51,087 bases of DNA from Clostridiales bacterium (lineage in GTDB: Bacteria; Bacillota; Clostridia; Lachnospirales; Lachnospiraceae). The notes under the pieces are model-generated. The model was given only the letters and a program-made list of their open reading frames with translations, made no database searches and was not told the DNA's origin. The position numbers and the translations under genes were made by a program. The stretch spans positions 1-51,087 of the forward strand of contig JAQXPY010000147.1 of the NCBI GenBank assembly GCA_029100885.1, given 5' to 3'. Shown here piece by piece: positions 1 through 51,087 of this stretch; positions within the stretch are counted from its first letter, which is position 1, and every line of letters begins with the position of its first letter.

Positions 1-66
1 CCGAGGCTGTTCTCCCGGAACATACGGCTTAAGCGCCGCCAGTGTTTTTGTAAAATATCTGCTCAT
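1..66 (-). CDS. hisC: Histidinol-phosphate aminotransferase, N-terminal fragment (cut by window edge)
   Basis: Twenty-two codons are present, from an ATG at 66 to the window edge, reading MSRYFTKTLAALKPYVPGEQ and onward. The LKPYVPGEQPR stretch resembles the N-terminus of HisC, the PLP enzyme that transaminates imidazole-acetol phosphate to histidinol phosphate. A GGGATAG ribosome site lies just upstream. The gene follows hisD by 48 bp on the same strand, so it is probably the fourth cistron of the his operon. The ORF track misses it because of its length. The rest lies outside the window, so identity rests on the short motif plus context. Confidence 0.75.
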   Translation of the reverse strand, partial: MSRYFTKTLAALKPYVPGEQPR

Positions 67-114
67 TTTTCTATCCCGTAATATTGCTTACCGGCCTGCT
101 GCCGTCCGCCTGTC

Positions 115-210
115 CTACTGTTCCGACTGCTTTGGTTCCTCCGCTTTCAGCCGCTCCGCTTCATCTGTTCCGACTGCTTCGGCTCCTCTGCTTTCGGCTC
201 CTCTGCTTTC
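115..210. repeat. Tandem and direct repeats encoding the HisD C-terminal tail
   Basis: GGCTCCTCTGCTTTC occurs twice back to back (181-195 and 196-210). CTGTTCCGACTGCTT occurs at 118-132 and 165-179, with related flanking sequence. Read on the minus strand they encode the low-complexity tail of HisD. They look like local replication-slippage expansions that pushed the stop codon outward. Confidence 0.8.
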
Positions 211-1476
211 GGTTCTTATCAATGCGCTTCTTGCATGCCCCGTAAGGCCCTCCCTGCCGGCGAAAAGCGCAATGTCGGCTGCCGCCCTGTCCAATGCGTC
301 GGCGGAATAATATATGTACTGTGTTTTCTTTACAAAATCATCCACTGACAGAGGGCTGAAAAATCTTGCTGTACCGCCGGTAGGCAATGTATGATTAGGT
401 CCCGCAAAATAGTCTCCGACTGCCTCCGGACAGTTCCTTCCCAAAAATACAGAGCCGGCATTTCTGATCTTGTCAAGATACTCAAACGGTTCATCCACGC
501 AAAGCTCCAGATGCTCCGGCGCTATCTCGTTTGCGATGTCTATGGCTCTCATAAGACTGTCTGCCACTACTATCTTTCCGTTATCATCGATGGATGCTCT
601 TGCGATATCATATCTTTCCAGCTGAGAAAGCTGTTTTTCTATCTCATCCCTCACTGCCACGGCAAATTCATCCGAATCCGTAACAAGCACTGCGGAAGCA
701 TTTCTGTCATGCTCTGCCTGTGACAAAAGATCCGCCGCTATAAACTCCGGTCTGTTCTTTGCATCTGCAACTATCAGGATCTCACTCGGTCCTGCCGTCA
801 TATCTATCGATACGGTTCCGTAAAGCTGCTTTTTTGCCTCTGCGACAAATGCGGAGCCTGGTCCCACGATCTTGTCGACCTTCGGTATGGTCTCGGTTCC
901 GTAGGCAAGGGCGGCTATTGCCTGAGCTCCTCCTGCCTTAAATATCCTGTCTGCTCCTGCCACATGGGCTGCCGCAAGTATATAAGGGTTTATCTTTCCG
1001 CGGCTGTCAGGAGAGGATACCATGATGATATCCCTGCAGCCCGCGATCTTAGCCGGAATGGTATCCATAAGAACCGTCGATGACAGCGGAGCGCTGCCTC
1101 CCGGAACATAGACCCCCACCCTTTCTATCGGAATTATCTTCTGTCCTGTAACCACACCGTCCTGCTCGTTTATAATAAAGCTGTTCCTGACCTGCCTTGA
1201 ATGAAATGCCCTGATATTGGCAGCCGCCCTCTCAAGGACCTCCATAAACTCAGGCTCTACCTGTGCAAGAGCTTCCCGCATCTCCACTTCGGAGACCTCT
1301 AACGCCTCTGTCCTGTACCCGTCAAATCTCTCATTATATCCGGCTACGGCTTTGTCTCCGCCTTCCTTAACGGTAGTGATTATTTCGGCCACCGTCTCAG
1401 ATACATCATTCAGAGGATCGTTCCTGCTGAAAAGCTCTGTATTTTCGACCTCTCCGTATTTCAGTATTTTAATCAT
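115..1476 (-). CDS. hisD: Histidinol dehydrogenase
   Basis: HisD is a zinc enzyme that oxidises L-histidinol to L-histidine in two NAD+-dependent steps. Family signatures are present: VYVPGGSAPLSSTVLM, VGPGSAFVAEAKK, LLSQAEHD with the metal-binding Gln/His, GPNHTLPTGG and the late TGHARS histidine. The ORF track opens 15 codons earlier, inside a tandem DNA repeat. I prefer the ATG at 1476 (MIKILKYGEV, 453 aa), which matches normal HisD N-termini and has a GAGGGCGGG stretch upstream. The C-terminus carries an unusual tail of about 33 residues after SALIR, rich in Glu, Arg and Ala, with the repeat ESRGAESRGAE encoded by a perfect 15-bp tandem DNA repeat. It is the third gene of hisZ-hisG-hisD-hisC. 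Confidence 0.96.
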   Translation of the reverse strand: MIKILKYGEVENTELFSRNDPLNDVSETVAEIITTVKEGGDKAVAGYNERFDGYRTEALEVSEVEMREALAQVEPEFMEVLERAAANIRAFHSRQVRNSFIINEQDGVVTGQKIIPIERVGVYVPGGSAPLSSTVLMDTIPAKIAGCRDIIMVSSPDSRGKINPYILAAAHVAGADRIFKAGGAQAIAALAYGTETIPKVDKIVGPGSAFVAEAKKQLYGTVSIDMTAGPSEILIVADAKNRPEFIAADLLSQAEHDRNASAVLVTDSDEFAVAVRDEIEKQLSQLERYDIARASIDDNGKIVVADSLMRAIDIANEIAPEHLELCVDEPFEYLDKIRNAGSVFLGRNCPEAVGDYFAGPNHTLPTGGTARFFSPLSVDDFVKKTQYIYYSADALDRAAADIALFAGREGLTGHARSALIRTESRGAESRGAEAVGTDEAERLKAEEPKQSEQ

Positions 1477-1490
1477 TATCCCGCCCTCTG

Positions 1491-1554
1491 TCTGTACGTT
1501 TCCTGATCGTTTTCTGATCATTTCTGTACGTTTCCTGATTGTTTCCTGATCATT
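1491..1554. repeat. 32-bp tandem direct repeat, two copies, between hisG and hisD
   Basis: Unit 1 (1491-1522) and unit 2 (1523-1554) both begin TCTGTACGTTTCCTGAT and are 32 bp long with two mismatches. The second copy includes the hisG stop codon (1550-1552). Shorter internal repeats of the type TTTCCTGAT/TTTTCTGAT are also visible. The repeat spaces hisG from hisD and creates a spurious upstream extension of the hisD reading frame. Confidence 0.9.
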
Positions 1555-2188
1555 TCCTGTCTTGTCCCGACCTGATATAAGCCTGTGCTGCAGCTCTTAC
1601 TCTGTTTATCTCTTCCTTTTTGAACTCATAGGAGGATTTGTTTGCGATAAGTCTGGCGCTGATATCGATTATCTTCTCATTTACACATAGATCGTTCTCC
1701 CTGAGTGTAGTTCCTGTCTCCACGATATCCACAATAACATCGGAAAGACCAAGTATCGGAGCCAGCTCGATAGAGCCGTTGAGATGTATGATATCGATGT
1801 CTCTCCCTACGGAGGCGTAATAGTTTCTTGCTATATTTTCAAACTTTGTTGCAACCTTAAGTGTTCTGTCGGTCTGGTCTGTGTAGCCGTTCTTTCCTGC
1901 CTCGGCCATAATGCATTTTCCTATGCCGAGATCCATAAGCTCATATACATCCGGCTCATACTCCAGCAGAATATCCTTGCCCGCAACTCCGATATCCGCA
2001 GCTCCCCTCTCCACATATATGGCAACATCCGAGGGCTTGACCCAAAAATAGCACACTCCCTTCTCCTCGTTTTCGAAGAGCAGCTTTCTGTTTTTTTCAT
2101 GAATAGCCGGGCATTCAAAACCGGCTTTTTCAAAGATATCGTATACCTTTTCTCCCAATCTGCCCTTTGGCAGTGCAATGTTAAGCAT
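1550..2188 (-). CDS. hisG: ATP phosphoribosyltransferase, short-form catalytic subunit
   Basis: HisG joins ATP and PRPP, the first committed step of histidine synthesis. At 212 aa it is the short form (HisG_S), which lacks the C-terminal allosteric domain and needs HisZ as regulatory partner. The N-terminus LNIALPKGRLGEK is diagnostic, and VDIVETGTTLREN fits the PRPP-binding loop. The start ATG lies inside the end of hisZ (8-bp overlap), so the two are probably translationally coupled, consistent with a hetero-oligomeric complex. The C-terminal codons run into a tandem repeat. Confidence 0.97.
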   Translation of the reverse strand: MLNIALPKGRLGEKVYDIFEKAGFECPAIHEKNRKLLFENEEKGVCYFWVKPSDVAIYVERGAADIGVAGKDILLEYEPDVYELMDLGIGKCIMAEAGKNGYTDQTDRTLKVATKFENIARNYYASVGRDIDIIHLNGSIELAPILGLSDVIVDIVETGTTLRENDLCVNEKIIDISARLIANKSSYEFKKEEINRVRAAAQAYIRSGQDRK

Positions 2189-3119
2189 CAGCAGGCTCCT
2201 TTATCTCAAATCTCTCCAGCAGATCCATATATACCGCAAAGCCTGCGGCTCTTGATCTTCTGCCCATCTTTACAAGCAGACTGTCGTACTGTCCCCCTGA
2301 CAGAATGCCTGCAGGTATCCCCTTGATATACCCCTTGAAGACGATCCCGTTGTAATAATTCATATCGTTTACTACCGAAAAATCGATCACCGCCTTGTCC
2401 GCATACCCTGCTTTCTCCAGAGTTATTATTACATCCTCCAGCTCTCCTACGGTCTCTGAAGGACAGTCAGCCGCTTTCAGTTCATCTATTATCTCGGCAG
2501 TGTTCTTGTCGATGTTCAGTATTTCCGATATTTTTTCACACCTGTCTTCCGGCACGCCGCTGTCTGCGAGCAGCTCCCGAAGCTCATGCATATTTTTCTC
2601 ACCGATATATTTCAGAGCCTGCCTGTGCTTTTCTCCTGACAATCCCGTTTCTTCCAGCAGCCATGTCAGAACTCCCTGATGTGATATCGTCAGCACAAAG
2701 TCATCGGATATCACAGCGAGACTCCTGGCCGCCAGCTGCAGGACCTCGCCCACATCTGCCCGGCTGAGGTCTCCTATACACTCGATCCCGGCCTGCAGTA
2801 TTTCCTTATATCCATGGGATCCTCTTGATACCCTGTAAACATTCTCATCATAATAGACCTTGGTCACACTGCCCGGAACATCTCTGCTGCCCCTGACTAT
2901 CGAAAGAGTAACATCCGGCTTAAGCGCCATCAGCTTTCCGTTCGTATCGGTAAAGGAGATAATGCTGTCAGATACCAGGAAATCTCTGTTAGCAGCATAA
3001 AAATCATATTCCTCGAATTTGCTCATTTTATATCTGATATATCCGCTCCTCTGATAGAGCGTCCTCAGGGCAAAGGTAATCTTTTCTTCATTTTTCAAAA
3101 CTGACTCGTCGATATACAT
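2181..3119 (-). CDS. hisZ: ATP phosphoribosyltransferase regulatory subunit
   Basis: HisZ is a histidyl-tRNA synthetase paralogue that has lost charging activity and serves as the histidine-sensing subunit for short HisG. The class II synthetase-like core is visible: the N-terminal region with YDFYAANRDFLVS, the motif-2-like LKPDVTLSIVRGSRD, and the late GGQYDSLLVKMGR glycine-rich strand. At 312 aa it is shorter than many HisZ proteins (roughly 390), and no clear anticodon-binding domain is seen. A GGAGAAAAG ribosome site precedes the ATG at 3119. It is the first gene of the operon, driven by the promoter at 3163-3191. Confidence 0.93.
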   Translation of the reverse strand: MYIDESVLKNEEKITFALRTLYQRSGYIRYKMSKFEEYDFYAANRDFLVSDSIISFTDTNGKLMALKPDVTLSIVRGSRDVPGSVTKVYYDENVYRVSRGSHGYKEILQAGIECIGDLSRADVGEVLQLAARSLAVISDDFVLTISHQGVLTWLLEETGLSGEKHRQALKYIGEKNMHELRELLADSGVPEDRCEKISEILNIDKNTAEIIDELKAADCPSETVGELEDVIITLEKAGYADKAVIDFSVVNDMNYYNGIVFKGYIKGIPAGILSGGQYDSLLVKMGRRSRAAGFAVYMDLLERFEIKEPADA

Positions 3120-3162
3120 GCTTTTCTCCGGTATAGTGATATTAATTCTGTTGCGTTATCAC

Positions 3163-3191
3163 ATTATCACACTAAAGTGTATTAATGTCAA
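3163..3191 (-). promoter_or_regulatory. Sigma-A promoter of the his operon with an overlapping inverted repeat
   Basis: On the minus strand TTGACA (3186-3191) and GATAAT (3163-3168) are separated by exactly 17 bp. The spacer holds an imperfect inverted repeat, ACACTAAAGTGT (3169-3180). A direct repeat of TTATCACA-like units (3156-3171) overlaps the -10. These are plausible operator positions, but the regulator is unknown. The start point would be near 3156, giving a leader of about 37 nt. Confidence 0.8.
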
Positions 3192-3207
3192 CTTATTTTT
3201 GCTCCCC

Positions 3208-3236
3208 TTTATTTTTATCATAAAATATGCTACACT
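3208..3236 (+). promoter_or_regulatory. Probable azlCD promoter, extended -10 type
   Basis: TGCTACACT (3228-3236) is an extended -10, and TTTATT (3208-3213) stands 17 bp upstream as a weak -35. It points away from the his promoter, with the two -35 boxes about 16 bp apart. If correct, the azlC leader is about 200 nt long and carries the repeats listed next. No other gene lies in the interval 3120-3443. Confidence 0.45.
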
Positions 3237-3328
3237 TCATTGGTTTCGCTGATCCGTATTTGATCACATATGCAAGAATTCATATGCAGCAGGATTCAAA
3301 TGCGATAAGTCAGATTCATGACAGAGCA

Positions 3329-3408
3329 GATATTCTGCAAGTCAGATATTCTGCAGGTCAGATACTTGGCGGATCAGATCTGTGACAGAGCATATATTCT
3401 GCAGGTCA
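3329..3408. repeat. Three copies of a 16-bp repeat in the azlC leader
   Basis: GATATTCTGCAAGTCA (3329-3344) and GATATTCTGCAGGTCA (3345-3360) are adjacent. A third near-copy (TATATTCTGCAGGTCA, 3393-3408) follows after 32 bp, again preceded by GACAGAGCA, as the first is. GCAGATATTCTGC can form a small hairpin. Function is unknown; candidates are protein-binding sites or leader RNA structure. Confidence 0.75.
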
Positions 3409-3443
3409 TACCTGCTGACAGATAAAAATACAAGGATGTATCA

Positions 3444-4205
3444 ATGGACAACAAAGAACTGCGTCAAACCGAATCAAAAAGAGAGCCCGGAGCCGCATGG
3501 ACCCCGGCAAAGGGTGTCCGCGACGGCTTTCCTGTTTTTTTAGGCTATTTTGCCGTTGCCTTCTCCCTCGGTATTGCTGCCGGAAATGCGGGCTTCACTC
3601 CTTTTCAGGGCTTTATCATGAGTCTTACCAGCCTATCCTCTTCGGGACAATATGCGGGTCTCATGCTGTTTTCAGAAAACGCAGGCTACATCGAGCTGGC
3701 TCTGATGATCCTCGTCGCCAATGCCCGGTATATACTCATGAGCTGTGCCCTCAGTCAGCGGTTTTCCCCTGCAACACCTTTTATCCACAGGCTGCTTATT
3801 GCGTTCGGACTAACTGACGAAATGTTCGGTCTCGGCATCACCACTCCCGGATATCTCAGACCCGCCTATATGTATGCCGCTCTTTGTACCATGGCTCCCG
3901 GCTGGGCTCTCGGAACCGCCTTCGGTGTCATAGCAGGAAACATCCTGCCCGACATTTTCTCTCAGGCCATGAATGTTGCCATTTTCGCCATGTTCCTTGC
4001 CATAATCATTCCTCCCGGAAAAAAGGATCGCCGCATTCTTCTGTCAGTTATCATAAGCTTTGCTGTCGGTTTTGCTGCAGCTTATGCACCGGTTCTTTCC
4101 GGTATGTCCTCGGGAACACGCGTACTTATACTTACTATTATTATCTCGAGCGTGACAGCAATCGTTTTTCCTGTTAAAGAAGACAGCGAACAGATAGACG
4201 GCTGA
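3444..4205 (+). CDS. azlC: AzlC family branched-chain amino acid exporter, large subunit
   Basis: AzlC with AzlD forms an exporter for branched-chain amino acids and analogues (family knowledge from Bacillus). The 253-aa protein has a short polar N-terminus and then hydrophobic segments typical of AzlC. Recognisable family stretches are GVRDGFPVFLGYFAVAFSLG near the start, SLTSLSSSGQYAGL, and NARYILMSCALSQR followed by LTDEMFGL. The start at 3444 has AAGGATG about 5 nt upstream. It is followed by azlD after 112 bp, a looser spacing than usual for this pair. Divergent transcription from the his operon is notable because both deal with amino acid homeostasis. Confidence 0.93.
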   Translation: MDNKELRQTESKREPGAAWTPAKGVRDGFPVFLGYFAVAFSLGIAAGNAGFTPFQGFIMSLTSLSSSGQYAGLMLFSENAGYIELALMILVANARYILMSCALSQRFSPATPFIHRLLIAFGLTDEMFGLGITTPGYLRPAYMYAALCTMAPGWALGTAFGVIAGNILPDIFSQAMNVAIFAMFLAIIIPPGKKDRRILLSVIISFAVGFAAAYAPVLSGMSSGTRVLILTIIISSVTAIVFPVKEDSEQIDG

Positions 4206-4317
4206 CAACAGCCTTCCCTTGTATATCTTCCGGGACTCTGATCCTTCAATTTAAGAGAAAACTCCGGAATCATTACGGAATCACATACTACACACTTGAC
4301 TTTGAGGAGCATAATAT

Positions 4318-4623
4318 ATGAGACCCAGCGTTTTCGGATATATTTTTGTTATGTTTGCAGTCACATATGCCATACGTGTTCTGCCCATCACACTGCTGAG
4401 AAAGCCTATCACAAACAGATTTATTAAATCCTTCCTTTACTATGTGCCATATGTCACGCTGGCTCTCATGACCTTTCCGGCGATTCTTGATGCCACCTCA
4501 AGTCCCGTATTCGGTCTGGTCGCCTTTGTCGCCGGCATTTTAGTGGCATGGTTCAACGGCAATCTTTTTATTACCGAGATATGCTGCTGCCTGATAGTTC
4601 TGGTTCTCAGCTTTTTCGGCTGA
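4318..4623 (+). CDS. azlD: AzlD family branched-chain amino acid exporter, small subunit
   Basis: This 101-aa protein is the small membrane partner of AzlC. It is almost entirely hydrophobic, with about three to four membrane segments and the family stretch YAIRVLPITLLRKPI near residues 17-31, then FLYYVPYVTLALMTFPAIL. The RBS GAGGAG lies 8 nt before the ATG. The 112-bp gap after azlC holds an imperfect TTCCGG/CCGGAA inverted repeat but no gene. The pair ends at the bidirectional terminator at 4646-4702. Confidence 0.92.
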   Translation: MRPSVFGYIFVMFAVTYAIRVLPITLLRKPITNRFIKSFLYYVPYVTLALMTFPAILDATSSPVFGLVAFVAGILVAWFNGNLFITEICCCLIVLVLSFFG

Positions 4624-4645
4624 GCCCGCTGTTTGCTGATGCTGT

Positions 4646-4702
4646 AAAAAAAGACCCCGGAGGAGTTCCGAAGTATTTCGGTTTCCTTCCGCGGGTCTTT
4701 TC
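4646..4702. terminator. Bidirectional intrinsic terminator between azlD and the response regulator
   Basis: An A-run followed by AAAGACCCCGGAGGA pairs with TTCCGCGGGTCTTTT (imperfect in the GC part), leaving T-runs on both strands. It sits between convergent azlD (+) and the response regulator gene (-), where it can stop both. Nothing else is seen in 4703-4814. Confidence 0.85.
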
Positions 4703-4814
4703 TGAAATTATCATTTTTCCGTGAGCTCCGTTTTCGGCAGGCTCTGTTCCGGCAGTGCTTTACTATCTCTTTTATTCCGGCATTAAACCTGCTGCTGCCG
4801 GCAGCTGCTTAAAC

Positions 4815-5507
4815 TCAGACCTTGAAGCGGTATCCGACGCCCCATATGGTCTCGATATACTGTGGCTTTGAGGTATTATACTCGATCTTCTCTCTGATCT
4901 TTTTGATATGCACTGTCACTGTCGCAATATCTCCGTAGGAATTCATATCCCAGACATTTTTAAATATCTCTTCCTTTGTAAACACTCTGTTAGGGTGCTC
5001 TGCAAGGAACAGCAGCAGGTCGAACTCCTTAGTGGTAAATATCTTCTCATCTCCGTCCACCCATACCCTGCGGGCATCCTTATCGATCTTCAGACCTCTG
5101 ATATTGATCTCGTTATTTCTTTCGACTGCAGTTCCCTTTAATCTGTCGTACCTGCCGAGATGGGCCTTGACCCTCGCCACCAGCTCCGACGGGGAAAACG
5201 GCTTCGTGATGTAGTCATCGGCTCCGAGACCGAGTCCTCTTATCTTGTCGATATCCTCCTTTTTAGCGGTCACCATCAGGATAGGTGTCTCCTTTACCGC
5301 TCTGACATTTTTCAGAATGTCAAAGCCGTCTATTCCCGGAAGCATTATATCCAGTATTATCAGGTCATAATCTTCACCGAGAGCCGATGCCTGGCCGGAA
5401 ATACCGTCATTCTTCATCACTACCTCGAAGCCTGACAGCTCCAGATAATCCTTTTCCAGCTCAGCGATGCTGACCTCATCCTCAATTATTAGAATCCGCC
5501 TTGCCAT
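4815..5507 (-). CDS. OmpR/PhoB-type response regulator
   Basis: A 230-aa DNA-binding response regulator. The receiver domain (about 1-120) has the acidic pair IIEDE, phospho-acceptor Asp53 in LIILDIMLPG, the switch Thr in MVTAK, and the conserved Lys in YITKPFSP. The C-terminal winged helix (about 130-230) shows FTTKEFDLLLFLAEHPNRVF and ends with the family-typical TIWGVGYRF. The GAGGTGA ribosome site sits within the end of the kinase gene, which it overlaps by 26 bp, so the pair is co-translated. It most resembles clostridial regulators coupled to short-loop kinases, and target genes cannot be read from the sequence. Confidence 0.95.
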   Translation of the reverse strand: MARRILIIEDEVSIAELEKDYLELSGFEVVMKNDGISGQASALGEDYDLIILDIMLPGIDGFDILKNVRAVKETPILMVTAKKEDIDKIRGLGLGADDYITKPFSPSELVARVKAHLGRYDRLKGTAVERNNEINIRGLKIDKDARRVWVDGDEKIFTTKEFDLLLFLAEHPNRVFTKEEIFKNVWDMNSYGDIATVTVHIKKIREKIEYNTSKPQYIETIWGVGYRFKV

Positions 5508-6537
5508 CGATATTCACCTCGATATACTTTCTTAAAATAAAATGTACGGAAAGCCCCTGTCCCTCTTCACAGGATGCCCAGATCTGTCCACCATGGTCTT
5601 CAATGATCTTTTTGACTATGGAAAGACCTATTCCGCTGCCTCCCTGGGACGAATTCCGGCTTGAATCGGTTCTGTAAAATCTCTCAAATATCTTCGAGAG
5701 ATCCTTTTTGTCCACTCCCCTGCCGTTATCCGTAATATCGCACTGAATAAAATCTCCGATATCTCTGATCTTCATTTCTATGATCTTCGGGTCGTTTATC
5801 ATGTATTTTACGGAATTTCCGATAATATTGCTTATTACCTTATGCAGCTGCTCCTGATCTCCTATGACCTGAATATCCGGGTCTAACTCACACCTGTATT
5901 CAAACCGGATACCCTTGCCCTCCATATCTATGGCAATATCCTCCGCGCAGTCATCAAAATAATTTTTGATATTCAGCCTGGAAAAGTTGTACGGTATCCT
6001 GTTCGTTCCGATCTTTGCATAAAAGGAAAGCTCTTCTATCAGTCCTGTCATCTCAACAGACTTGTTGTAGATCGTTCTGATATACTTTTCCTTCATCTGA
6101 GGAGTTGATGCCACCCCGTCCATGATACCCTCTGTATAACCTCGTATAGTGGTTATCGGTGTTTTCAGATCATGGGCAATATTGCTGATGAGATCCTTGA
6201 GCTCCTTATCATAGTTGAGCTTTTCCTCATTGGACTCCTTGAGCCTTATCCTCATTTCTTCAAAATCGGAGGTCAGCTCTCCGATCTCATCATCTGATTC
6301 CACCTCCAGAGTAAAATCCAGATCTCCGTTTTTGATCTTGTGAATACCCTTTTTCAGCTCACCAAGAGGCCTGACAATAGACGAGTACATTGTAAGTACC
6401 AGGAAAAATCCCATCGACAGCATCAGGATGACCGATGTCTCATAGGTCATCCTGCCGCCCACAGTCATCATCAGCAGCAATATAGGGAAAAATGTCGCTA
6501 TGAATATCGTTACGCAGAGCCTTGTAAATAGTTTCAT
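5482..6537 (-). CDS. Sensor histidine kinase with almost no extracellular loop
   Basis: The 351-aa kinase runs two membrane helices (about 5-27 and 36-57), HAMP (about 58-110), HisKA with the phospho-accepting His in NIAHDLKTPIT, and HATPase_c with N box NIIGNSVKYM, DNGRGVD and GGSGIGLSIVKK. Only about eight to ten residues separate the membrane helices, the layout of intramembrane-sensing kinases. The ORF track begins 27 codons earlier. I chose the ATG at 6537 because AGGGGA lies 9 nt before it (the ATG at 6543 would have a 3-nt gap) and the protein then starts at the first helix. It is partner to the downstream regulator. Confidence 0.92.
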   Translation of the reverse strand: MKLFTRLCVTIFIATFFPILLLMMTVGGRMTYETSVILMLSMGFFLVLTMYSSIVRPLGELKKGIHKIKNGDLDFTLEVESDDEIGELTSDFEEMRIRLKESNEEKLNYDKELKDLISNIAHDLKTPITTIRGYTEGIMDGVASTPQMKEKYIRTIYNKSVEMTGLIEELSFYAKIGTNRIPYNFSRLNIKNYFDDCAEDIAIDMEGKGIRFEYRCELDPDIQVIGDQEQLHKVISNIIGNSVKYMINDPKIIEMKIRDIGDFIQCDITDNGRGVDKKDLSKIFERFYRTDSSRNSSQGGSGIGLSIVKKIIEDHGGQIWASCEEGQGLSVHFILRKYIEVNIDGKADSNN

Positions 6538-6607
6538 GGTCATCCGTCCCCTAACACAGCCTTTTTGAAGGCATAACAGGCCTGATCCGGCGCTGACAGT
6601 ATCCGTA

Positions 6608-8023
6608 TCAGAAATCAAACCTGCCGTCGAAGTAGCTCAAAAGCTCATCCACCCTGACACGCTCCTGCTCCATGCTGTCACGATGACGAACGGTAACGGT
6701 ATTGTAGTTCGGTGACTCAGGATCGTCTGTCTCAAAATCATAGGTTATGCAGAAAGGTGTACCGATCTCATCCTGTCTGCGGTATCTCTTTCCGATGCTG
6801 CCGCGGTCATCAAACTCACAGTAGTACTTGTTGAGCAGTGTGTCAAATAACTTCTCCGCATTCTCGTTCAGCTTCTTTGAAAGCGGAAGTACAGCGATCT
6901 TGACAGGCGCAAGGGCCGGATGGAAATGCATAACTGTACGCTTGTCGCCGCCCTCCAGCTCCTCCTCATCATATGCAGAGCAAAGGAATGCGAGCGTCAC
7001 GCGGTCTGCTCCCAGTGAAGGCTCTACGACATAAGGAACATACTTTTCGCCTGTCTCATCATCATTATATGTAAGATCAGCCTTGGAAACATTCATATGC
7101 TGGGTCAGATCGTAGTTTGTTCTGTCCGCAATTCCCCAAAGCTCGCCCCAGCCGAACGGGAAGAGGAACTCCAGGTCTGTCGTTGCCTTGGAATAGAAGG
7201 TAAGCTCATCCTGTGAATGATCGCGGGCTCTCATTTCCTCAGGTCTGATTCCGAGATCCTGAAGCCACTTGATGCAGAATTCCTTCCAGTATGCAAACCA
7301 CTCAAGATCGGTATCAGGCTTGCAGAAGAATTCCAGCTCCATCTGCTCAAACTCTCTGGTACGGAATGTAAAATTGCCCGGAGTGATCTCGTTTCTGAAG
7401 GATTTACCGATCTGTCCAATACCGAAAGGAAGCTTCTTTCTGGAGGTCCTCTGAACGTTTTTAAAGTTCACGAAGATACCCTGTGCTGTCTCAGGTCTTA
7501 AGTATACGGTATTCTTGGCATCCTCGGTCACGCCCTGGAAGGTCTTGAACATCAGGTTGAAGCTCCTGATATCTGTCCAGTCAAAGCCTCCGCAGGATGG
7601 GCAGACGATATTGTTCTCTCTGATGAAATTCATCATCTCTTCCTGGCTCATGCTGTCAGCCGAGCCGCCCGGGATCTCCATACCCTTTTCACCGCAGTAA
7701 TCCTCAATAAGCTTATCGGCTCTGAAACGCTCCTTACACTTCTTGCAGTCCATCAGAGGATCTGAAAAGCCTGCCAGATGTCCGGAAGCGACCCATGTCT
7801 GAGGATTCATCAGGATCGCGCAGTCAACTCCTACATTGAGCTTTGATCCCTCTACGAATTTCTTCCACCATGCCTTTTTTACATTGTTCTTGAGTTCTAC
7901 TCCAAGGTTGCCGTAATCCCATGTATTTGCAAGTCCTCCGTAGATCTCCGAACCCGGATAAATAAAACCGCGGGTCTTGCACAGAGCGATAATGTCTTCC
8001 ATTTTGAGCTTTGTTCTGTCCAT
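6608..8023 (-). CDS. glyS: Glycyl-tRNA synthetase, single-chain dimeric type
   Basis: This class II synthetase charges tRNA-Gly. At 471 aa it is the alpha2 (bacterial/eukaryotic-like) form, not the split glyQ/glyS form. Evidence includes the N-terminal [23 protein letters not shown], the inserted Cys motifs CKKC and CPSC, motif 2 with [26 protein letters not shown], and motif 3 near [15 protein letters not shown], followed by the anticodon-binding domain. It lies downstream of era-recO but has its own promoter at 8151-8179 and a structured leader. No T-box was found. It is followed closely by the two-component pair. Confidence 0.96.
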
Positions 8024-8095
8024 CTTTTAATATCCTTTTCTGTAGTTTTTTTATGCTTATATATAGTTTATAAATATTATCTGTCCGCACCCGAA

Positions 8096-8141
8096 GGATC
8101 AAAGCGGAAAAACATACCTGTTTGTTTTTCCTGAAAGATCC
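8096..8141 (-). promoter_or_regulatory. Stem-loop in the glyS 5' leader
   Basis: The plus strand reads GGATC (8096-8100), GGAAAAAC (8106-8113), a 10-nt loop, GTTTTTCC (8124-8131) and GATCC (8137-8141). This gives a two-part stem with an internal loop, beginning just after the predicted start point near 8144. It lacks a T-tract and is about 70 nt from the start codon, so it is not a simple terminator. It may protect or regulate the mRNA. Confidence 0.55.
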
Positions 8142-8150
8142 AACCTAACT

Positions 8151-8179
8151 ATAATAGTTGCTTTGGAGTGATCAGGCAA
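8151..8179 (-). promoter_or_regulatory. Predicted glyS promoter
   Basis: On the minus strand TTGCCT (8174-8179) and TATTAT (8151-8156) are separated by 17 bp. The -10 lies in the palindrome AACTATAATAGTT. The leader to the glyS ATG would be about 120 nt. This gives glyS an independent start inside the recO-glyS gap. Confidence 0.65.
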
Positions 8180-8227
8180 TCCCTATCCTGTATTTTCTGA
8201 GCCGCTGTCTCCGCCGTCTCCGACATC

Positions 8228-8884
8228 TCAGATCGTCTGTGCTATCACAGACAGTGATCTGAACCTGTGTCCGACTGTTTTTGTGAAAAATCTGTCGGCA
8301 CTCCGACAGAATTCGTCCGCTCCGGGAATCCCGAAGATGTCTTTATCATAGAGCCGGTTAAGTGGGGCGCCTATGCAGTACTGCCACAGTCGGATGACCT
8401 CAGGATCATCACTGTCCGCAGGCGCCGTCGTATATTCACCCTGAAGCACAAGAAGCCTGAGTCCGTATATTCGTCTGATAAGCTCCGCTTCCGGGGCTCC
8501 CGAACGCAGCGCTCTTAAGGTCACGAACATCAGATTGAGAAGCTTCTTTGAATCCTCCTCAGCCATGCCCTCTGCGCTGAAATATTCTCCGGCCTCCAGA
8601 ACATACGCGGCATAGACCGATTTGTCAAAATCTCTTCCCAGATCATCAAAGGAGTCAATAACGCTGATCCCGTGAATATTGTAGGCACTCCTGCCCTTGC
8701 CAAGAATAAATGAGGCACATGTGACAGGTCTTGCCGAGCCTGTGATACCGGAGCTCACCTTTGCGGCTCCGCCGGCAAATGCAGTGATTTTTCCGAGCTT
8801 GTCCGAAATTATTACCAGTCTCTTTCCGTACTCTCCCTGCGGCGAGGAGGATACTATTATGCCTTTAACTGAAATTTCCTGCAT
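8228..8884 (-). CDS. recO: DNA repair protein RecO
   Basis: RecO anneals single strands and loads RecA in the RecFOR pathway. The 218-aa sequence starts with the OB-fold region (EISVKGIIVSSSPQGEYGKRLVI, then GKITAFAGGAAK), where the conserved K-A-x-G-A features are recognisable. It continues with the helical domain, LRRIYGLRLLVLQGEY-like in content. It is slightly short compared with about 240-250 aa relatives, and no zinc-finger cysteine cluster is seen. The ATG overlaps the era stop by one base (TAATG), a coupled pair common in Firmicutes. Confidence 0.93.
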   Translation of the reverse strand: MQEISVKGIIVSSSPQGEYGKRLVIISDKLGKITAFAGGAAKVSSGITGSARPVTCASFILGKGRSAYNIHGISVIDSFDDLGRDFDKSVYAAYVLEAGEYFSAEGMAEEDSKKLLNLMFVTLRALRSGAPEAELIRRIYGLRLLVLQGEYTTAPADSDDPEVIRLWQYCIGAPLNRLYDKDIFGIPGADEFCRSADRFFTKTVGHRFRSLSVIAQTI

Positions 8885-9789
8885 TATCTATATTTTCTGA
8901 GGTCATAACCAAAATTTTTTACCATGTTTTCATCATCGCGCCAGTTCTTTCTGACTTTGACAAAGAGCTTGAGATTGACCTGGGCTCCAAGCTGCTCTTC
9001 TATCTCTGCTCTGGCGGCGGTTCCTATACGCTTGAGCATCTCTCCTCCACGACCGATGATTATTCCCTTATGACTGTCCCTCTCGCATATTATATCCGCG
9101 TCGATATCATAAAGCCCGTCTCTTCTCTCCCTGAACTTCTGAATGTTCACTGCGATACCGTGAGGGATCTCATCCTTGATATTTTTGAGCAGCTGCTCCC
9201 TGATCAGTTCCTCGGCAATGGATCTTAGAGGTATCTCGGTAACTGTCTCCTCATCATAATACAGAGGTCCCTCCGGGATAAAGCTGAAGATCGACTCCAT
9301 AAGCTCATCCTCGTTTCTTCCGGTTATCGCCGATACACATATGCAATCATCGAAGCTGCATTTTTCCGAATATGCCTTTATCACATCTTCGATCATTCCC
9401 GGATCCCTTACTGTATCCGCCTTGTTTATCACAAGGAGCACCGGTCTCTTCCGCTTGTTGACAGTTTTCAGCAGCTGAGCTATCCGCTGCTCTCCTGCTC
9501 CTATATATGTGGTCGGCTCCACCAGCCAGAGGATCACATCCGCATCGGAAAAGCTCCTTTCCGCAACGCTGTCCATGTATTCTCCCAGCTTGTTTTTGGC
9601 TTTGTGTATACCCGGAGTATCCACAAATATGATCTGCCCCCTCTCATCGGTGTAGACCGTCTCTATCCTGTCTCTTGTTGTCTGCGGGCGGTCGGATGTT
9701 ATGGCTATCTTTTGTCCGATCAGCCTGTTCATCAAGGTGGATTTTCCTACATTCGGTCTTCCCACCAATGCGGCATAACCTGATTTCAT
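8884..9789 (-). CDS. era: GTPase Era
   Basis: Era is an essential GTPase that binds the 3' end of 16S rRNA and assists 30S assembly. The 301-aa protein has G1 GRPNVGKST (about 10-18), G3 DTPGIH, G4 NKAD, and a C-terminal KH RNA-binding domain with GIIIGRGGEMLKRIG followed by the typical VKNFGY close to the end. Length and order are standard. It is followed by recO with a TAATG overlap and preceded by a hairpin-bearing 90-bp gap. Confidence 0.97.
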   Translation of the reverse strand: MKSGYAALVGRPNVGKSTLMNRLIGQKIAITSDRPQTTRDRIETVYTDERGQIIFVDTPGIHKAKNKLGEYMDSVAERSFSDADVILWLVEPTTYIGAGEQRIAQLLKTVNKRKRPVLLVINKADTVRDPGMIEDVIKAYSEKCSFDDCICVSAITGRNEDELMESIFSFIPEGPLYYDEETVTEIPLRSIAEELIREQLLKNIKDEIPHGIAVNIQKFRERRDGLYDIDADIICERDSHKGIIIGRGGEMLKRIGTAARAEIEEQLGAQVNLKLFVKVRKNWRDDENMVKNFGYDLRKYR

Positions 9790-9821
9790 ATACTGGATCC
9801 TTTCGCTTTTGTTGCCGGAAG

Positions 9822-9843
9822 CCCTCTGCCTTAAGGCAGAGGG
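9822..9843. terminator. 22-bp perfect palindrome between the M16C protease gene and era
   Basis: CCCTCTGCCTT (9822-9832) is followed directly by its exact reverse complement. There is no loop beyond the central bases and only a weak T-run on either side, so it could be a poor terminator, a processing site or a protein-binding palindrome. It lies in the 90-bp gap upstream of era. Confidence 0.5.
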
Positions 9844-9879
9844 TCTTTGATATATTCTTCCGGGTCGTGTACAGCCGTT

Positions 9880-12825
9880 TCAGAAGAGATCTCGCACCGA
9901 CTTGAACATGTTGCTGCATTCATCTATCTGACCTGCGTTTCCTATAGCGCATATCGCTTCCGATCTGAGCAGCGCTCTTATATACGGCGCTGTGTTTCTG
10001 ATATCCTCTGCGGTACAGCTGAGCATCTGATCCCTTTCCAGCTGAAGCTCCTCATCTGTTGTACCGAAGAAGCAGTCTGAGATTGCCTGATTTGCCCTGT
10101 CCGAGGCGGTCAGTGGTCTGTCTGAGGCAGAAACAGCTCCGATAATATACTTTGCAACAGTACTCTCATCTCCCTGCCAGTTCTCCAGATACTCCGGAAG
10201 CTCTTCAAATACATCGTTTGTCTTTGCCACCTCAGGATCTCTGTAGGAAACAAGGAAGCATCTGCCTGTCCTTGCAAAGCCAGACATGCACCCGTAGGCT
10301 CCTCCCAGTACCCTGAGTCTGATCCAGAGATAGTCGTAGTTGAGCATGACTCTGAGAACCTTAAGCACACCGGTACTGTCCAGTCCCGCTTCAGTAAAGC
10401 TTCCGCAGCGTGCCACATAATTGACCTGGGAGCTGGTCCTGAAGCCTTCATTCAGCGTGCTCAACGGCATCAGCTGCCTACCCTGCGTATCTCTCTGCTC
10501 CTGAGGTGATGCGCTGCATTCTCTCAGATCGTTTTCAAAGGCTTCAATGCTGCTGCCTAATCTTTCATTTACTTCCCTGCTTCCGTACAATGCATATACA
10601 GCCTGTCCCTGTCTGAATATCCTGTCATGCACGCTCCTTAAGGAGCTTATGAAGCGTTTCATATGCACGGGCTCCTTTGTCAGTCTGCAGGCAGCATTTA
10701 CAAAGTCGTAATAAGCGATTCCCGATGTCAGGTCATTGAATCTCGCAGCCTTGCTGATATAAGACGAGGCTCTCAACGCGGCTGCCGTATGCGAGCCGGA
10801 TTCGAGCTTTGACTGCTGTCTGCTTCTTATCTCCAGAAGCAGCTCGGTGAGTCTTTCCGGATCATCAAAGACAGTACAGTTGATCATCTCCGAGGTCAGC
10901 CTGAAGCCCTCTTCCACCTTGCTGTCAAGAGTATGGAGCTCCGCGGAAAGCATTCCCGAGAGCTTGAATTCCAGTTTTCCTTCTCCTCTTTCCGTATAAG
11001 GCTCTATTGCAAAGGATATTCCTCCGGTGTTCAGCATGACCTCATCATACAGGTCACTGTAGCTGCGCTTCACGGTATTGAGTTCTCCTATGATATCAGT
11101 CAGAAGCGCCGCAAACTGAAGCTCGTCCTCATTAAGCCCCTCAACAGGGAACAGCACCTTTATGTACGATATTCCTCTGGTGTCCGCCTCGGTAAATATC
11201 CTGCTGCCGTTTCTGACCGTGCCTATGTGCTCGGCCTTCCTGTCTATATCGCTTATCTGAAGGACCGGAAGCATCGCCAGTGTCTCCGGGCTGTCCGGCT
11301 CTGCCTGATAAGCCTTGAGTTCCTCTGTCTGCTCGGCTATCCTCTTCTTTTCCTCAAAGCTCATGCTGTCCTTGAGGAGCTTTAGTTTTTCTGCATTTTC
11401 TCTGTTCTCACGCTCTGTCATTCCCTTGTCCGGAACGATCCTTACACGAGCTCTGAAGCTGTTTCCGATAAGAAATCTCTCGATCTTTTTCTCAAAGAAG
11501 TCTGTATCGATCAGTTTCCTGACCTCTTCGACCGCCTCATTGTAGAACAGATATGTGAACGGACTTTCATCATAAAGCCATGATCCGAACATTCCGATCC
11601 CTATGGCAAGTCCGGCAGGAAGGCTGCCGTAATCCTCCTCCCTGAACCTGAACTCTATGTAATTAAGCTCCGCCCTCAGACTCTTCTTGTTGATTCCGTT
11701 CCTTACAAGCTCGTTCAGAGTGCTGTCGATGATCCTCTCAAACTCCTCCTGCCTGTCCTCATCGGTATTCTTTGCCACTATCGAAAAATATGGCTGAAGT
11801 ATCTCGGAGCAGACACCCCCGTAGATATCCTCTCCGATGCCTGCCTTTACAAGAGCCTCCCTGAGTACCGCTCCCGGCGATGTCAGAAGAACCGATTCCA
11901 GTATCTGCCATGCAATGGCATTTACCTGTGTAGGCTCGTCCTCAATGACATAGTTCTCGGACAGGTAGCATTTTCCCTTTTCCGATTCGTTTTCTCCGAT
12001 GGCATAGAGCCTTCTAACATTTTTTGGTTCCTCAAACGGCTTCTGAGGCTTTATTTCCGAATTGACCGATATTCTCTCATATCTGTCAAGATAATTGCTG
12101 TCGATCCACTCCAGCTTTTCCTCCATATCCATATCTCCGTAGAGATAGATATATGAGTTTGACGGATGATAATAAGTTCTGTGGAAATCCAGAAACTCTT
12201 CGTAGCTGAGCTTTGGAATATCCGAAGGCAGTCCGCCGGATTCGTTGCTGTAGACAGTATCGCAGAACAGCTCGTTCATGGTATATCTTTCCAAAACGGA
12301 ATCCGGATTGGAAAAGGCTCCCTTCATTTCATTATATACAACACCGTTGATCTTAAGCTCTTCCTTCTCTCCGCCCAGATCCGTCAGTTCATAATGCCAG
12401 CCCTCCTGACTGAATATCTTAGGCTCCTCATATACCTTCGGATTGAATACAGAATCCAGATATACATCCATCAGATTCATGAAATCCTTATCATTCATGG
12501 ATGCGATCGGATATATTGTTTTGTCAGGAAAGGTCATTGCATTCAGAAAAGTGTTGAGAGAGCCCTTGGCCAGCTCAACAAAGGGATCCTTGAGCGGATA
12601 TTTTTCCGATCCGCACAGAACCGAATGCTCCATAATATGGGCTACACCCGTGGAATTCTCCGGAGTTGTCCTGAAGCCGATCATAAAGACCTTGTTCTTA
12701 TCCTCATTTTTCAGCGTAAATACCCTTGCGCCTGTCCTGATATGCTCATAGACCGTTCCGGTTCCCCTGAGCTCATCAATTACTTTTTCTTCTATTAAAC
12801 GGTACTTTAGGCATGTGTGATTCAT
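9880..12825 (-). CDS. M16C (presequence protease-like) zinc metalloprotease
   Basis: A large 981-aa clamshell peptidase of the pitrilysin/insulinase clan. The inverted zinc motif HxxEH is seen as HIMEH at residues 63-67, with the distal Glu likely in VVYNEMKGAFSNPDS. The N-terminal flow YEHIRTGARV, KVFMIGFRT, then SLNTFLNAMTFPDKTIYP is characteristic of PreP-like M16C enzymes, which degrade peptides in a closed chamber. No signal peptide is seen, so it is probably cytoplasmic. The start overlaps the DUF218 gene by 50 bp, with GGGGAA upstream. Physiological substrates are unknown. Confidence 0.93.
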   Translation of the reverse strand: MNHTCLKYRLIEEKVIDELRGTGTVYEHIRTGARVFTLKNEDKNKVFMIGFRTTPENSTGVAHIMEHSVLCGSEKYPLKDPFVELAKGSLNTFLNAMTFPDKTIYPIASMNDKDFMNLMDVYLDSVFNPKVYEEPKIFSQEGWHYELTDLGGEKEELKINGVVYNEMKGAFSNPDSVLERYTMNELFCDTVYSNESGGLPSDIPKLSYEEFLDFHRTYYHPSNSYIYLYGDMDMEEKLEWIDSNYLDRYERISVNSEIKPQKPFEEPKNVRRLYAIGENESEKGKCYLSENYVIEDEPTQVNAIAWQILESVLLTSPGAVLREALVKAGIGEDIYGGVCSEILQPYFSIVAKNTDEDRQEEFERIIDSTLNELVRNGINKKSLRAELNYIEFRFREEDYGSLPAGLAIGIGMFGSWLYDESPFTYLFYNEAVEEVRKLIDTDFFEKKIERFLIGNSFRARVRIVPDKGMTERENRENAEKLKLLKDSMSFEEKKRIAEQTEELKAYQAEPDSPETLAMLPVLQISDIDRKAEHIGTVRNGSRIFTEADTRGISYIKVLFPVEGLNEDELQFAALLTDIIGELNTVKRSYSDLYDEVMLNTGGISFAIEPYTERGEGKLEFKLSGMLSAELHTLDSKVEEGFRLTSEMINCTVFDDPERLTELLLEIRSRQQSKLESGSHTAAALRASSYISKAARFNDLTSGIAYYDFVNAACRLTKEPVHMKRFISSLRSVHDRIFRQGQAVYALYGSREVNERLGSSIEAFENDLRECSASPQEQRDTQGRQLMPLSTLNEGFRTSSQVNYVARCGSFTEAGLDSTGVLKVLRVMLNYDYLWIRLRVLGGAYGCMSGFARTGRCFLVSYRDPEVAKTNDVFEELPEYLENWQGDESTVAKYIIGAVSASDRPLTASDRANQAISDCFFGTTDEELQLERDQMLSCTAEDIRNTAPYIRALLRSEAICAIGNAGQIDECSNMFKSVRDLF

Positions 12826-13648
12826 CGACTGTTAAATTCCCCATAAATAAATCTTTTATTATTGCTGCGCTTTCTCTGACACAATTGTGAATATACAGAA
12901 TGCTGTCCGACCGGGCCGGTATCGATCTGACATCCTTAAGGCCTCCTGCCACAGCCATCGTCCTGGCTCTGAACATGTGATAATCACTGGTTATGATTCC
13001 GACACTCGGCTCATAATCGGAACTCCACACACTGTCTCCGGGTCCCTTCGGAATACGCCTGAGCTCCGTATCCTTCCTGATGATTCTGACCGCACCCATA
13101 ACAATATCCGAGGTCGAGGTGGCTCTGGCCTCCATGAGCATTTTCGACTGGGGCACCCCCTTCATACTCAGATAATTATACATCGCAAAGGCCTCCGGCA
13201 CCGCATCTCCTTTATCCTGACCCCCTGCCAGCACCAGTGTTGCTTCCGGATCCTGATAAAATACCTCATAAGCCTTATCCAGCCTGTAAACAAGCGTTTT
13301 GGATACTCCGTCGGAATATACCCTCGCTCCCAGCACGATGCAATAATCTGTTCCTGTATCCTCCGACGCAGCGGAGGAGGCCATAACAAGATTCATGATC
13401 AGAACGAACAGTCCGAGAAACAGACCGAAGGATGTATAAATAAACGCAGGAAGCAGCTTAGGCATTTCGTACCTGCGCCTTAAGCTCCTCCGGAGCATTA
13501 TTCCCATTGCGGTAAATACTGCCGCAAAGAATGGCCAGATCAGGCAAAAAGAGGTATTAATGCCTCCGTAACCGATGATAACGGTGAAATAGGCGATACA
13601 TAAGCCTGCACATATGAAAAAAAACAGAGAAAGTACTTTTCTTTTCAT
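12776..13648 (-). CDS. DUF218 (SanA/YdcF-like) membrane protein
   Basis: This 290-aa protein has about three N-terminal hydrophobic segments (roughly 5-25, 31-50 and 67-90) and then a DUF218 domain. The domain begins at TDYCIVLGARVYSDG, with the conserved LAGGQDKGDAVPEA and the ARATST/YHMFRA elements. DUF218 proteins are linked to cell envelope functions such as ElyC/SanA in E. coli, but the reaction is not established. The C-terminus overlaps the protease gene by 50 bp, suggesting coupled expression. The start has no competing upstream Met. Confidence 0.85.
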   Translation of the reverse strand: MKRKVLSLFFFICAGLCIAYFTVIIGYGGINTSFCLIWPFFAAVFTAMGIMLRRSLRRRYEMPKLLPAFIYTSFGLFLGLFVLIMNLVMASSAASEDTGTDYCIVLGARVYSDGVSKTLVYRLDKAYEVFYQDPEATLVLAGGQDKGDAVPEAFAMYNYLSMKGVPQSKMLMEARATSTSDIVMGAVRIIRKDTELRRIPKGPGDSVWSSDYEPSVGIITSDYHMFRARTMAVAGGLKDVRSIPARSDSILYIHNCVRESAAIIKDLFMGNLTVDESHMPKVPFNRRKSN

Positions 13649-13672
13649 TATTTTTATGCTGAACAGCTGTAT

Positions 13673-14911
13673 TCAGCTGCCTTTGACCGTAAGCAGTTCA
13701 TTCACACAAGGAGTGCTGCTTAATGTCACATTGAGTATCTGTTTTGAATGAGGACAGCTCTCCTGCTCTGTCATGGAGACTGCGTCCCTTATTGCCAGCA
13801 CCCTGACCTTTTCACTTGTACAGTCGGGCTTCAGTATCTCTATCTCATCTCCCTTGCAGAACTTATTTTTCTGCTCGATGATGATACTGCCGTCAGGAAG
13901 GACCTCTCTGACAGTTCCGAGATATATATAATTGCGGATATAGGTATTGCTGTCATATATCTGAGCCTCACTGTCGGGTTTTCCGAAATAAAAGCCGGTG
14001 GTGAACTCTCTGTAGGTGCATTTGGATATTTCTTCCTTATAAAAATCCAGTGAGCTGTGATAAACTGACGGATCCTTGAAATAATCGTCAATAGCTCTTC
14101 TGTAGGCTCTTGCGACCACCGCAACATACAATGCGGTCTTCATACGTCCCTCGATCTTGAAGCTGTCAATACCCGCCTCCACCAGCTCGGGAATATGATC
14201 TATCATGCACAGATCCCTGGAATTGAAGATAAAGGTACCTCTTTCGTTCTCCTCCAGAGGAAAATATTCACCCGGTCTCTTTTCCTCCATGACAGCATAG
14301 TTCCATCTGCACGGATGGGTACAGGCTCCCTGATTTGAGGATCTTCCTGTCATATAGCCGGAGAGAAGGCATCTTCCGGAATAGGAGATGCACATGGCTC
14401 CGTGAACAAAGGACTCGATCTCAAGCTCGTCCCCTATATCTCTTCTTATCTGCTTAAGCTCGTTCAGCGACAGCTCCCTGGCATTGACCACACGCTTTGC
14501 TCCGAGACTCTTCCAGAAAAGAAAGGCTTCGGAATTTGTGGTATTCATCTGAGTGGAAACATGTATATCTATCTCCGGAATGATCCGCCTTGCGAGACTG
14601 AACATTCCCGGATCCGATATTATAACAGCATCGGGCTTTATCTCCTTCAGCTCCTTAAAATACTCCTCTGCCGGTGCAAGATCATAATTGTGAGCAAATA
14701 TGTTGGCAGTCACATATACCTTTACCCCGTGTTCATGGGCATACCTTACGGCCTCTGTCATGGACTCCCTGTCAAAATTATCCGCCTTTGCCCTCAGAGA
14801 AAAGGCCTCTCCGCCAATATAAACGGCGTCTGCTCCGTAAAAAACCGCTGTTTTCAGGGTCTCGAGATTCCCTGCCGGTATCAGCAGCTCCGGTTTTTTT
14901 CTATTGTTCAT
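13673..14911 (-). CDS. trhP: Peptidase U32 family protein, likely tRNA U34 hydroxylase TrhP
   Basis: The family hallmark is complete: an ESFVHGAMCISYSGRC block, then LLSGYMTGRSSNQGACTHPC, holding the conserved cysteines. Although named U32 peptidases, TrhP (YrrN/YrrO, YegQ) members make 5-hydroxyuridine at tRNA position 34 using prephenate. The N-terminal half is a TIM-barrel (AVYIGGEAFSLRAKADNF), and the C-terminal part (about 320-412) is the small accessory domain. At 412 aa it matches the YrrO-like long form. It overlaps the O-methyltransferase gene trmR by 11 bp, the Bacillus yrrMNO arrangement, which strengthens the tRNA role over a protease role. Confidence 0.85.
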   Translation of the reverse strand: MNNRKKPELLIPAGNLETLKTAVFYGADAVYIGGEAFSLRAKADNFDRESMTEAVRYAHEHGVKVYVTANIFAHNYDLAPAEEYFKELKEIKPDAVIISDPGMFSLARRIIPEIDIHVSTQMNTTNSEAFLFWKSLGAKRVVNARELSLNELKQIRRDIGDELEIESFVHGAMCISYSGRCLLSGYMTGRSSNQGACTHPCRWNYAVMEEKRPGEYFPLEENERGTFIFNSRDLCMIDHIPELVEAGIDSFKIEGRMKTALYVAVVARAYRRAIDDYFKDPSVYHSSLDFYKEEISKCTYREFTTGFYFGKPDSEAQIYDSNTYIRNYIYLGTVREVLPDGSIIIEQKNKFCKGDEIEILKPDCTSEKVRVLAIRDAVSMTEQESCPHSKQILNVTLSSTPCVNELLTVKGS

Positions 14912-15581
14912 ATTCTTCCGTTTCCGCTCTGTCCTCTGCTGTCATAACACTTAAAGAAACACCGTCGCCCACATTGAGTATGCAGCTTTCGAGTCTGTCA
15001 TGATGCTTGACCGCATATAGAAATTCTCTCATTCTTTCGTGTGTTGTTCTCTCCCGCCTGGAGACCGTATATCTCGATTCCAGCACCGTCTGTTCCTGAA
15101 GCACATTGTCGGCAACCAGCAGCGCTCCCGGTCCCATAAGCTCCAGAATATCCGGCAGCCATACGATATACTGTGCCTTGGCAGCATCCAGAAATACCAT
15201 ATCAAAATGTCTTTTTTCTTCCCTGAAACGCTTAAGGACCGTTCCGGCCTCCTCCGGCAGCAGTCTTATCCTGTCCCCCAGCCCGGAGCGCATAATGTTA
15301 TCCCGTGCCAGCGGTATCCTTTTTTCATAGTTTTCAATAGTTGTGATATCTGCCCCGGAGGCCTTTGCCATCGCAATGCTGCTGTATCCTATGGCAGCTC
15401 CTATTTCAAGGATCGAGGATGGCTTTTTCAGCATGAGCAGTACTCTGATGAGACTTTCGGTCTCTCTCCGGATGATGGGAACATTATTATCTCCGGCATA
15501 GTCCCTGAGCTCTGAGAGCAGCTCGTCTCTGTCCGGCTCCATTGAATGGAGAAAGTCACTCATTCTGCTGTTGTCCGTCAT
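14901..15581 (-). CDS. trmR: O-methyltransferase, likely tRNA 5-hydroxyuridine methyltransferase TrmR
   Basis: A class I SAM methyltransferase of 226 aa. The SAM loop is ILEIGAAIGYSSIAMAKA, the acidic residue follows in TTIENYEKR, and VFLDAAKAQY carries the metal-binding Asp of COMT-type enzymes. In Bacillus the homologue YrrM methylates ho5U34 to mo5U34, and its gene sits beside the U32 hydroxylase genes, as here. The ORF track starts nine codons upstream. I chose the ATG at 15581, which has GGAGGGAG at a good distance. It overlaps the upstream MltG-like gene by 26 bp. Confidence 0.85.
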   Translation of the reverse strand: MTDNSRMSDFLHSMEPDRDELLSELRDYAGDNNVPIIRRETESLIRVLLMLKKPSSILEIGAAIGYSSIAMAKASGADITTIENYEKRIPLARDNIMRSGLGDRIRLLPEEAGTVLKRFREEKRHFDMVFLDAAKAQYIVWLPDILELMGPGALLVADNVLQEQTVLESRYTVSRRERTTHERMREFLYAVKHHDRLESCILNVGDGVSLSVMTAEDRAETEEYEQ

Positions 15582-16077
15582 CGGATGCTCCCTCCGCAGC
15601 TGATTCATTATACATATAGGTCTCTGTTCCCTCGTCTCCTCCGGCTATGATGCCGCCGTCCTCAACTGTCTCGGCCTCTCTGCTAAGCCTGTCGTTATAC
15701 TCCTGCTCTGTCATATCGAGGCTCCTGATCATCTCTCTTACAGACATCGAAGTGTTCAGCTTATATGTACCCGGATAGATGCTGAGTCTATAGAGCCCGG
15801 CCTGCAGCTTAAAGGCTTCGGCATTGTGAATGATGCCGTTTTCATACAGCCTTTCTCCCAGCTCATCGGCAGTCTCTCCCTCTTCTATCTCTATCTCGAT
15901 ATCGGTTCCGGGAGCCGGCTCCACGGTATCGGCACAGAACAAGGTGTATCCGAATCTGAAGCCGTAATTAACTGTCGTAAATCCCACCAAAACAAGCAGG
16001 GCTATTGCAATAATACGCCCTGCCACTCCTTTGGTTATTTCCGTAATGCTGTTGTCCGGCGATCCGTCTCTGTACAT
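15556..16077 (-). CDS. Short MltG/YceG-like membrane protein lacking the catalytic domain
   Basis: The 173-aa protein has one membrane helix (about 20-42) and then a LysM-like module. The reading IEIEEGETADELGERLYENGIIHNAEAFKL and the late YPGTYKLNTSMSVREMI match the N-terminal part of endolytic transglycosylase MltG. Full MltG is about 330-380 aa and has a C-terminal catalytic domain with a key Glu. Here the protein ends with an acidic tail (EDGGIIAGGDEGTETY), so it is a shortened relative, probably non-enzymatic. I see no frameshift remnant downstream, where trmR starts at once. It is 1 bp from the RNase J stop. Confidence 0.7.
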   Translation of the reverse strand: MYRDGSPDNSITEITKGVAGRIIAIALLVLVGFTTVNYGFRFGYTLFCADTVEPAPGTDIEIEIEEGETADELGERLYENGIIHNAEAFKLQAGLYRLSIYPGTYKLNTSMSVREMIRSLDMTEQEYNDRLSREAETVEDGGIIAGGDEGTETYMYNESAAEGASDDGQQQNE

Positions 16078-16078
16078 A

Positions 16079-18238
16079 TCAGACCTCTGAGATCACCGGA
16101 AGAATAATAGGAGTACGTTTCATCCTGCGCCAGATATAATCACTGAGTTCGTTTCTGATAGTATTTCTGACACGAGCCATATCCTTGTATTTTCGGCATT
16201 CATCTATTGCCTTCAGGACAACATTCCTTGCCTCTTCTATGATCTCTTCATTTTCCTTTACATATATGAGACCTCTTGTTACTATCTCCGGTCCCGCAAT
16301 GATCTGTGCCGAATGCTTTTCTATGGCAAGTGATACGATCATGATACCATTCTGTGACAGACTTTGTCTATCCTTGAGCACCACATTGCCTACATCACCG
16401 ACGCCCAGACCGTCGACCATGACCGGTCCCGCCTGAACCTTGTCTATGACTCTGCAGGAATCCTGTGACAGCTCAGCCACATCTCCGGTATCGATCAGGA
16501 AACAGTTCTCCTTAGGCATTCCGACTGCCACTGCCACCTCCTTCTGGGCGAGTCTGTGTCTCAGCTCGCCGTGAACAGGTATGGAGAACCTCGGACGAAC
16601 TAAGGCATAGATCAGCTTCAGTTCCTCGGCACAGGCATGTCCCGAGACATGTGTATCCTGATATATCACCTTTGTCCTTCGCCTTGAAAGCTCGTTAATT
16701 ACCTTTGAAACCGCTTTTTCATTTCCCGGAATCGGCGTGGAGCTCAGAACGATCACATCATTTGAGCTTAAGGATATCTTTCTGTGCTGTCCCGTAGCCA
16801 TTCGGGACAGAGCAGCCATGGACTCGCCCTGACTTCCCGTAACTATCAGTACTATCTTATCGTCAGGATAGTTTTTTATCTCGGAAATATCCAGCAGTGT
16901 GCCCTCCCGGATCCTGATATAGCCGAGTTCGGAAGCGGCCCCGATGATATTGATCATGGATCTTCCGTCGATAATGACCTTTCTTCCGTATTTTTCCGCA
17001 GTCGTTATCACCTGCTGGACCCTGTCGACGTTTGACGCAAATGTTGCCACAATGATCCTGTTTTCTTTATTTTCATTGAAAATAGTATCAAAGGTATGAC
17101 CTACGGTCCTTTCGGACATGGTAAAGCCCTGTCTCGCCGCATTTGTAGAATCGCACAGCAACGCCAGGACACCCTGCTTTCCAAGCTCAGCAAATCTCTG
17201 CAGATCTATAGTATCGCCGAATACCGGTGTATAGTCGACCTTGAAGTCTCCGGTATGAAGGATCACTCCCGCCGGAGAATGAATGGCAAGAGCCGCCGCA
17301 TCCTGGATAGAGTGATTTGTCTTGATGAATTCAACGCTGAAATCTCCCGCGCTGACAAAGTCTCCGAAGGATACGGTATTGAGCTTTGCACTCTCTATCA
17401 GCCCATGCTCTCTCAGCTTGTTTTCAATAAGTGCCCGCGTCAGCCTGGTGCTGAATACAGGAACATTCAGCTCCCTGAGTATGTAAGGAAGCGCTCCGAT
17501 ATGATCCTCATGACCGTGGGTGATAAAAAAGCCCTCTATCTTATCAGCATTCTCCCTGAGATATGTGATATCAGGTATGACAAGGTCTATTCCAAGCATC
17601 TCCTCATTCGGAAATGCCATGCCGCAGTCAACTATAACGATGCTGTTCTCAGACTCTATAACAGTGATATTCATTCCGATCTGTTCGAGTCCTCCGAGAG
17701 GGATCACCCTGATCTTTTTTCCGGAAACCGGAGGTACATACAGACCATCGGCTTTTTTTATCTGTCTCCACTGGGAATTTTGCTGTCTGTCGTTTCCGTT
17801 CCCCTTCCCGGTCCTTGTACGTCCTTCGTTTCTTCTGCTTCCGCCGAATTCCTGTTCCGAAGCTGCTGTTTCGTTTTTTGGGAAGGCAGTGTTTTTTGCG
17901 GACTGTTTTTTTGCATTCTGGGGTCTGACTCTGCTCCTCAGCTTTCTTTCCAGCTTCTTGCTGATCCTGTCACTGTTCTTTTTTTCTGTCTGGCGCTTTA
18001 CGCCCTGCTTTTTGTCCCCGCCAGTGACAAGCTTGTCCTGCAGCCTTTTCTCCGAAATTCTGTCGTCAGTATGCTCCTGAGGCTGCTTTCTGTCATTTTG
18101 TCTGTCATGACGTGCTGCTTCTGCCTGTCTGTCCGTATTATTCTTGTCGTTTCTTTTCTTCTTAGGCATCGAAACACTGCCGATCTTCTTTTTCAGCTCC
18201 CTGACCGGCTTATTGTCATTTATTCTGTTTTTGCTCAT
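16079..18238 (-). CDS. rnj: Ribonuclease J with long basic N-terminal extension
   Basis: RNase J is a metallo-beta-lactamase/beta-CASP nuclease with endo- and 5'-3' exonuclease activity in Firmicute mRNA decay and rRNA processing. The core starts at about residue 170 (KIRVIPLGGLEQIGMN). Zinc ligands lie in FFITHGHEDHIGALPY, and the core also has IDCGMAFPNEEMLG, LHTGDFKVDYTP and the C-terminal SIPVHGELRH. The first 165 residues are an added Lys/Arg/Gln/Asn-rich, disordered-looking region, making the protein 719 aa against about 555 for a usual RNase J. The start overlaps DUF1292 by 4 bp (ATGA). Confidence 0.95.
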   Translation of the reverse strand: MSKNRINDNKPVRELKKKIGSVSMPKKKRNDKNNTDRQAEAARHDRQNDRKQPQEHTDDRISEKRLQDKLVTGGDKKQGVKRQTEKKNSDRISKKLERKLRSRVRPQNAKKQSAKNTAFPKNETAASEQEFGGSRRNEGRTRTGKGNGNDRQQNSQWRQIKKADGLYVPPVSGKKIRVIPLGGLEQIGMNITVIESENSIVIVDCGMAFPNEEMLGIDLVIPDITYLRENADKIEGFFITHGHEDHIGALPYILRELNVPVFSTRLTRALIENKLREHGLIESAKLNTVSFGDFVSAGDFSVEFIKTNHSIQDAAALAIHSPAGVILHTGDFKVDYTPVFGDTIDLQRFAELGKQGVLALLCDSTNAARQGFTMSERTVGHTFDTIFNENKENRIIVATFASNVDRVQQVITTAEKYGRKVIIDGRSMINIIGAASELGYIRIREGTLLDISEIKNYPDDKIVLIVTGSQGESMAALSRMATGQHRKISLSSNDVIVLSSTPIPGNEKAVSKVINELSRRRTKVIYQDTHVSGHACAEELKLIYALVRPRFSIPVHGELRHRLAQKEVAVAVGMPKENCFLIDTGDVAELSQDSCRVIDKVQAGPVMVDGLGVGDVGNVVLKDRQSLSQNGIMIVSLAIEKHSAQIIAGPEIVTRGLIYVKENEEIIEEARNVVLKAIDECRKYKDMARVRNTIRNELSDYIWRRMKRTPIILPVISEV

Positions 18239-18504
18239 CTTTCTATATCGATCTCTCCGTCCAGCATCTTAAGGAAGATGTCAAACACGGCATTTTCTTC
18301 CTCCTCATCCTGTATATCCTCATATACAGCTTCTGTATCGTCGGGAGCCGAAACCTCCTTAAATACTCTGCATTCACCGTCTTCGTCATCAGGCGCATCT
18401 GTTACAAGAATATAGTTATGTCCCTGAAATGTCGTACTCTCGAGAATAGTGAATTCGATCTCACTTCCGTCGTCAAGTATCATTACAATAGAATTGTCTT
18501 CCAT
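18235..18504 (-). CDS. DUF1292 family small acidic protein
   Basis: An 89-aa acidic protein of the DUF1292 (YrzB) family: the beta-rich LDDGSEIEFTILESTTFQGHNYILV opening, then a strongly acidic DAPDDEDGE stretch. Homologues usually follow ireB and ruvX/yqgF in Firmicutes, and that order (ireB, ruvX, DUF1292) is kept here. The function is not established. An RBS CGGAGGAAAT precedes the ATG, and the stop overlaps the RNase J start. Confidence 0.9.
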   Translation of the reverse strand: MEDNSIVMILDDGSEIEFTILESTTFQGHNYILVTDAPDDEDGECRVFKEVSAPDDTEAVYEDIQDEEEENAVFDIFLKMLDGEIDIER

Positions 18505-18604
18505 ATTTCCTCCGATTATCTATCTGTTCTGCTTTCTTTCTTCCTTTCAGGCTTCTGTCAAGTTCATTCGCAAAGCCGCTGCTTCCTTTGCTCATGCTCT
18601 TGAC

Positions 18605-18671
18605 GTCTGCTAAGCAGACCCTGATTCCGAGCAGGATAAAAAAATTATGTTAACATATTTTTATCCTGCTC
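18605..18671. repeat. Two inverted repeats between ruvX and DUF1292
   Basis: GTCTGC-TAA-GCAGAC lies at 18605-18619. A larger repeat has arms GAGCAGGATAAAAA (18629-18642) and TTTTTATCCTGCTC (18658-18671), with the near-palindromic TATGTTAACATA in the loop. The larger one begins 5 nt after the ruvX stop. GC pairs are at the base and A/T pairs at the tip, with no T-run beyond the stem, so it is not a textbook terminator. Confidence 0.65.
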
Positions 18672-18675
18672 TTCA

Positions 18676-19128
18676 TCAGAAGCCTGAATTAGGTACTTTG
18701 TTCTTCATGTAATCTTCAAGAATGATGGCTGCGGCTATGCGGTCGATGTATTGCTTGCGTCTGGAATGCTCTACCCGGGTCTCTTCAAGTATCTCGTCGG
18801 CGCTGACGGTGCTGAGCCTCTCATCCCACAGCTCCACCGGAATGTCCAGCCCCTCTGCCTCCAGCCTTCTCGCAAGCTCTCCGGCAAAGGTCTCTGTTTT
18901 TATCGCTCTTTCTCCCCTGCTGTCATCCATATTGAGTGGAAGTCCTATGACGATCCTTCCGACTTCATACTCTGCCGCAAGAGCGGCTATGCGTCTGAAG
19001 GAGGATCTGAGCCCGTTCTCCTTTTCTCTGACAATAGTCTCCAGTGGTGATGCAATTACATTTAACGGATCGCTGATCGCGACTCCTATGGTCTTTGAAC
19101 CAAAATCCAGTCCCATCAATCTCTTCAA
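18676..19128 (-). CDS. ruvX: YqgF/RuvX family nuclease (pre-16S rRNA processing; Holliday resolvase-like)
   Basis: A 150-aa RNase H-fold protein. LMGLDFGSKTIGVAISDP carries the first catalytic Asp and opens the family signature; VIGLPLNMDDSRGERA and the late Glu/Asp pair WDERLSTVSA and YIDRIAAAIILEDY complete the active site. Family members process the 5' end of 16S rRNA in E. coli and are called putative Holliday junction resolvases. The reading frame starts with TTG at 19128, supported by GGAG 7 nt upstream and by the usual MRIMGLD-like start. The internal ATG four codons later has a weaker site. Confidence 0.93.
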   Translation of the reverse strand: MKRLMGLDFGSKTIGVAISDPLNVIASPLETIVREKENGLRSSFRRIAALAAEYEVGRIVIGLPLNMDDSRGERAIKTETFAGELARRLEAEGLDIPVELWDERLSTVSADEILEETRVEHSRRKQYIDRIAAAIILEDYMKNKVPNSGF

Positions 19129-19213
19129 GGTGATTCTCCGTTGTTCAGAATATAGTGTGACTAATCATCTCCCGGCAGACAGCATCCGGTGATAGATGGT
19201 TGCAATATAACAC

Positions 19214-19235
19214 AAAAAAGCCGTTAAAAAACGGC
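19214..19235 (-). terminator. Intrinsic terminator downstream of ireB
   Basis: On the minus strand GCCGTT-TTTT-AACGGC-type pairing (19220-19235) is followed by TTTTTTG. A second hairpin, CAGACCG/CGGTCTG (19303-19325), lies just after the ireB stop with a weaker T-run. Together they fill most of the 206-bp ireB-ruvX gap and suggest ruvX has its own promoter or is reached by readthrough. Confidence 0.75.
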
Positions 19236-19334
19236 ACCTCAATATTCCGGTCGTTCCCGGCAGATAACAGGTCTTCAGAACTCGCAAGGCTTTATATAGA
19301 AGCAGACCGAAGCAGCTCCGGTCTGCAGCTGACC

Positions 19335-19598
19335 TTATCTGAGTCTTGAATCCACATATGCAGCCATAAGTTCTTCAAGGATCTCGTCCCTTTCGACCTT
19401 CATGATAAGACTGCGTGCGTTTTTGTGGCTGGTGATGTATGTAGGATCCCCTGACATAATGTAGCCGACGATCTGATTGATCGGATCATAGCCCTTCTCG
19501 ACCAGTGCTCCGTATACATGCTTAAGAACATCTGCTGCATTCAGCTGTTCCGGTGTCTTGACCGGGGCGATCACCTGTGTATTTTCAATATTGCCCAT
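19335..19598 (-). CDS. ireB: IreB family regulatory phosphoprotein
   Basis: An 87-aa protein of the IreB/YrzL (DUF965) family. The signature region [37 protein letters not shown] is nearly complete. In Enterococcus, IreB is phosphorylated by the PASTA kinase IreK and modulates cell-wall stress resistance, with Thr near the N-terminus as phosphosite. Here Thr8 and Thr15 (VIAPVKTPE) are candidates. The gene follows mtaB by 31 bp and precedes ruvX, close to the usual ireB-ruvX-DUF1292 order. Confidence 0.95.
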
Positions 19599-19629
19599 GT
19601 TTCTGACCTCTTAAGTACTAATGTAGATT

Positions 19630-20952
19630 TTAAACTAAAAGCAAGGCCTCGTCTATAACATTTTCATGAATAATCTGTGAAGCTTTTCCCGATATTATCT
19701 CATTCTGATGAACTTCCGATGAAGGGCGAAGGCATCTGACATACTCCGGAGTAAAGCCGGTCTCATATGTTCTGCCGCCGATTGACACAAGCTCTTCACT
19801 GAGGAAACTTACTTCCTTTCCTATATAATACTGCCTGAAATCATGGGACATCCTGCCGCAGATCTCCATCAGTCTCTCACTGCGGGCGCTTTTCTGCGCA
19901 TCCGACAGCTGTCCGTCCATTCTGTCTGCAGGTGTTCCCCGCCTTCTCGAATATTTGAATATATGCGCCTCATAAAAGCCGATCCTTTCGGCAAAGGCAC
20001 ATGTGCTTTCAAACTGTGCCTCGGTCTCCCCCGGAAAGCCTACGATAATATCTGTTGTAATAGCCGGATGGTCAAAAGCTTTTCTGAGAATGCCGCACCT
20101 CTGTGCATATTCTTCAGCTGTGTAGTGCCTGTTCATTTTCTTCAGTATCTCATCGTTTCCCGACTGAAGAGACAGATGAAAATGAGGACACAGCTTCTTG
20201 TGTGAGGCAAGCTCTGCGGCAAACTCCTCGGTTATCAGCTTCGGCTCTAAGGACCCGAGTCTGACCCTTTTGATCCCGTCAAACTTCTCAATCTCAGAAA
20301 TAATGTCCAGAATACCGTTCCCCAGCGAGCTCAGATGGATACCTGTTATGACGATCTCGGCAGTCCTGCTTTCCGCAAGGAGTCCGACCTCCTTTGCGAT
20401 GTCCTCTAAAGGCCTTCTCTTAAGCGGACCTCTGACATAAGGAATGATGCAGTAGCTGCAGTACATGTTGCAGCCGTCCTGAACCTTAATAAATGCTCTC
20501 GAGTGTCCGTCAAGCTCGGTGATGAACGGATTATCCTGAAATTTTTCAGGTTTCAGCAGATCATTATCGCCGAATATGTTGATTCTTTCGTTTATAAGCT
20601 CAACTATTTTGTTTTTATCCTTGTTTGAGACAGCCACATCGATAACTCTGTCACTGATCAGCTCTTCCAGTCTTTCGTTTTTAACCGCATCATCCACATA
20701 GCAGCCTGCAGCGACTATCAGTGCATCAGGATTCAGCCTTCTGGCTCTGCGCAGCATCTGTCTGGATTTTCTGTCGGCAATATTCGTCACCGTACAGGTA
20801 TTTATCACGTAGACATCCGCTGTTTCTTCAAAACCGCATTCCGTAAGCCCTGCCGCCCGAAGCTTTTCCGCCATTGCGTCCGACTCATATGTATTGACCT
20901 TGCAGCCCAGAGTATGAATAGCAAATCTTATTCCCTTTTGCTTCAGCTGCAC
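19630..20952 (-). CDS. mtaB: tRNA (t6A37) methylthiotransferase MtaB
   Basis: MtaB is a radical SAM enzyme that adds a methylthio group to t6A37 to make ms2t6A. The N-terminal cluster domain has Cys in TLGCKVNTYESDAM, NTCTVTNIADRKSRQ and AAGCYVD. The radical SAM triad is in DGCNMYCSYCIIPYVRG, and a TRAM domain ends the 440-aa protein. It starts with GTG at 20952 inside the end of thiI (10-bp overlap), with AGAGGTG upstream. Overlap with thiI places two sulfur-based tRNA modifications in one transcript. Confidence 0.94.
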   Translation of the reverse strand: MQLKQKGIRFAIHTLGCKVNTYESDAMAEKLRAAGLTECGFEETADVYVINTCTVTNIADRKSRQMLRRARRLNPDALIVAAGCYVDDAVKNERLEELISDRVIDVAVSNKDKNKIVELINERINIFGDNDLLKPEKFQDNPFITELDGHSRAFIKVQDGCNMYCSYCIIPYVRGPLKRRPLEDIAKEVGLLAESRTAEIVITGIHLSSLGNGILDIISEIEKFDGIKRVRLGSLEPKLITEEFAAELASHKKLCPHFHLSLQSGNDEILKKMNRHYTAEEYAQRCGILRKAFDHPAITTDIIVGFPGETEAQFESTCAFAERIGFYEAHIFKYSRRRGTPADRMDGQLSDAQKSARSERLMEICGRMSHDFRQYYIGKEVSFLSEELVSIGGRTYETGFTPEYVRCLRPSSEVHQNEIISGKASQIIHENVIDEALLLV

Positions 20953-22124
20953 CAGATCACCTCTTCACCGGCTATTGCCTCATCGACCATGGCATCAATT
21001 ATTTCCGCAAGCTTCTGTTCCGACTTTCTGATCACGTTTACATTTGGCTTCGTTACAGGATGCTTGGCAACAAATATAGTGCAGCAGTCTTCATACGGCA
21101 GAATACTTGTCTCGAAAGTGCCGATCTTTTCCGACAGATCTATGATCTCCTGCTTGTCAAAGCCGATCACAGGTCTGTATACCGGCAGCTCACAGACCTC
21201 ATCTGTGGTTCTGAGCGAAAACATAGTCTGGGAAGCTACCTGACCTATTGATTCACCGGTAATGAGTCCTATGCAGTCATTCGCCGCAGCAAGCTTTTCC
21301 GCTATCCTCATCATATATCTGCGCATAATGATGGTGAGCTCATCATGAGGACACTTTTCATATATTGCGAGCTGAATATCCGTAAAATTCACCACATGCA
21401 GCCTGATGGCTCCCGCGTAGGCAGCCACCTCTTTAGCAAGGTCGACCACCTTCTGCTTTGCCCTCTCCGATGTATAAGGCGGAGCATGGAAATAGACAGC
21501 CTCGATCATAACTCCGCGCTTTGCGATCATGTAGCCTGCCACCGGACTGTCAATTCCTCCGGAAAGCAGCAGCATGGCCTTGCCGTTGGTTCCGATAGGC
21601 ATTCCTCCTGCACCCGGAATGACCTGGGTGAAAATATTGATCTTCTGTCTTATTTCAATGTAAATAATAAAATCCGGATCATGCACATCGACCCTGGAGC
21701 CCGGATATGCCGTCAGAACATCATATCCCACATCTGCATTTATTGTATCTGAGGTAACGGGATAATGCTTGTCCGCTCTTCTGGTACGTACCTTGAAGGA
21801 AAACTCCTGCTCCGGATGCTCCGACTTCACAAACTCCAGAACCCTCTGGCGAAGCTCCTCGTAGCCGCACTTTTCTATCTGCTTCATAGGGCAGATTCCT
21901 GTCACTCCGAATACATGCCTGAGTGCATCGACGGTGTCCTCATAATCGTAATCGGTCTTAGCGTTTACATATATACGGCCCTGTTCCTTCTGAACGGCAA
22001 ATTCTCCTTCGACCTTCTTAAGATGCTCCCTTATCTGATGCATCAGGGCATCCTCAAAGATATATCTGTTTTTTCCTTTCGTGCCGATCTCGGCATATTT
22101 GATCAAAAAACTCTGATACTGCAT
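20943..22124 (-). CDS. thiI: tRNA 4-thiouridine synthase ThiI
   Basis: ThiI adenylates and thiolates U8 of tRNA and, in some species, provides sulfur for thiazole synthesis. The 393-aa protein has the N-terminal ferredoxin-like/THUMP part (about 60-165), the PP-loop SGGIDSPVAGYMIAKRG (about 187-203), and the C-terminal ALPYEDC-like stretch, seen as SILPYEDCCTIF. There is no rhodanese domain, the usual state in Firmicutes, where a dedicated NifS-type desulfurase supplies sulfur. A cysteine desulfurase gene lies 2.9 kb upstream on the same strand. Confidence 0.96.
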   Translation of the reverse strand: MQYQSFLIKYAEIGTKGKNRYIFEDALMHQIREHLKKVEGEFAVQKEQGRIYVNAKTDYDYEDTVDALRHVFGVTGICPMKQIEKCGYEELRQRVLEFVKSEHPEQEFSFKVRTRRADKHYPVTSDTINADVGYDVLTAYPGSRVDVHDPDFIIYIEIRQKINIFTQVIPGAGGMPIGTNGKAMLLLSGGIDSPVAGYMIAKRGVMIEAVYFHAPPYTSERAKQKVVDLAKEVAAYAGAIRLHVVNFTDIQLAIYEKCPHDELTIIMRRYMMRIAEKLAAANDCIGLITGESIGQVASQTMFSLRTTDEVCELPVYRPVIGFDKQEIIDLSEKIGTFETSILPYEDCCTIFVAKHPVTKPNVNVIRKSEQKLAEIIDAMVDEAIAGEEVIWCS

Positions 22125-22133
22125 ATTTTCCTC

Positions 22134-22541
22134 TTATTCTCCCAGTCCGAAAAGCTTTGTCAGCGGCTCGACAACATCCTTGAGATTCTTTATCGACCTG
22201 TTCAGGGCATCAATATTAAGTCCATCGATGCTCTTCAGAGTCGAATTTACCACCTCTTTGTTTTCCTCTACGAGATCATTGATACTATTGATCATATCTT
22301 CTATCTCCTTAAGAGAGGTATCCGCCTGCTCCAGCATTGAATTGGAATTCTCCACCAGAACATCTATCCTGTCGATTGTTTCTTCTGCCTTTGGAACAAC
22401 AGAACACACAAGAAACAGCATAAGTGCTGCAGCAATAAGACCTGAGGCTGCTGTAATAAGCAAAAATATCCCGTTTTTCCGCTGATTTCTGACTATCTCT
22501 CCCAGCAGCTCTTTTTCTGTCATATCTTCGATATTCTTCAT
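22134..22541 (-). CDS. Hypothetical single-pass coiled-coil membrane protein
   Basis: The 135-aa sequence has a charged N-terminus (about 1-25), one membrane helix (about 25-47, ending LFLVCSVVPK) and a long coiled-coil with heptad-like Ile/Leu/Val spacing (about 50-135). No catalytic motif is visible. The layout is reminiscent of DUF948 and methyl-accepting-like stalks, but I do not recognise a family. It sits between pfp (15-bp gap) and thiI (9-bp gap), has an AGGGAAG site, and is clearly a real gene by spacing and codon use. The function is unknown. Confidence 0.75.
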   Translation of the reverse strand: MKNIEDMTEKELLGEIVRNQRKNGIFLLITAASGLIAAALMLFLVCSVVPKAEETIDRIDVLVENSNSMLEQADTSLKEIEDMINSINDLVEENKEVVNSTLKSIDGLNIDALNRSIKNLKDVVEPLTKLFGLGE

Positions 22542-22556
22542 ATTCTTCCCTGTTCT

Positions 22557-23798
22557 TTAACAAAATACCTTGTTGTATGAGGTAAAATCCGGAAGTCCCT
22601 TCAGATACCTTGTCGGCGACTCTCCCTGAATCAGAGGAAGCGCATATTCAATAAAGCTGTCGGTCACATAATTTCCTTCTTCATTTATCCATTCCTTAGG
22701 GAAGGTTCTCTCATAATTGGCAGCCTTCTCCAAAGGCAGCAGAATAATATGGCTGTCATAGCCGCCGAAAGGATATCTGGCACACTCAAAGCCCACCATT
22801 CTGTCAGTGACTCCCTGAAGCATATTTTCGACAGCTGCATTTCCGGCCATGTATGCCTCGCTTACGTCTCTTCCCGATGAGCAGTGGGCGGCGCATCTCT
22901 GAAGCAGACTGAACTCGATTCCCCTCGTCTTGTATCCTAAACGATCCCTGACCTCAGCCGCCAGATATGAGGCGAGTCCTCCCAGCTGAACATGTCCGAA
23001 GCCATCGGTAGAAGAGGTTCCCGATTCTGAAATAAAGCTGCCGTCCGCATAATGTATGCCCTCGGACACCGCCACGTTGCAATTGCCGTTCTTTTCAAAG
23101 CATACCCGTATGTCCTCAATAAATCTGTCCATGTCGAAATCAGTTTCGGGAAGATATATAAGATCCAGATAATGACCGTTGACATTTGACAGAGCCGCTG
23201 CGGCAGTGAGCCAGCCGGCATGTCTTCCCATACATTCGAATATAGTGACCGCGCCCTTGTTGTATACAGCCGCATCACAAGCGACCTCCATGATCGAAGT
23301 CGCAATATACTTTGCCGCAGAACCATACCCCGGACAATGATCCGTTCCGAACAGATCGTTATCTATTGTCTTCGGTACTCCCATGATCCTGCACTCATAT
23401 CCAACTGCCTTCATGTACTTGGATATCTTGTTGCAGGTATCCATGGAATCATTTCCGCCTATATAACAGAAATATCTGACATCATGCTTTTTGAATACAT
23501 TGAGAATAGCTCTGTAAGGGGTTTCATCCACCTCGGGATCCGGCATCTTGGTCCTGCAGGAGCCCAGAGCAGAAGCCGGTGTGAACAGGAACTTATCGAG
23601 CTCTGTCACTCCTGCCTCATCCATTATAAGCAGCCTGTCGCCGATCACTCCGTCTATTCCGTAATTTGCTCCGTATACCTTGGTAATGCTTTTGGACGCA
23701 AGCGCCGTGCGGATCACCCCCAGAGCACTTGCGTTTATGACCGGACTCGGTCCCCCTGACTGACCGACAATAAGCGAACCCCTGATCGCCTCTCCCAT
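22557..23798 (-). CDS. pfp: Phosphofructokinase, pyrophosphate-dependent type
   Basis: A 413-aa phosphofructokinase converting fructose 6-phosphate to fructose 1,6-bisphosphate. Phosphoryl-donor motifs point to PPi rather than ATP: GGNDSMDT, with Asp where ATP enzymes have Gly, and MGVPKTIDNDL, with the Lys typical of PPi enzymes. MGRHAGWLTAAAAL and SEGIHYADG are family features. The Asn in GGNDS, in place of the common GGDDS, is worth noting. It lies downstream of the aldolase gene, giving two consecutive glycolytic steps. RBS GGAGGAG. Confidence 0.9.
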   Translation of the reverse strand: MGEAIRGSLIVGQSGGPSPVINASALGVIRTALASKSITKVYGANYGIDGVIGDRLLIMDEAGVTELDKFLFTPASALGSCRTKMPDPEVDETPYRAILNVFKKHDVRYFCYIGGNDSMDTCNKISKYMKAVGYECRIMGVPKTIDNDLFGTDHCPGYGSAAKYIATSIMEVACDAAVYNKGAVTIFECMGRHAGWLTAAAALSNVNGHYLDLIYLPETDFDMDRFIEDIRVCFEKNGNCNVAVSEGIHYADGSFISESGTSSTDGFGHVQLGGLASYLAAEVRDRLGYKTRGIEFSLLQRCAAHCSSGRDVSEAYMAGNAAVENMLQGVTDRMVGFECARYPFGGYDSHIILLPLEKAANYERTFPKEWINEEGNYVTDSFIEYALPLIQGESPTRYLKGLPDFTSYNKVFC

Positions 23799-23822
23799 TT
23801 CCTACTCCTCCGTATTTTATGC

Positions 23823-23894
23823 GCCCTTATAAGGGCAGAATATGCAGTTTCACAAACTGCGGCAAGGCTCTGAACAATACAGGCACCTTGCCGC
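23823..23894. repeat. Cluster of three hairpins between fba and pfp
   Basis: The 117-bp gap holds GCCCTTATAAGGGC (23823-23836, perfect 14-bp palindrome), GCAGTTT-cac-AAACTGC (23844-23860) and GCGGCAAGG/CCTTGCCGC (23859-23867 with 23886-23894). The last lies about 20 nt after the aldolase stop and could attenuate or stabilise the fba mRNA. No long T-run follows. Confidence 0.6.
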
Positions 23895-23915
23895 AAAAGA
23901 AAAATCACATGTAGA

Positions 23916-24884
23916 TCAGGCTTTTCCAGCGCATCCGAGAACATTGATAAGCTTGTGGCGAACCAGCTCCTTGATGTTGGCTCTTGCAGGCTTCAGATAC
24001 TCTCTCGGATCGAACTTATCCGGATGCTCAGCCATGAACTGACGCAGAGTGCCTGTCATGGCAAGTCTGATATCGGAATCAATATTGATCTTGCATACCG
24101 CCATCCTTGCAGCCTCTCTCAGCTCCTCCTCAGGGATTCCTACCGCATCCGGCATTCTGCCTCCGTTTTCGTTGATCATCCTGACGTATTCCTGAGGAAC
24201 AGAGGAGGATCCGTGAAGTACGATAGGGAAGCCCGGAAGCCTGTCCGCAACATCCTTGAGAATATCAAAACGAAGAGGCGGCGGAACAAGTATGCCCTTC
24301 TCGTTTCGTGTACACTGCTCCGCTGTAAACTTGTATGCTCCGTGAGATGTTCCGATAGCGATCGCAAGGGAGTCGCAGCCTGTCCTCTCCACAAACTCCT
24401 GAACATCCTCGGCTCTTGTATAGGAGGAGTCTGCGGCGTCCACCTTTACATCATCCTCTACTCCCGCCAGGGTGCCCAGCTCTGCCTCGACAACAACTCC
24501 GTGAGCATGGGCATACTCCACTACTTTCTTTGTGATCTCTATATTCTTCTCAAAGCTCTCAGACGAGGCGTCGATCATTACGGAGGTAAATCCGCCGTCT
24601 ATGCATGATTTGCAGGTCTCAAAATCAGGACCGTGGTCAAGGTGCAGCGCAATAGGAATATCAGGGCATTCCAGCACTGCCGCTTCAACAAGCTTTACAA
24701 GATATGTATGGTTTGCATATGCTCTTGCGCCCTTGGAAACCTGAAGAATGACCGGAGCCTTCTCCTCGCGGCAGGCCTCGGTGATTCCCTGAACGATCTC
24801 CATATTATTTACATTGAAAGCGCCTACCGCATAACCCTCCTTGTATGCTTTGGCAAACATTTCCTTTGTGGTTACAAGTGCCAT
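23916..24884 (-). CDS. fba: Fructose-bisphosphate aldolase, class II
   Basis: A zinc-dependent aldolase splitting fructose 1,6-bisphosphate into DHAP and glyceraldehyde 3-phosphate. The 322-aa protein has the catalytic/metal motif ALHLDHGPDFETCK, EAELGTLAGVEDD, the metal His in GTSHGAYKF, and PIVLHGSSSVPQE. The ORF track starts at a TTG two codons upstream; the ATG at 24884 with GGGGGA 7 nt before it is preferred. It has its own extended -10 promoter (24974-24982). Co-location with PPi-PFK makes a small glycolytic unit. Confidence 0.97.
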   Translation of the reverse strand: MALVTTKEMFAKAYKEGYAVGAFNVNNMEIVQGITEACREEKAPVILQVSKGARAYANHTYLVKLVEAAVLECPDIPIALHLDHGPDFETCKSCIDGGFTSVMIDASSESFEKNIEITKKVVEYAHAHGVVVEAELGTLAGVEDDVKVDAADSSYTRAEDVQEFVERTGCDSLAIAIGTSHGAYKFTAEQCTRNEKGILVPPPLRFDILKDVADRLPGFPIVLHGSSSVPQEYVRMINENGGRMPDAVGIPEEELREAARMAVCKINIDSDIRLAMTGTLRQFMAEHPDKFDPREYLKPARANIKELVRHKLINVLGCAGKA

Positions 24885-24973
24885 TGTCAAATCCCCCTGT
24901 TTTATTATTGCGGCTGTTCGTATTCCTGAAGGACGGTTTGCATATGCCGTCCGGATAATTCCCGCACAGTATT

Positions 24974-24982
24974 ATTATAGCA
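24974..24982 (-). promoter_or_regulatory. Extended -10 promoter of fba
   Basis: The minus strand reads TGCTATAAT, a perfect -10 (24974-24979) with the TGN extension; the -35 (TTTAAA) is poor. It lies about 90 nt before the fba start, inside the gap after the cysteine desulfurase gene. Confidence 0.65.
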
Positions 24983-25003
24983 CACAATAACAGCTGTTTA
25001 AAA

Positions 25004-26161
25004 TCAATATCTTCTGAATCTTCTCAGAACCGGAAGCAGCTCCGTGATACAGTCCGCGGCAATGTCGGCTTCCTCCTCATTGTTATATATTCCGAAGGAA
25101 AACCTCAGTGTTGAATCCAGCAGATCCTTTCTGACGCCTATTGCCTTCAGTGTACCGCTGATGGCCGGATGATTTGAGGAGCAGGCTGAGCCGGAGGAAA
25201 CATAGATTCCTTTTTCCTCCAGTGCATGAAGCAGTACCTCGGCTCTCACGCCTTCAAAGGAAGCGCTGACGATATGAGGTGCCGAAAGCTCTCCCCTTTC
25301 CGAATTGACATATACTCCGTCCATGGCATTCAGCCTGTCTGTAAGTCTGTTCTTTATCCGGAGCATCCTTCCGATTATCTCATCATGCTCCCGTCTGTAA
25401 AGCTCGGCGGCAAGACCCGTTCCGGCAATACCCGGAACATTTTCGGTTCCGGATCTTCTGTCCTTTTGCTGACCTCCTCCGAATATCACGGGAGACACAT
25501 GGGCCTTTTCGTTTATGTACATAAAGCCTGCCCCCTTAGGACCGTGGAACTTGTGGGAGCTCACGGTGAGCATGTCCACATTTGCCTCCCTGGGTCTGAG
25601 GGTAAGCTTTCCGAAGGCCTGAATGGCATCTGTATGAAAATATGTTCTGGAATTTTTTTCCTTGATCAGCCTTCCTATCTCCGGGATATCCTCAACAGCA
25701 CCGATCTCATTGTTGACCCACATGGCGCTGACGAGAATAGTATCCGGTCTTATCGCGGCTATCAGTCCCTCTTTGTCGATATGACCCTTGCTGTCCGTTC
25801 CTATTATCGTTATATCACAGCCCATATCCTGAAGAAATTCCAGAGGCTTATACACAGCGGCATGCTCGATATTCGTACTGATAATATGTTTTCCATAGCC
25901 CTTTCTGGCAAGGAACGTGCCTATAACAGCGGTATTGTTGCCTTCGGTTCCTCCGGAATTAAACACGATCTCACCGGGCTTGACCTTGAGCGATGCCGCA
26001 ATCTGCTGCGCAGCGGTACGGATATGATTCTCAGCCTTCATTCCGATGATATGTCTGGCTGAAGGATTTCCGTAATCCTCTCCCATCACCCTGTCCATCA
26101 GCTCAATGACTTCAGGTCTTACTCTGGTAGTAGCAGCATTGTCAAAATATATTTCTCTCAT
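25004..26161 (-). CDS. Cysteine desulfurase, NifS/IscS family
   Basis: A PLP enzyme that takes sulfur from cysteine to form an enzyme persulfide. At 385 aa it shows the N-terminal YFDNAATTRVRPEV, the PLP Lys in VSSHKFHGPKG, and the mobile-loop catalytic Cys in VSSGSACSSNHPA. The loop and size match group I NifS/IscS enzymes rather than SufS. In Firmicutes such genes (nifZ type) often precede thiI, and here thiI lies downstream, separated by fba, pfp and a small gene. It probably supplies sulfur to ThiI, but a general Fe-S role cannot be excluded. Confidence 0.93.
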   Translation of the reverse strand: MREIYFDNAATTRVRPEVIELMDRVMGEDYGNPSARHIIGMKAENHIRTAAQQIAASLKVKPGEIVFNSGGTEGNNTAVIGTFLARKGYGKHIISTNIEHAAVYKPLEFLQDMGCDITIIGTDSKGHIDKEGLIAAIRPDTILVSAMWVNNEIGAVEDIPEIGRLIKEKNSRTYFHTDAIQAFGKLTLRPREANVDMLTVSSHKFHGPKGAGFMYINEKAHVSPVIFGGGQQKDRRSGTENVPGIAGTGLAAELYRREHDEIIGRMLRIKNRLTDRLNAMDGVYVNSERGELSAPHIVSASFEGVRAEVLLHALEEKGIYVSSGSACSSNHPAISGTLKAIGVRKDLLDSTLRFSFGIYNNEEEADIAADCITELLPVLRRFRRY

Positions 26162-26222
26162 CGTTTCTTCCTGCAGGTAAGACAGCTATTGTATCATTAA
26201 TAGTATCGTTGACCGTATCCTA

Positions 26223-27014
26223 TCAGTCATTATCCGCATCAAAATTCATTTCCCGGGCTATTTCCAGCCTGATCATTATCAGACTGAGAATCGCCACCGC
26301 AGCAGTCTCAACTCTCAGAATACGCTTTCCGAGAGATATCGGAACCACTCCGTGCCTTGAAGCCATAGCCGCCTCCAGGGGATCGAAGCCTCCCTCCGGA
26401 CCTATTATGACACCGATGCTTCGTCCGGGGAGAAAGCTGACTATTGCCTCGCAGGTTCCTGTAAGTCCCTTCTCTGCTTCATATGGAATAATGCTCACAT
26501 CACAGCCGCTGCACATTTCGACAGCGTCCCTGAAGTTCACCGGCTCATGCACCTGAGGAACCAGACTGCGCTTGGACTGTTTTGCGGCATTCCCGGCAAT
26601 GGCCTGCCAGCGTTTTACTCTTGAGGCTGCCTTTTTATCATCCAGCTTTACGACACAGTTTTTTGAGGCTACCGGAAAAATATCGCTTACCCCAAGCTCC
26701 ACTGCCTTCTGGATGATAAACTCCATCTTTTCGGACTTTGGAAGACACTGAAACAGCACGATCCTTGAAGGAAGCTCATGATTTTCTGAGCACACCTCTT
26801 CAACGGAAAGCCTGATATGACCGCTCTCAGCTCCCGCAGCTGCGCATATCTCTTCCACGGCACAAATATAATCCGTTCCCTCTGAATCGCTCACAATAAG
26901 CCTTTCCCCGACGGACAGTCTCAGCACTCTCACTGCGTGGTTGTAATCATTGCTGTCATTGATAATTATGCTTCCGGCAGCAACATTCCCCTTATCTACA
27001 AAAAAATGATGCAC
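26223..27014 (-). CDS. rsmE: 16S rRNA m3U1498 methyltransferase RsmE
   Basis: A SPOUT-class RNA methyltransferase of 263 aa. The N-terminal PUA-like part (MHHFFVDKGN, then NHAVRVLRLSVGERL) is followed by the knotted SAM-binding region, with QCLPKSEKMEFIIQKAVELGV, IGPEGGFDPLEA and LGKRILRVETAAVAIL. The start codon is GTG at 27014, with AAGAGGAAT upstream. It follows the DUF1015 gene by 15 bp and so belongs to the serC-serA transcript. Confidence 0.95.
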   Translation of the reverse strand: MHHFFVDKGNVAAGSIIINDSNDYNHAVRVLRLSVGERLIVSDSEGTDYICAVEEICAAAGAESGHIRLSVEEVCSENHELPSRIVLFQCLPKSEKMEFIIQKAVELGVSDIFPVASKNCVVKLDDKKAASRVKRWQAIAGNAAKQSKRSLVPQVHEPVNFRDAVEMCSGCDVSIIPYEAEKGLTGTCEAIVSFLPGRSIGVIIGPEGGFDPLEAAMASRHGVVPISLGKRILRVETAAVAILSLIMIRLEIAREMNFDADND

Positions 27015-27029
27015 GATAATTCCTCTTGA

Positions 27030-28313
27030 TCAAAATTCGTGAATAAATAATCCGCTGCGCAGCTTCGGCTCGAACCATGTGGACTTCGGCGGCATCAGCA
27101 TTCCAGCGTCCGCGACCCTGAACAGCTCGGCGATAGAGGTCGGATACATGGCAAATGCCACAGCCGGTCCCGCTTCGGTCACAGGCGCTCCGTCAACTCT
27201 TCTGACGAGCTCTCCGAGACCTCTGATGCCTCCCACAAAGCTGATCCTCGGATCTGTCCTTGGATCCTCAATGCCGAGAAGCTTTGACAGCACCTCCTCC
27301 TGAAGCACCGAAACATCCAGACTTCTTACAGGATCCGACGAGACCTTTTCTATGTACTCCGGCTTGACATGCAGCATGTAGCTTCTTCCGTTGAGATACA
27401 TGCCGATATCGTATTTCTTCTCAGGTCTTAATATCTCATCTGCTCTGCAGGCAAGGGCTGTGAGCTCCACATCAAATACCTGCTCCAAAGCCTCAAGAAA
27501 ATCACTTGTCTCCATACCGTTGAGATCCTTTACTATCCTGTTATAGTCCATGATCTCAAGCTGGTCATCCGGAAACAGAACAGAAAGGAAGTAGTTGAAC
27601 TCTGCCTCAGAACTGTAATTCTCTCCTGCTGCAGTCCTTCTCTTAAGAGCTACCTTTACAGCCGATGCAGCTCTGTGATGACCGTCGGCAATATATGTAC
27701 ACTCCAGTGCCCCGAATTCAGACTCCAGTGCAGATATGGCAGCATCATCGTCGATCACCCAGACCCTGTGTCTGATGCCGTCCTCCGAGGTAAAATCATT
27801 TACCGCTGTGCGGGACTGCTTCCAGCTTTCTACGATCGCGTCGATGCCGTCCCTTTTATGGTAGCTCAGACAGATCGGTCCGGTCTGGGCAGACATGTGA
27901 TCCACATGCTCGATCCTGTCGGTTTCCTTTTTCTGAACGGTATTTTCATGCTTTCTGCATACACCGTTAATATAATCGTCCACGGAGGAGAGGGCGGCTA
28001 TTCCTGTCTGGCTCCGACCGTTCATGGTCTCCTCATATATGTAATAGCATGCCTTCCCGTCGACCTCATATATTCCCTCGGCCTTCTGGGCTTCATATCT
28101 GTTTCTTGCTGCCTCGTACACGTCCTCAGCATACATATCATGATCGGCAGGAAACATGGTCTCCGGTCTGTCTATATTTAAAAAACTGAGTGGTCTTCCC
28201 TTTACCGCCTCCGCAGCCTCTTCTCTCGAATAAACATCATAAGGAAGCGCAGCCACCTCTGCCGCATACTTGTCTGCCGGTCTAACCGCTCTGAAAGGTC
28301 TAACAACTGCCAT
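27030..28313 (-). CDS. DUF1015 family protein
   Basis: A 427-aa protein with the DUF1015 start VVRPFRAVRPADKYAAEVAALPYDV, then SFLNIDRPE, IADGHHRAASAV and the late FGIRGLGELV-like element, seen as FVGGIRGLGEL. The ADGHHR motif suggests an enzymatic pocket, but no reaction is established. The gene is regularly found beside serA/serC in Clostridia, as here, so a link to serine or phospho-amino-acid metabolism is likely. RBS GGAGGAG. Confidence 0.92.
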   Translation of the reverse strand: MAVVRPFRAVRPADKYAAEVAALPYDVYSREEAAEAVKGRPLSFLNIDRPETMFPADHDMYAEDVYEAARNRYEAQKAEGIYEVDGKACYYIYEETMNGRSQTGIAALSSVDDYINGVCRKHENTVQKKETDRIEHVDHMSAQTGPICLSYHKRDGIDAIVESWKQSRTAVNDFTSEDGIRHRVWVIDDDAAISALESEFGALECTYIADGHHRAASAVKVALKRRTAAGENYSSEAEFNYFLSVLFPDDQLEIMDYNRIVKDLNGMETSDFLEALEQVFDVELTALACRADEILRPEKKYDIGMYLNGRSYMLHVKPEYIEKVSSDPVRSLDVSVLQEEVLSKLLGIEDPRTDPRISFVGGIRGLGELVRRVDGAPVTEAGPAVAFAMYPTSIAELFRVADAGMLMPPKSTWFEPKLRSGLFIHEF

Positions 28314-28361
28314 GATCAGCTCCTCCTGCCTTAATTATTTCGTTTTTCTCTGTTTCTGTAT

Positions 28362-29531
28362 TTACTTTACGATCCTGACCCTGAGCATTCCTGAAATGCT
28401 TCTGATCTTTTCCAGCGCCTCATCCGATATTCTGCTGTCGATATCAATGAGAGTGTATGCATATTTATCACGGCTTGCATTCTGCATATTTGCAATGTTG
28501 CACTGATCCTCTCCCATGATAGCCGTAAGCTGTCCGAGCATATTCGGAACATTTCTGTGAAGGCAGGCAATTCTCGATTCCGACTTGCATTTTCCCGCAT
28601 TTATATCCGGGAAGTTTGCCGAATGACTGATATTGCCGTTGTCAAGATAATCCTGAAGCTCCTCGACTGCGAGCTTTGCACAGTTATCCTCTGCCTCCTC
28701 TGTCGATGCTCCAAGATGCGGCGTTACTATGGTGTTTTTCATTTTAACTGTCCTGATCCCCGGGAAATCAGTCACATATTTTGCGACCTTTCCGCTTTCC
28801 AGTGCAGCCGCAATGTCCTCGTCGTTTACAACGAATTCTCTTGAGAAATTGAGTATCTTGACTCCGTCCTTCATTCTTGCAAAGGTAAGCTTGTTAAGAA
28901 GATCTCTGCTTGAATCGACTGCCGGCACATGAACGGTAATGAAATCACAGACCTCAGCCAGCTCCTCCATGGTCTCCGCATGTCTGATCTCTCTCTTAAG
29001 TCTCCATGCGGCATTGACGGAAATATACGGATCATAGCCGTAGACCTCCATGCCGAGAGACACGCACATATTTGCGACTATAATACCTATGGCGCCGAGT
29101 CCTATAACTCCGATCTTCTTTCCGATGACCTCATTTCCGGCAAAGGCCTTCTTTTCCTTTTCTGTTCTTGCCGCAATATCGGGATCGTCGGCATTAGCCC
29201 TGACCCATTCGATTCCTCCGATAATATCTCTGGAGGCCAGCATCAGTCCGGTAAGAACCATCTCCTTTACCGCATTCGCATTGGCTCCAGGAGTATTCAT
29301 TACAACGATGCCCTGCTCCGTACATCTGTCTATCGGAATGTTATTAAGTCCTACACCGGCTCTGGCAATAGCTCTGAGAGACTGCGGAAACTCCATATCA
29401 TGCATCTTCTGGGATCTTACGAGAGCTCCGTGAGCCTGATTAAAATCATGTGTGATGGTGTAGCCGTCTCTGAATTCCCTTAATCCGTAATCGCTGATAT
29501 TATTTAATAGAAAAATCTTTCTGTTTTTCAT
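28362..29531 (-). CDS. serA: D-3-phosphoglycerate dehydrogenase
   Basis: The first enzyme of serine synthesis, oxidising 3-phosphoglycerate with NAD+. The 389-aa protein has a Rossmann motif VIGLGAIGIIVAN, the catalytic Arg region ILNFSREFVVND, the catalytic His in TPHLGASTEEAE, and a C-terminal ACT-like regulatory domain (about 315-389, starting IACLHRNVPNMLGQL). I start at the ATG at 29531, which has GGAG 8 nt upstream, rather than the ORF-track start 17 codons earlier that would overlap serC. The ACT domain suggests serine feedback. Confidence 0.95.
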   Translation of the reverse strand: MKNRKIFLLNNISDYGLREFRDGYTITHDFNQAHGALVRSQKMHDMEFPQSLRAIARAGVGLNNIPIDRCTEQGIVVMNTPGANANAVKEMVLTGLMLASRDIIGGIEWVRANADDPDIAARTEKEKKAFAGNEVIGKKIGVIGLGAIGIIVANMCVSLGMEVYGYDPYISVNAAWRLKREIRHAETMEELAEVCDFITVHVPAVDSSRDLLNKLTFARMKDGVKILNFSREFVVNDEDIAAALESGKVAKYVTDFPGIRTVKMKNTIVTPHLGASTEEAEDNCAKLAVEELQDYLDNGNISHSANFPDINAGKCKSESRIACLHRNVPNMLGQLTAIMGEDQCNIANMQNASRDKYAYTLIDIDSRISDEALEKIRSISGMLRVRIVK

Positions 29532-29565
29532 GACGTTTTCTCCGTAAATTATCCAGTTATAAAAA

Positions 29566-30645
29566 TCAATGCTTTTTTTCAAAGTCTTCCATTACGCTGA
29601 CAAGTCTTGCCACGCCCTCATACGGCATTGCATTGTATATCGAAGCCCTCATTCCTCCGACAGTTCTGTGACCCTTAATATTTCTGATATCCGCCTTTGT
29701 ACATGCGGCAATGAATTCCTTGTCGAGGTCAGCATTGCCCGTTACAAACGGGACATTCATCAATGAACGTGAATCCTTGCGTACCGTTCCCCTGAACAAA
29801 GCAGAATTATCCAGATAATCATACAGGAGCGCAGCCTTTTTCTCATTTCTTTCCTTCATCGCAGTAAGACCGCCGTTTCTCTTTATCCACTCGAACACCT
29901 TGCCGCAGACATAGATAGCCCAGGTATTTGGAGTATTGTACATCGAGTCGTTATCTGCCTGTGTCTTCCATTTAAGCATGGTAGGTGTATACTCGAGACA
30001 TTCGTCTGTTATGAGATCCTCCCTGATTACCGAAACAACAAGTCCGGCCGGTCCTGCATTTTTCTGGACTCCGGCGTAGATCACACCGTATTTTGAGACA
30101 TCCAGCGGCTCCGATACAAACATCGAGGATACATCCGCAACCAGAGTCTTTCCCTTGGTATTCGGAAGCTGAGGATATCTTGTTCCGTAGATAGTATTGT
30201 TCTGGCAGATATAAACATAATCGGCATCCTCTGATACCGGAAGATCCTCCACATCAGGAATATAGGAGAACATGCTGTCCTCCGAGGATGCAATGACATT
30301 TACCTTTCCGTACAGCTTTGCTTCCTGAATAGCCTTTTTGGTCCAGTTTCCGGTATTGATATAGTCTGCGACTCTGTTTTTCATCAGGTTCATCGGAACC
30401 GCCGCAAACTGCTGCGATGCACCTCCCTGAATGAACAGCACACGGTAATTATCAGGTATTTCCATAATATCCCTAAGTGTCTGCTCCGTGCCGTGAAGTA
30501 TAGCCTCAAAGTCACCGGACCTGTGACTCATTTCCATAACGCTCATTCCTGAGGCTCCGTACTCAAGCATCTCCGACTGTATCTCTCTCAGAACCTCCTC
30601 GGGCATCACTGCCGGCCCCGCACTAAAATTATATACTCTGCTCAT
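29566..30645 (-). CDS. serC: Phosphoserine aminotransferase
   Basis: A class V PLP aminotransferase converting 3-phosphohydroxypyruvate to phosphoserine. At 359 aa it starts with the typical VYNFSAGPAVMPEEVL, has FIQGGASQQFAAVPMNL for phosphate binding, and the PLP Lys in IYAGVQKNAGPAGL. SIYNAMPYEGV near the C-terminus is characteristic. It is the first gene of serC-serA-DUF1015-rsmE. The promoter is at 30752-30780, with a long inverted repeat in the leader. No phosphoserine phosphatase gene is in the window. Confidence 0.97.
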   Translation of the reverse strand: MSRVYNFSAGPAVMPEEVLREIQSEMLEYGASGMSVMEMSHRSGDFEAILHGTEQTLRDIMEIPDNYRVLFIQGGASQQFAAVPMNLMKNRVADYINTGNWTKKAIQEAKLYGKVNVIASSEDSMFSYIPDVEDLPVSEDADYVYICQNNTIYGTRYPQLPNTKGKTLVADVSSMFVSEPLDVSKYGVIYAGVQKNAGPAGLVVSVIREDLITDECLEYTPTMLKWKTQADNDSMYNTPNTWAIYVCGKVFEWIKRNGGLTAMKERNEKKAALLYDYLDNSALFRGTVRKDSRSLMNVPFVTGNADLDKEFIAACTKADIRNIKGHRTVGGMRASIYNAMPYEGVARLVSVMEDFEKKH

Positions 30646-30682
30646 GATTCTTCTCCTGGTTTTAAGAATTCATTTATGCTGC

Positions 30683-30729
30683 ATATTGTATAAATAAAGA
30701 CGTTTTATTTTTTATATTTTATACAATAT
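30683..30729. promoter_or_regulatory. Inverted repeat in the serC leader
   Basis: ATATTGTATAAA (30683-30694) and its exact complement TTTATACAATAT (30718-30729) are separated by 23 bp, and the loop can extend the pairing through AT-rich sequence. It lies between the predicted start point (near 30745) and the serC ATG. It could be an operator pair or an RNA stem-loop. Confidence 0.65.
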
Positions 30730-30751
30730 CAGTTCATCTCTTTAAATTAAT

Positions 30752-30780
30752 AGTATATCTCGGCTATTGATTTTTATCAA
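30752..30780 (-). promoter_or_regulatory. serC operon promoter
   Basis: On the minus strand TTGATA (30775-30780) and TATACT (30752-30757) are separated by 17 bp. TTGAT-TTTT-ATCAA forms a small inverted repeat over the -35. The predicted leader is about 100 nt. Confidence 0.7.
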
Positions 30781-30816
30781 CTTATTATTATCCCAAACGA
30801 TCTTATGAAGCACAAC

Positions 30817-31695
30817 TTAGAAAGCAAGAGCCTTCCCTGCTGCGTCCGCAATATCCGACGCAAGTATGCTGTGACAGCCCTTTTCTGCAGCGGCTATTGA
30901 CCCGGCTCTGCCGTGAAGCCAAACTGCCACCGGGACAGCGTCCGCTGTATTCCCTCTGAGCACTCCGGTTATTCCGGCAATGAATCCGCACAGTACATCT
31001 CCGGAGCCCGCCTTGGCCATAGCTCCGCAGCCGCTGTCCGAGAGAATGGATTTTTCTCCAGCCACGGCAGTAATGTTATCCTTTAGCACAACAGTAACAT
31101 TTTTATGCTTCTCTCTGTATCTCCTGGCACATCCCATGGGATCCCTTTTTATATCTTCCGCCTTCGAACCGGTCAGTCTTCCCATCTCACCGATATGGGG
31201 TGTGATTACTGTATTCCTGCACAGGCCCCCGGGATCTCTCCCGGATTCGGCAATAATATTCAGGGCGTCAGCATCCAGAATGAGAAGTTCCTTATCCCGC
31301 AGTCGCCTCCTGATATCCTCTTCATACAGCAGAGCCATGAGAGCTTCGGCATAATCCGACCTGGACAGACCGGAGCCCACAGAAATATAATCAGCCCATC
31401 CCACAGCCCTGACAAGCTCATCCCTGTCTATGGATCCGTCAGGCTTATCCGCTGTCGAATACATTGCCTCCGGAAGAGATGTCTGCAGAATGCTCCTGTT
31501 TGCCTCAGGTCCGAAGACCCGGACCATTCCTATCCCCGTTCTGAATGCACCGATACAGTTAAGATATGCCGCTCCTGCCATTCCTTTGCTTCCGGCGATC
31601 ACGAGCAGGCGCCCGTAGGTTCCCTTGTTTGCTTTTGGATCTCTGTTTTTCAAGCTGTCTTCATTTTCCTTAAGCAGCGTCTCTATATCTGTCAT
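30817..31695 (-). CDS. nnrD: ADP/ATP-dependent NAD(P)H-hydrate dehydratase
   Basis: This ribokinase-fold enzyme repairs hydrated NADH/NADPH. The 292-aa sequence has KGTYGRLLVIAGSKGMAGAAYL near the N-terminus, VITPHIGEMGRLTG, and the nucleotide-binding GSGDVLCGFIAGI close to the C-terminus. It is the C-terminal half of the YjeF architecture; the epimerase (NnrE) half is absent, so the epimerase is either elsewhere or missing. A GTG eight codons upstream (31719) with AGGGGTG is also possible. I prefer the ATG at 31695 because it matches common N-termini. It follows prmA by a few bases. Confidence 0.93.
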   Translation of the reverse strand: MTDIETLLKENEDSLKNRDPKANKGTYGRLLVIAGSKGMAGAAYLNCIGAFRTGIGMVRVFGPEANRSILQTSLPEAMYSTADKPDGSIDRDELVRAVGWADYISVGSGLSRSDYAEALMALLYEEDIRRRLRDKELLILDADALNIIAESGRDPGGLCRNTVITPHIGEMGRLTGSKAEDIKRDPMGCARRYREKHKNVTVVLKDNITAVAGEKSILSDSGCGAMAKAGSGDVLCGFIAGITGVLRGNTADAVPVAVWLHGRAGSIAAAEKGCHSILASDIADAAGKALAF

Positions 31696-31730
31696 TTTTC
31701 GTACCGCCTGTCCTGACACCGGTCACCCCT

Positions 31731-32807
31731 TCACACTCTTTTGGCAGTTACTCCTGCCCACTCTCCGAGAGTATTCACCTCAAGAATCTCCCATGCAGGA
31801 TTGGCCTCAAATGCCGAGATCACCTCCTGCAGCTTTGTATCTATGATTCCGGAAGTGATAAATATGCCGCCCTTTTTGCAGAAAACATCCGTTACTCCGG
31901 CCGAAGCAAGCATCACTATCACCGGAGCCAGAATGTTGGCTATGACCACATCATAGCCTTCCGGGGATTTTTCCCTTACTGAGTCTCTTACATTGTCATC
32001 TCCGATGATATTTCCCATTATCAGTGCAAACTGACTGTCGGTGATTCCGTTATATCCCGCATTATCCCTTATGGAAGGCTCGCACATCTCATCCAGCTCG
32101 GTTGCCGCCGCCATTTTTGCCCCGCAGCTTATCGCGGCTATGGCAAGGATACCGCTTCCGGTGCCTATGTCCAGAACCGTATCTCCGTGTGAAACATATT
32201 TTTCAACTGCCCCAAGACAAAGTCTGGTCGTTTCATGGGAGCCTGTGCCGAAGGCAGTTCCCGGATCTATCTCTATGATCTTTAACGCTCCCTCCGCAAA
32301 TTCCTCTGCGGTCTCTTCCGGTATCTCCTCCCAGGAAGGCTTTATCAAAAATCCACCTGTCCTGATAGGCTTAAAATACTGCTTCCAGCTGTTTCTCCAG
32401 TCTGTATCCTCCGTGGTACCGATCTCAATGCTGCCCTCTCCTATATTCATATAGGTACGCATTTCATCAAGCTCCGCCCTTACGGTATTGAGAAGCTCTT
32501 CTATCTCCTCCTCTTTCCACAGTCTGTCGGCTATGGTGTAGGAAAGATCTGCTCCCGCCGGATCCGCAGAATGCTCCAGTGCGGCATCCCCGTCCTCATA
32601 TAAATGAAGAAAAAAGCTCAGTCTGGCTGTTCCGTCGTCTTCCCCTATATCCGGCAGTATATCAATAAACATTCCCTTCGTATCCGAATCCGACAGCGGT
32701 ACCTTGTCCTCGATCTGAACTCCCTCTACTCCGTTTTCACTGAGCATCAGGCTGATCATATCTTCTGCTTCAGTCGTTGTATTGATCGTATATTTTCTCC
32801 ATTTCAT
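31731..32807 (-). CDS. prmA: Ribosomal protein L11 methyltransferase
   Basis: PrmA trimethylates L11. The 358-aa protein has an N-terminal substrate-binding domain (about 1-130; residues around 40-130 are extended relative to the usual 310-aa enzymes) and a SAM domain with FGTGSHETTRLCL, VLDIGTGSGILAIAAI and the later VIANILAPVI (NxLA-type motif). Two adjacent ATGs are present; the second (32807) is better spaced from AAGGAG. It is co-directional with nnrD. In many Firmicutes prmA is followed by rsmE, but here rsmE is in the serC operon. Confidence 0.93.
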   Translation of the reverse strand: MKWRKYTINTTTEAEDMISLMLSENGVEGVQIEDKVPLSDSDTKGMFIDILPDIGEDDGTARLSFFLHLYEDGDAALEHSADPAGADLSYTIADRLWKEEEIEELLNTVRAELDEMRTYMNIGEGSIEIGTTEDTDWRNSWKQYFKPIRTGGFLIKPSWEEIPEETAEEFAEGALKIIEIDPGTAFGTGSHETTRLCLGAVEKYVSHGDTVLDIGTGSGILAIAAISCGAKMAAATELDEMCEPSIRDNAGYNGITDSQFALIMGNIIGDDNVRDSVREKSPEGYDVVIANILAPVIVMLASAGVTDVFCKKGGIFITSGIIDTKLQEVISAFEANPAWEILEVNTLGEWAGVTAKRV

Positions 32808-32940
32808 CATTCGTCTCCTTTTACAAACAGCAGCCCCTGTCAGCTCCTTTTATTTTTTTGTATTATCCTGACCTGCTTCTTTTGTTCATGAACCGTAAGA
32901 CTGCAGGAAAGACCGCCAATAAAACCGGTCAATGAAATTT

Positions 32941-32969
32941 TTGACCTTGGAACAGGGATGTGATAAAAT
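32941..32969 (+). promoter_or_regulatory. Promoter of the PsiE-like gene
   Basis: TTGACC (32941-32946) and TAAAAT (32964-32969) are separated by 17 bp, with a TGA extension before the -10. The start point would be near 32976, about 77 nt before the ATG. Confidence 0.75.
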
Positions 32970-33052
32970 CATAACTGCCTCTGAGATCTTTTAAAGTTCT
33001 CTGCGGTCTCATCAGTTTATCACTACATTTTATGCTTCATCAAGGAGTTTTT

Positions 33053-33571
33053 ATGGATCAGACAAAAAATCAGAATCAGACCGTTTCCAAAGCGCCGCGT
33101 GGGGAAAAGAAAACACTTCACAGACATTTTAAGGAAAACATGTACAGGCTGATGGATTTTCTTCACTGCTTTATTTCATTAACGATAGTTATCGCTATCC
33201 TTATTACTCTTTTCAGTATTCCCGAACAGCTTGCACGTCTTACGGATGTTGAATCAAAGAGCCTGATAACCTTTCTGGAATACGTCATCAATGTAATAAT
33301 TGCTGTTGAGCTTATTCACGTGCTGCTGCACCAGTCTCTGGATACTATTGTAGAGATCCTTTCCCTTGCGATAACCAGAGAGCTTATCCTGGAGAGAATG
33401 CATACATATGAGCTCTTTATTGGCGTTGCAGCAATAGCGCTGCTGTTTGTAATCAGAAAGTTCCTGTTTATTTCAGCAAAAGACAGAGAAAAGCATTCCG
33501 CTTCCGAGTATATTATCGGAGAGGAGGTTCCGGATCAGGCAGAGGATCAGACTATCAGCTCTCATCTTTGA
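33053..33571 (+). CDS. PsiE-like phosphate-starvation-inducible membrane protein
   Basis: A 172-aa membrane protein with a basic N-terminus of about 35 residues and then about four hydrophobic segments. The stretches FLEYVINVIIAVELIHVLLHQ and ITRELILERMHTYELFIGVAAIALLFVIRKFLF match the PsiE family. The biochemical role is not established; in E. coli, PsiE is under PhoB control. The start at 33053 has AAGGAG 5 nt upstream and is preferred over the ORF-track start seven codons earlier. It is monocistronic, between its promoter and a strong terminator, with no visible pho box. Confidence 0.8.
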   Translation: MDQTKNQNQTVSKAPRGEKKTLHRHFKENMYRLMDFLHCFISLTIVIAILITLFSIPEQLARLTDVESKSLITFLEYVINVIIAVELIHVLLHQSLDTIVEILSLAITRELILERMHTYELFIGVAAIALLFVIRKFLFISAKDREKHSASEYIIGEEVPDQAEDQTISSHL

Positions 33572-33591
33572 ATCCTAAGCATTACTCGCAT

Positions 33592-33636
33592 AAAAAATCT
33601 GCACCGGCCGGTTTTGCCGCGGTGCAGATTTTTTTT
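33592..33636. terminator. Strong bidirectional intrinsic terminator
   Basis: AAAAAATCTGCACCG pairs with CGGTGCAGATTTTTTTT around a GC-rich loop that can itself pair (GCCGG/..CCGC). It lies between the convergent PsiE-like (+) and radical SAM (-) genes and has A/T runs on both sides. Confidence 0.95.
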
Positions 33637-33678
33637 AAGCTGTTCCGTTGTCTGTCTGTCTGATTCTTCAGAGCCGTT

Positions 33679-34569
33679 TCAGAAATCTATCTCGCCCTCT
33701 ATCAATACATTGTCATTAGGTTCAAATACGACCTTTTTATATGCATCAATATCCATCTTTACGCCTGTCCAGTCAGAATGAATATCTCCGTTCTGCTTGA
33801 TTATGATATCGTACAGGATCGCATAAGTGATGCCGTCATCACCCTTTTCAATAATAGTCGAGTACGGAAGCGTCTTATGATAGGTCATATGAAGACCCTT
33901 ATACTCAAAATGGAAGCCGTTTCTCATTCGGCAGCCGTCAAGCCCCTTATAGGTAAAATAATGCTTGAGATCCTGAAGCACCGGATCTGCTTCCTGCTCG
34001 TAGAGATTCTCCGGAGTAGTATCGGTATAATCAAATCTGAACTGAACAGGTATTCCGTATTTCACGAAACGATCCGCATATGCCGTAAGCTGCTCCTTTG
34101 GATACTTTTTATACAGCACGCAGTTTACCCTTTTCTTTGCGGCAATACGTGAAAGCACCTCATCCGGTGATTCCTCAACATACTTTACCAGGTGCCTGGA
34201 AATATTAAAGCAGGTCACCTTATCCTTATTTCTCTCGGTAAATGCGATCATATCATCGGCAGAGTAATCCTGCTGAACCGGGAATGTCGTATTGATAAAA
34301 ATCCTGTGAGTATCGGGAATGCAGTCAAGCATCGTCTGAAGCGACTCTAAGTTCGCCATAGGCTCCCCGCCTGTAAATACAAAATCACAATATGGTGTGA
34401 TCGAGTTCATGAGCCTGATGCTCTCACAAATCTTCTCAAGGCTGAAGCCTGTCATATCTCCGTACTCTTCCTTGTTGATACAGAAAGGACAATGATTCTT
34501 GCAGTCATATGGAACAAATACAGTTACTGTTGCTCCGCCTTCTCTGGTTTTATATGGGTATTCTGCCAC
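33679..34569 (-). CDS. Orphan radical SAM protein of unknown function
   Basis: A 296-aa radical SAM protein. The cluster-binding motif CKNHCPFC is at about residues 23-30, followed by the SAM-contacting TGGEP (about 65-69). The remaining residues form a single partial barrel with no added SPASM or TRAM domain; Cys219 in DGCRMRN is one of few later cysteines. The N-terminus GATVTVFVPYDC suggests the cluster lies at the end of a beta strand, as in small activase-like or QueE-like enzymes, but no specific family is recognised. It starts with GTG and GGGGA 9 nt upstream, and is monocistronic between two terminators, with an extended -10 promoter at 34636-34644. Substrate unknown. Confidence 0.85.
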   Translation of the reverse strand: MAEYPYKTREGGATVTVFVPYDCKNHCPFCINKEEYGDMTGFSLEKICESIRLMNSITPYCDFVFTGGEPMANLESLQTMLDCIPDTHRIFINTTFPVQQDYSADDMIAFTERNKDKVTCFNISRHLVKYVEESPDEVLSRIAAKKRVNCVLYKKYPKEQLTAYADRFVKYGIPVQFRFDYTDTTPENLYEQEADPVLQDLKHYFTYKGLDGCRMRNGFHFEYKGLHMTYHKTLPYSTIIEKGDDGITYAILYDIIIKQNGDIHSDWTGVKMDIDAYKKVVFEPNDNVLIEGEIDF

Positions 34570-34635
34570 TTTATTTTTTCCCCTTCAATTAAGAATCTGC
34601 GAATCAGCCTCTTACCGATTGACACATTAATTCAG

Positions 34636-34644
34636 ATTATAACA
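34636..34644 (-). promoter_or_regulatory. Extended -10 promoter of the radical SAM gene
   Basis: The minus strand reads TGTTATAAT: a consensus -10 (34636-34641) plus TGN. The -35 is poor. The start point would be about 60 nt upstream of the GTG start at 34569. This site and the hairpins listed nearby are all I see in the gene-free stretch 34570-34905. Confidence 0.65.
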
Positions 34645-34762
34645 TAAATCCGTCAGAAATAAAGTATTGTTATTCAAATAACAAAACCAATGAATAAGCC
34701 TGACGCAGGCAAAACAGGGGTTTTGACCGTCCGTTTCCTGCACGGACAGGCAGGCTGCATGC

Positions 34763-34793
34763 AAAAAGGAAGAGGCAGTTCCCTGTCTCTTCC
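34763..34793 (-). terminator. Terminator of the rnf operon
   Basis: On the minus strand GGAAGAGaCAG-GGAA-CTGcCTCTTCC (34768-34793) is followed by TTTTTG. It lies about 113 nt after the rnfB stop. Two smaller hairpins follow in the same direction: GTCCGT/ACGGAC (34729-34747) and GCCTG/CAGGC (34698-34710). Confidence 0.8.
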
Positions 34794-34905
34794 CTGTTGT
34801 ACAATTCATACCGGTAATTTATGTCGGTAATTCATTCTGCTGTACGCATCCATGTATCGGCTCGTCTGAGATTCCATTCATGGATATGCGGCGGCGTATT
34901 CTTTC

Positions 34906-35706
34906 TTATTCACCCTTGAACATGTGAATGATCTTCTTAGGGCACTTGCTTGCGCAAAGTCCGCAGCCTACGCACTTGCTGTAGTCGATCTTTGCAACAT
35001 TTCCATCCATGGAGATAGCCTCCTTAGGACATGTCTTTACGCAGAGTGTACATCCGATACAGCCTGTCTTGCAGACATCCATAACAGCCTTGCCCTTGTC
35101 CTTATTTGCACAGTTTACTCTGTACTTTGAAGAAGCCGGCACAAGCTCGATAAGCTTACGAGGGCAGACCTTGATGCAGGCCTGACAGCCTGTACACTTA
35201 GACTCATCAACCTTTGCAACACCGTCAACGATGTGCATTGCATCAAAAGTACATGCCTTAACGCATGATCCGTGACCGAGACAGCCATAGTTGCAGGCCT
35301 TGTCTCCGGATCCGGGAACAGGACCCATGTTGTTGCAGTCGTCCGGACCTGTATAGTTATATCTCTTAGGTGCTGCCTCACAGGTTCCTGCGCACTTTAC
35401 AAATGCTACATTTCTCTCTGCTCCGCCGGCCTCAACTCCCATGATAGCTGCGATAGCATCCCAGCATGGCTTCTGTCCTACAGGACAAACGCTTACAGGA
35501 GCTGTTCCTTCATTGATGGCCTTAGCCGCGCCGTCACAACCAGGGAAGCCGCAGCCTCCGCAGTTATTGCCCGGAAGAGCCTCACGAATCGCAGCCTCTC
35601 TCGGATCTACTTCAACCTTGAACTTCTCACCGAAGATACCAAGTCCGATACCTACGATAATACCGGTCACTGCCACTACAGCAGCAGCAAAAATAATTCC
35701 TGTCAT
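34906..35706 (-). CDS. rnfB: Rnf complex iron-sulfur subunit RnfB
   Basis: RnfB accepts electrons from ferredoxin at the cytoplasmic face of the Rnf ion pump. The 266-aa protein has an N-terminal membrane anchor (about 3-25), the four-Cys CGGCGFPGCDGAAKA motif (plus CPVGQKPC), then ferredoxin-like CX2CX2CX3C sets: CTGCQACIKVCP, CIGCTLCVKTCP and CVGCGLCASKCP, plus a cysteine-rich CNYGCLGHGSC stretch. It is the last gene of rnfCDGEAB, 18 bp after rnfA, with a GGAGAG site. Confidence 0.97.
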   Translation of the reverse strand: MTGIIFAAAVVAVTGIIVGIGLGIFGEKFKVEVDPREAAIREALPGNNCGGCGFPGCDGAAKAINEGTAPVSVCPVGQKPCWDAIAAIMGVEAGGAERNVAFVKCAGTCEAAPKRYNYTGPDDCNNMGPVPGSGDKACNYGCLGHGSCVKACTFDAMHIVDGVAKVDESKCTGCQACIKVCPRKLIELVPASSKYRVNCANKDKGKAVMDVCKTGCIGCTLCVKTCPKEAISMDGNVAKIDYSKCVGCGLCASKCPKKIIHMFKGE

Positions 35707-35724
35707 TTCGCAAACTCTCCTTCC

Positions 35725-36303
35725 TTATGAAATAACTCCGGAGAATCCGAAGAATGCTATTGACATAAGCGCTGCCGAAACGATAACGATCGGAACGCCC
35801 TGGAAACTCTTAGGAACATTGTTTCCTGCTGTATGCTCACGGATACCTGCAAGAAGCACGATAGCAATGAGATAACCTACAGCTGTAGCAAATCCGCATA
35901 CTACAGACTCAATGAAGTTGTAGCCGTTCTGAGCGTTTGTAAGAGCAACACCGAGAACTGCGCAGTTTGTTGTGATCAGAGGAAGGTAAATTCCAAGTGC
36001 GTTGTAAAGTGATACCATGCACTTGTGCATGAACATCTCAACGATCTGAACCAGAGCCGCAATTACAAGAATGAACACGATCGTCTTGAGATATACAAGA
36101 TCGAACGGAACAAGTACAAAATCGTAGATAAGGCTGGCAACGATAGTAGCCATTGTGATAACGAATACTACGGCTCCGCCCATACCTGCTGCAGTCTTAA
36201 CATCGGTCGATACACCGAGGAATGAACAGATACCAAGGAACTGGCTCAATACGACATTGCTTACAAGACATGCGCTGATCGCAATTACTATTAAATTCAT
36301 CAT
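35725..36303 (-). CDS. rnfA: Rnf complex membrane subunit RnfA
   Basis: A 192-aa six-helix membrane subunit. The two half-helix cysteines proposed to hold an intramembrane iron-sulfur cluster with RnfE are visible, in FLGICSFLGVS near residue 26 and in ITTNCAVLG near residue 111. RnfA and RnfE are inverted-topology paralogues that form the electron path and part of the ion channel. The first of two adjacent ATGs is supported by GGAGGGGATCGAT. Spacing to rnfE is 14 bp. Confidence 0.96.
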   Translation of the reverse strand: MMNLIVIAISACLVSNVVLSQFLGICSFLGVSTDVKTAAGMGGAVVFVITMATIVASLIYDFVLVPFDLVYLKTIVFILVIAALVQIVEMFMHKCMVSLYNALGIYLPLITTNCAVLGVALTNAQNGYNFIESVVCGFATAVGYLIAIVLLAGIREHTAGNNVPKSFQGVPIVIVSAALMSIAFFGFSGVIS

Positions 36304-36317
36304 ATCGATCCCCTCCC

Positions 36318-36977
36318 TTACTTAGCAGCTTCTTCACTGTCTGCTGAAGCGCATGAAGCGCAGTTTCCGCTGCAGCTCTTCTTTGCTCTCGGCATCTTAA
36401 GCTTGTTCTGCAGAGCAGTAAGTCCTGCATAAACAAAGAATGCGCCTGGAGCGAGAATGAAGATGGAGCAAGGAACATAGCTTGCAGGCATGATCTGAGC
36501 GCCGAAAATGGTTCCTGCGCCGATAAGCTCTCTTACAGCACCGATCATTATAAGAGCGATGGTGAAGCCGAGACCCATACCGATTCCGTCAAACAGTGAG
36601 ATCACCGGACCGTTCTTCATAGCGAAGGACTCAGCACGGCCGAGAATGATACAGTTAACAACGATAAGAGGAATATATACTCCGAGTGACTCGTACATCG
36701 AAGGTGTAAAGCCTGCCATGAGCATGTCAACGATAGTAACGAGCGACGCTACGATAACGATCTCTGCAGGAAGTCTCAGTCTGTCAGGAATGAGCTTTCT
36801 GAGTGCTGCAATGATCATATTAGAGAAAACAAGAACCGCTGTTGTTGACAGTCCCATTCCCATGCCGTTGATTGCCGATGTGGTAACCGCAAGTGTAGGA
36901 CAGGTACCGAGCACAAGGACAAGCAGAGGGTTTTCTTTCCAGATACCATTATAAATTCTTTCTACATATTTATTCAT
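36318..36977 (-). CDS. rnfE: Rnf complex membrane subunit RnfE
   Basis: A 219-aa membrane subunit paralogous to RnfA, with cysteines in LGTCPTLAV (about residue 25) and VVNCIILGRAE (about residue 106) for the shared cluster. After the last helix it carries an extra C-terminal tail of about 25 residues with CSGNCASC, a CX3CX2C pattern, followed by an acidic end. To my knowledge the tail is not part of the core RnfE fold. The gene has a strong AAAGGGGG site and is followed by rnfA. Confidence 0.95.
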   Translation of the reverse strand: MNKYVERIYNGIWKENPLLVLVLGTCPTLAVTTSAINGMGMGLSTTAVLVFSNMIIAALRKLIPDRLRLPAEIVIVASLVTIVDMLMAGFTPSMYESLGVYIPLIVVNCIILGRAESFAMKNGPVISLFDGIGMGLGFTIALIMIGAVRELIGAGTIFGAQIMPASYVPCSIFILAPGAFFVYAGLTALQNKLKMPRAKKSCSGNCASCASADSEEAAK

Positions 36978-36994
36978 GATGAACCCCCTTTCCC

Positions 36995-37618
36995 TTATTT
37001 AACGTAATTGTTTACAAAATACAGTGCAGCATTTGTGGCCTTTTCTACCGCTCCCGATGTGAAGGAAGCTCCGCTGATGGCATTGAACTGCTTATCTGTA
37101 GCTGTGCCGCTCTTGATCATTTCGATGGAGCCTGTTGCATCCTTGCCCACAAACTGATCTCTGAACGAAGCATCCTTTGCCTTAAGTCCGAGACCTACTG
37201 TCTCATTGATGGTCAGGAAACCGATACCGGTCACCTTTCCGTCATTGGATACGCCTACAGTCATCTTGATGTCTCCGCCGTATCCCTCTCCCGATGTGGA
37301 GATGATCATGTATCCTACTTCACTGCCTGATGCATCCTTAGCGATCATGGCATCATTGATGCTGAGCTTGCCGCTCTTGTTTCCAAGTCCCCAGCCCTCA
37401 ATATCAGCATTTGCAGCTTCTACCGCAGCTGTGAGCTCATCTGTGTTTTCAAAGCTTACTGCCTCAGGATAAACCTCTGCATAAGTTGCATTTGTGGCAG
37501 CGATCTGCGCCTGATTGATAGGCTCAAGTGTGATTGCGTGTACGGCTCCGAGTGCTACACCCGCAATAAGTGTAATAACGAACAGGATAGCCGCATCCTT
37601 TATTATTGTATTTTTCAT
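36995..37618 (-). CDS. rnfG: Rnf complex FMN-bearing subunit RnfG
   Basis: RnfG carries a covalently bound FMN on the outer face. The 207-aa protein has one N-terminal membrane helix (about 10-30) and the FMN-binding domain (about 60-200). The ApbE-type flavinylation motif is AISGASFTSGAV near residue 180, where the Thr of SGASFT is the expected attachment residue; the usual motif is SGATxT, so the Ser is a mild variant. No ApbE gene is in the window. The ATG overlaps the rnfD stop (ATGA). Confidence 0.95.
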   Translation of the reverse strand: MKNTIIKDAAILFVITLIAGVALGAVHAITLEPINQAQIAATNATYAEVYPEAVSFENTDELTAAVEAANADIEGWGLGNKSGKLSINDAMIAKDASGSEVGYMIISTSGEGYGGDIKMTVGVSNDGKVTGIGFLTINETVGLGLKAKDASFRDQFVGKDATGSIEMIKSGTATDKQFNAISGASFTSGAVEKATNAALYFVNNYVK

Positions 37619-38574
37619 TTCTTGCTACCTCCCATTCCGAAAGCCTTAGGAATAGTATAGCGCTCAAAGATAGGAACGAGCAGGTTGCCCAGAAGGATCG
37701 AATACGAAACGCCCTCTGCAGAAGGAGCAAATGTACGGATAACACCTGTCATGATGCCGAGGAAGATACCGTAAAGGATCTGTCCCTTATGGGTCACAGG
37801 ACTTGTTACATAGTCATTTGCCATGAAGCATGCACCGAACAGAACACCGCCGGACATAAGCTGCATAAGAACAAACTGTCCGTTGAAGCCGCTGACAAGA
37901 AGCTCAAATACAGCAAATGTGATCAGATAAGATGCCGGGATCTGTATCGTGATAACATTTCTGTAGAGCATGTATGCGATACCGATAAGAAGGCAGAGAA
38001 CCGAAACCTCACCGATACATCCTGCGGTATTGCCGAGGAACAGATCCGTCATGGTTCCTGTATATGTGCCTGCATTGATCTGTGCCAGAGGAGTTGCGCT
38101 TGTTACAGCATCAAATCCGATCTTCGCACATGAGAAGTCATTCATAAGTCCGGCGAAGGCAATGTGAAGGAATGCTCTTCCTGCGATTGCCGGGTTCATG
38201 AAGTTCTGACCGAGTCCGCCGTAAAGCTGCTTAACAACAACGATAGCAAAAACAGCGCCCACCATAGGAACCCATACAGGAACCTGAGGAGGCATATTGA
38301 GCGACAGGATCATACCTGTTACTACCGCCGAAAGATCGTTGATGGTGATCGGAAGGTGAAGAGCCTTCTCGTAAATATACTCAGATGCCACTGCCGCAGC
38401 AACTGTAGCGATCATGATAACAAGTGAGTAAATGCCGAAATGATAAATACCCCAGAGCGAGATAGGAACCATTGCGATGATAACATCGAGCATCTCTCTG
38501 TGTGTCGTCAGCTTGCTCCTGAAATGAGGCGATGATGACACATTAGGAATCTTTTTGATCTCTGTGTTTTCCAT
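37615..38574 (-). CDS. rnfD: Rnf complex membrane subunit RnfD
   Basis: A 319-aa membrane subunit with about nine helices, paralogous to NqrB. The covalent-FMN site is in VTSATPLAQI (about residue 165), where the Thr of SATP is expected to carry the flavin. The cytoplasmic N-terminus (SSPHFRSKLTTHREMLDVI) and the GQNFMNPAIAGRAFLHIAFA stretch are typical. It overlaps rnfG by 4 bp and follows rnfC by 15 bp. RBS AAGGAGG. Confidence 0.95.
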   Translation of the reverse strand: MENTEIKKIPNVSSSPHFRSKLTTHREMLDVIIAMVPISLWGIYHFGIYSLVIMIATVAAAVASEYIYEKALHLPITINDLSAVVTGMILSLNMPPQVPVWVPMVGAVFAIVVVKQLYGGLGQNFMNPAIAGRAFLHIAFAGLMNDFSCAKIGFDAVTSATPLAQINAGTYTGTMTDLFLGNTAGCIGEVSVLCLLIGIAYMLYRNVITIQIPASYLITFAVFELLVSGFNGQFVLMQLMSGGVLFGACFMANDYVTSPVTHKGQILYGIFLGIMTGVIRTFAPSAEGVSYSILLGNLLVPIFERYTIPKAFGMGGSKK

Positions 38575-38589
38575 TAGTTCATCTCCTCC

Positions 38590-39981
38590 TTACGCTTTCT
38601 TCTCTGCTGCTGCCTTCTCGGCCTCAGCCTTCTTTGCTGCCTCAGCGGCCTGTCTTGCCCTGCGCAGTCCCATGACCTCACGGCGTCCCTGCTTGAAGTA
38701 CTGTGTAAGAGGTCTCTTTGCCGGACAGATATATGAGCAGCTTCCGCACTCGATGCATTCCTGACCGTTGAGGGACTCTAACTTAGCCCAGTCTCTTGCT
38801 TCAACAGCCTTTGCCATAAGCACAGGTGTAAGGAAGATAGGACAGGCGTCGATGCAGCGTCCGCATCTGATACAATGGGTCTGAACCGCCTGTGCCTCGG
38901 AAACCTCATCGTGCTGGAAAGCAAGAAGAGCCGCCGAGTTCTTAACGACCGGAACGTCTGTGCTGAACAGAGCCATTCCCATCATAGGTCCGCCGCAGAT
39001 GATCTTTGCCGGCTCTGTCTTGAAGCCGCCTACCGCCTCCGCGATACGTCCGTAGGAAACACCGAGTCTGATCCTTACGTTTGCAGGCTGTGCAACAGCA
39101 TCTCCGGAAATGGTAATGACCTTCTGCATGATCGGAGTGCTCTTTGCCACAGCATCATAGATAGCCGCAAGAGTAGCAACGTTATCAACAACGCAGCCTG
39201 CATCTGCAGGAAGAACTGCCGAGTTGATGGAACGTCCTGTGCATGCGAAGATAAGCTGACGCTCTCCGCCTTCAGGGTACTTTGTCTTCATGACTGTAAC
39301 GCTGATGCGATCCTCGTCTGCGGTAAGCTTCTGCATTACCTCGATAGCCTCAGGCTTGTTCTCCTCAATGGCGATGATACCCTTTGCATTAGGGAAGAGC
39401 TGAAGACATACCTTCATTCCTCCGATAATACGCTCAGGCTCCTCGATCATGAGTCTGTGGTCGTTCGTAAGCATCGGCTCACACTCTGAACCGTTGGCAA
39501 TAACGAAATCAATGGCATCATCATTCTTTGGAGCGAGCTTGACATGTGTAGGGAATCCGGCACCACCCATACCGATGATACCTGCTTCCTTAACGATGCT
39601 TCTGATCTCTTCCTTTGAAAGCTTGGTGTAGTCCCTTTCCTCACCAACCCCCTCGGCTGTCTCGAACTTACCGTCACTCTCAATGACGATAGCCTGAACA
39701 TACATACCCATGGTAATGAGTCTCTGCTCAATAGCCTTGACTGTACCGGAAACTGAAGATGTGATAACTGCGCCGATAAATCCGCCCGGCTCCGCTATCT
39801 TCTGTCCGGCAAGTACATGGTCTCCAACAGCAACAATTGGCTTTGAAGGAGCTCCGAGTCCCTGGACCATCGGAAATACATAATCTCCGTCGAACTCCGG
39901 GAGCAGCTGAATAGCACACTTCTCGCTGAGTTCCTTGCCCTCATAGGGATGGATGCCGCCTTTAAATGTCGCAAGGCCCAT
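38590..39981 (-). CDS. rnfC: Rnf complex NADH/FMN-binding subunit RnfC
   Basis: RnfC is the cytoplasmic NAD(H)-reacting subunit. The 463-aa protein has the glycine-rich IIGMGGAGFPTHVKLAP (about 150-166) of the NuoF-like fold, an SLBB-like part, and two ferredoxin-type cluster motifs near the C-terminus, CIRCGRCIDACP and CIECGSCSYICP. A short Ala/Lys/Glu-rich coiled tail ends the protein. It is the first gene of the operon, with a strong promoter at 40034-40061 and AAAGGGG site. Confidence 0.97.
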   Translation of the reverse strand: MGLATFKGGIHPYEGKELSEKCAIQLLPEFDGDYVFPMVQGLGAPSKPIVAVGDHVLAGQKIAEPGGFIGAVITSSVSGTVKAIEQRLITMGMYVQAIVIESDGKFETAEGVGEERDYTKLSKEEIRSIVKEAGIIGMGGAGFPTHVKLAPKNDDAIDFVIANGSECEPMLTNDHRLMIEEPERIIGGMKVCLQLFPNAKGIIAIEENKPEAIEVMQKLTADEDRISVTVMKTKYPEGGERQLIFACTGRSINSAVLPADAGCVVDNVATLAAIYDAVAKSTPIMQKVITISGDAVAQPANVRIRLGVSYGRIAEAVGGFKTEPAKIICGGPMMGMALFSTDVPVVKNSAALLAFQHDEVSEAQAVQTHCIRCGRCIDACPIFLTPVLMAKAVEARDWAKLESLNGQECIECGSCSYICPAKRPLTQYFKQGRREVMGLRRARQAAEAAKKAEAEKAAAEKKA

Positions 39982-40033
39982 ATTTTATATCCCCTTTCTT
40001 AAAATAAAGATATTAGATTACATAGTTGTTTTG

Positions 40034-40061
40034 ATTATAACATTAAATACAGCATTTTCAA
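40034..40061 (-). promoter_or_regulatory. rnf operon promoter
   Basis: On the minus strand TTGAAA (40056-40061) and TATAAT (40034-40039) are 16 bp apart, with a TGT extension before the -10. The start point is near 40027, giving a leader of about 46 nt. The -35 lies 30 bp from the edge of the repeat element (40091). Confidence 0.85.
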
Positions 40062-40090
40062 GCAGAAATCTTTTGCATGCAAACTGAATT

Positions 40091-40318
40091 ACCTGTTCAG
40101 GCATCTGCCGCAGGGCGGAAGGAAAAATATGCCGGCATATTTTTCCGGACGCAAAGCGGCAGGGTCTGAGGAGCAGACAGCAGACGCATGAGCAGTCGGA
40201 GCGCGAAGCGTGACGGCTGCGAATGCAGGCTGCGGGATGCCTGAACAGGTCGATGAATGTTTTTTTGCAGACAGCAGACGCATGAGCAGTCGGGCGCGAA
40301 GCGGCACGGCTGCGAATG
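40091..40318. repeat. Structured GC-rich repeat element between rnfC and an aminotransferase gene
   Basis: The gene-free stretch 39982-40405 holds the rnf promoter and this element. Outer arms ACCTGTTCAGGCAT (40091-40104) and its exact complement (40237-40250) enclose about 130 bp, with a further CCGCAG/CTGCGG pair inside. Within lies a 26-bp perfect palindrome (GGAAAAATATGCC and complement, 40121-40146). A 53-bp segment (40173-40225, GCAGACAGCAGACGCATGAG...) is repeated outside the arm at 40267-40318 with one indel and two substitutions. Composition is more GC-rich than the flanks. It looks like an extragenic repeat or a miniature non-coding mobile element; no ORF is convincing. Confidence 0.8.
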
Positions 40319-40405
40319 TTCTAAACTTCAAACACATATTTGCTTGTATACCAAATTCTTCAATGATAAAATATTTTGCTATACCAATGAATAGAGGGAT
40401 GTTTT

Positions 40406-41587
40406 ATGTCAAACGCTTCAATAGCTTCACGCATTGAATTATTAAAAACCGAATCTGCATTTAAGATCCTTGCCAGAGCCAACGAGCTCGAAGCCTCGGG
40501 AAGAAGTATAATACATTGTGAGATCGGACAGCCTGATTTCAAGACTCCGGAAAATATCATCAAGGCCGGTTGTGATGCCATGAACAGCGGTTTCACCGGA
40601 TACACTCCGTCTCCGGGTTTCATTAAGCTTCGCGAAGCCATTGCAGATTTTTACAGTGTAAATAAAAATGTTCCGGCCGAGGCGGATGAGGTCGTTGTTG
40701 TTCCCGGCGGAAAGCCTGTGATGTTTTTCACCACTCAGATGCTGGTCAATCCGGGCGATGAGGTCATCTATCCAGACCCTGGGTTTCCTATATACCACTC
40801 CTGTATAGCCTTTTCCGGCGGCGTTCCGGTTCCTGTTCCCCTGAGGGCAGATAATGATTTCAGATTTGATCTTGAGGTATTCAGGAATTCTATTACTCCG
40901 AAGACCAAGCTTGTTATCCTGAACAGCCCTTCCAATCCTACCGGGGGTGTTTTTTCTAAAGAGGACATCAATGCGATTGCAGACATACTGGGAGATCGTC
41001 CGGATATTTTCATTCTATCGGACGAGATCTATGACAGGCTGGTGTATGATGACGCTGTCGCTCCCTCTATCGCAGCTGTTCCCGGCTTCAAGGATCGAAC
41101 AGTTATTCTGAACGGCTTTTCCAAGGCCTATTCCATGACCGGCTGGAGACTCGGCTACGGCATTATGAACAAAGAGCTTGCAAAAGCAATGGAGCTTCTC
41201 ATGGTCAATTCCAATTCCTGTGCAGCTTCATTTACCCAGATAGCTGCCATTGAGGCGCTGAAGGGTCCTCAGGATTCGGTAGAGTATATGAAAAACGCCT
41301 TTATGGAGAGGAGGGACTGGCTCATCACAGCTCTCAATTCCATTCCGGGAATCTCCTGCTGCATGCCTAAGGGTGCCTTCTATGCTTTCCCGGATATTTC
41401 ATCCTTCGGTCTGTCCAGCTTTGATTTCTGCAACAGACTGCTTGAGGAGGGAGGCGTAGCTGCTTCCTGGGGCTCCTCCTTCGGAGAAAACGGTGAGGGT
41501 CATATCCGGCTGTCATATGCCAACTCCCTTGAAAACCTTAAGGCTGCGGTGGACAGACTGTATGTATTTTCCAGAGGACTCCGGTGA
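40406..41587 (+). CDS. Class I/II PLP-dependent aminotransferase (aspartate aminotransferase-like)
   Basis: A 393-aa fold-type I aminotransferase. Markers are EIGQPDFKTPENI near the N-terminus, YTPSPGFIKLREAIADFY, NSPSNPTGGVFSKEDI, SDEIYDRL, and the PLP Lys in LNGFSKAYSMTGWRLGYG. These fit the AspAT Ib/AraT-like group, but substrate choice (Asp, aromatic, Ala or LL-DAP) cannot be read. AGAGGGAT precedes the ATG. A weak extended -10 TGATAAAAT lies at 40364-40372. It is monocistronic and closed by the terminator at 41632-41690. Confidence 0.88.
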   Translation: MSNASIASRIELLKTESAFKILARANELEASGRSIIHCEIGQPDFKTPENIIKAGCDAMNSGFTGYTPSPGFIKLREAIADFYSVNKNVPAEADEVVVVPGGKPVMFFTTQMLVNPGDEVIYPDPGFPIYHSCIAFSGGVPVPVPLRADNDFRFDLEVFRNSITPKTKLVILNSPSNPTGGVFSKEDINAIADILGDRPDIFILSDEIYDRLVYDDAVAPSIAAVPGFKDRTVILNGFSKAYSMTGWRLGYGIMNKELAKAMELLMVNSNSCAASFTQIAAIEALKGPQDSVEYMKNAFMERRDWLITALNSIPGISCCMPKGAFYAFPDISSFGLSSFDFCNRLLEEGGVAASWGSSFGENGEGHIRLSYANSLENLKAAVDRLYVFSRGLR

Positions 41588-41631
41588 TTCGAAATAATAA
41601 AAGGCGCTGAACCGCTGCATTTCATAATAAT

Positions 41632-41690
41632 AAGACCTGCAAATGCTCCGTATCATTTATCTGTGACTTTGGACATTTACAGGTCTTTTC
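41632..41690. terminator. Bidirectional terminator between two convergent aminotransferase genes
   Basis: AAGACCTGCAAATG (41632-41645) pairs with CATTTACAGGTCTT (41674-41687) with one mismatch, followed by TTTTC on the plus strand and TTATTATT on the minus. It separates the plus aminotransferase from the minus AspAT. Confidence 0.85.
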
Positions 41691-41743
41691 TTATATTCAG
41701 CTTTATTTTTATACGTTATTTTATAAGTTGATATTATGCGTTA

Positions 41744-43033
41744 TTATTCAGCGGTCTCAAGCAGCTTTCTTACTGAAGCCCTCTTTACACAGAGAGTAAA
41801 CAGCTTCATTGCCGCTCTTATCTCCTCTTCGCTCGGATATGTCGGAGCTATACGGATATTGCTGTCCTGCGGATCCTTTCCGTATGGGAATGTGGCTCCG
41901 GCCTTTGTCAGCTGTACTCCTGCTTTCTTCGCATCAGAAACGATAGCCTTTGCGCAGCCCGGAAGTGAATCGAAGGAAATAAAGTATCCTCCATTCGGCT
42001 TCGTCCATGTGCCGATGCCAAGCTCGCCGAGTTCCTGCTCAAGGATCTCCTCAACTGCCTCAAATTTTGGTCTGATGATATCGGCGTGAAGTCTCATATG
42101 CTCCACTACTCCGTGAATATCCTTGAAGAATCTCACATGGCGAAGCTGGTTCACCTTGTCATGGCCTATTGTCTGGATGGTCATCTGCTTGTTGATATCC
42201 GCAAGATTGTTATGCGATGCTGCAAGCATTGCAATACCCGAGCCCGGGAAGCTTACCTTTGATGTCGAAGCAAATTTGTACACCAGATCAGGGTTTCCCG
42301 CTCTCTTGCATTCAGCAAGTATCTCGATCAGGTGATCCTGATTATGATCATACAGATGGTGGATGGTGTATGCGTTGTCCCAGTAAATTCTGAAATCCGC
42401 TGCGGCCGGCTTCAATCTTGCAAAACGGCGTACAGTTTCATCCGAGTAGGAGTTTCCGGTCGGGTTGGAATATTTAGGCACACACCAGATACCCTTGATG
42501 GCATCATCCTCACTTACAAGCTTTTCTACCATATCCATGTCCGGTCCTGTAGGCAGCATCGGAACATTTATCATCTCAAAGCCGAAATACTCGGTTATTG
42601 CAAAATGCCTGTCATAGCCCGGTACAACACAAAGCCACTTGACCTTCGGAAGCTTGCACCATGGTGTCGAGCCCATAACTCCATGGCTGTAGCTGTGTGC
42701 GATACAGTCAAACATTACATTAAGGGAGGAGTTTCCGAAAATGATCATATTGTCCGGATTCACTTCCATCACATCCGCAAAAAGCTCCTTTGCCTCAGGA
42801 ATACCTGTAAGAATGCCGTAGTTTCTGCAATCTGTTCCGTCCTCACATTTAAGATCCGCCTTGGAGCTGAGCACATCCATCATTTCCATAGAAAGGTCAA
42901 GCTGTGCAGGTGAAGGCTTTCCCCTTGCCATGTTCAGATTGAGCGGGTTATAGCTGTACTTTTTGTACTCCTTGTCAAGGCGTTCAAACTCCTCGCGGAG
43001 CTCATCCTTGCTCATCTCGGTATACTTTTTCAT
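41744..43033 (-). CDS. Aspartate aminotransferase, subgroup Ic-like
   Basis: A 429-aa fold-type I aminotransferase unlike the neighbour at 40406. The N-terminus NPLNLNMARGKPSPAQLDLS, ILTGIPEAKELFADVM, GIWCVPKYSNPTGNSYSDE, YWDNAYTIHHLY and the PLP Lys in FASTSKVSFPGSGIAM match the PF12897-type group (AspAT Ic). Substrate assignment as aspartate is by family. AAGGAG lies 5 nt before the ATG. It is monocistronic and convergent with the 40406 gene; the two aminotransferases are not recent duplicates. Confidence 0.88.
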   Translation of the reverse strand: MKKYTEMSKDELREEFERLDKEYKKYSYNPLNLNMARGKPSPAQLDLSMEMMDVLSSKADLKCEDGTDCRNYGILTGIPEAKELFADVMEVNPDNMIIFGNSSLNVMFDCIAHSYSHGVMGSTPWCKLPKVKWLCVVPGYDRHFAITEYFGFEMINVPMLPTGPDMDMVEKLVSEDDAIKGIWCVPKYSNPTGNSYSDETVRRFARLKPAAADFRIYWDNAYTIHHLYDHNQDHLIEILAECKRAGNPDLVYKFASTSKVSFPGSGIAMLAASHNNLADINKQMTIQTIGHDKVNQLRHVRFFKDIHGVVEHMRLHADIIRPKFEAVEEILEQELGELGIGTWTKPNGGYFISFDSLPGCAKAIVSDAKKAGVQLTKAGATFPYGKDPQDSNIRIAPTYPSEEEIRAAMKLFTLCVKRASVRKLLETAE

Positions 43034-43164
43034 ATCGACTCCTTCTCTAATAGATCATTCATCAAAGCTGCTGTATTAAATCAATTTGGTTCGAAATTAT
43101 AGCACAGCATACATGCCAGTGCAATTCAAAGTTTTTCACTTTTCACACTATTGTACATATCCCC

Positions 43165-43194
43165 TTGCCTGAACTGTCAAAAATATTCTATAAT
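43165..43194 (+). promoter_or_regulatory. ligA promoter abutting the start codon
   Basis: TTGCCT (43165-43170) and TATAAT (43189-43194) are 18 bp apart. The -10 ends only 6 nt before the ligA ATG at 43201, so transcription would start at or next to the A of ATG. No Shine-Dalgarno is present. The same TTG was taken as start by the ORF track, which I reject. Confidence 0.65.
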
Positions 43195-43200
43195 CCATGT

Positions 43201-45207
43201 ATGGACAACAATACAAAGATCAACAGAATAAAAGAACTTACAGACCTTCTGAACCTTGCTAGCCGTGTCTATTATCAGGAAGGCAGAGAAATAATGCCTA
43301 ACATTGATTATGACAAATACTATGATGAATTGCTGGATTTAGAAAAGGAGACCGGCTTCAGGCTTGCAAATTCACCTTCGCAAAACGTCGGATATGATAT
43401 CATTTCAGAGCTTCCGAAGGAACGCCACGAAAAACCAATGCTCTCGCTCGACAAGACAAAATCCGCCGACGAGCTGATCGACTGGCTTAACGGAAAACGG
43501 GGAGTCCTGAGCTGGAAGCTGGACGGCATAACCTGTGTCGTTACCTATGAGAACGGAAAGCTGGTCAAGGCCGTCACCAGAGGAAACGGTGAGATCGGCG
43601 AGGTCGTAACGCCAAATGCCAGATTCTTTGAAAACCTTCCGGGTCAGATCCCTTTTGAAGGAAAGCTGATCATACGCGGTGAAGCTGTCATTTCCTACAG
43701 TGATTTTGACAGGATCAACGAGGAGATCGAGGATACTGCTGCCAGATACAAGAATCCTCGCAATCTGTGTTCCGGTTCTGTAAGACAGCTGGATCCTTCA
43801 GTCACATCCGGAAGGCATGTGAGACTCATCGTGTTTACTCTCGTTTCGGCAGAGGGCACGGCAGAGCATCCTGAGGTTCCTGATTTCGGCAACTCCTTCT
43901 CGTCCCAGTATGACTGGCTGGAGAAACAGGGCTTTGAGGTCGTCGAGCATAGATTCACCGATGCTTCAACGCTCAAGGATGATATTGAATACTATAAGAA
44001 AAAGATACCGGAATATGATATTCCTTCGGACGGTCTGGTCCTTGCCTTCGAGGACATTGCCTACGGCATCTCACTGGGACGCACCGCGAAGTTCCCGCGC
44101 AGCTCTATTGCCTTCAAATGGCAGGATGAAACAGCGGAAACTGTTCTGAGGGATATCGACTGGTCCGCGTCACGAACAGGACTTATCAATCCCGTTGCGG
44201 TTTTCGATCCTGTTGAACTGGAGGGAACTACGGTCAGCAGAGCCAGTGTCCATAATGTTAGTATCGTTGAGGAGCTTCAGCTTGGTATCGGAGATACAAT
44301 TACCGTCTACAAAGCCAACATGATCATTCCTCAGATATCGGACAACCTGACCAGAAGCGGCAGGCTTGCCATTCCGGATCATTGTCCGGTCTGCGGAGGA
44401 AAGACAGAGATCCGCAGAGACAGCACAGCTGCTCTGCTCTATTGCCTGAACGAATCATGTCCCGCAAAAAAGGTCAAGTCCTTTGAGCTTATGACCAGCA
44501 GAAATGCTCTGAATATCGACGGGCTTTCCGACAAGACCCTTGAAAAGCTTGCCGGAGAAGGCTTCATACACGAATACTCAGATCTGTTCGGTCTGGACAG
44601 ATACCGGGACAGTATCGCACAGCTCGAAGGCTTCGGAGAAAAATCCGCCGACAACCTGATAAACGCCGCAAAGGAGGCCTCTGCCACCGAGCTGTACCGT
44701 ATGATCTACGGACTCGGAATTCCCGGTGTCGGACTTGCAGGCGCAAAGCTGATATGCAGAAAATTCAATAATGAGCTCGACCGTGTGATCTCGGCGGATC
44801 GTGACAGTCTGATGGAGATAGACGGTATTGGTCCCGTTCTTGCGGACAGCTTCACAGCATTCTTTGCCGATGCTGAAAACCGCCGTATCACATCGGAGCT
44901 CGCAGAAAAGCTCAGCTTCGTCACAGACGCTTCGGATCACAGCGAACTGCCTCAGGTATTTTCCGGAAAGACCTTTGTCATAACAGGCGAGCTCAATTCC
45001 TTTTCCAACCGGAGAGAGGCACAGGAGTTGATCGAAAGACTCGGCGGAAAAGCCACAGGCTCAGTCTCTTCGAAAACAGATTATCTTATCAATAATGATA
45101 AGACCAGTCAGTCTTCAAAAAACAAAACTGCCGCAAAGCTTGGAGTCCCGGTAATTACCGAGGACGAGTTCATAGAAATGATACCAAAGGAGGCAAAGAA
45201 TGTTTGA
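43201..45207 (+). CDS. ligA: NAD-dependent DNA ligase, somewhat divergent
   Basis: LigA seals nicks using NAD+. The 668-aa protein has domain Ia (YY and NIDYDKYYDELL, about 24-43), the nucleotidyl-transfer Lys in WKLDG (about 114), NPRN and RQLDP blocks, a four-Cys zinc finger (CPVCGG, then CLNESCPAK), helix-hairpin-helix repeats (about 470-560) and a C-terminal BRCT domain (about 590-668). Several usual motifs vary: TRGNGEIGE for TRGDGxxGE and NPRNLCSGSVRQLDP for NPRNAAAGSLRQLDP. It might be the housekeeping ligase of this clade or a second copy. The ATG at 43201 is required to keep domain Ia and appears leaderless. It overlaps the aldolase gene by 8 bp. Confidence 0.93.
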   Translation: MDNNTKINRIKELTDLLNLASRVYYQEGREIMPNIDYDKYYDELLDLEKETGFRLANSPSQNVGYDIISELPKERHEKPMLSLDKTKSADELIDWLNGKRGVLSWKLDGITCVVTYENGKLVKAVTRGNGEIGEVVTPNARFFENLPGQIPFEGKLIIRGEAVISYSDFDRINEEIEDTAARYKNPRNLCSGSVRQLDPSVTSGRHVRLIVFTLVSAEGTAEHPEVPDFGNSFSSQYDWLEKQGFEVVEHRFTDASTLKDDIEYYKKKIPEYDIPSDGLVLAFEDIAYGISLGRTAKFPRSSIAFKWQDETAETVLRDIDWSASRTGLINPVAVFDPVELEGTTVSRASVHNVSIVEELQLGIGDTITVYKANMIIPQISDNLTRSGRLAIPDHCPVCGGKTEIRRDSTAALLYCLNESCPAKKVKSFELMTSRNALNIDGLSDKTLEKLAGEGFIHEYSDLFGLDRYRDSIAQLEGFGEKSADNLINAAKEASATELYRMIYGLGIPGVGLAGAKLICRKFNNELDRVISADRDSLMEIDGIGPVLADSFTAFFADAENRRITSELAEKLSFVTDASDHSELPQVFSGKTFVITGELNSFSNRREAQELIERLGGKATGSVSSKTDYLINNDKTSQSSKNKTAAKLGVPVITEDEFIEMIPKEAKNV

Positions 45208-45850
45208 ATTAATGAATGAGCAGCTGACAGCTATCGGTGTGATACCCGTGATCGTTATCAACAATGCTTCTGATGCACTTCCTCTCGGCAAAGCTCTTTC
45301 GGCTGCCGGCATGAAATGTGCCGAGGTCACCTTCAGAACAGATGCCGCCGAGGAAACTATCCGTATCCTCTCCGAAAACTATCCCGACCTTATCGTAGGC
45401 GCCGGAACTGTATTTACAACAGAACAGGTCGATACGGCTGTGAACGCCGGAGCAAGATTTATTGATTCTCCGATAATAGATACAGAGCTTATCGATTACT
45501 GCATCTCAAAAAATATTCCGGTCTATCCCGGTGTTGCTACTCCTTCGGAGGCTGCTGCGGCAGTCAAGAGAGGTCTTAAGATCCTCAAATTCTTCCCTGC
45601 AGAGCAGAACGGTGGGCTTGCGGCTATCAATGCAATGAGTGCTGTCTTCAAGGATCTTCGTTTCTTCCCGATGGGAGGTATTGATAAATATATCATGAGA
45701 GATTATCTTGCCTCTCCTCTTGTAGCAGCAGTCGGAGGTTCCTGGATGGTAAAGGCCTCTCTTATCGATGCCGGAAAATTCGATAAGATCGAGAAGCTGG
45801 CAAGAGAAGCGGTCTACAGTGCTTCGGATGTAAGAGGAAAGCTTTCCTGA
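45200..45850 (+). CDS. KDPG/KHG aldolase family protein
   Basis: A 216-aa class I aldolase. VIPVIVINNASDALPLGKAL, the active-site Glu/Arg in AEVTFRTDAA, GAGTVFT and the Schiff-base Lys in LKILKFFPAEQNGG are those of 2-dehydro-3-deoxy-6-phosphogluconate/4-hydroxy-2-oxoglutarate aldolases. The phosphate-loop region FIDSPIID differs from the common FxxSPG. It starts within the end of ligA behind AAAGGAGG, so it is co-transcribed with a DNA ligase, an unexpected pairing. No KDPG dehydratase or kinase is nearby. Confidence 0.92.
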   Translation: MFELMNEQLTAIGVIPVIVINNASDALPLGKALSAAGMKCAEVTFRTDAAEETIRILSENYPDLIVGAGTVFTTEQVDTAVNAGARFIDSPIIDTELIDYCISKNIPVYPGVATPSEAAAAVKRGLKILKFFPAEQNGGLAAINAMSAVFKDLRFFPMGGIDKYIMRDYLASPLVAAVGGSWMVKASLIDAGKFDKIEKLAREAVYSASDVRGKLS

Positions 45851-45884
45851 GAAATATGCGCCGCGGGCGCACTGACTGAAAACA

Positions 45885-45921
45885 GCGGCGTGCAGAATGA
45901 GCATTCATTCCTGCACGCCGC
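45885..45921. terminator. Bidirectional terminator after the aldolase gene
   Basis: GCGGCGTGCAG (45885-45895) pairs exactly with CTGCACGCCGC (45911-45921), and the loop can add AATG/CATT. It is followed by TGATATTTTAT on the plus strand. It separates the aldolase gene from the convergent esterase gene. Confidence 0.8.
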
Positions 45922-46008
45922 CTGATATTTTATACAATACTGTCTTAAAGCCCCTGCCCTGCATCCATGAACAGAGCCTCTGCTTTTTTGCTGAGACAGT
46001 CTTTCCGA

Positions 46009-47163
46009 TTATTTATGCTGAGCAAACATCCAGTCCCTGAACTCCTGGTTTGCATACATAGGAACCCATGAGAAGTGCGCGGATGTACCGAATACCGTGC
46101 CAGGAGCATAGAGTGTTGACTTATAGTAGATGCCTGCAGCCTTAAGAGCCTCAACTGTAGGGTTGTAATACTCTACGATCTTTACTGTAGGGTCGTCTGC
46201 TGCCTGGAATATCCACATAGGCATACCTCTGAGAGCTTCAACCTTTGCCGGGTCTGCGCCTGCCGCATCCGGAGCTATTGCAGCAAATACTTCAGGATGC
46301 TCGATAGCAAGAGTATATGTTGCGAAGCCGCCTGCCGAAAGGCCTGTCATATAGACTCTGCTTCTGTCTACCGAATACTCATCCATGACCTTAAGAAGAA
46401 GATTATAGGCAGCATCGAGATACTTCATCGGTGCAAATGCGTTTTCAGCCTGACCTGCTCTGTAAGCCATGAGCGTAGTCCAGTTCTCTATATTGGCATC
46501 TGCGACCTTGCACTGAGGTGCAAGTACGATGCACTCGTTCTTTCCTGCCTCTGAATCCTTAGCCCAAACTGTTGCCATCTGGTATCTCTTCAGAACCATA
46601 TCCACAGACTGTGTTCTCTGACCGGATCCGTGAAGCGCAAATACGATAGGATACTTCTTGTTAGGATCGTAGTTTGTCGGAACATAAAGCTCATACGGCA
46701 TTACAACACCGGTTGCCGCATCAACATATTCGCCAGGTGTAAACAGATTGTAAACAGCTGTATCGCAGTCTCTTACAACATTCACCGTATAGGTTGTGGT
46801 CATGCCGTTCTTGGAGGCCGTAACAGTGATCGGCGTCTCAAGCACAATATCATAATTAGGATAGCTTCCGTCGATAGCTACGATCTTGCTCTTGCCGGAC
46901 TCGATTTCCTCTCCGTTGACAGCTATTACTGTTCCCTCAGGTGCCATGGCTGTGACCTTAACTCCGTAGCAGTCGCTCTGAACATTGTAAGTGTAGTCTG
47001 TAACTGACGGAACGAAGGAAATGTTCTTTCCGTCCTGAACAGCTGTAAGAACAGAAAGACCTGTAAGAATAGGAGCTCCGGTGTCAGCAAACGCGGTCTG
47101 TGTCATTCCCAGCAGAAATGCCGCTGTCATAACAAGCGCGACCAGCTTTTTTAGTTTCTTCAT
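46009..47163 (-). CDS. Secreted alpha/beta-hydrolase (esterase/PHB depolymerase-like) with N-terminal Ig-like domain
   Basis: A 384-aa exported hydrolase. The signal peptide is KKLKKLVALVMTAAFLLG followed by TQTAFADT (cleavage near AFA-D). Residues about 30-135 form a beta-rich, Ig/cadherin-like domain seen in some extracellular esterases. The catalytic domain has FALHGSGQR as the oxyanion region, the nucleophile elbow TGLSAGGFATY, an acid in QAADDPTV, and the His in GTSAHFSWV. It resembles COG4099-type predicted peptidases and feruloyl/acetyl esterases; the substrate (plant polysaccharide esters) is inferred. I chose the ATG at 47163 with GGGGGA upstream over the ORF-track start 18 codons earlier. 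Standalone gene between terminators. Confidence 0.85.
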   Translation of the reverse strand: MKKLKKLVALVMTAAFLLGMTQTAFADTGAPILTGLSVLTAVQDGKNISFVPSVTDYTYNVQSDCYGVKVTAMAPEGTVIAVNGEEIESGKSKIVAIDGSYPNYDIVLETPITVTASKNGMTTTYTVNVVRDCDTAVYNLFTPGEYVDAATGVVMPYELYVPTNYDPNKKYPIVFALHGSGQRTQSVDMVLKRYQMATVWAKDSEAGKNECIVLAPQCKVADANIENWTTLMAYRAGQAENAFAPMKYLDAAYNLLLKVMDEYSVDRSRVYMTGLSAGGFATYTLAIEHPEVFAAIAPDAAGADPAKVEALRGMPMWIFQAADDPTVKIVEYYNPTVEALKAAGIYYKSTLYAPGTVFGTSAHFSWVPMYANQEFRDWMFAQHK

Positions 47164-47311
47164 TGAAATTGTCCCCCTTTCGATAATCACGCGCAGTGCA
47201 CTAAGAGAACTGCACATTGCCTAAAGCCAAAGGCTTCACGGTTAAGTCACTGCCGTTTCCTTTAAAATGCAGCGATGCATTAATAATATCAGAATTTTCC
47301 GTCAGATTAAA

Positions 47312-47360
47312 TAAAAAAAACAATTGAGCGTGTATGTTTTTTGTATGTACACGCTCAATT
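47312..47360 (-). terminator. Terminator of the SCIFF/decarboxylase transcript
   Basis: AATTGAGCGTGTA (47322-47334) pairs exactly with TACACGCTCAATT (47348-47360). On the minus strand it is followed by a run of T (47312-47320). It lies 14 bp after the decarboxylase-like gene stop. Confidence 0.93.
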
Positions 47361-47373
47361 ATCAACAGTGCGT

Positions 47374-48759
47374 TTATAAAACGACTTGTACGGTTCTGAT
47401 ATCGTAATACCTGAAGCAGTCTACAGTTCTCTTTGTAATCCGCTCCCCGCAGACAGCAGCCGGTACTGCAGGCGGACATGACACCTCCGACACCGCCAGT
47501 ATTCTGCCCTCCGACTCTGCCGCAGATATGATCTCGCTTTCTGACAGCATAGCCTCTCCGGGAGACATCACATACTGACCCCGCTCCGGCACCGGCGGTT
47601 TTGGAAAAAACAGAGATCTCTTCGGAATCCTTTCCAGAGTTCTCTCCAGCTTTTCAAAATCATCCGGGCTGTTGAAGGGGGACGGCATCAGAACCAGATA
47701 TCCGGGATCCGCAAACTCACATTCTATTCCGTTTCTGCGAAGCTGCTCCGCCAGCTCGTCTCCCCTGTATCCGTAGGCATTCGCATCAATGGTGAGCTTC
47801 ATAGGCTCGCAGCCCGCAAATCGATAGCCTCTCCGACTCAGCCTGTTTCTGATCCCGCATATCCTTTCAACAGTATCCTTTACAGTATTTCCGAAGCCTT
47901 CCTCCGCCAGACGATTGAAATTATCCAGTGACTGCAGGATAAGATACGAAGGACTTGTGGATGCAAAGACAGACATGGCACTGTCTGCCTTTTCCGCAAA
48001 GTACTCCGGAGCCTGTCCGGAAATATGCAGGTACGCCCCTCCGGTAAGAACCGGCAGAGTCTTATGGGCGGAATCACAGCACATATCAGCCCCGCATTCG
48101 ATAGGATGCATTCCCTTTCCTGCGAACTTCAGATAAGCTCCGTGTGCATTATCGACCAGCAGCAGGCAGCCGTGCCTTCTGCATATCTCAGATATTGCCT
48201 TGATATCAGCTATATTGCCCAGATAATCGGGACTGGTTATATAGACAGCGTCCGGATGCTTCCCGGAAACCGTCCTGTCGATCTCATCAGGTGTCAGGAT
48301 ACACGATACAAGCCCGGGAGTATCTGAATACATCCACTCAATATCTATATTCATTAATGCGGACGCGGTAATAAAGGTCTTATGGACATTTCTTGCAGCC
48401 GCTATCAATGGTCTCCTTCCCGCTCTCACAGCAGCCGACTTCACAAGCCACAGCATTGCCCTGATGCATAGGGATGAGCCCTCTGCAGAATATACTGTCC
48501 TGACTGTTCCAAATACTCTTGCTGCATTTCTTTCGCTTTCCAGTATTATTCCTTCCGGATGATACAGCTCGTCCGCACCCTTGATCTCGGTAATATCAAG
48601 AGCTTCGAGGCTCTCGCTGCCTGAAACAGCCGCTCCCTTATGCCCCGGCATGTGCATTCTGATCGTCCCTGACCTCGAATATCCTTTCGCAAATTCACAG
48701 ACGGGGGCATAGGACTCCGCGAACAGCTCTGCTTCGGACAGGGTTTTCATTTCTTCCAT
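47374..48759 (-). CDS. Orn/Lys/Arg decarboxylase-fold PLP enzyme, short form
   Basis: A 461-aa fold-type I PLP protein of the Orn/Lys/Arg decarboxylase major-domain family. HMPGHKGAA near residue 38, DITEIKGADELYHPEG, the stacking/aldehyde region AEGSSLCIRAML, LLVDNAHGAYLKF, and the PLP Lys in DSAHKTLPVLTGGAYL are all present. At this size it is the short, wing-less version common in Firmicutes, not the 700-aa inducible decarboxylase. It begins at a TGATG junction with the SCIFF maturase; a GTG one codon upstream is also possible. Substrate unknown; lysine or arginine decarboxylation is the family expectation. Confidence 0.88.
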   Translation of the reverse strand: MEEMKTLSEAELFAESYAPVCEFAKGYSRSGTIRMHMPGHKGAAVSGSESLEALDITEIKGADELYHPEGIILESERNAARVFGTVRTVYSAEGSSLCIRAMLWLVKSAAVRAGRRPLIAAARNVHKTFITASALMNIDIEWMYSDTPGLVSCILTPDEIDRTVSGKHPDAVYITSPDYLGNIADIKAISEICRRHGCLLLVDNAHGAYLKFAGKGMHPIECGADMCCDSAHKTLPVLTGGAYLHISGQAPEYFAEKADSAMSVFASTSPSYLILQSLDNFNRLAEEGFGNTVKDTVERICGIRNRLSRRGYRFAGCEPMKLTIDANAYGYRGDELAEQLRRNGIECEFADPGYLVLMPSPFNSPDDFEKLERTLERIPKRSLFFPKPPVPERGQYVMSPGEAMLSESEIISAAESEGRILAVSEVSCPPAVPAAVCGERITKRTVDCFRYYDIRTVQVVL

Positions 48760-50144
48760 CACTTCAGCCCTTCAAGCCTTTTCTTCGCCTCAATGTAGAT
48801 CGCGCATTCCATGCGCTTTCTGAACAGCCTGCAGCCGTTTTCATATATTCCTGTTATGCTTCCTGTCGCATGAAAGGCGTTTGCTGCACAGCCTCCTGAG
48901 CAGTAGAGCTTTGCCCAGCAGTCGGCGCATTCCGGATGCGCATATACATTGCAGTTCTTAAATTCCGACTGAACAGCGGAATTATCGATCCCGTTCCAGA
49001 TGTCTCCGAGCCTGAAATGCTCATCTCCCACGAACTGATGACACGGATAGAGATCTCCCCACGGTGTTACGGCCATATACTCTGTTCCGGATCCGCATCC
49101 CGAGATGCGCTTGTAGATGCACGGTCCTCCGGAAAGGTCTATCATATAGTGGTAAAATGTGAACGGTCTTCCTTCTCTTTCTCTCCTAAGCATCAGCTCG
49201 GCAAGCTGCTCATACTGCTCCGTCACCACAGCCAGATCCTCATCGGTAAGTGCCGAAGGATCATCCGGTGCGCATACCACAGGCTCCATGCTCAGCTCAG
49301 TAAAGCCAAGCTCCAGCATTTTCTCTATGTCCTTCAGAAAATCCGGATTTGCATGGGTAAAGGTACCGCGCATATAATAATTCCTTCCTCCGCGGGCACT
49401 GACCAGCTGCTGAAAGTTCGGAACTATCCTTTCCCAGCTGCCGTTTCCGGCGTAGTCTACGCGGAAACGATCGTGGATCTCTTTTCTGCCGTCCAGGCTA
49501 AGAACCACATTGCTCATCTCACGGTTGGCGAAATCAATGACATCCTCATCTATAAGCATCCCGTTTGTGGTAAGCGTAAATCTGAAGTTCTTGCCTTTTT
49601 CCTTTTCAATGCTTCTGGCATAGGCAACCAGCTGCTTTACCACATCAAAATTCATAAGCGGCTCTCCGCCGAAGAAATCCACCTCCAGATTGTGTCTGGT
49701 TCCGGAGTTTTCTACCAGAAAATCCAGCGCACGCTTTCCTGTTTCGAAACTCATCACCGCCCTGTCGCCGGAATACCTTCCCTGACTTGCAAAGCAGTAG
49801 GAGCAGTTCAGATTACAGGTGTGAGCAACATGAAGGCAAAGAGCCTTGACAACTCCGGATGTACGTTCCTTCAGCACTCCCGCAGCCTCTTCAAAAACAT
49901 CCTCTGAGAAGAGCTTTCCCGTGTCCTTCAGTTCTGCTATCTGCTCATAGCATTCTTCGAGCTCCTCCTTAGTGATCTCCGGATCATCTGCATATTTTAC
50001 AAGCAGCCCGCCGATGAGTTCCTCTTTTCCCTTCTCCTGAAATGCTTCAATAATATCAAAGGCGGCATCATCCACAATATGTATCGAGCCTGAAAAGGTA
50101 TCCGTCACAATATTAAGACCGCCCTGCTTATAGCAATGTACCAT
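48759..50144 (-). CDS. scfB: SCIFF (ranthipeptide) radical SAM maturase
   Basis: A 461-aa radical SAM-SPASM enzyme that installs thioether crosslinks in the SCIFF peptide. The N-terminal RRE-like region (about 1-90, opening MVHCYKQGGLNIVTDTFSG) should bind the leader. The SAM cluster motif is in CNLNCSYCFASQGRYSG (about 109-125), with FFGGEPLMNF following. The SPASM region holds CGSGTEYMAVTPWGDLYPC and the CADCWAKLYCSGGC set for auxiliary clusters. It follows scfA by 115 bp, with a hairpin terminator between. It is co-transcribed with the decarboxylase-like gene. Confidence 0.96.
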   Translation of the reverse strand: MVHCYKQGGLNIVTDTFSGSIHIVDDAAFDIIEAFQEKGKEELIGGLLVKYADDPEITKEELEECYEQIAELKDTGKLFSEDVFEEAAGVLKERTSGVVKALCLHVAHTCNLNCSYCFASQGRYSGDRAVMSFETGKRALDFLVENSGTRHNLEVDFFGGEPLMNFDVVKQLVAYARSIEKEKGKNFRFTLTTNGMLIDEDVIDFANREMSNVVLSLDGRKEIHDRFRVDYAGNGSWERIVPNFQQLVSARGGRNYYMRGTFTHANPDFLKDIEKMLELGFTELSMEPVVCAPDDPSALTDEDLAVVTEQYEQLAELMLRREREGRPFTFYHYMIDLSGGPCIYKRISGCGSGTEYMAVTPWGDLYPCHQFVGDEHFRLGDIWNGIDNSAVQSEFKNCNVYAHPECADCWAKLYCSGGCAANAFHATGSITGIYENGCRLFRKRMECAIYIEAKKRLEGLK

Positions 50145-50212
50145 ATATTTTTCCTTTCACCGTCCCTGACAACCCGGGATAATCCGATATTCAAACGCTC
50201 CCTCTTTCAACT

Positions 50213-50239
50213 GAAAAATGCCGCCCAAATAGGCGGCAT
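50213..50239 (-). terminator. Terminator/attenuator between scfA and scfB
   Basis: ATGCCGCC (50218-50225) and GGCGGCAT (50232-50239) form an 8-bp stem with a 6-nt loop, followed on the minus strand by TTTTC. It begins about 20 nt after the scfA stop. Partial readthrough would make more peptide mRNA than maturase mRNA. Confidence 0.85.
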
Positions 50240-50259
50240 CTGCACAAGTTTCCTGAAAA

Positions 50260-50412
50260 TTACTGCTGAGCCTCTGCGTTCTCACACTTCTGGTTAGCAA
50301 TACCGCAGCTTGTCTTGCAGGCTGACTGGCATGATGTCTGGCACTCGCCGCATCCACCGTTCTTTGCGCTCTCACAAAGGTTGCGTGTCTCTAATGTCTG
50401 TATATGCTTCAT
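50260..50412 (-). CDS. scfA: SCIFF peptide precursor (ranthipeptide)
   Basis: A 50-aa peptide matching the SCIFF family (six cysteines in forty-five residues): it opens MKHIQTLETRNL and has the core CGECQTSCQSACKTSC, then ANQKCEN. There are seven cysteines (13, 21, 24, 28, 32, 36, 43); Cys13 is extra relative to the family name. Residue 37, after CKTSC, is Gly (GIANQ). In the studied homologue CteA I recall a Cys32-Thr37 thioether, so the usual acceptor appears replaced. The ATG at 50412 has a strong GGAGG; the ORF-track extension of 24 codons is rejected because it would be read through the promoter. Confidence 0.97.
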   Translation of the reverse strand: MKHIQTLETRNLCESAKNGGCGECQTSCQSACKTSCGIANQKCENAEAQQ

Positions 50413-50455
50413 ATCATTTTCCTCCGGGTAGAATCTTTCTTTTTTTATCCCGATA

Positions 50456-50484
50456 ATTCTATCATGGCTCAAAAAAGAAGTCAA
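50456..50484 (-). promoter_or_regulatory. scfA promoter
   Basis: On the minus strand TTGACT (50479-50484) and TAGAAT (50456-50461) are 17 bp apart, with a TGA extension. The start point is near 50449, about 37 nt before the scfA ATG. It drives scfA strongly and scfB by readthrough. Confidence 0.85.
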
Positions 50485-50664
50485 TCAGCATGGGTCATAT
50501 CCTTTAATAATATATTGACAATAACTGCATGATCAGTTTTTTCTGTTCGTGTTATTCTCCGTCCCTGCAAAAGCTGTTTTCAGTATCTTTTAAAACCGTT
50601 TAAAAATATTCAATGCACTTTTTTTCTTCTCATGGGGTATATTATGCACGGTATACAGGCATTA

Positions 50665-50686
50665 TGAAAGTGCCTGAAAGATGTGT
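50665..50686 (+). promoter_or_regulatory. Hairpin upstream of the small plus-strand gene
   Basis: CAGGCA-ttatgaaag-TGCCTG lies about 30 nt before the start codon, presumably in the leader. A TATATTAT stretch at about 50637-50645 may be a -10, but no good -35 is seen. The rest of 50485-50660 holds AT-rich sequence with no gene. Confidence 0.35.
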
Positions 50687-50712
50687 AATACTTGTTTTCA
50701 AGGAGGAAAATA

Positions 50713-50952
50713 ATGATTTTTTACAATATCAAGGATATTGAAGGATTTATGAATGCCGTCAATGACTGTGAGGGAAAGGTTGAACTTCTTACAGATCAGG
50801 GGGATGTTCTCAATCTCAAGTCCAGCTTATGCAAATATGTTGCTCTTGCAAAGCTTGTCGGTGCGCAGAGCGAGATTAAGGATATAAAGGTTAATGTTGA
50901 AAATCCGAATGATGTATGGAAAATTATCAATTACCTTTCAACTGAAAAGTGA
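50713..50952 (+). CDS. Small protein, possibly HPr-like fold, function unknown
   Basis: A 79-aa protein starting MIFYNIKDIEGFMNAVNDC, with AAGGAGG 6 nt upstream of the ATG at 50713. The ORF track starts seven codons earlier without a site. The alternating pattern (a helix, then VELLTDQGDVLNLKSSLCKYVALAKL, then a strand IKDIKVNVENP and a final helix) resembles small HPr-like proteins lacking the active-site His, which I believe occur in Lachnospiraceae, but I cannot confirm the family. It is monocistronic, closed by the terminator at 51029-51061. Confidence 0.75.
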   Translation: MIFYNIKDIEGFMNAVNDCEGKVELLTDQGDVLNLKSSLCKYVALAKLVGAQSEIKDIKVNVENPNDVWKIINYLSTEK

Positions 50953-51028
50953 TAATGATACCGCCATATATAGTTTTTTACCCTTTTTATTTCAACTCAT
51001 TTCAATAATCATAATGAAACATCTTTTT

Positions 51029-51061
51029 AAAACACGGCTTCAGTAATCAGGCCGTGTTTTT
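51029..51061. terminator. Intrinsic terminator after the small plus-strand gene
   Basis: AAAACACGGC (51029-51038) pairs exactly with GCCGTGTTTT (51051-51060), followed by TTAG. The remaining 26 bases to the window edge show no feature. Confidence 0.9.
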
Positions 51062-51087
51062 AGTATTGCTTGAAACCGCTTTGATTA

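Follow-up and report, generated by a model that had tools for sequence, protein, structure and literature searches.

SCIFF ranthipeptides occur very widely in Clostridia, and a role in quorum sensing has been proposed for them. Which residue of the model peptide accepts the ring, Thr34 or Thr37, is disputed. The stretch of DNA analyzed here (the window; 51,087 nucleotides, contig JAQXPY010000147.1 of a Clostridiales bacterium) carries a SCIFF precursor with Gly at position 37. Such a peptide raises the questions of which ring it can form, whether the substitution belongs to a wider lineage, and with which enzymes it travels.

The precursor gene, scfA, lies on the minus strand at 50260..50412, with its ATG at 50412 and the end of its stop codon at 50260. 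Its 50-residue translation is MKHIQTLETRNLCESAKNGGCGECQTSCQSACKTSCGIANQKCENAEAQQ. Seven cysteines are present, at positions 13, 21, 24, 28, 32, 36 and 43; the last six have the family spacing and Cys13, in the leader, is additional. The original prediction, made from the letters of the window, had read the peptide as a Gly37 type with seven cysteines, Cys13 being outside the usual six, and both the ORF and the cysteine positions agree with that reading. The codons of interest on this strand are Cys13 (TGT, 50374..50376), Cys32, the reported thioether donor (TGC, 50317..50319), the candidate acceptor Thr34 (ACA, 50311..50313) and Gly37 (GGT, 50302..50304). The peptide scores 80.1 bits against TIGR03973 (cut-off 50) and 82.6 bits against PF13165 (cut-off 27). 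A GGAGG ribosome-binding site is located 5′ of the ATG and a gene for an ScfB-type maturase (TIGR03974, 731.6 bits; cut-off 425) comes next after the ORF. These family-model matches, the GGAGG site and the neighboring ScfB together exclude a chance ORF. Upstream of scfA, on the opposite strand (50713-50952, plus), a 79-residue protein without Pfam or NCBIfam matches is encoded.

The maturase gene scfB (48759..50144, minus) encodes a radical SAM/SPASM protein of 461 residues. It carries the CX3CX2C motif at 110-117 (C110, C114, C117) and both the radical SAM and SPASM domains by Pfam, and its alignment with CteB (5wgg, 523.8 bits) spans the two proteins from end to end. Folding of the 58-nt stretch between scfA and scfB gave a minimum free energy of -19 kcal/mol (z -3.2), with a hairpin followed by a short U run at 50215..50242 (minus) that is a possible attenuator. 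This hairpin was not among the predictions of the terminator scan, although folding does show it. Such an element might hold expression of the maturase below that of the precursor.

A third gene on the minus strand, 47374..48762, encodes a PLP-dependent enzyme of the Orn/Lys/Arg decarboxylase fold (PF01276, 100.2 bits; cut-off 27). GTG at 48762 is its mechanical start, from which residues are numbered here; an ATG at 48759 begins inside the stop codon of scfB (TGATG). Further downstream, at 46009-47217 (minus), lies a gene whose product, a putative esterase, includes a cadherin-like domain (PF00756, PF12733).

To place residue 37, 392 genomes of the class were surveyed, 331 of them with a SCIFF. 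The Gly37 pattern matched in 65 genomes, one of which (G413) plainly has no SCIFF there, leaving 64 of the 331 SCIFF genomes, distributed over 25 families and 40 genera. A scan that asked for Gly37 also gave bearers with names, including Faecalibacterium prausnitzii CNCM I 4541, Gemmiger formicilis, Anaerococcus vaginalis, A. porci and Emergencia sp. Of 200 genomes sampled across the phylum, 152 matched a pattern in which residues 33-35 and 37-39 were left free. Gly37 was seen in 3 among the approximately 150 matches listed, the window genome included, and the others had Thr37; Lys33, Thr34 and Ser35 were present in all among the matches listed. Gly37 in most SCIFFs had been named beforehand as the finding that would count against the prediction, and these class and phylum counts show otherwise. 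In the genus of the window, 8 of 25 genomes have a SCIFF and all 8 have Gly37, which together with the 64 of 331 in the class rules out a one-off change or an assembly error. Gly37 is thus a minority state, yet it is bound to a clade and is not rare.

The family model was then run on the genomes missed by the pattern and recovered further SCIFF variants, among them Ser32/Ser37 peptides with an additional Cys46 in three genomes. Four residues were seen at position 37 of SCIFFs: Thr, Gly, Ser and, in a single peptide, Ala. The Ala37 peptide is from genome G232 and could not be placed on the ScfB tree, as ScfB was found neither nearby nor elsewhere in that genome. G232 and G109, both of one family, have SCIFF-like precursors that are possibly orphans, ScfB having not been found in these near-complete genomes. 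Five loci carry SCIFFs with Cys36 replaced by Ile or Leu that retain Cys32, Thr34 and Thr37, and variants with Leu or Ile at 41 also occur among the genomes that failed the pattern. A tandem scfA pair precedes a single scfB at six loci, all of the Gly37 type. One weak match (G347:C162:58922-59023) has an internal TAA, and the 5 kb fetched for it include no ScfB; it resembles a decayed copy or a match by chance.

The maturases were then compared with IQ-TREE. In a tree of 161 maturases, all partners of Gly37 peptides and three partners of Ser32/Ser37 peptides form one clade. In a tree of 81 maturases the Gly and Ser37 clade has bootstrap/SH-aLRT support of 100/99 and the Gly37 group alone 98/91; every bootstrap tree places the Thr37 partners on one side, and residue 37 requires two changes only. 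A cruder FastTree run with all rows gave three changes at residue 37, and 10 Thr37 rows fell within the smallest group holding all Gly37 partners. Scattered recurrent substitution is ruled out by both IQ-TREE runs, FastTree alone hinting at one extra change. Judged from these sequences, Gly37 goes with one maturase lineage that was derived once from Thr37 relatives, and the suspicion that it is a clade-wide variant is borne out. The identities of scfA and scfB and their membership of the Gly37 clade can be regarded as nearly certain from such comparisons. Eighteen ScfB columns mark this clade (e.g. Y333 and L413); given the single origin, they are inseparable from shared ancestry and no catalytic role is claimed for them.

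The locus has moved. The eight maturases of the window genus fall in three separate lineages of Gly37 ScfB, and their grouping as a single clade is rejected (p-AU 1.3e-35). Horizontal spread, also between families, is the simplest account of the patchy distribution in the genus and of the three lineages. With wide flanks, at least one of the ancestral neighbors (secD, yajC, queA, tgt and DUF3792, named by Pfam, and recJ, named by eye) was found at 22 of 43 Thr37 loci vs 0 of 53 Gly37 loci. By this gene order, the Gly37 type no longer resides in the ancestral queA-tgt-yajC-secDF neighborhood.

In its new surroundings the locus has a recurrent neighbor. Among loci with full flanks, a PLP gene of the Orn/Lys/Arg-decarboxylase fold adjoins scfAB on the same strand at 44/57 Gly37 loci (29 downstream and 15 upstream of scfAB), 2/3 Ser37 loci and 0/42 Thr37 loci. 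The Fisher value of 9e-17 for Gly37 vs Thr37 ignores kinship and is descriptive only. In loci with names, gathered separately, the PLP gene was linked in 33 of 44. In the window genus it is present in 7 of 8 SCIFF genomes vs 0 of 17 genomes without SCIFF.

The PLP-binding residues D204, H207, S231, H233 and K234 are invariant in these PLP enzymes, and the window enzyme belongs to the family by these residues and its PF01276 match. The downstream-linked enzymes, that of the window included, group in a single clade (SH-aLRT 100, stem 1.08) that contains no distant unlinked paralogue; the sole member labeled as unlinked, in genome G004, is encoded on the opposite strand at approximately 1.3 kb from scfB. 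Relative to near-fixed residues of the other copies, this downstream clade has N94E, V130F, H210Y, Q241G, Y429C and G432A. The window enzyme has E, Y, G, C and A in place of the motif residues N94, H210, Q241, Y429 and G432, and because these residues are replaced, decarboxylase activity is not claimed for it. The replacements in the downstream clade suggest a changed substrate.

A functional tie of the PLP gene to scfAB is judged somewhat better than an even proposition on this genomic evidence. Alternatively, chance may have placed an ordinary amino-acid decarboxylase beside scfAB, where it moves along as a passenger by linkage; this has an appreciable, though lesser, probability. Thr37 genomes do have PLP paralogues away from scfAB, the upstream-linked copies keep the ordinary motif residues and resemble ordinary family members, and 13 of the 57 Gly37 loci are without an adjoining PLP gene. 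A passenger is harder to reconcile with two arrangements over many families, with retention through repeated transfers and joint loss and gain in one genus, and with a dedicated downstream subfamily bearing near-invariant motif changes. The linked PLP gene is a candidate additional partner for a SCIFF, in its biosynthesis or its function, and this in organisms of the abundance of Faecalibacterium.

The extra leader cysteine follows the same locus type. Cys13 was found in 67 of 157 distinct Gly37 peptides vs 2 of 92 Thr37 peptides in a set enriched for Gly37. Among unique loci it was present in 42/52 with the PLP gene downstream, 0/25 with the gene upstream and 1/22 with none; set against the downstream class, the comparison is 42/52 vs 1/48. 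The features are nested, the downstream PLP gene within Gly37 and Cys13 within the downstream PLP gene. Because Cys13 changes only twice on the tree, its association with the PLP gene is not independently replicated; one or two independent pairs are available and the test by independent pairs is non-significant. Coevolution of Cys13 with the downstream PLP enzyme is reduced to an association on this ground. Six Thr37 loci of one family have a leader Cys17 together with Leu41, an independent seventh cysteine.

Which ring could the window peptide form? The original prediction assumed one characterized homologue, CteA, with a gamma-thioether from Cys32 to Thr37. According to two reviews (PMC8326336, PMC8172795), two have been characterized, Tte1186a and CteA, and a Cys32-Thr37 link is reported for both in vitro. 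The same reviews relate that co-expression of CteA and CteB in E. coli gave CteA with Cys32 joined to Thr34 at the gamma carbon (Hudson et al. 2019), and state the discrepancy to be unexplained. The assignment to Thr37 is contested. As predicted, residue 37 of the window peptide is Gly, and a Thr37 side chain is out of the question as acceptor. The further expectation, that a different ring chemistry must follow, is not supported. Both Cys32 and Thr34 are present in the window peptide, and Thr34 is invariant in 252 of 252 distinct SCIFF peptides from the fetched loci, the Gly37 type included (one scan had asked for Gly37, so that counts in this set are enriched for it and are not frequencies). 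Since Thr34 is invariant, the ring seen for CteA in E. coli is possible for Gly37 peptides. The Gly37 clade also provides a natural test of the dispute, as the side chain of Thr37 is unavailable to any link formed there.

We put the chance of a Cys32-Thr34 ring in the window peptide at about even from the conserved residues. Cys32 may instead not be the donor to Thr34 in this clade, the ring having moved, for example to a link from Cys36 or Cys28 to Thr34, or one ring of an ancestral pair having been lost together with Thr37; this is possible, if doubtful. Outside the Gly/Ser clade, Thr37 is conserved almost as strictly as Thr34, and because it is nearly invariant there it probably has a role, one that suggests itself as beyond what Gly can fill; Gly37 may then mark a lost or moved ring. 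Three loci at the base of the clade encode Ser32/Ser37 SCIFFs (QSASKTSCS..NQ.CEQC) without Cys32 that keep Thr34, Cys36 and an intact ScfB and have an extra Cys46. As these relatives retain Thr34 without Cys32, Thr34 is not conserved solely as the partner of Cys32. Set against a moved or lost ring, Cys32 is kept in all Gly37 peptides and is under constraint there. A sactipeptide-type thioether at the alpha carbon of Gly37, also raised in the original prediction, could be read into the fixation of Gly37 in a clade with its own maturase lineage, but no sequence evidence favors it and it is very improbable, the window maturase being a close ScfB homologue far above the SCIFF maturase cut-off, the bonds reported for characterized SCIFF maturases being at beta or gamma carbons (the same two reviews) and close relatives having Ser37.

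The preferred reading, held at roughly even confidence, is that the window encodes a three-gene ranthipeptide cluster, scfA(Gly37)-scfB-PLP enzyme, in which the Cys32-Thr34 ring is probably kept. ScfB would bind the leader, cleave SAM to a radical and link the Cys32 sulfur to the Thr34 gamma carbon, as reported for CteA in E. coli. Gly37 would take away the alternative acceptor while the ring itself remains. More tentatively, the PLP enzyme may belong to this pathway too, with the peptide itself or a small amine partner as its substrate. SCIFFs have been proposed to serve as signals in Clostridium beijerinckii and C. ljungdahlii (PMC8102284), and the product here may be one as well.

A bolder version, which we consider rather unlikely, is a distinct Gly37 ranthipeptide pathway, where a neofunctionalized PLP enzyme would act on the ScfB-modified peptide or supply an amine for attachment to it, Cys13 serving the PLP step in the sub-clade of the window. 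If so, the product would be chemically unlike thermocellin, and the form would be widespread in gut Clostridia including Faecalibacterium.

The linked PLP gene, the single origin of Gly37 with one maturase clade and the restriction of Cys13 to a sub-clade go beyond what had been predicted. In the portions available of the literature on Faecalibacterium and rumen ranthipeptides and on SCIFFs with decarboxylases, neither Gly37 nor a PLP partner is mentioned, which is a weak negative. Within the same partial coverage, no description was found of the four features together, Gly37, a maturase clade of its own, a locus that is mobile and the PLP partner; prior notice is possible.

Compared with the known systems CteA/CteB (thermocellin) and Tte1186a/Tte1186, the window locus is alike in its cysteine spacing, in Cys32 and Thr34 and in the adjoining radical SAM/SPASM maturase, with the end-to-end alignment of ScfB to CteB. 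It is unlike them in having Gly37 for Thr37, an extra Cys13, a maturase clade of its own, another genomic neighborhood and a PLP gene overlapping the end of scfB. Freyrasin (PapA/PapB) is also made by a ranthipeptide-forming radical SAM/SPASM enzyme; the window ScfB scores 278.6 bits with the PapB model, below the cut-off of 340, and the repeated Cys-X3-Asp motifs described for PapA in the review literature cited above are absent from the window peptide. The best solved relative of the window PLP enzyme is the short Orn/Lys/Arg decarboxylase of S. aureus (PDB 2x3l, E 5.9e-31), with which it has the PF01276 fold and the PLP-binding residues in common. From other copies of this short decarboxylase family it differs in N94E, H210Y, Q241G, Y429C and G432A and in its linkage to scfAB.
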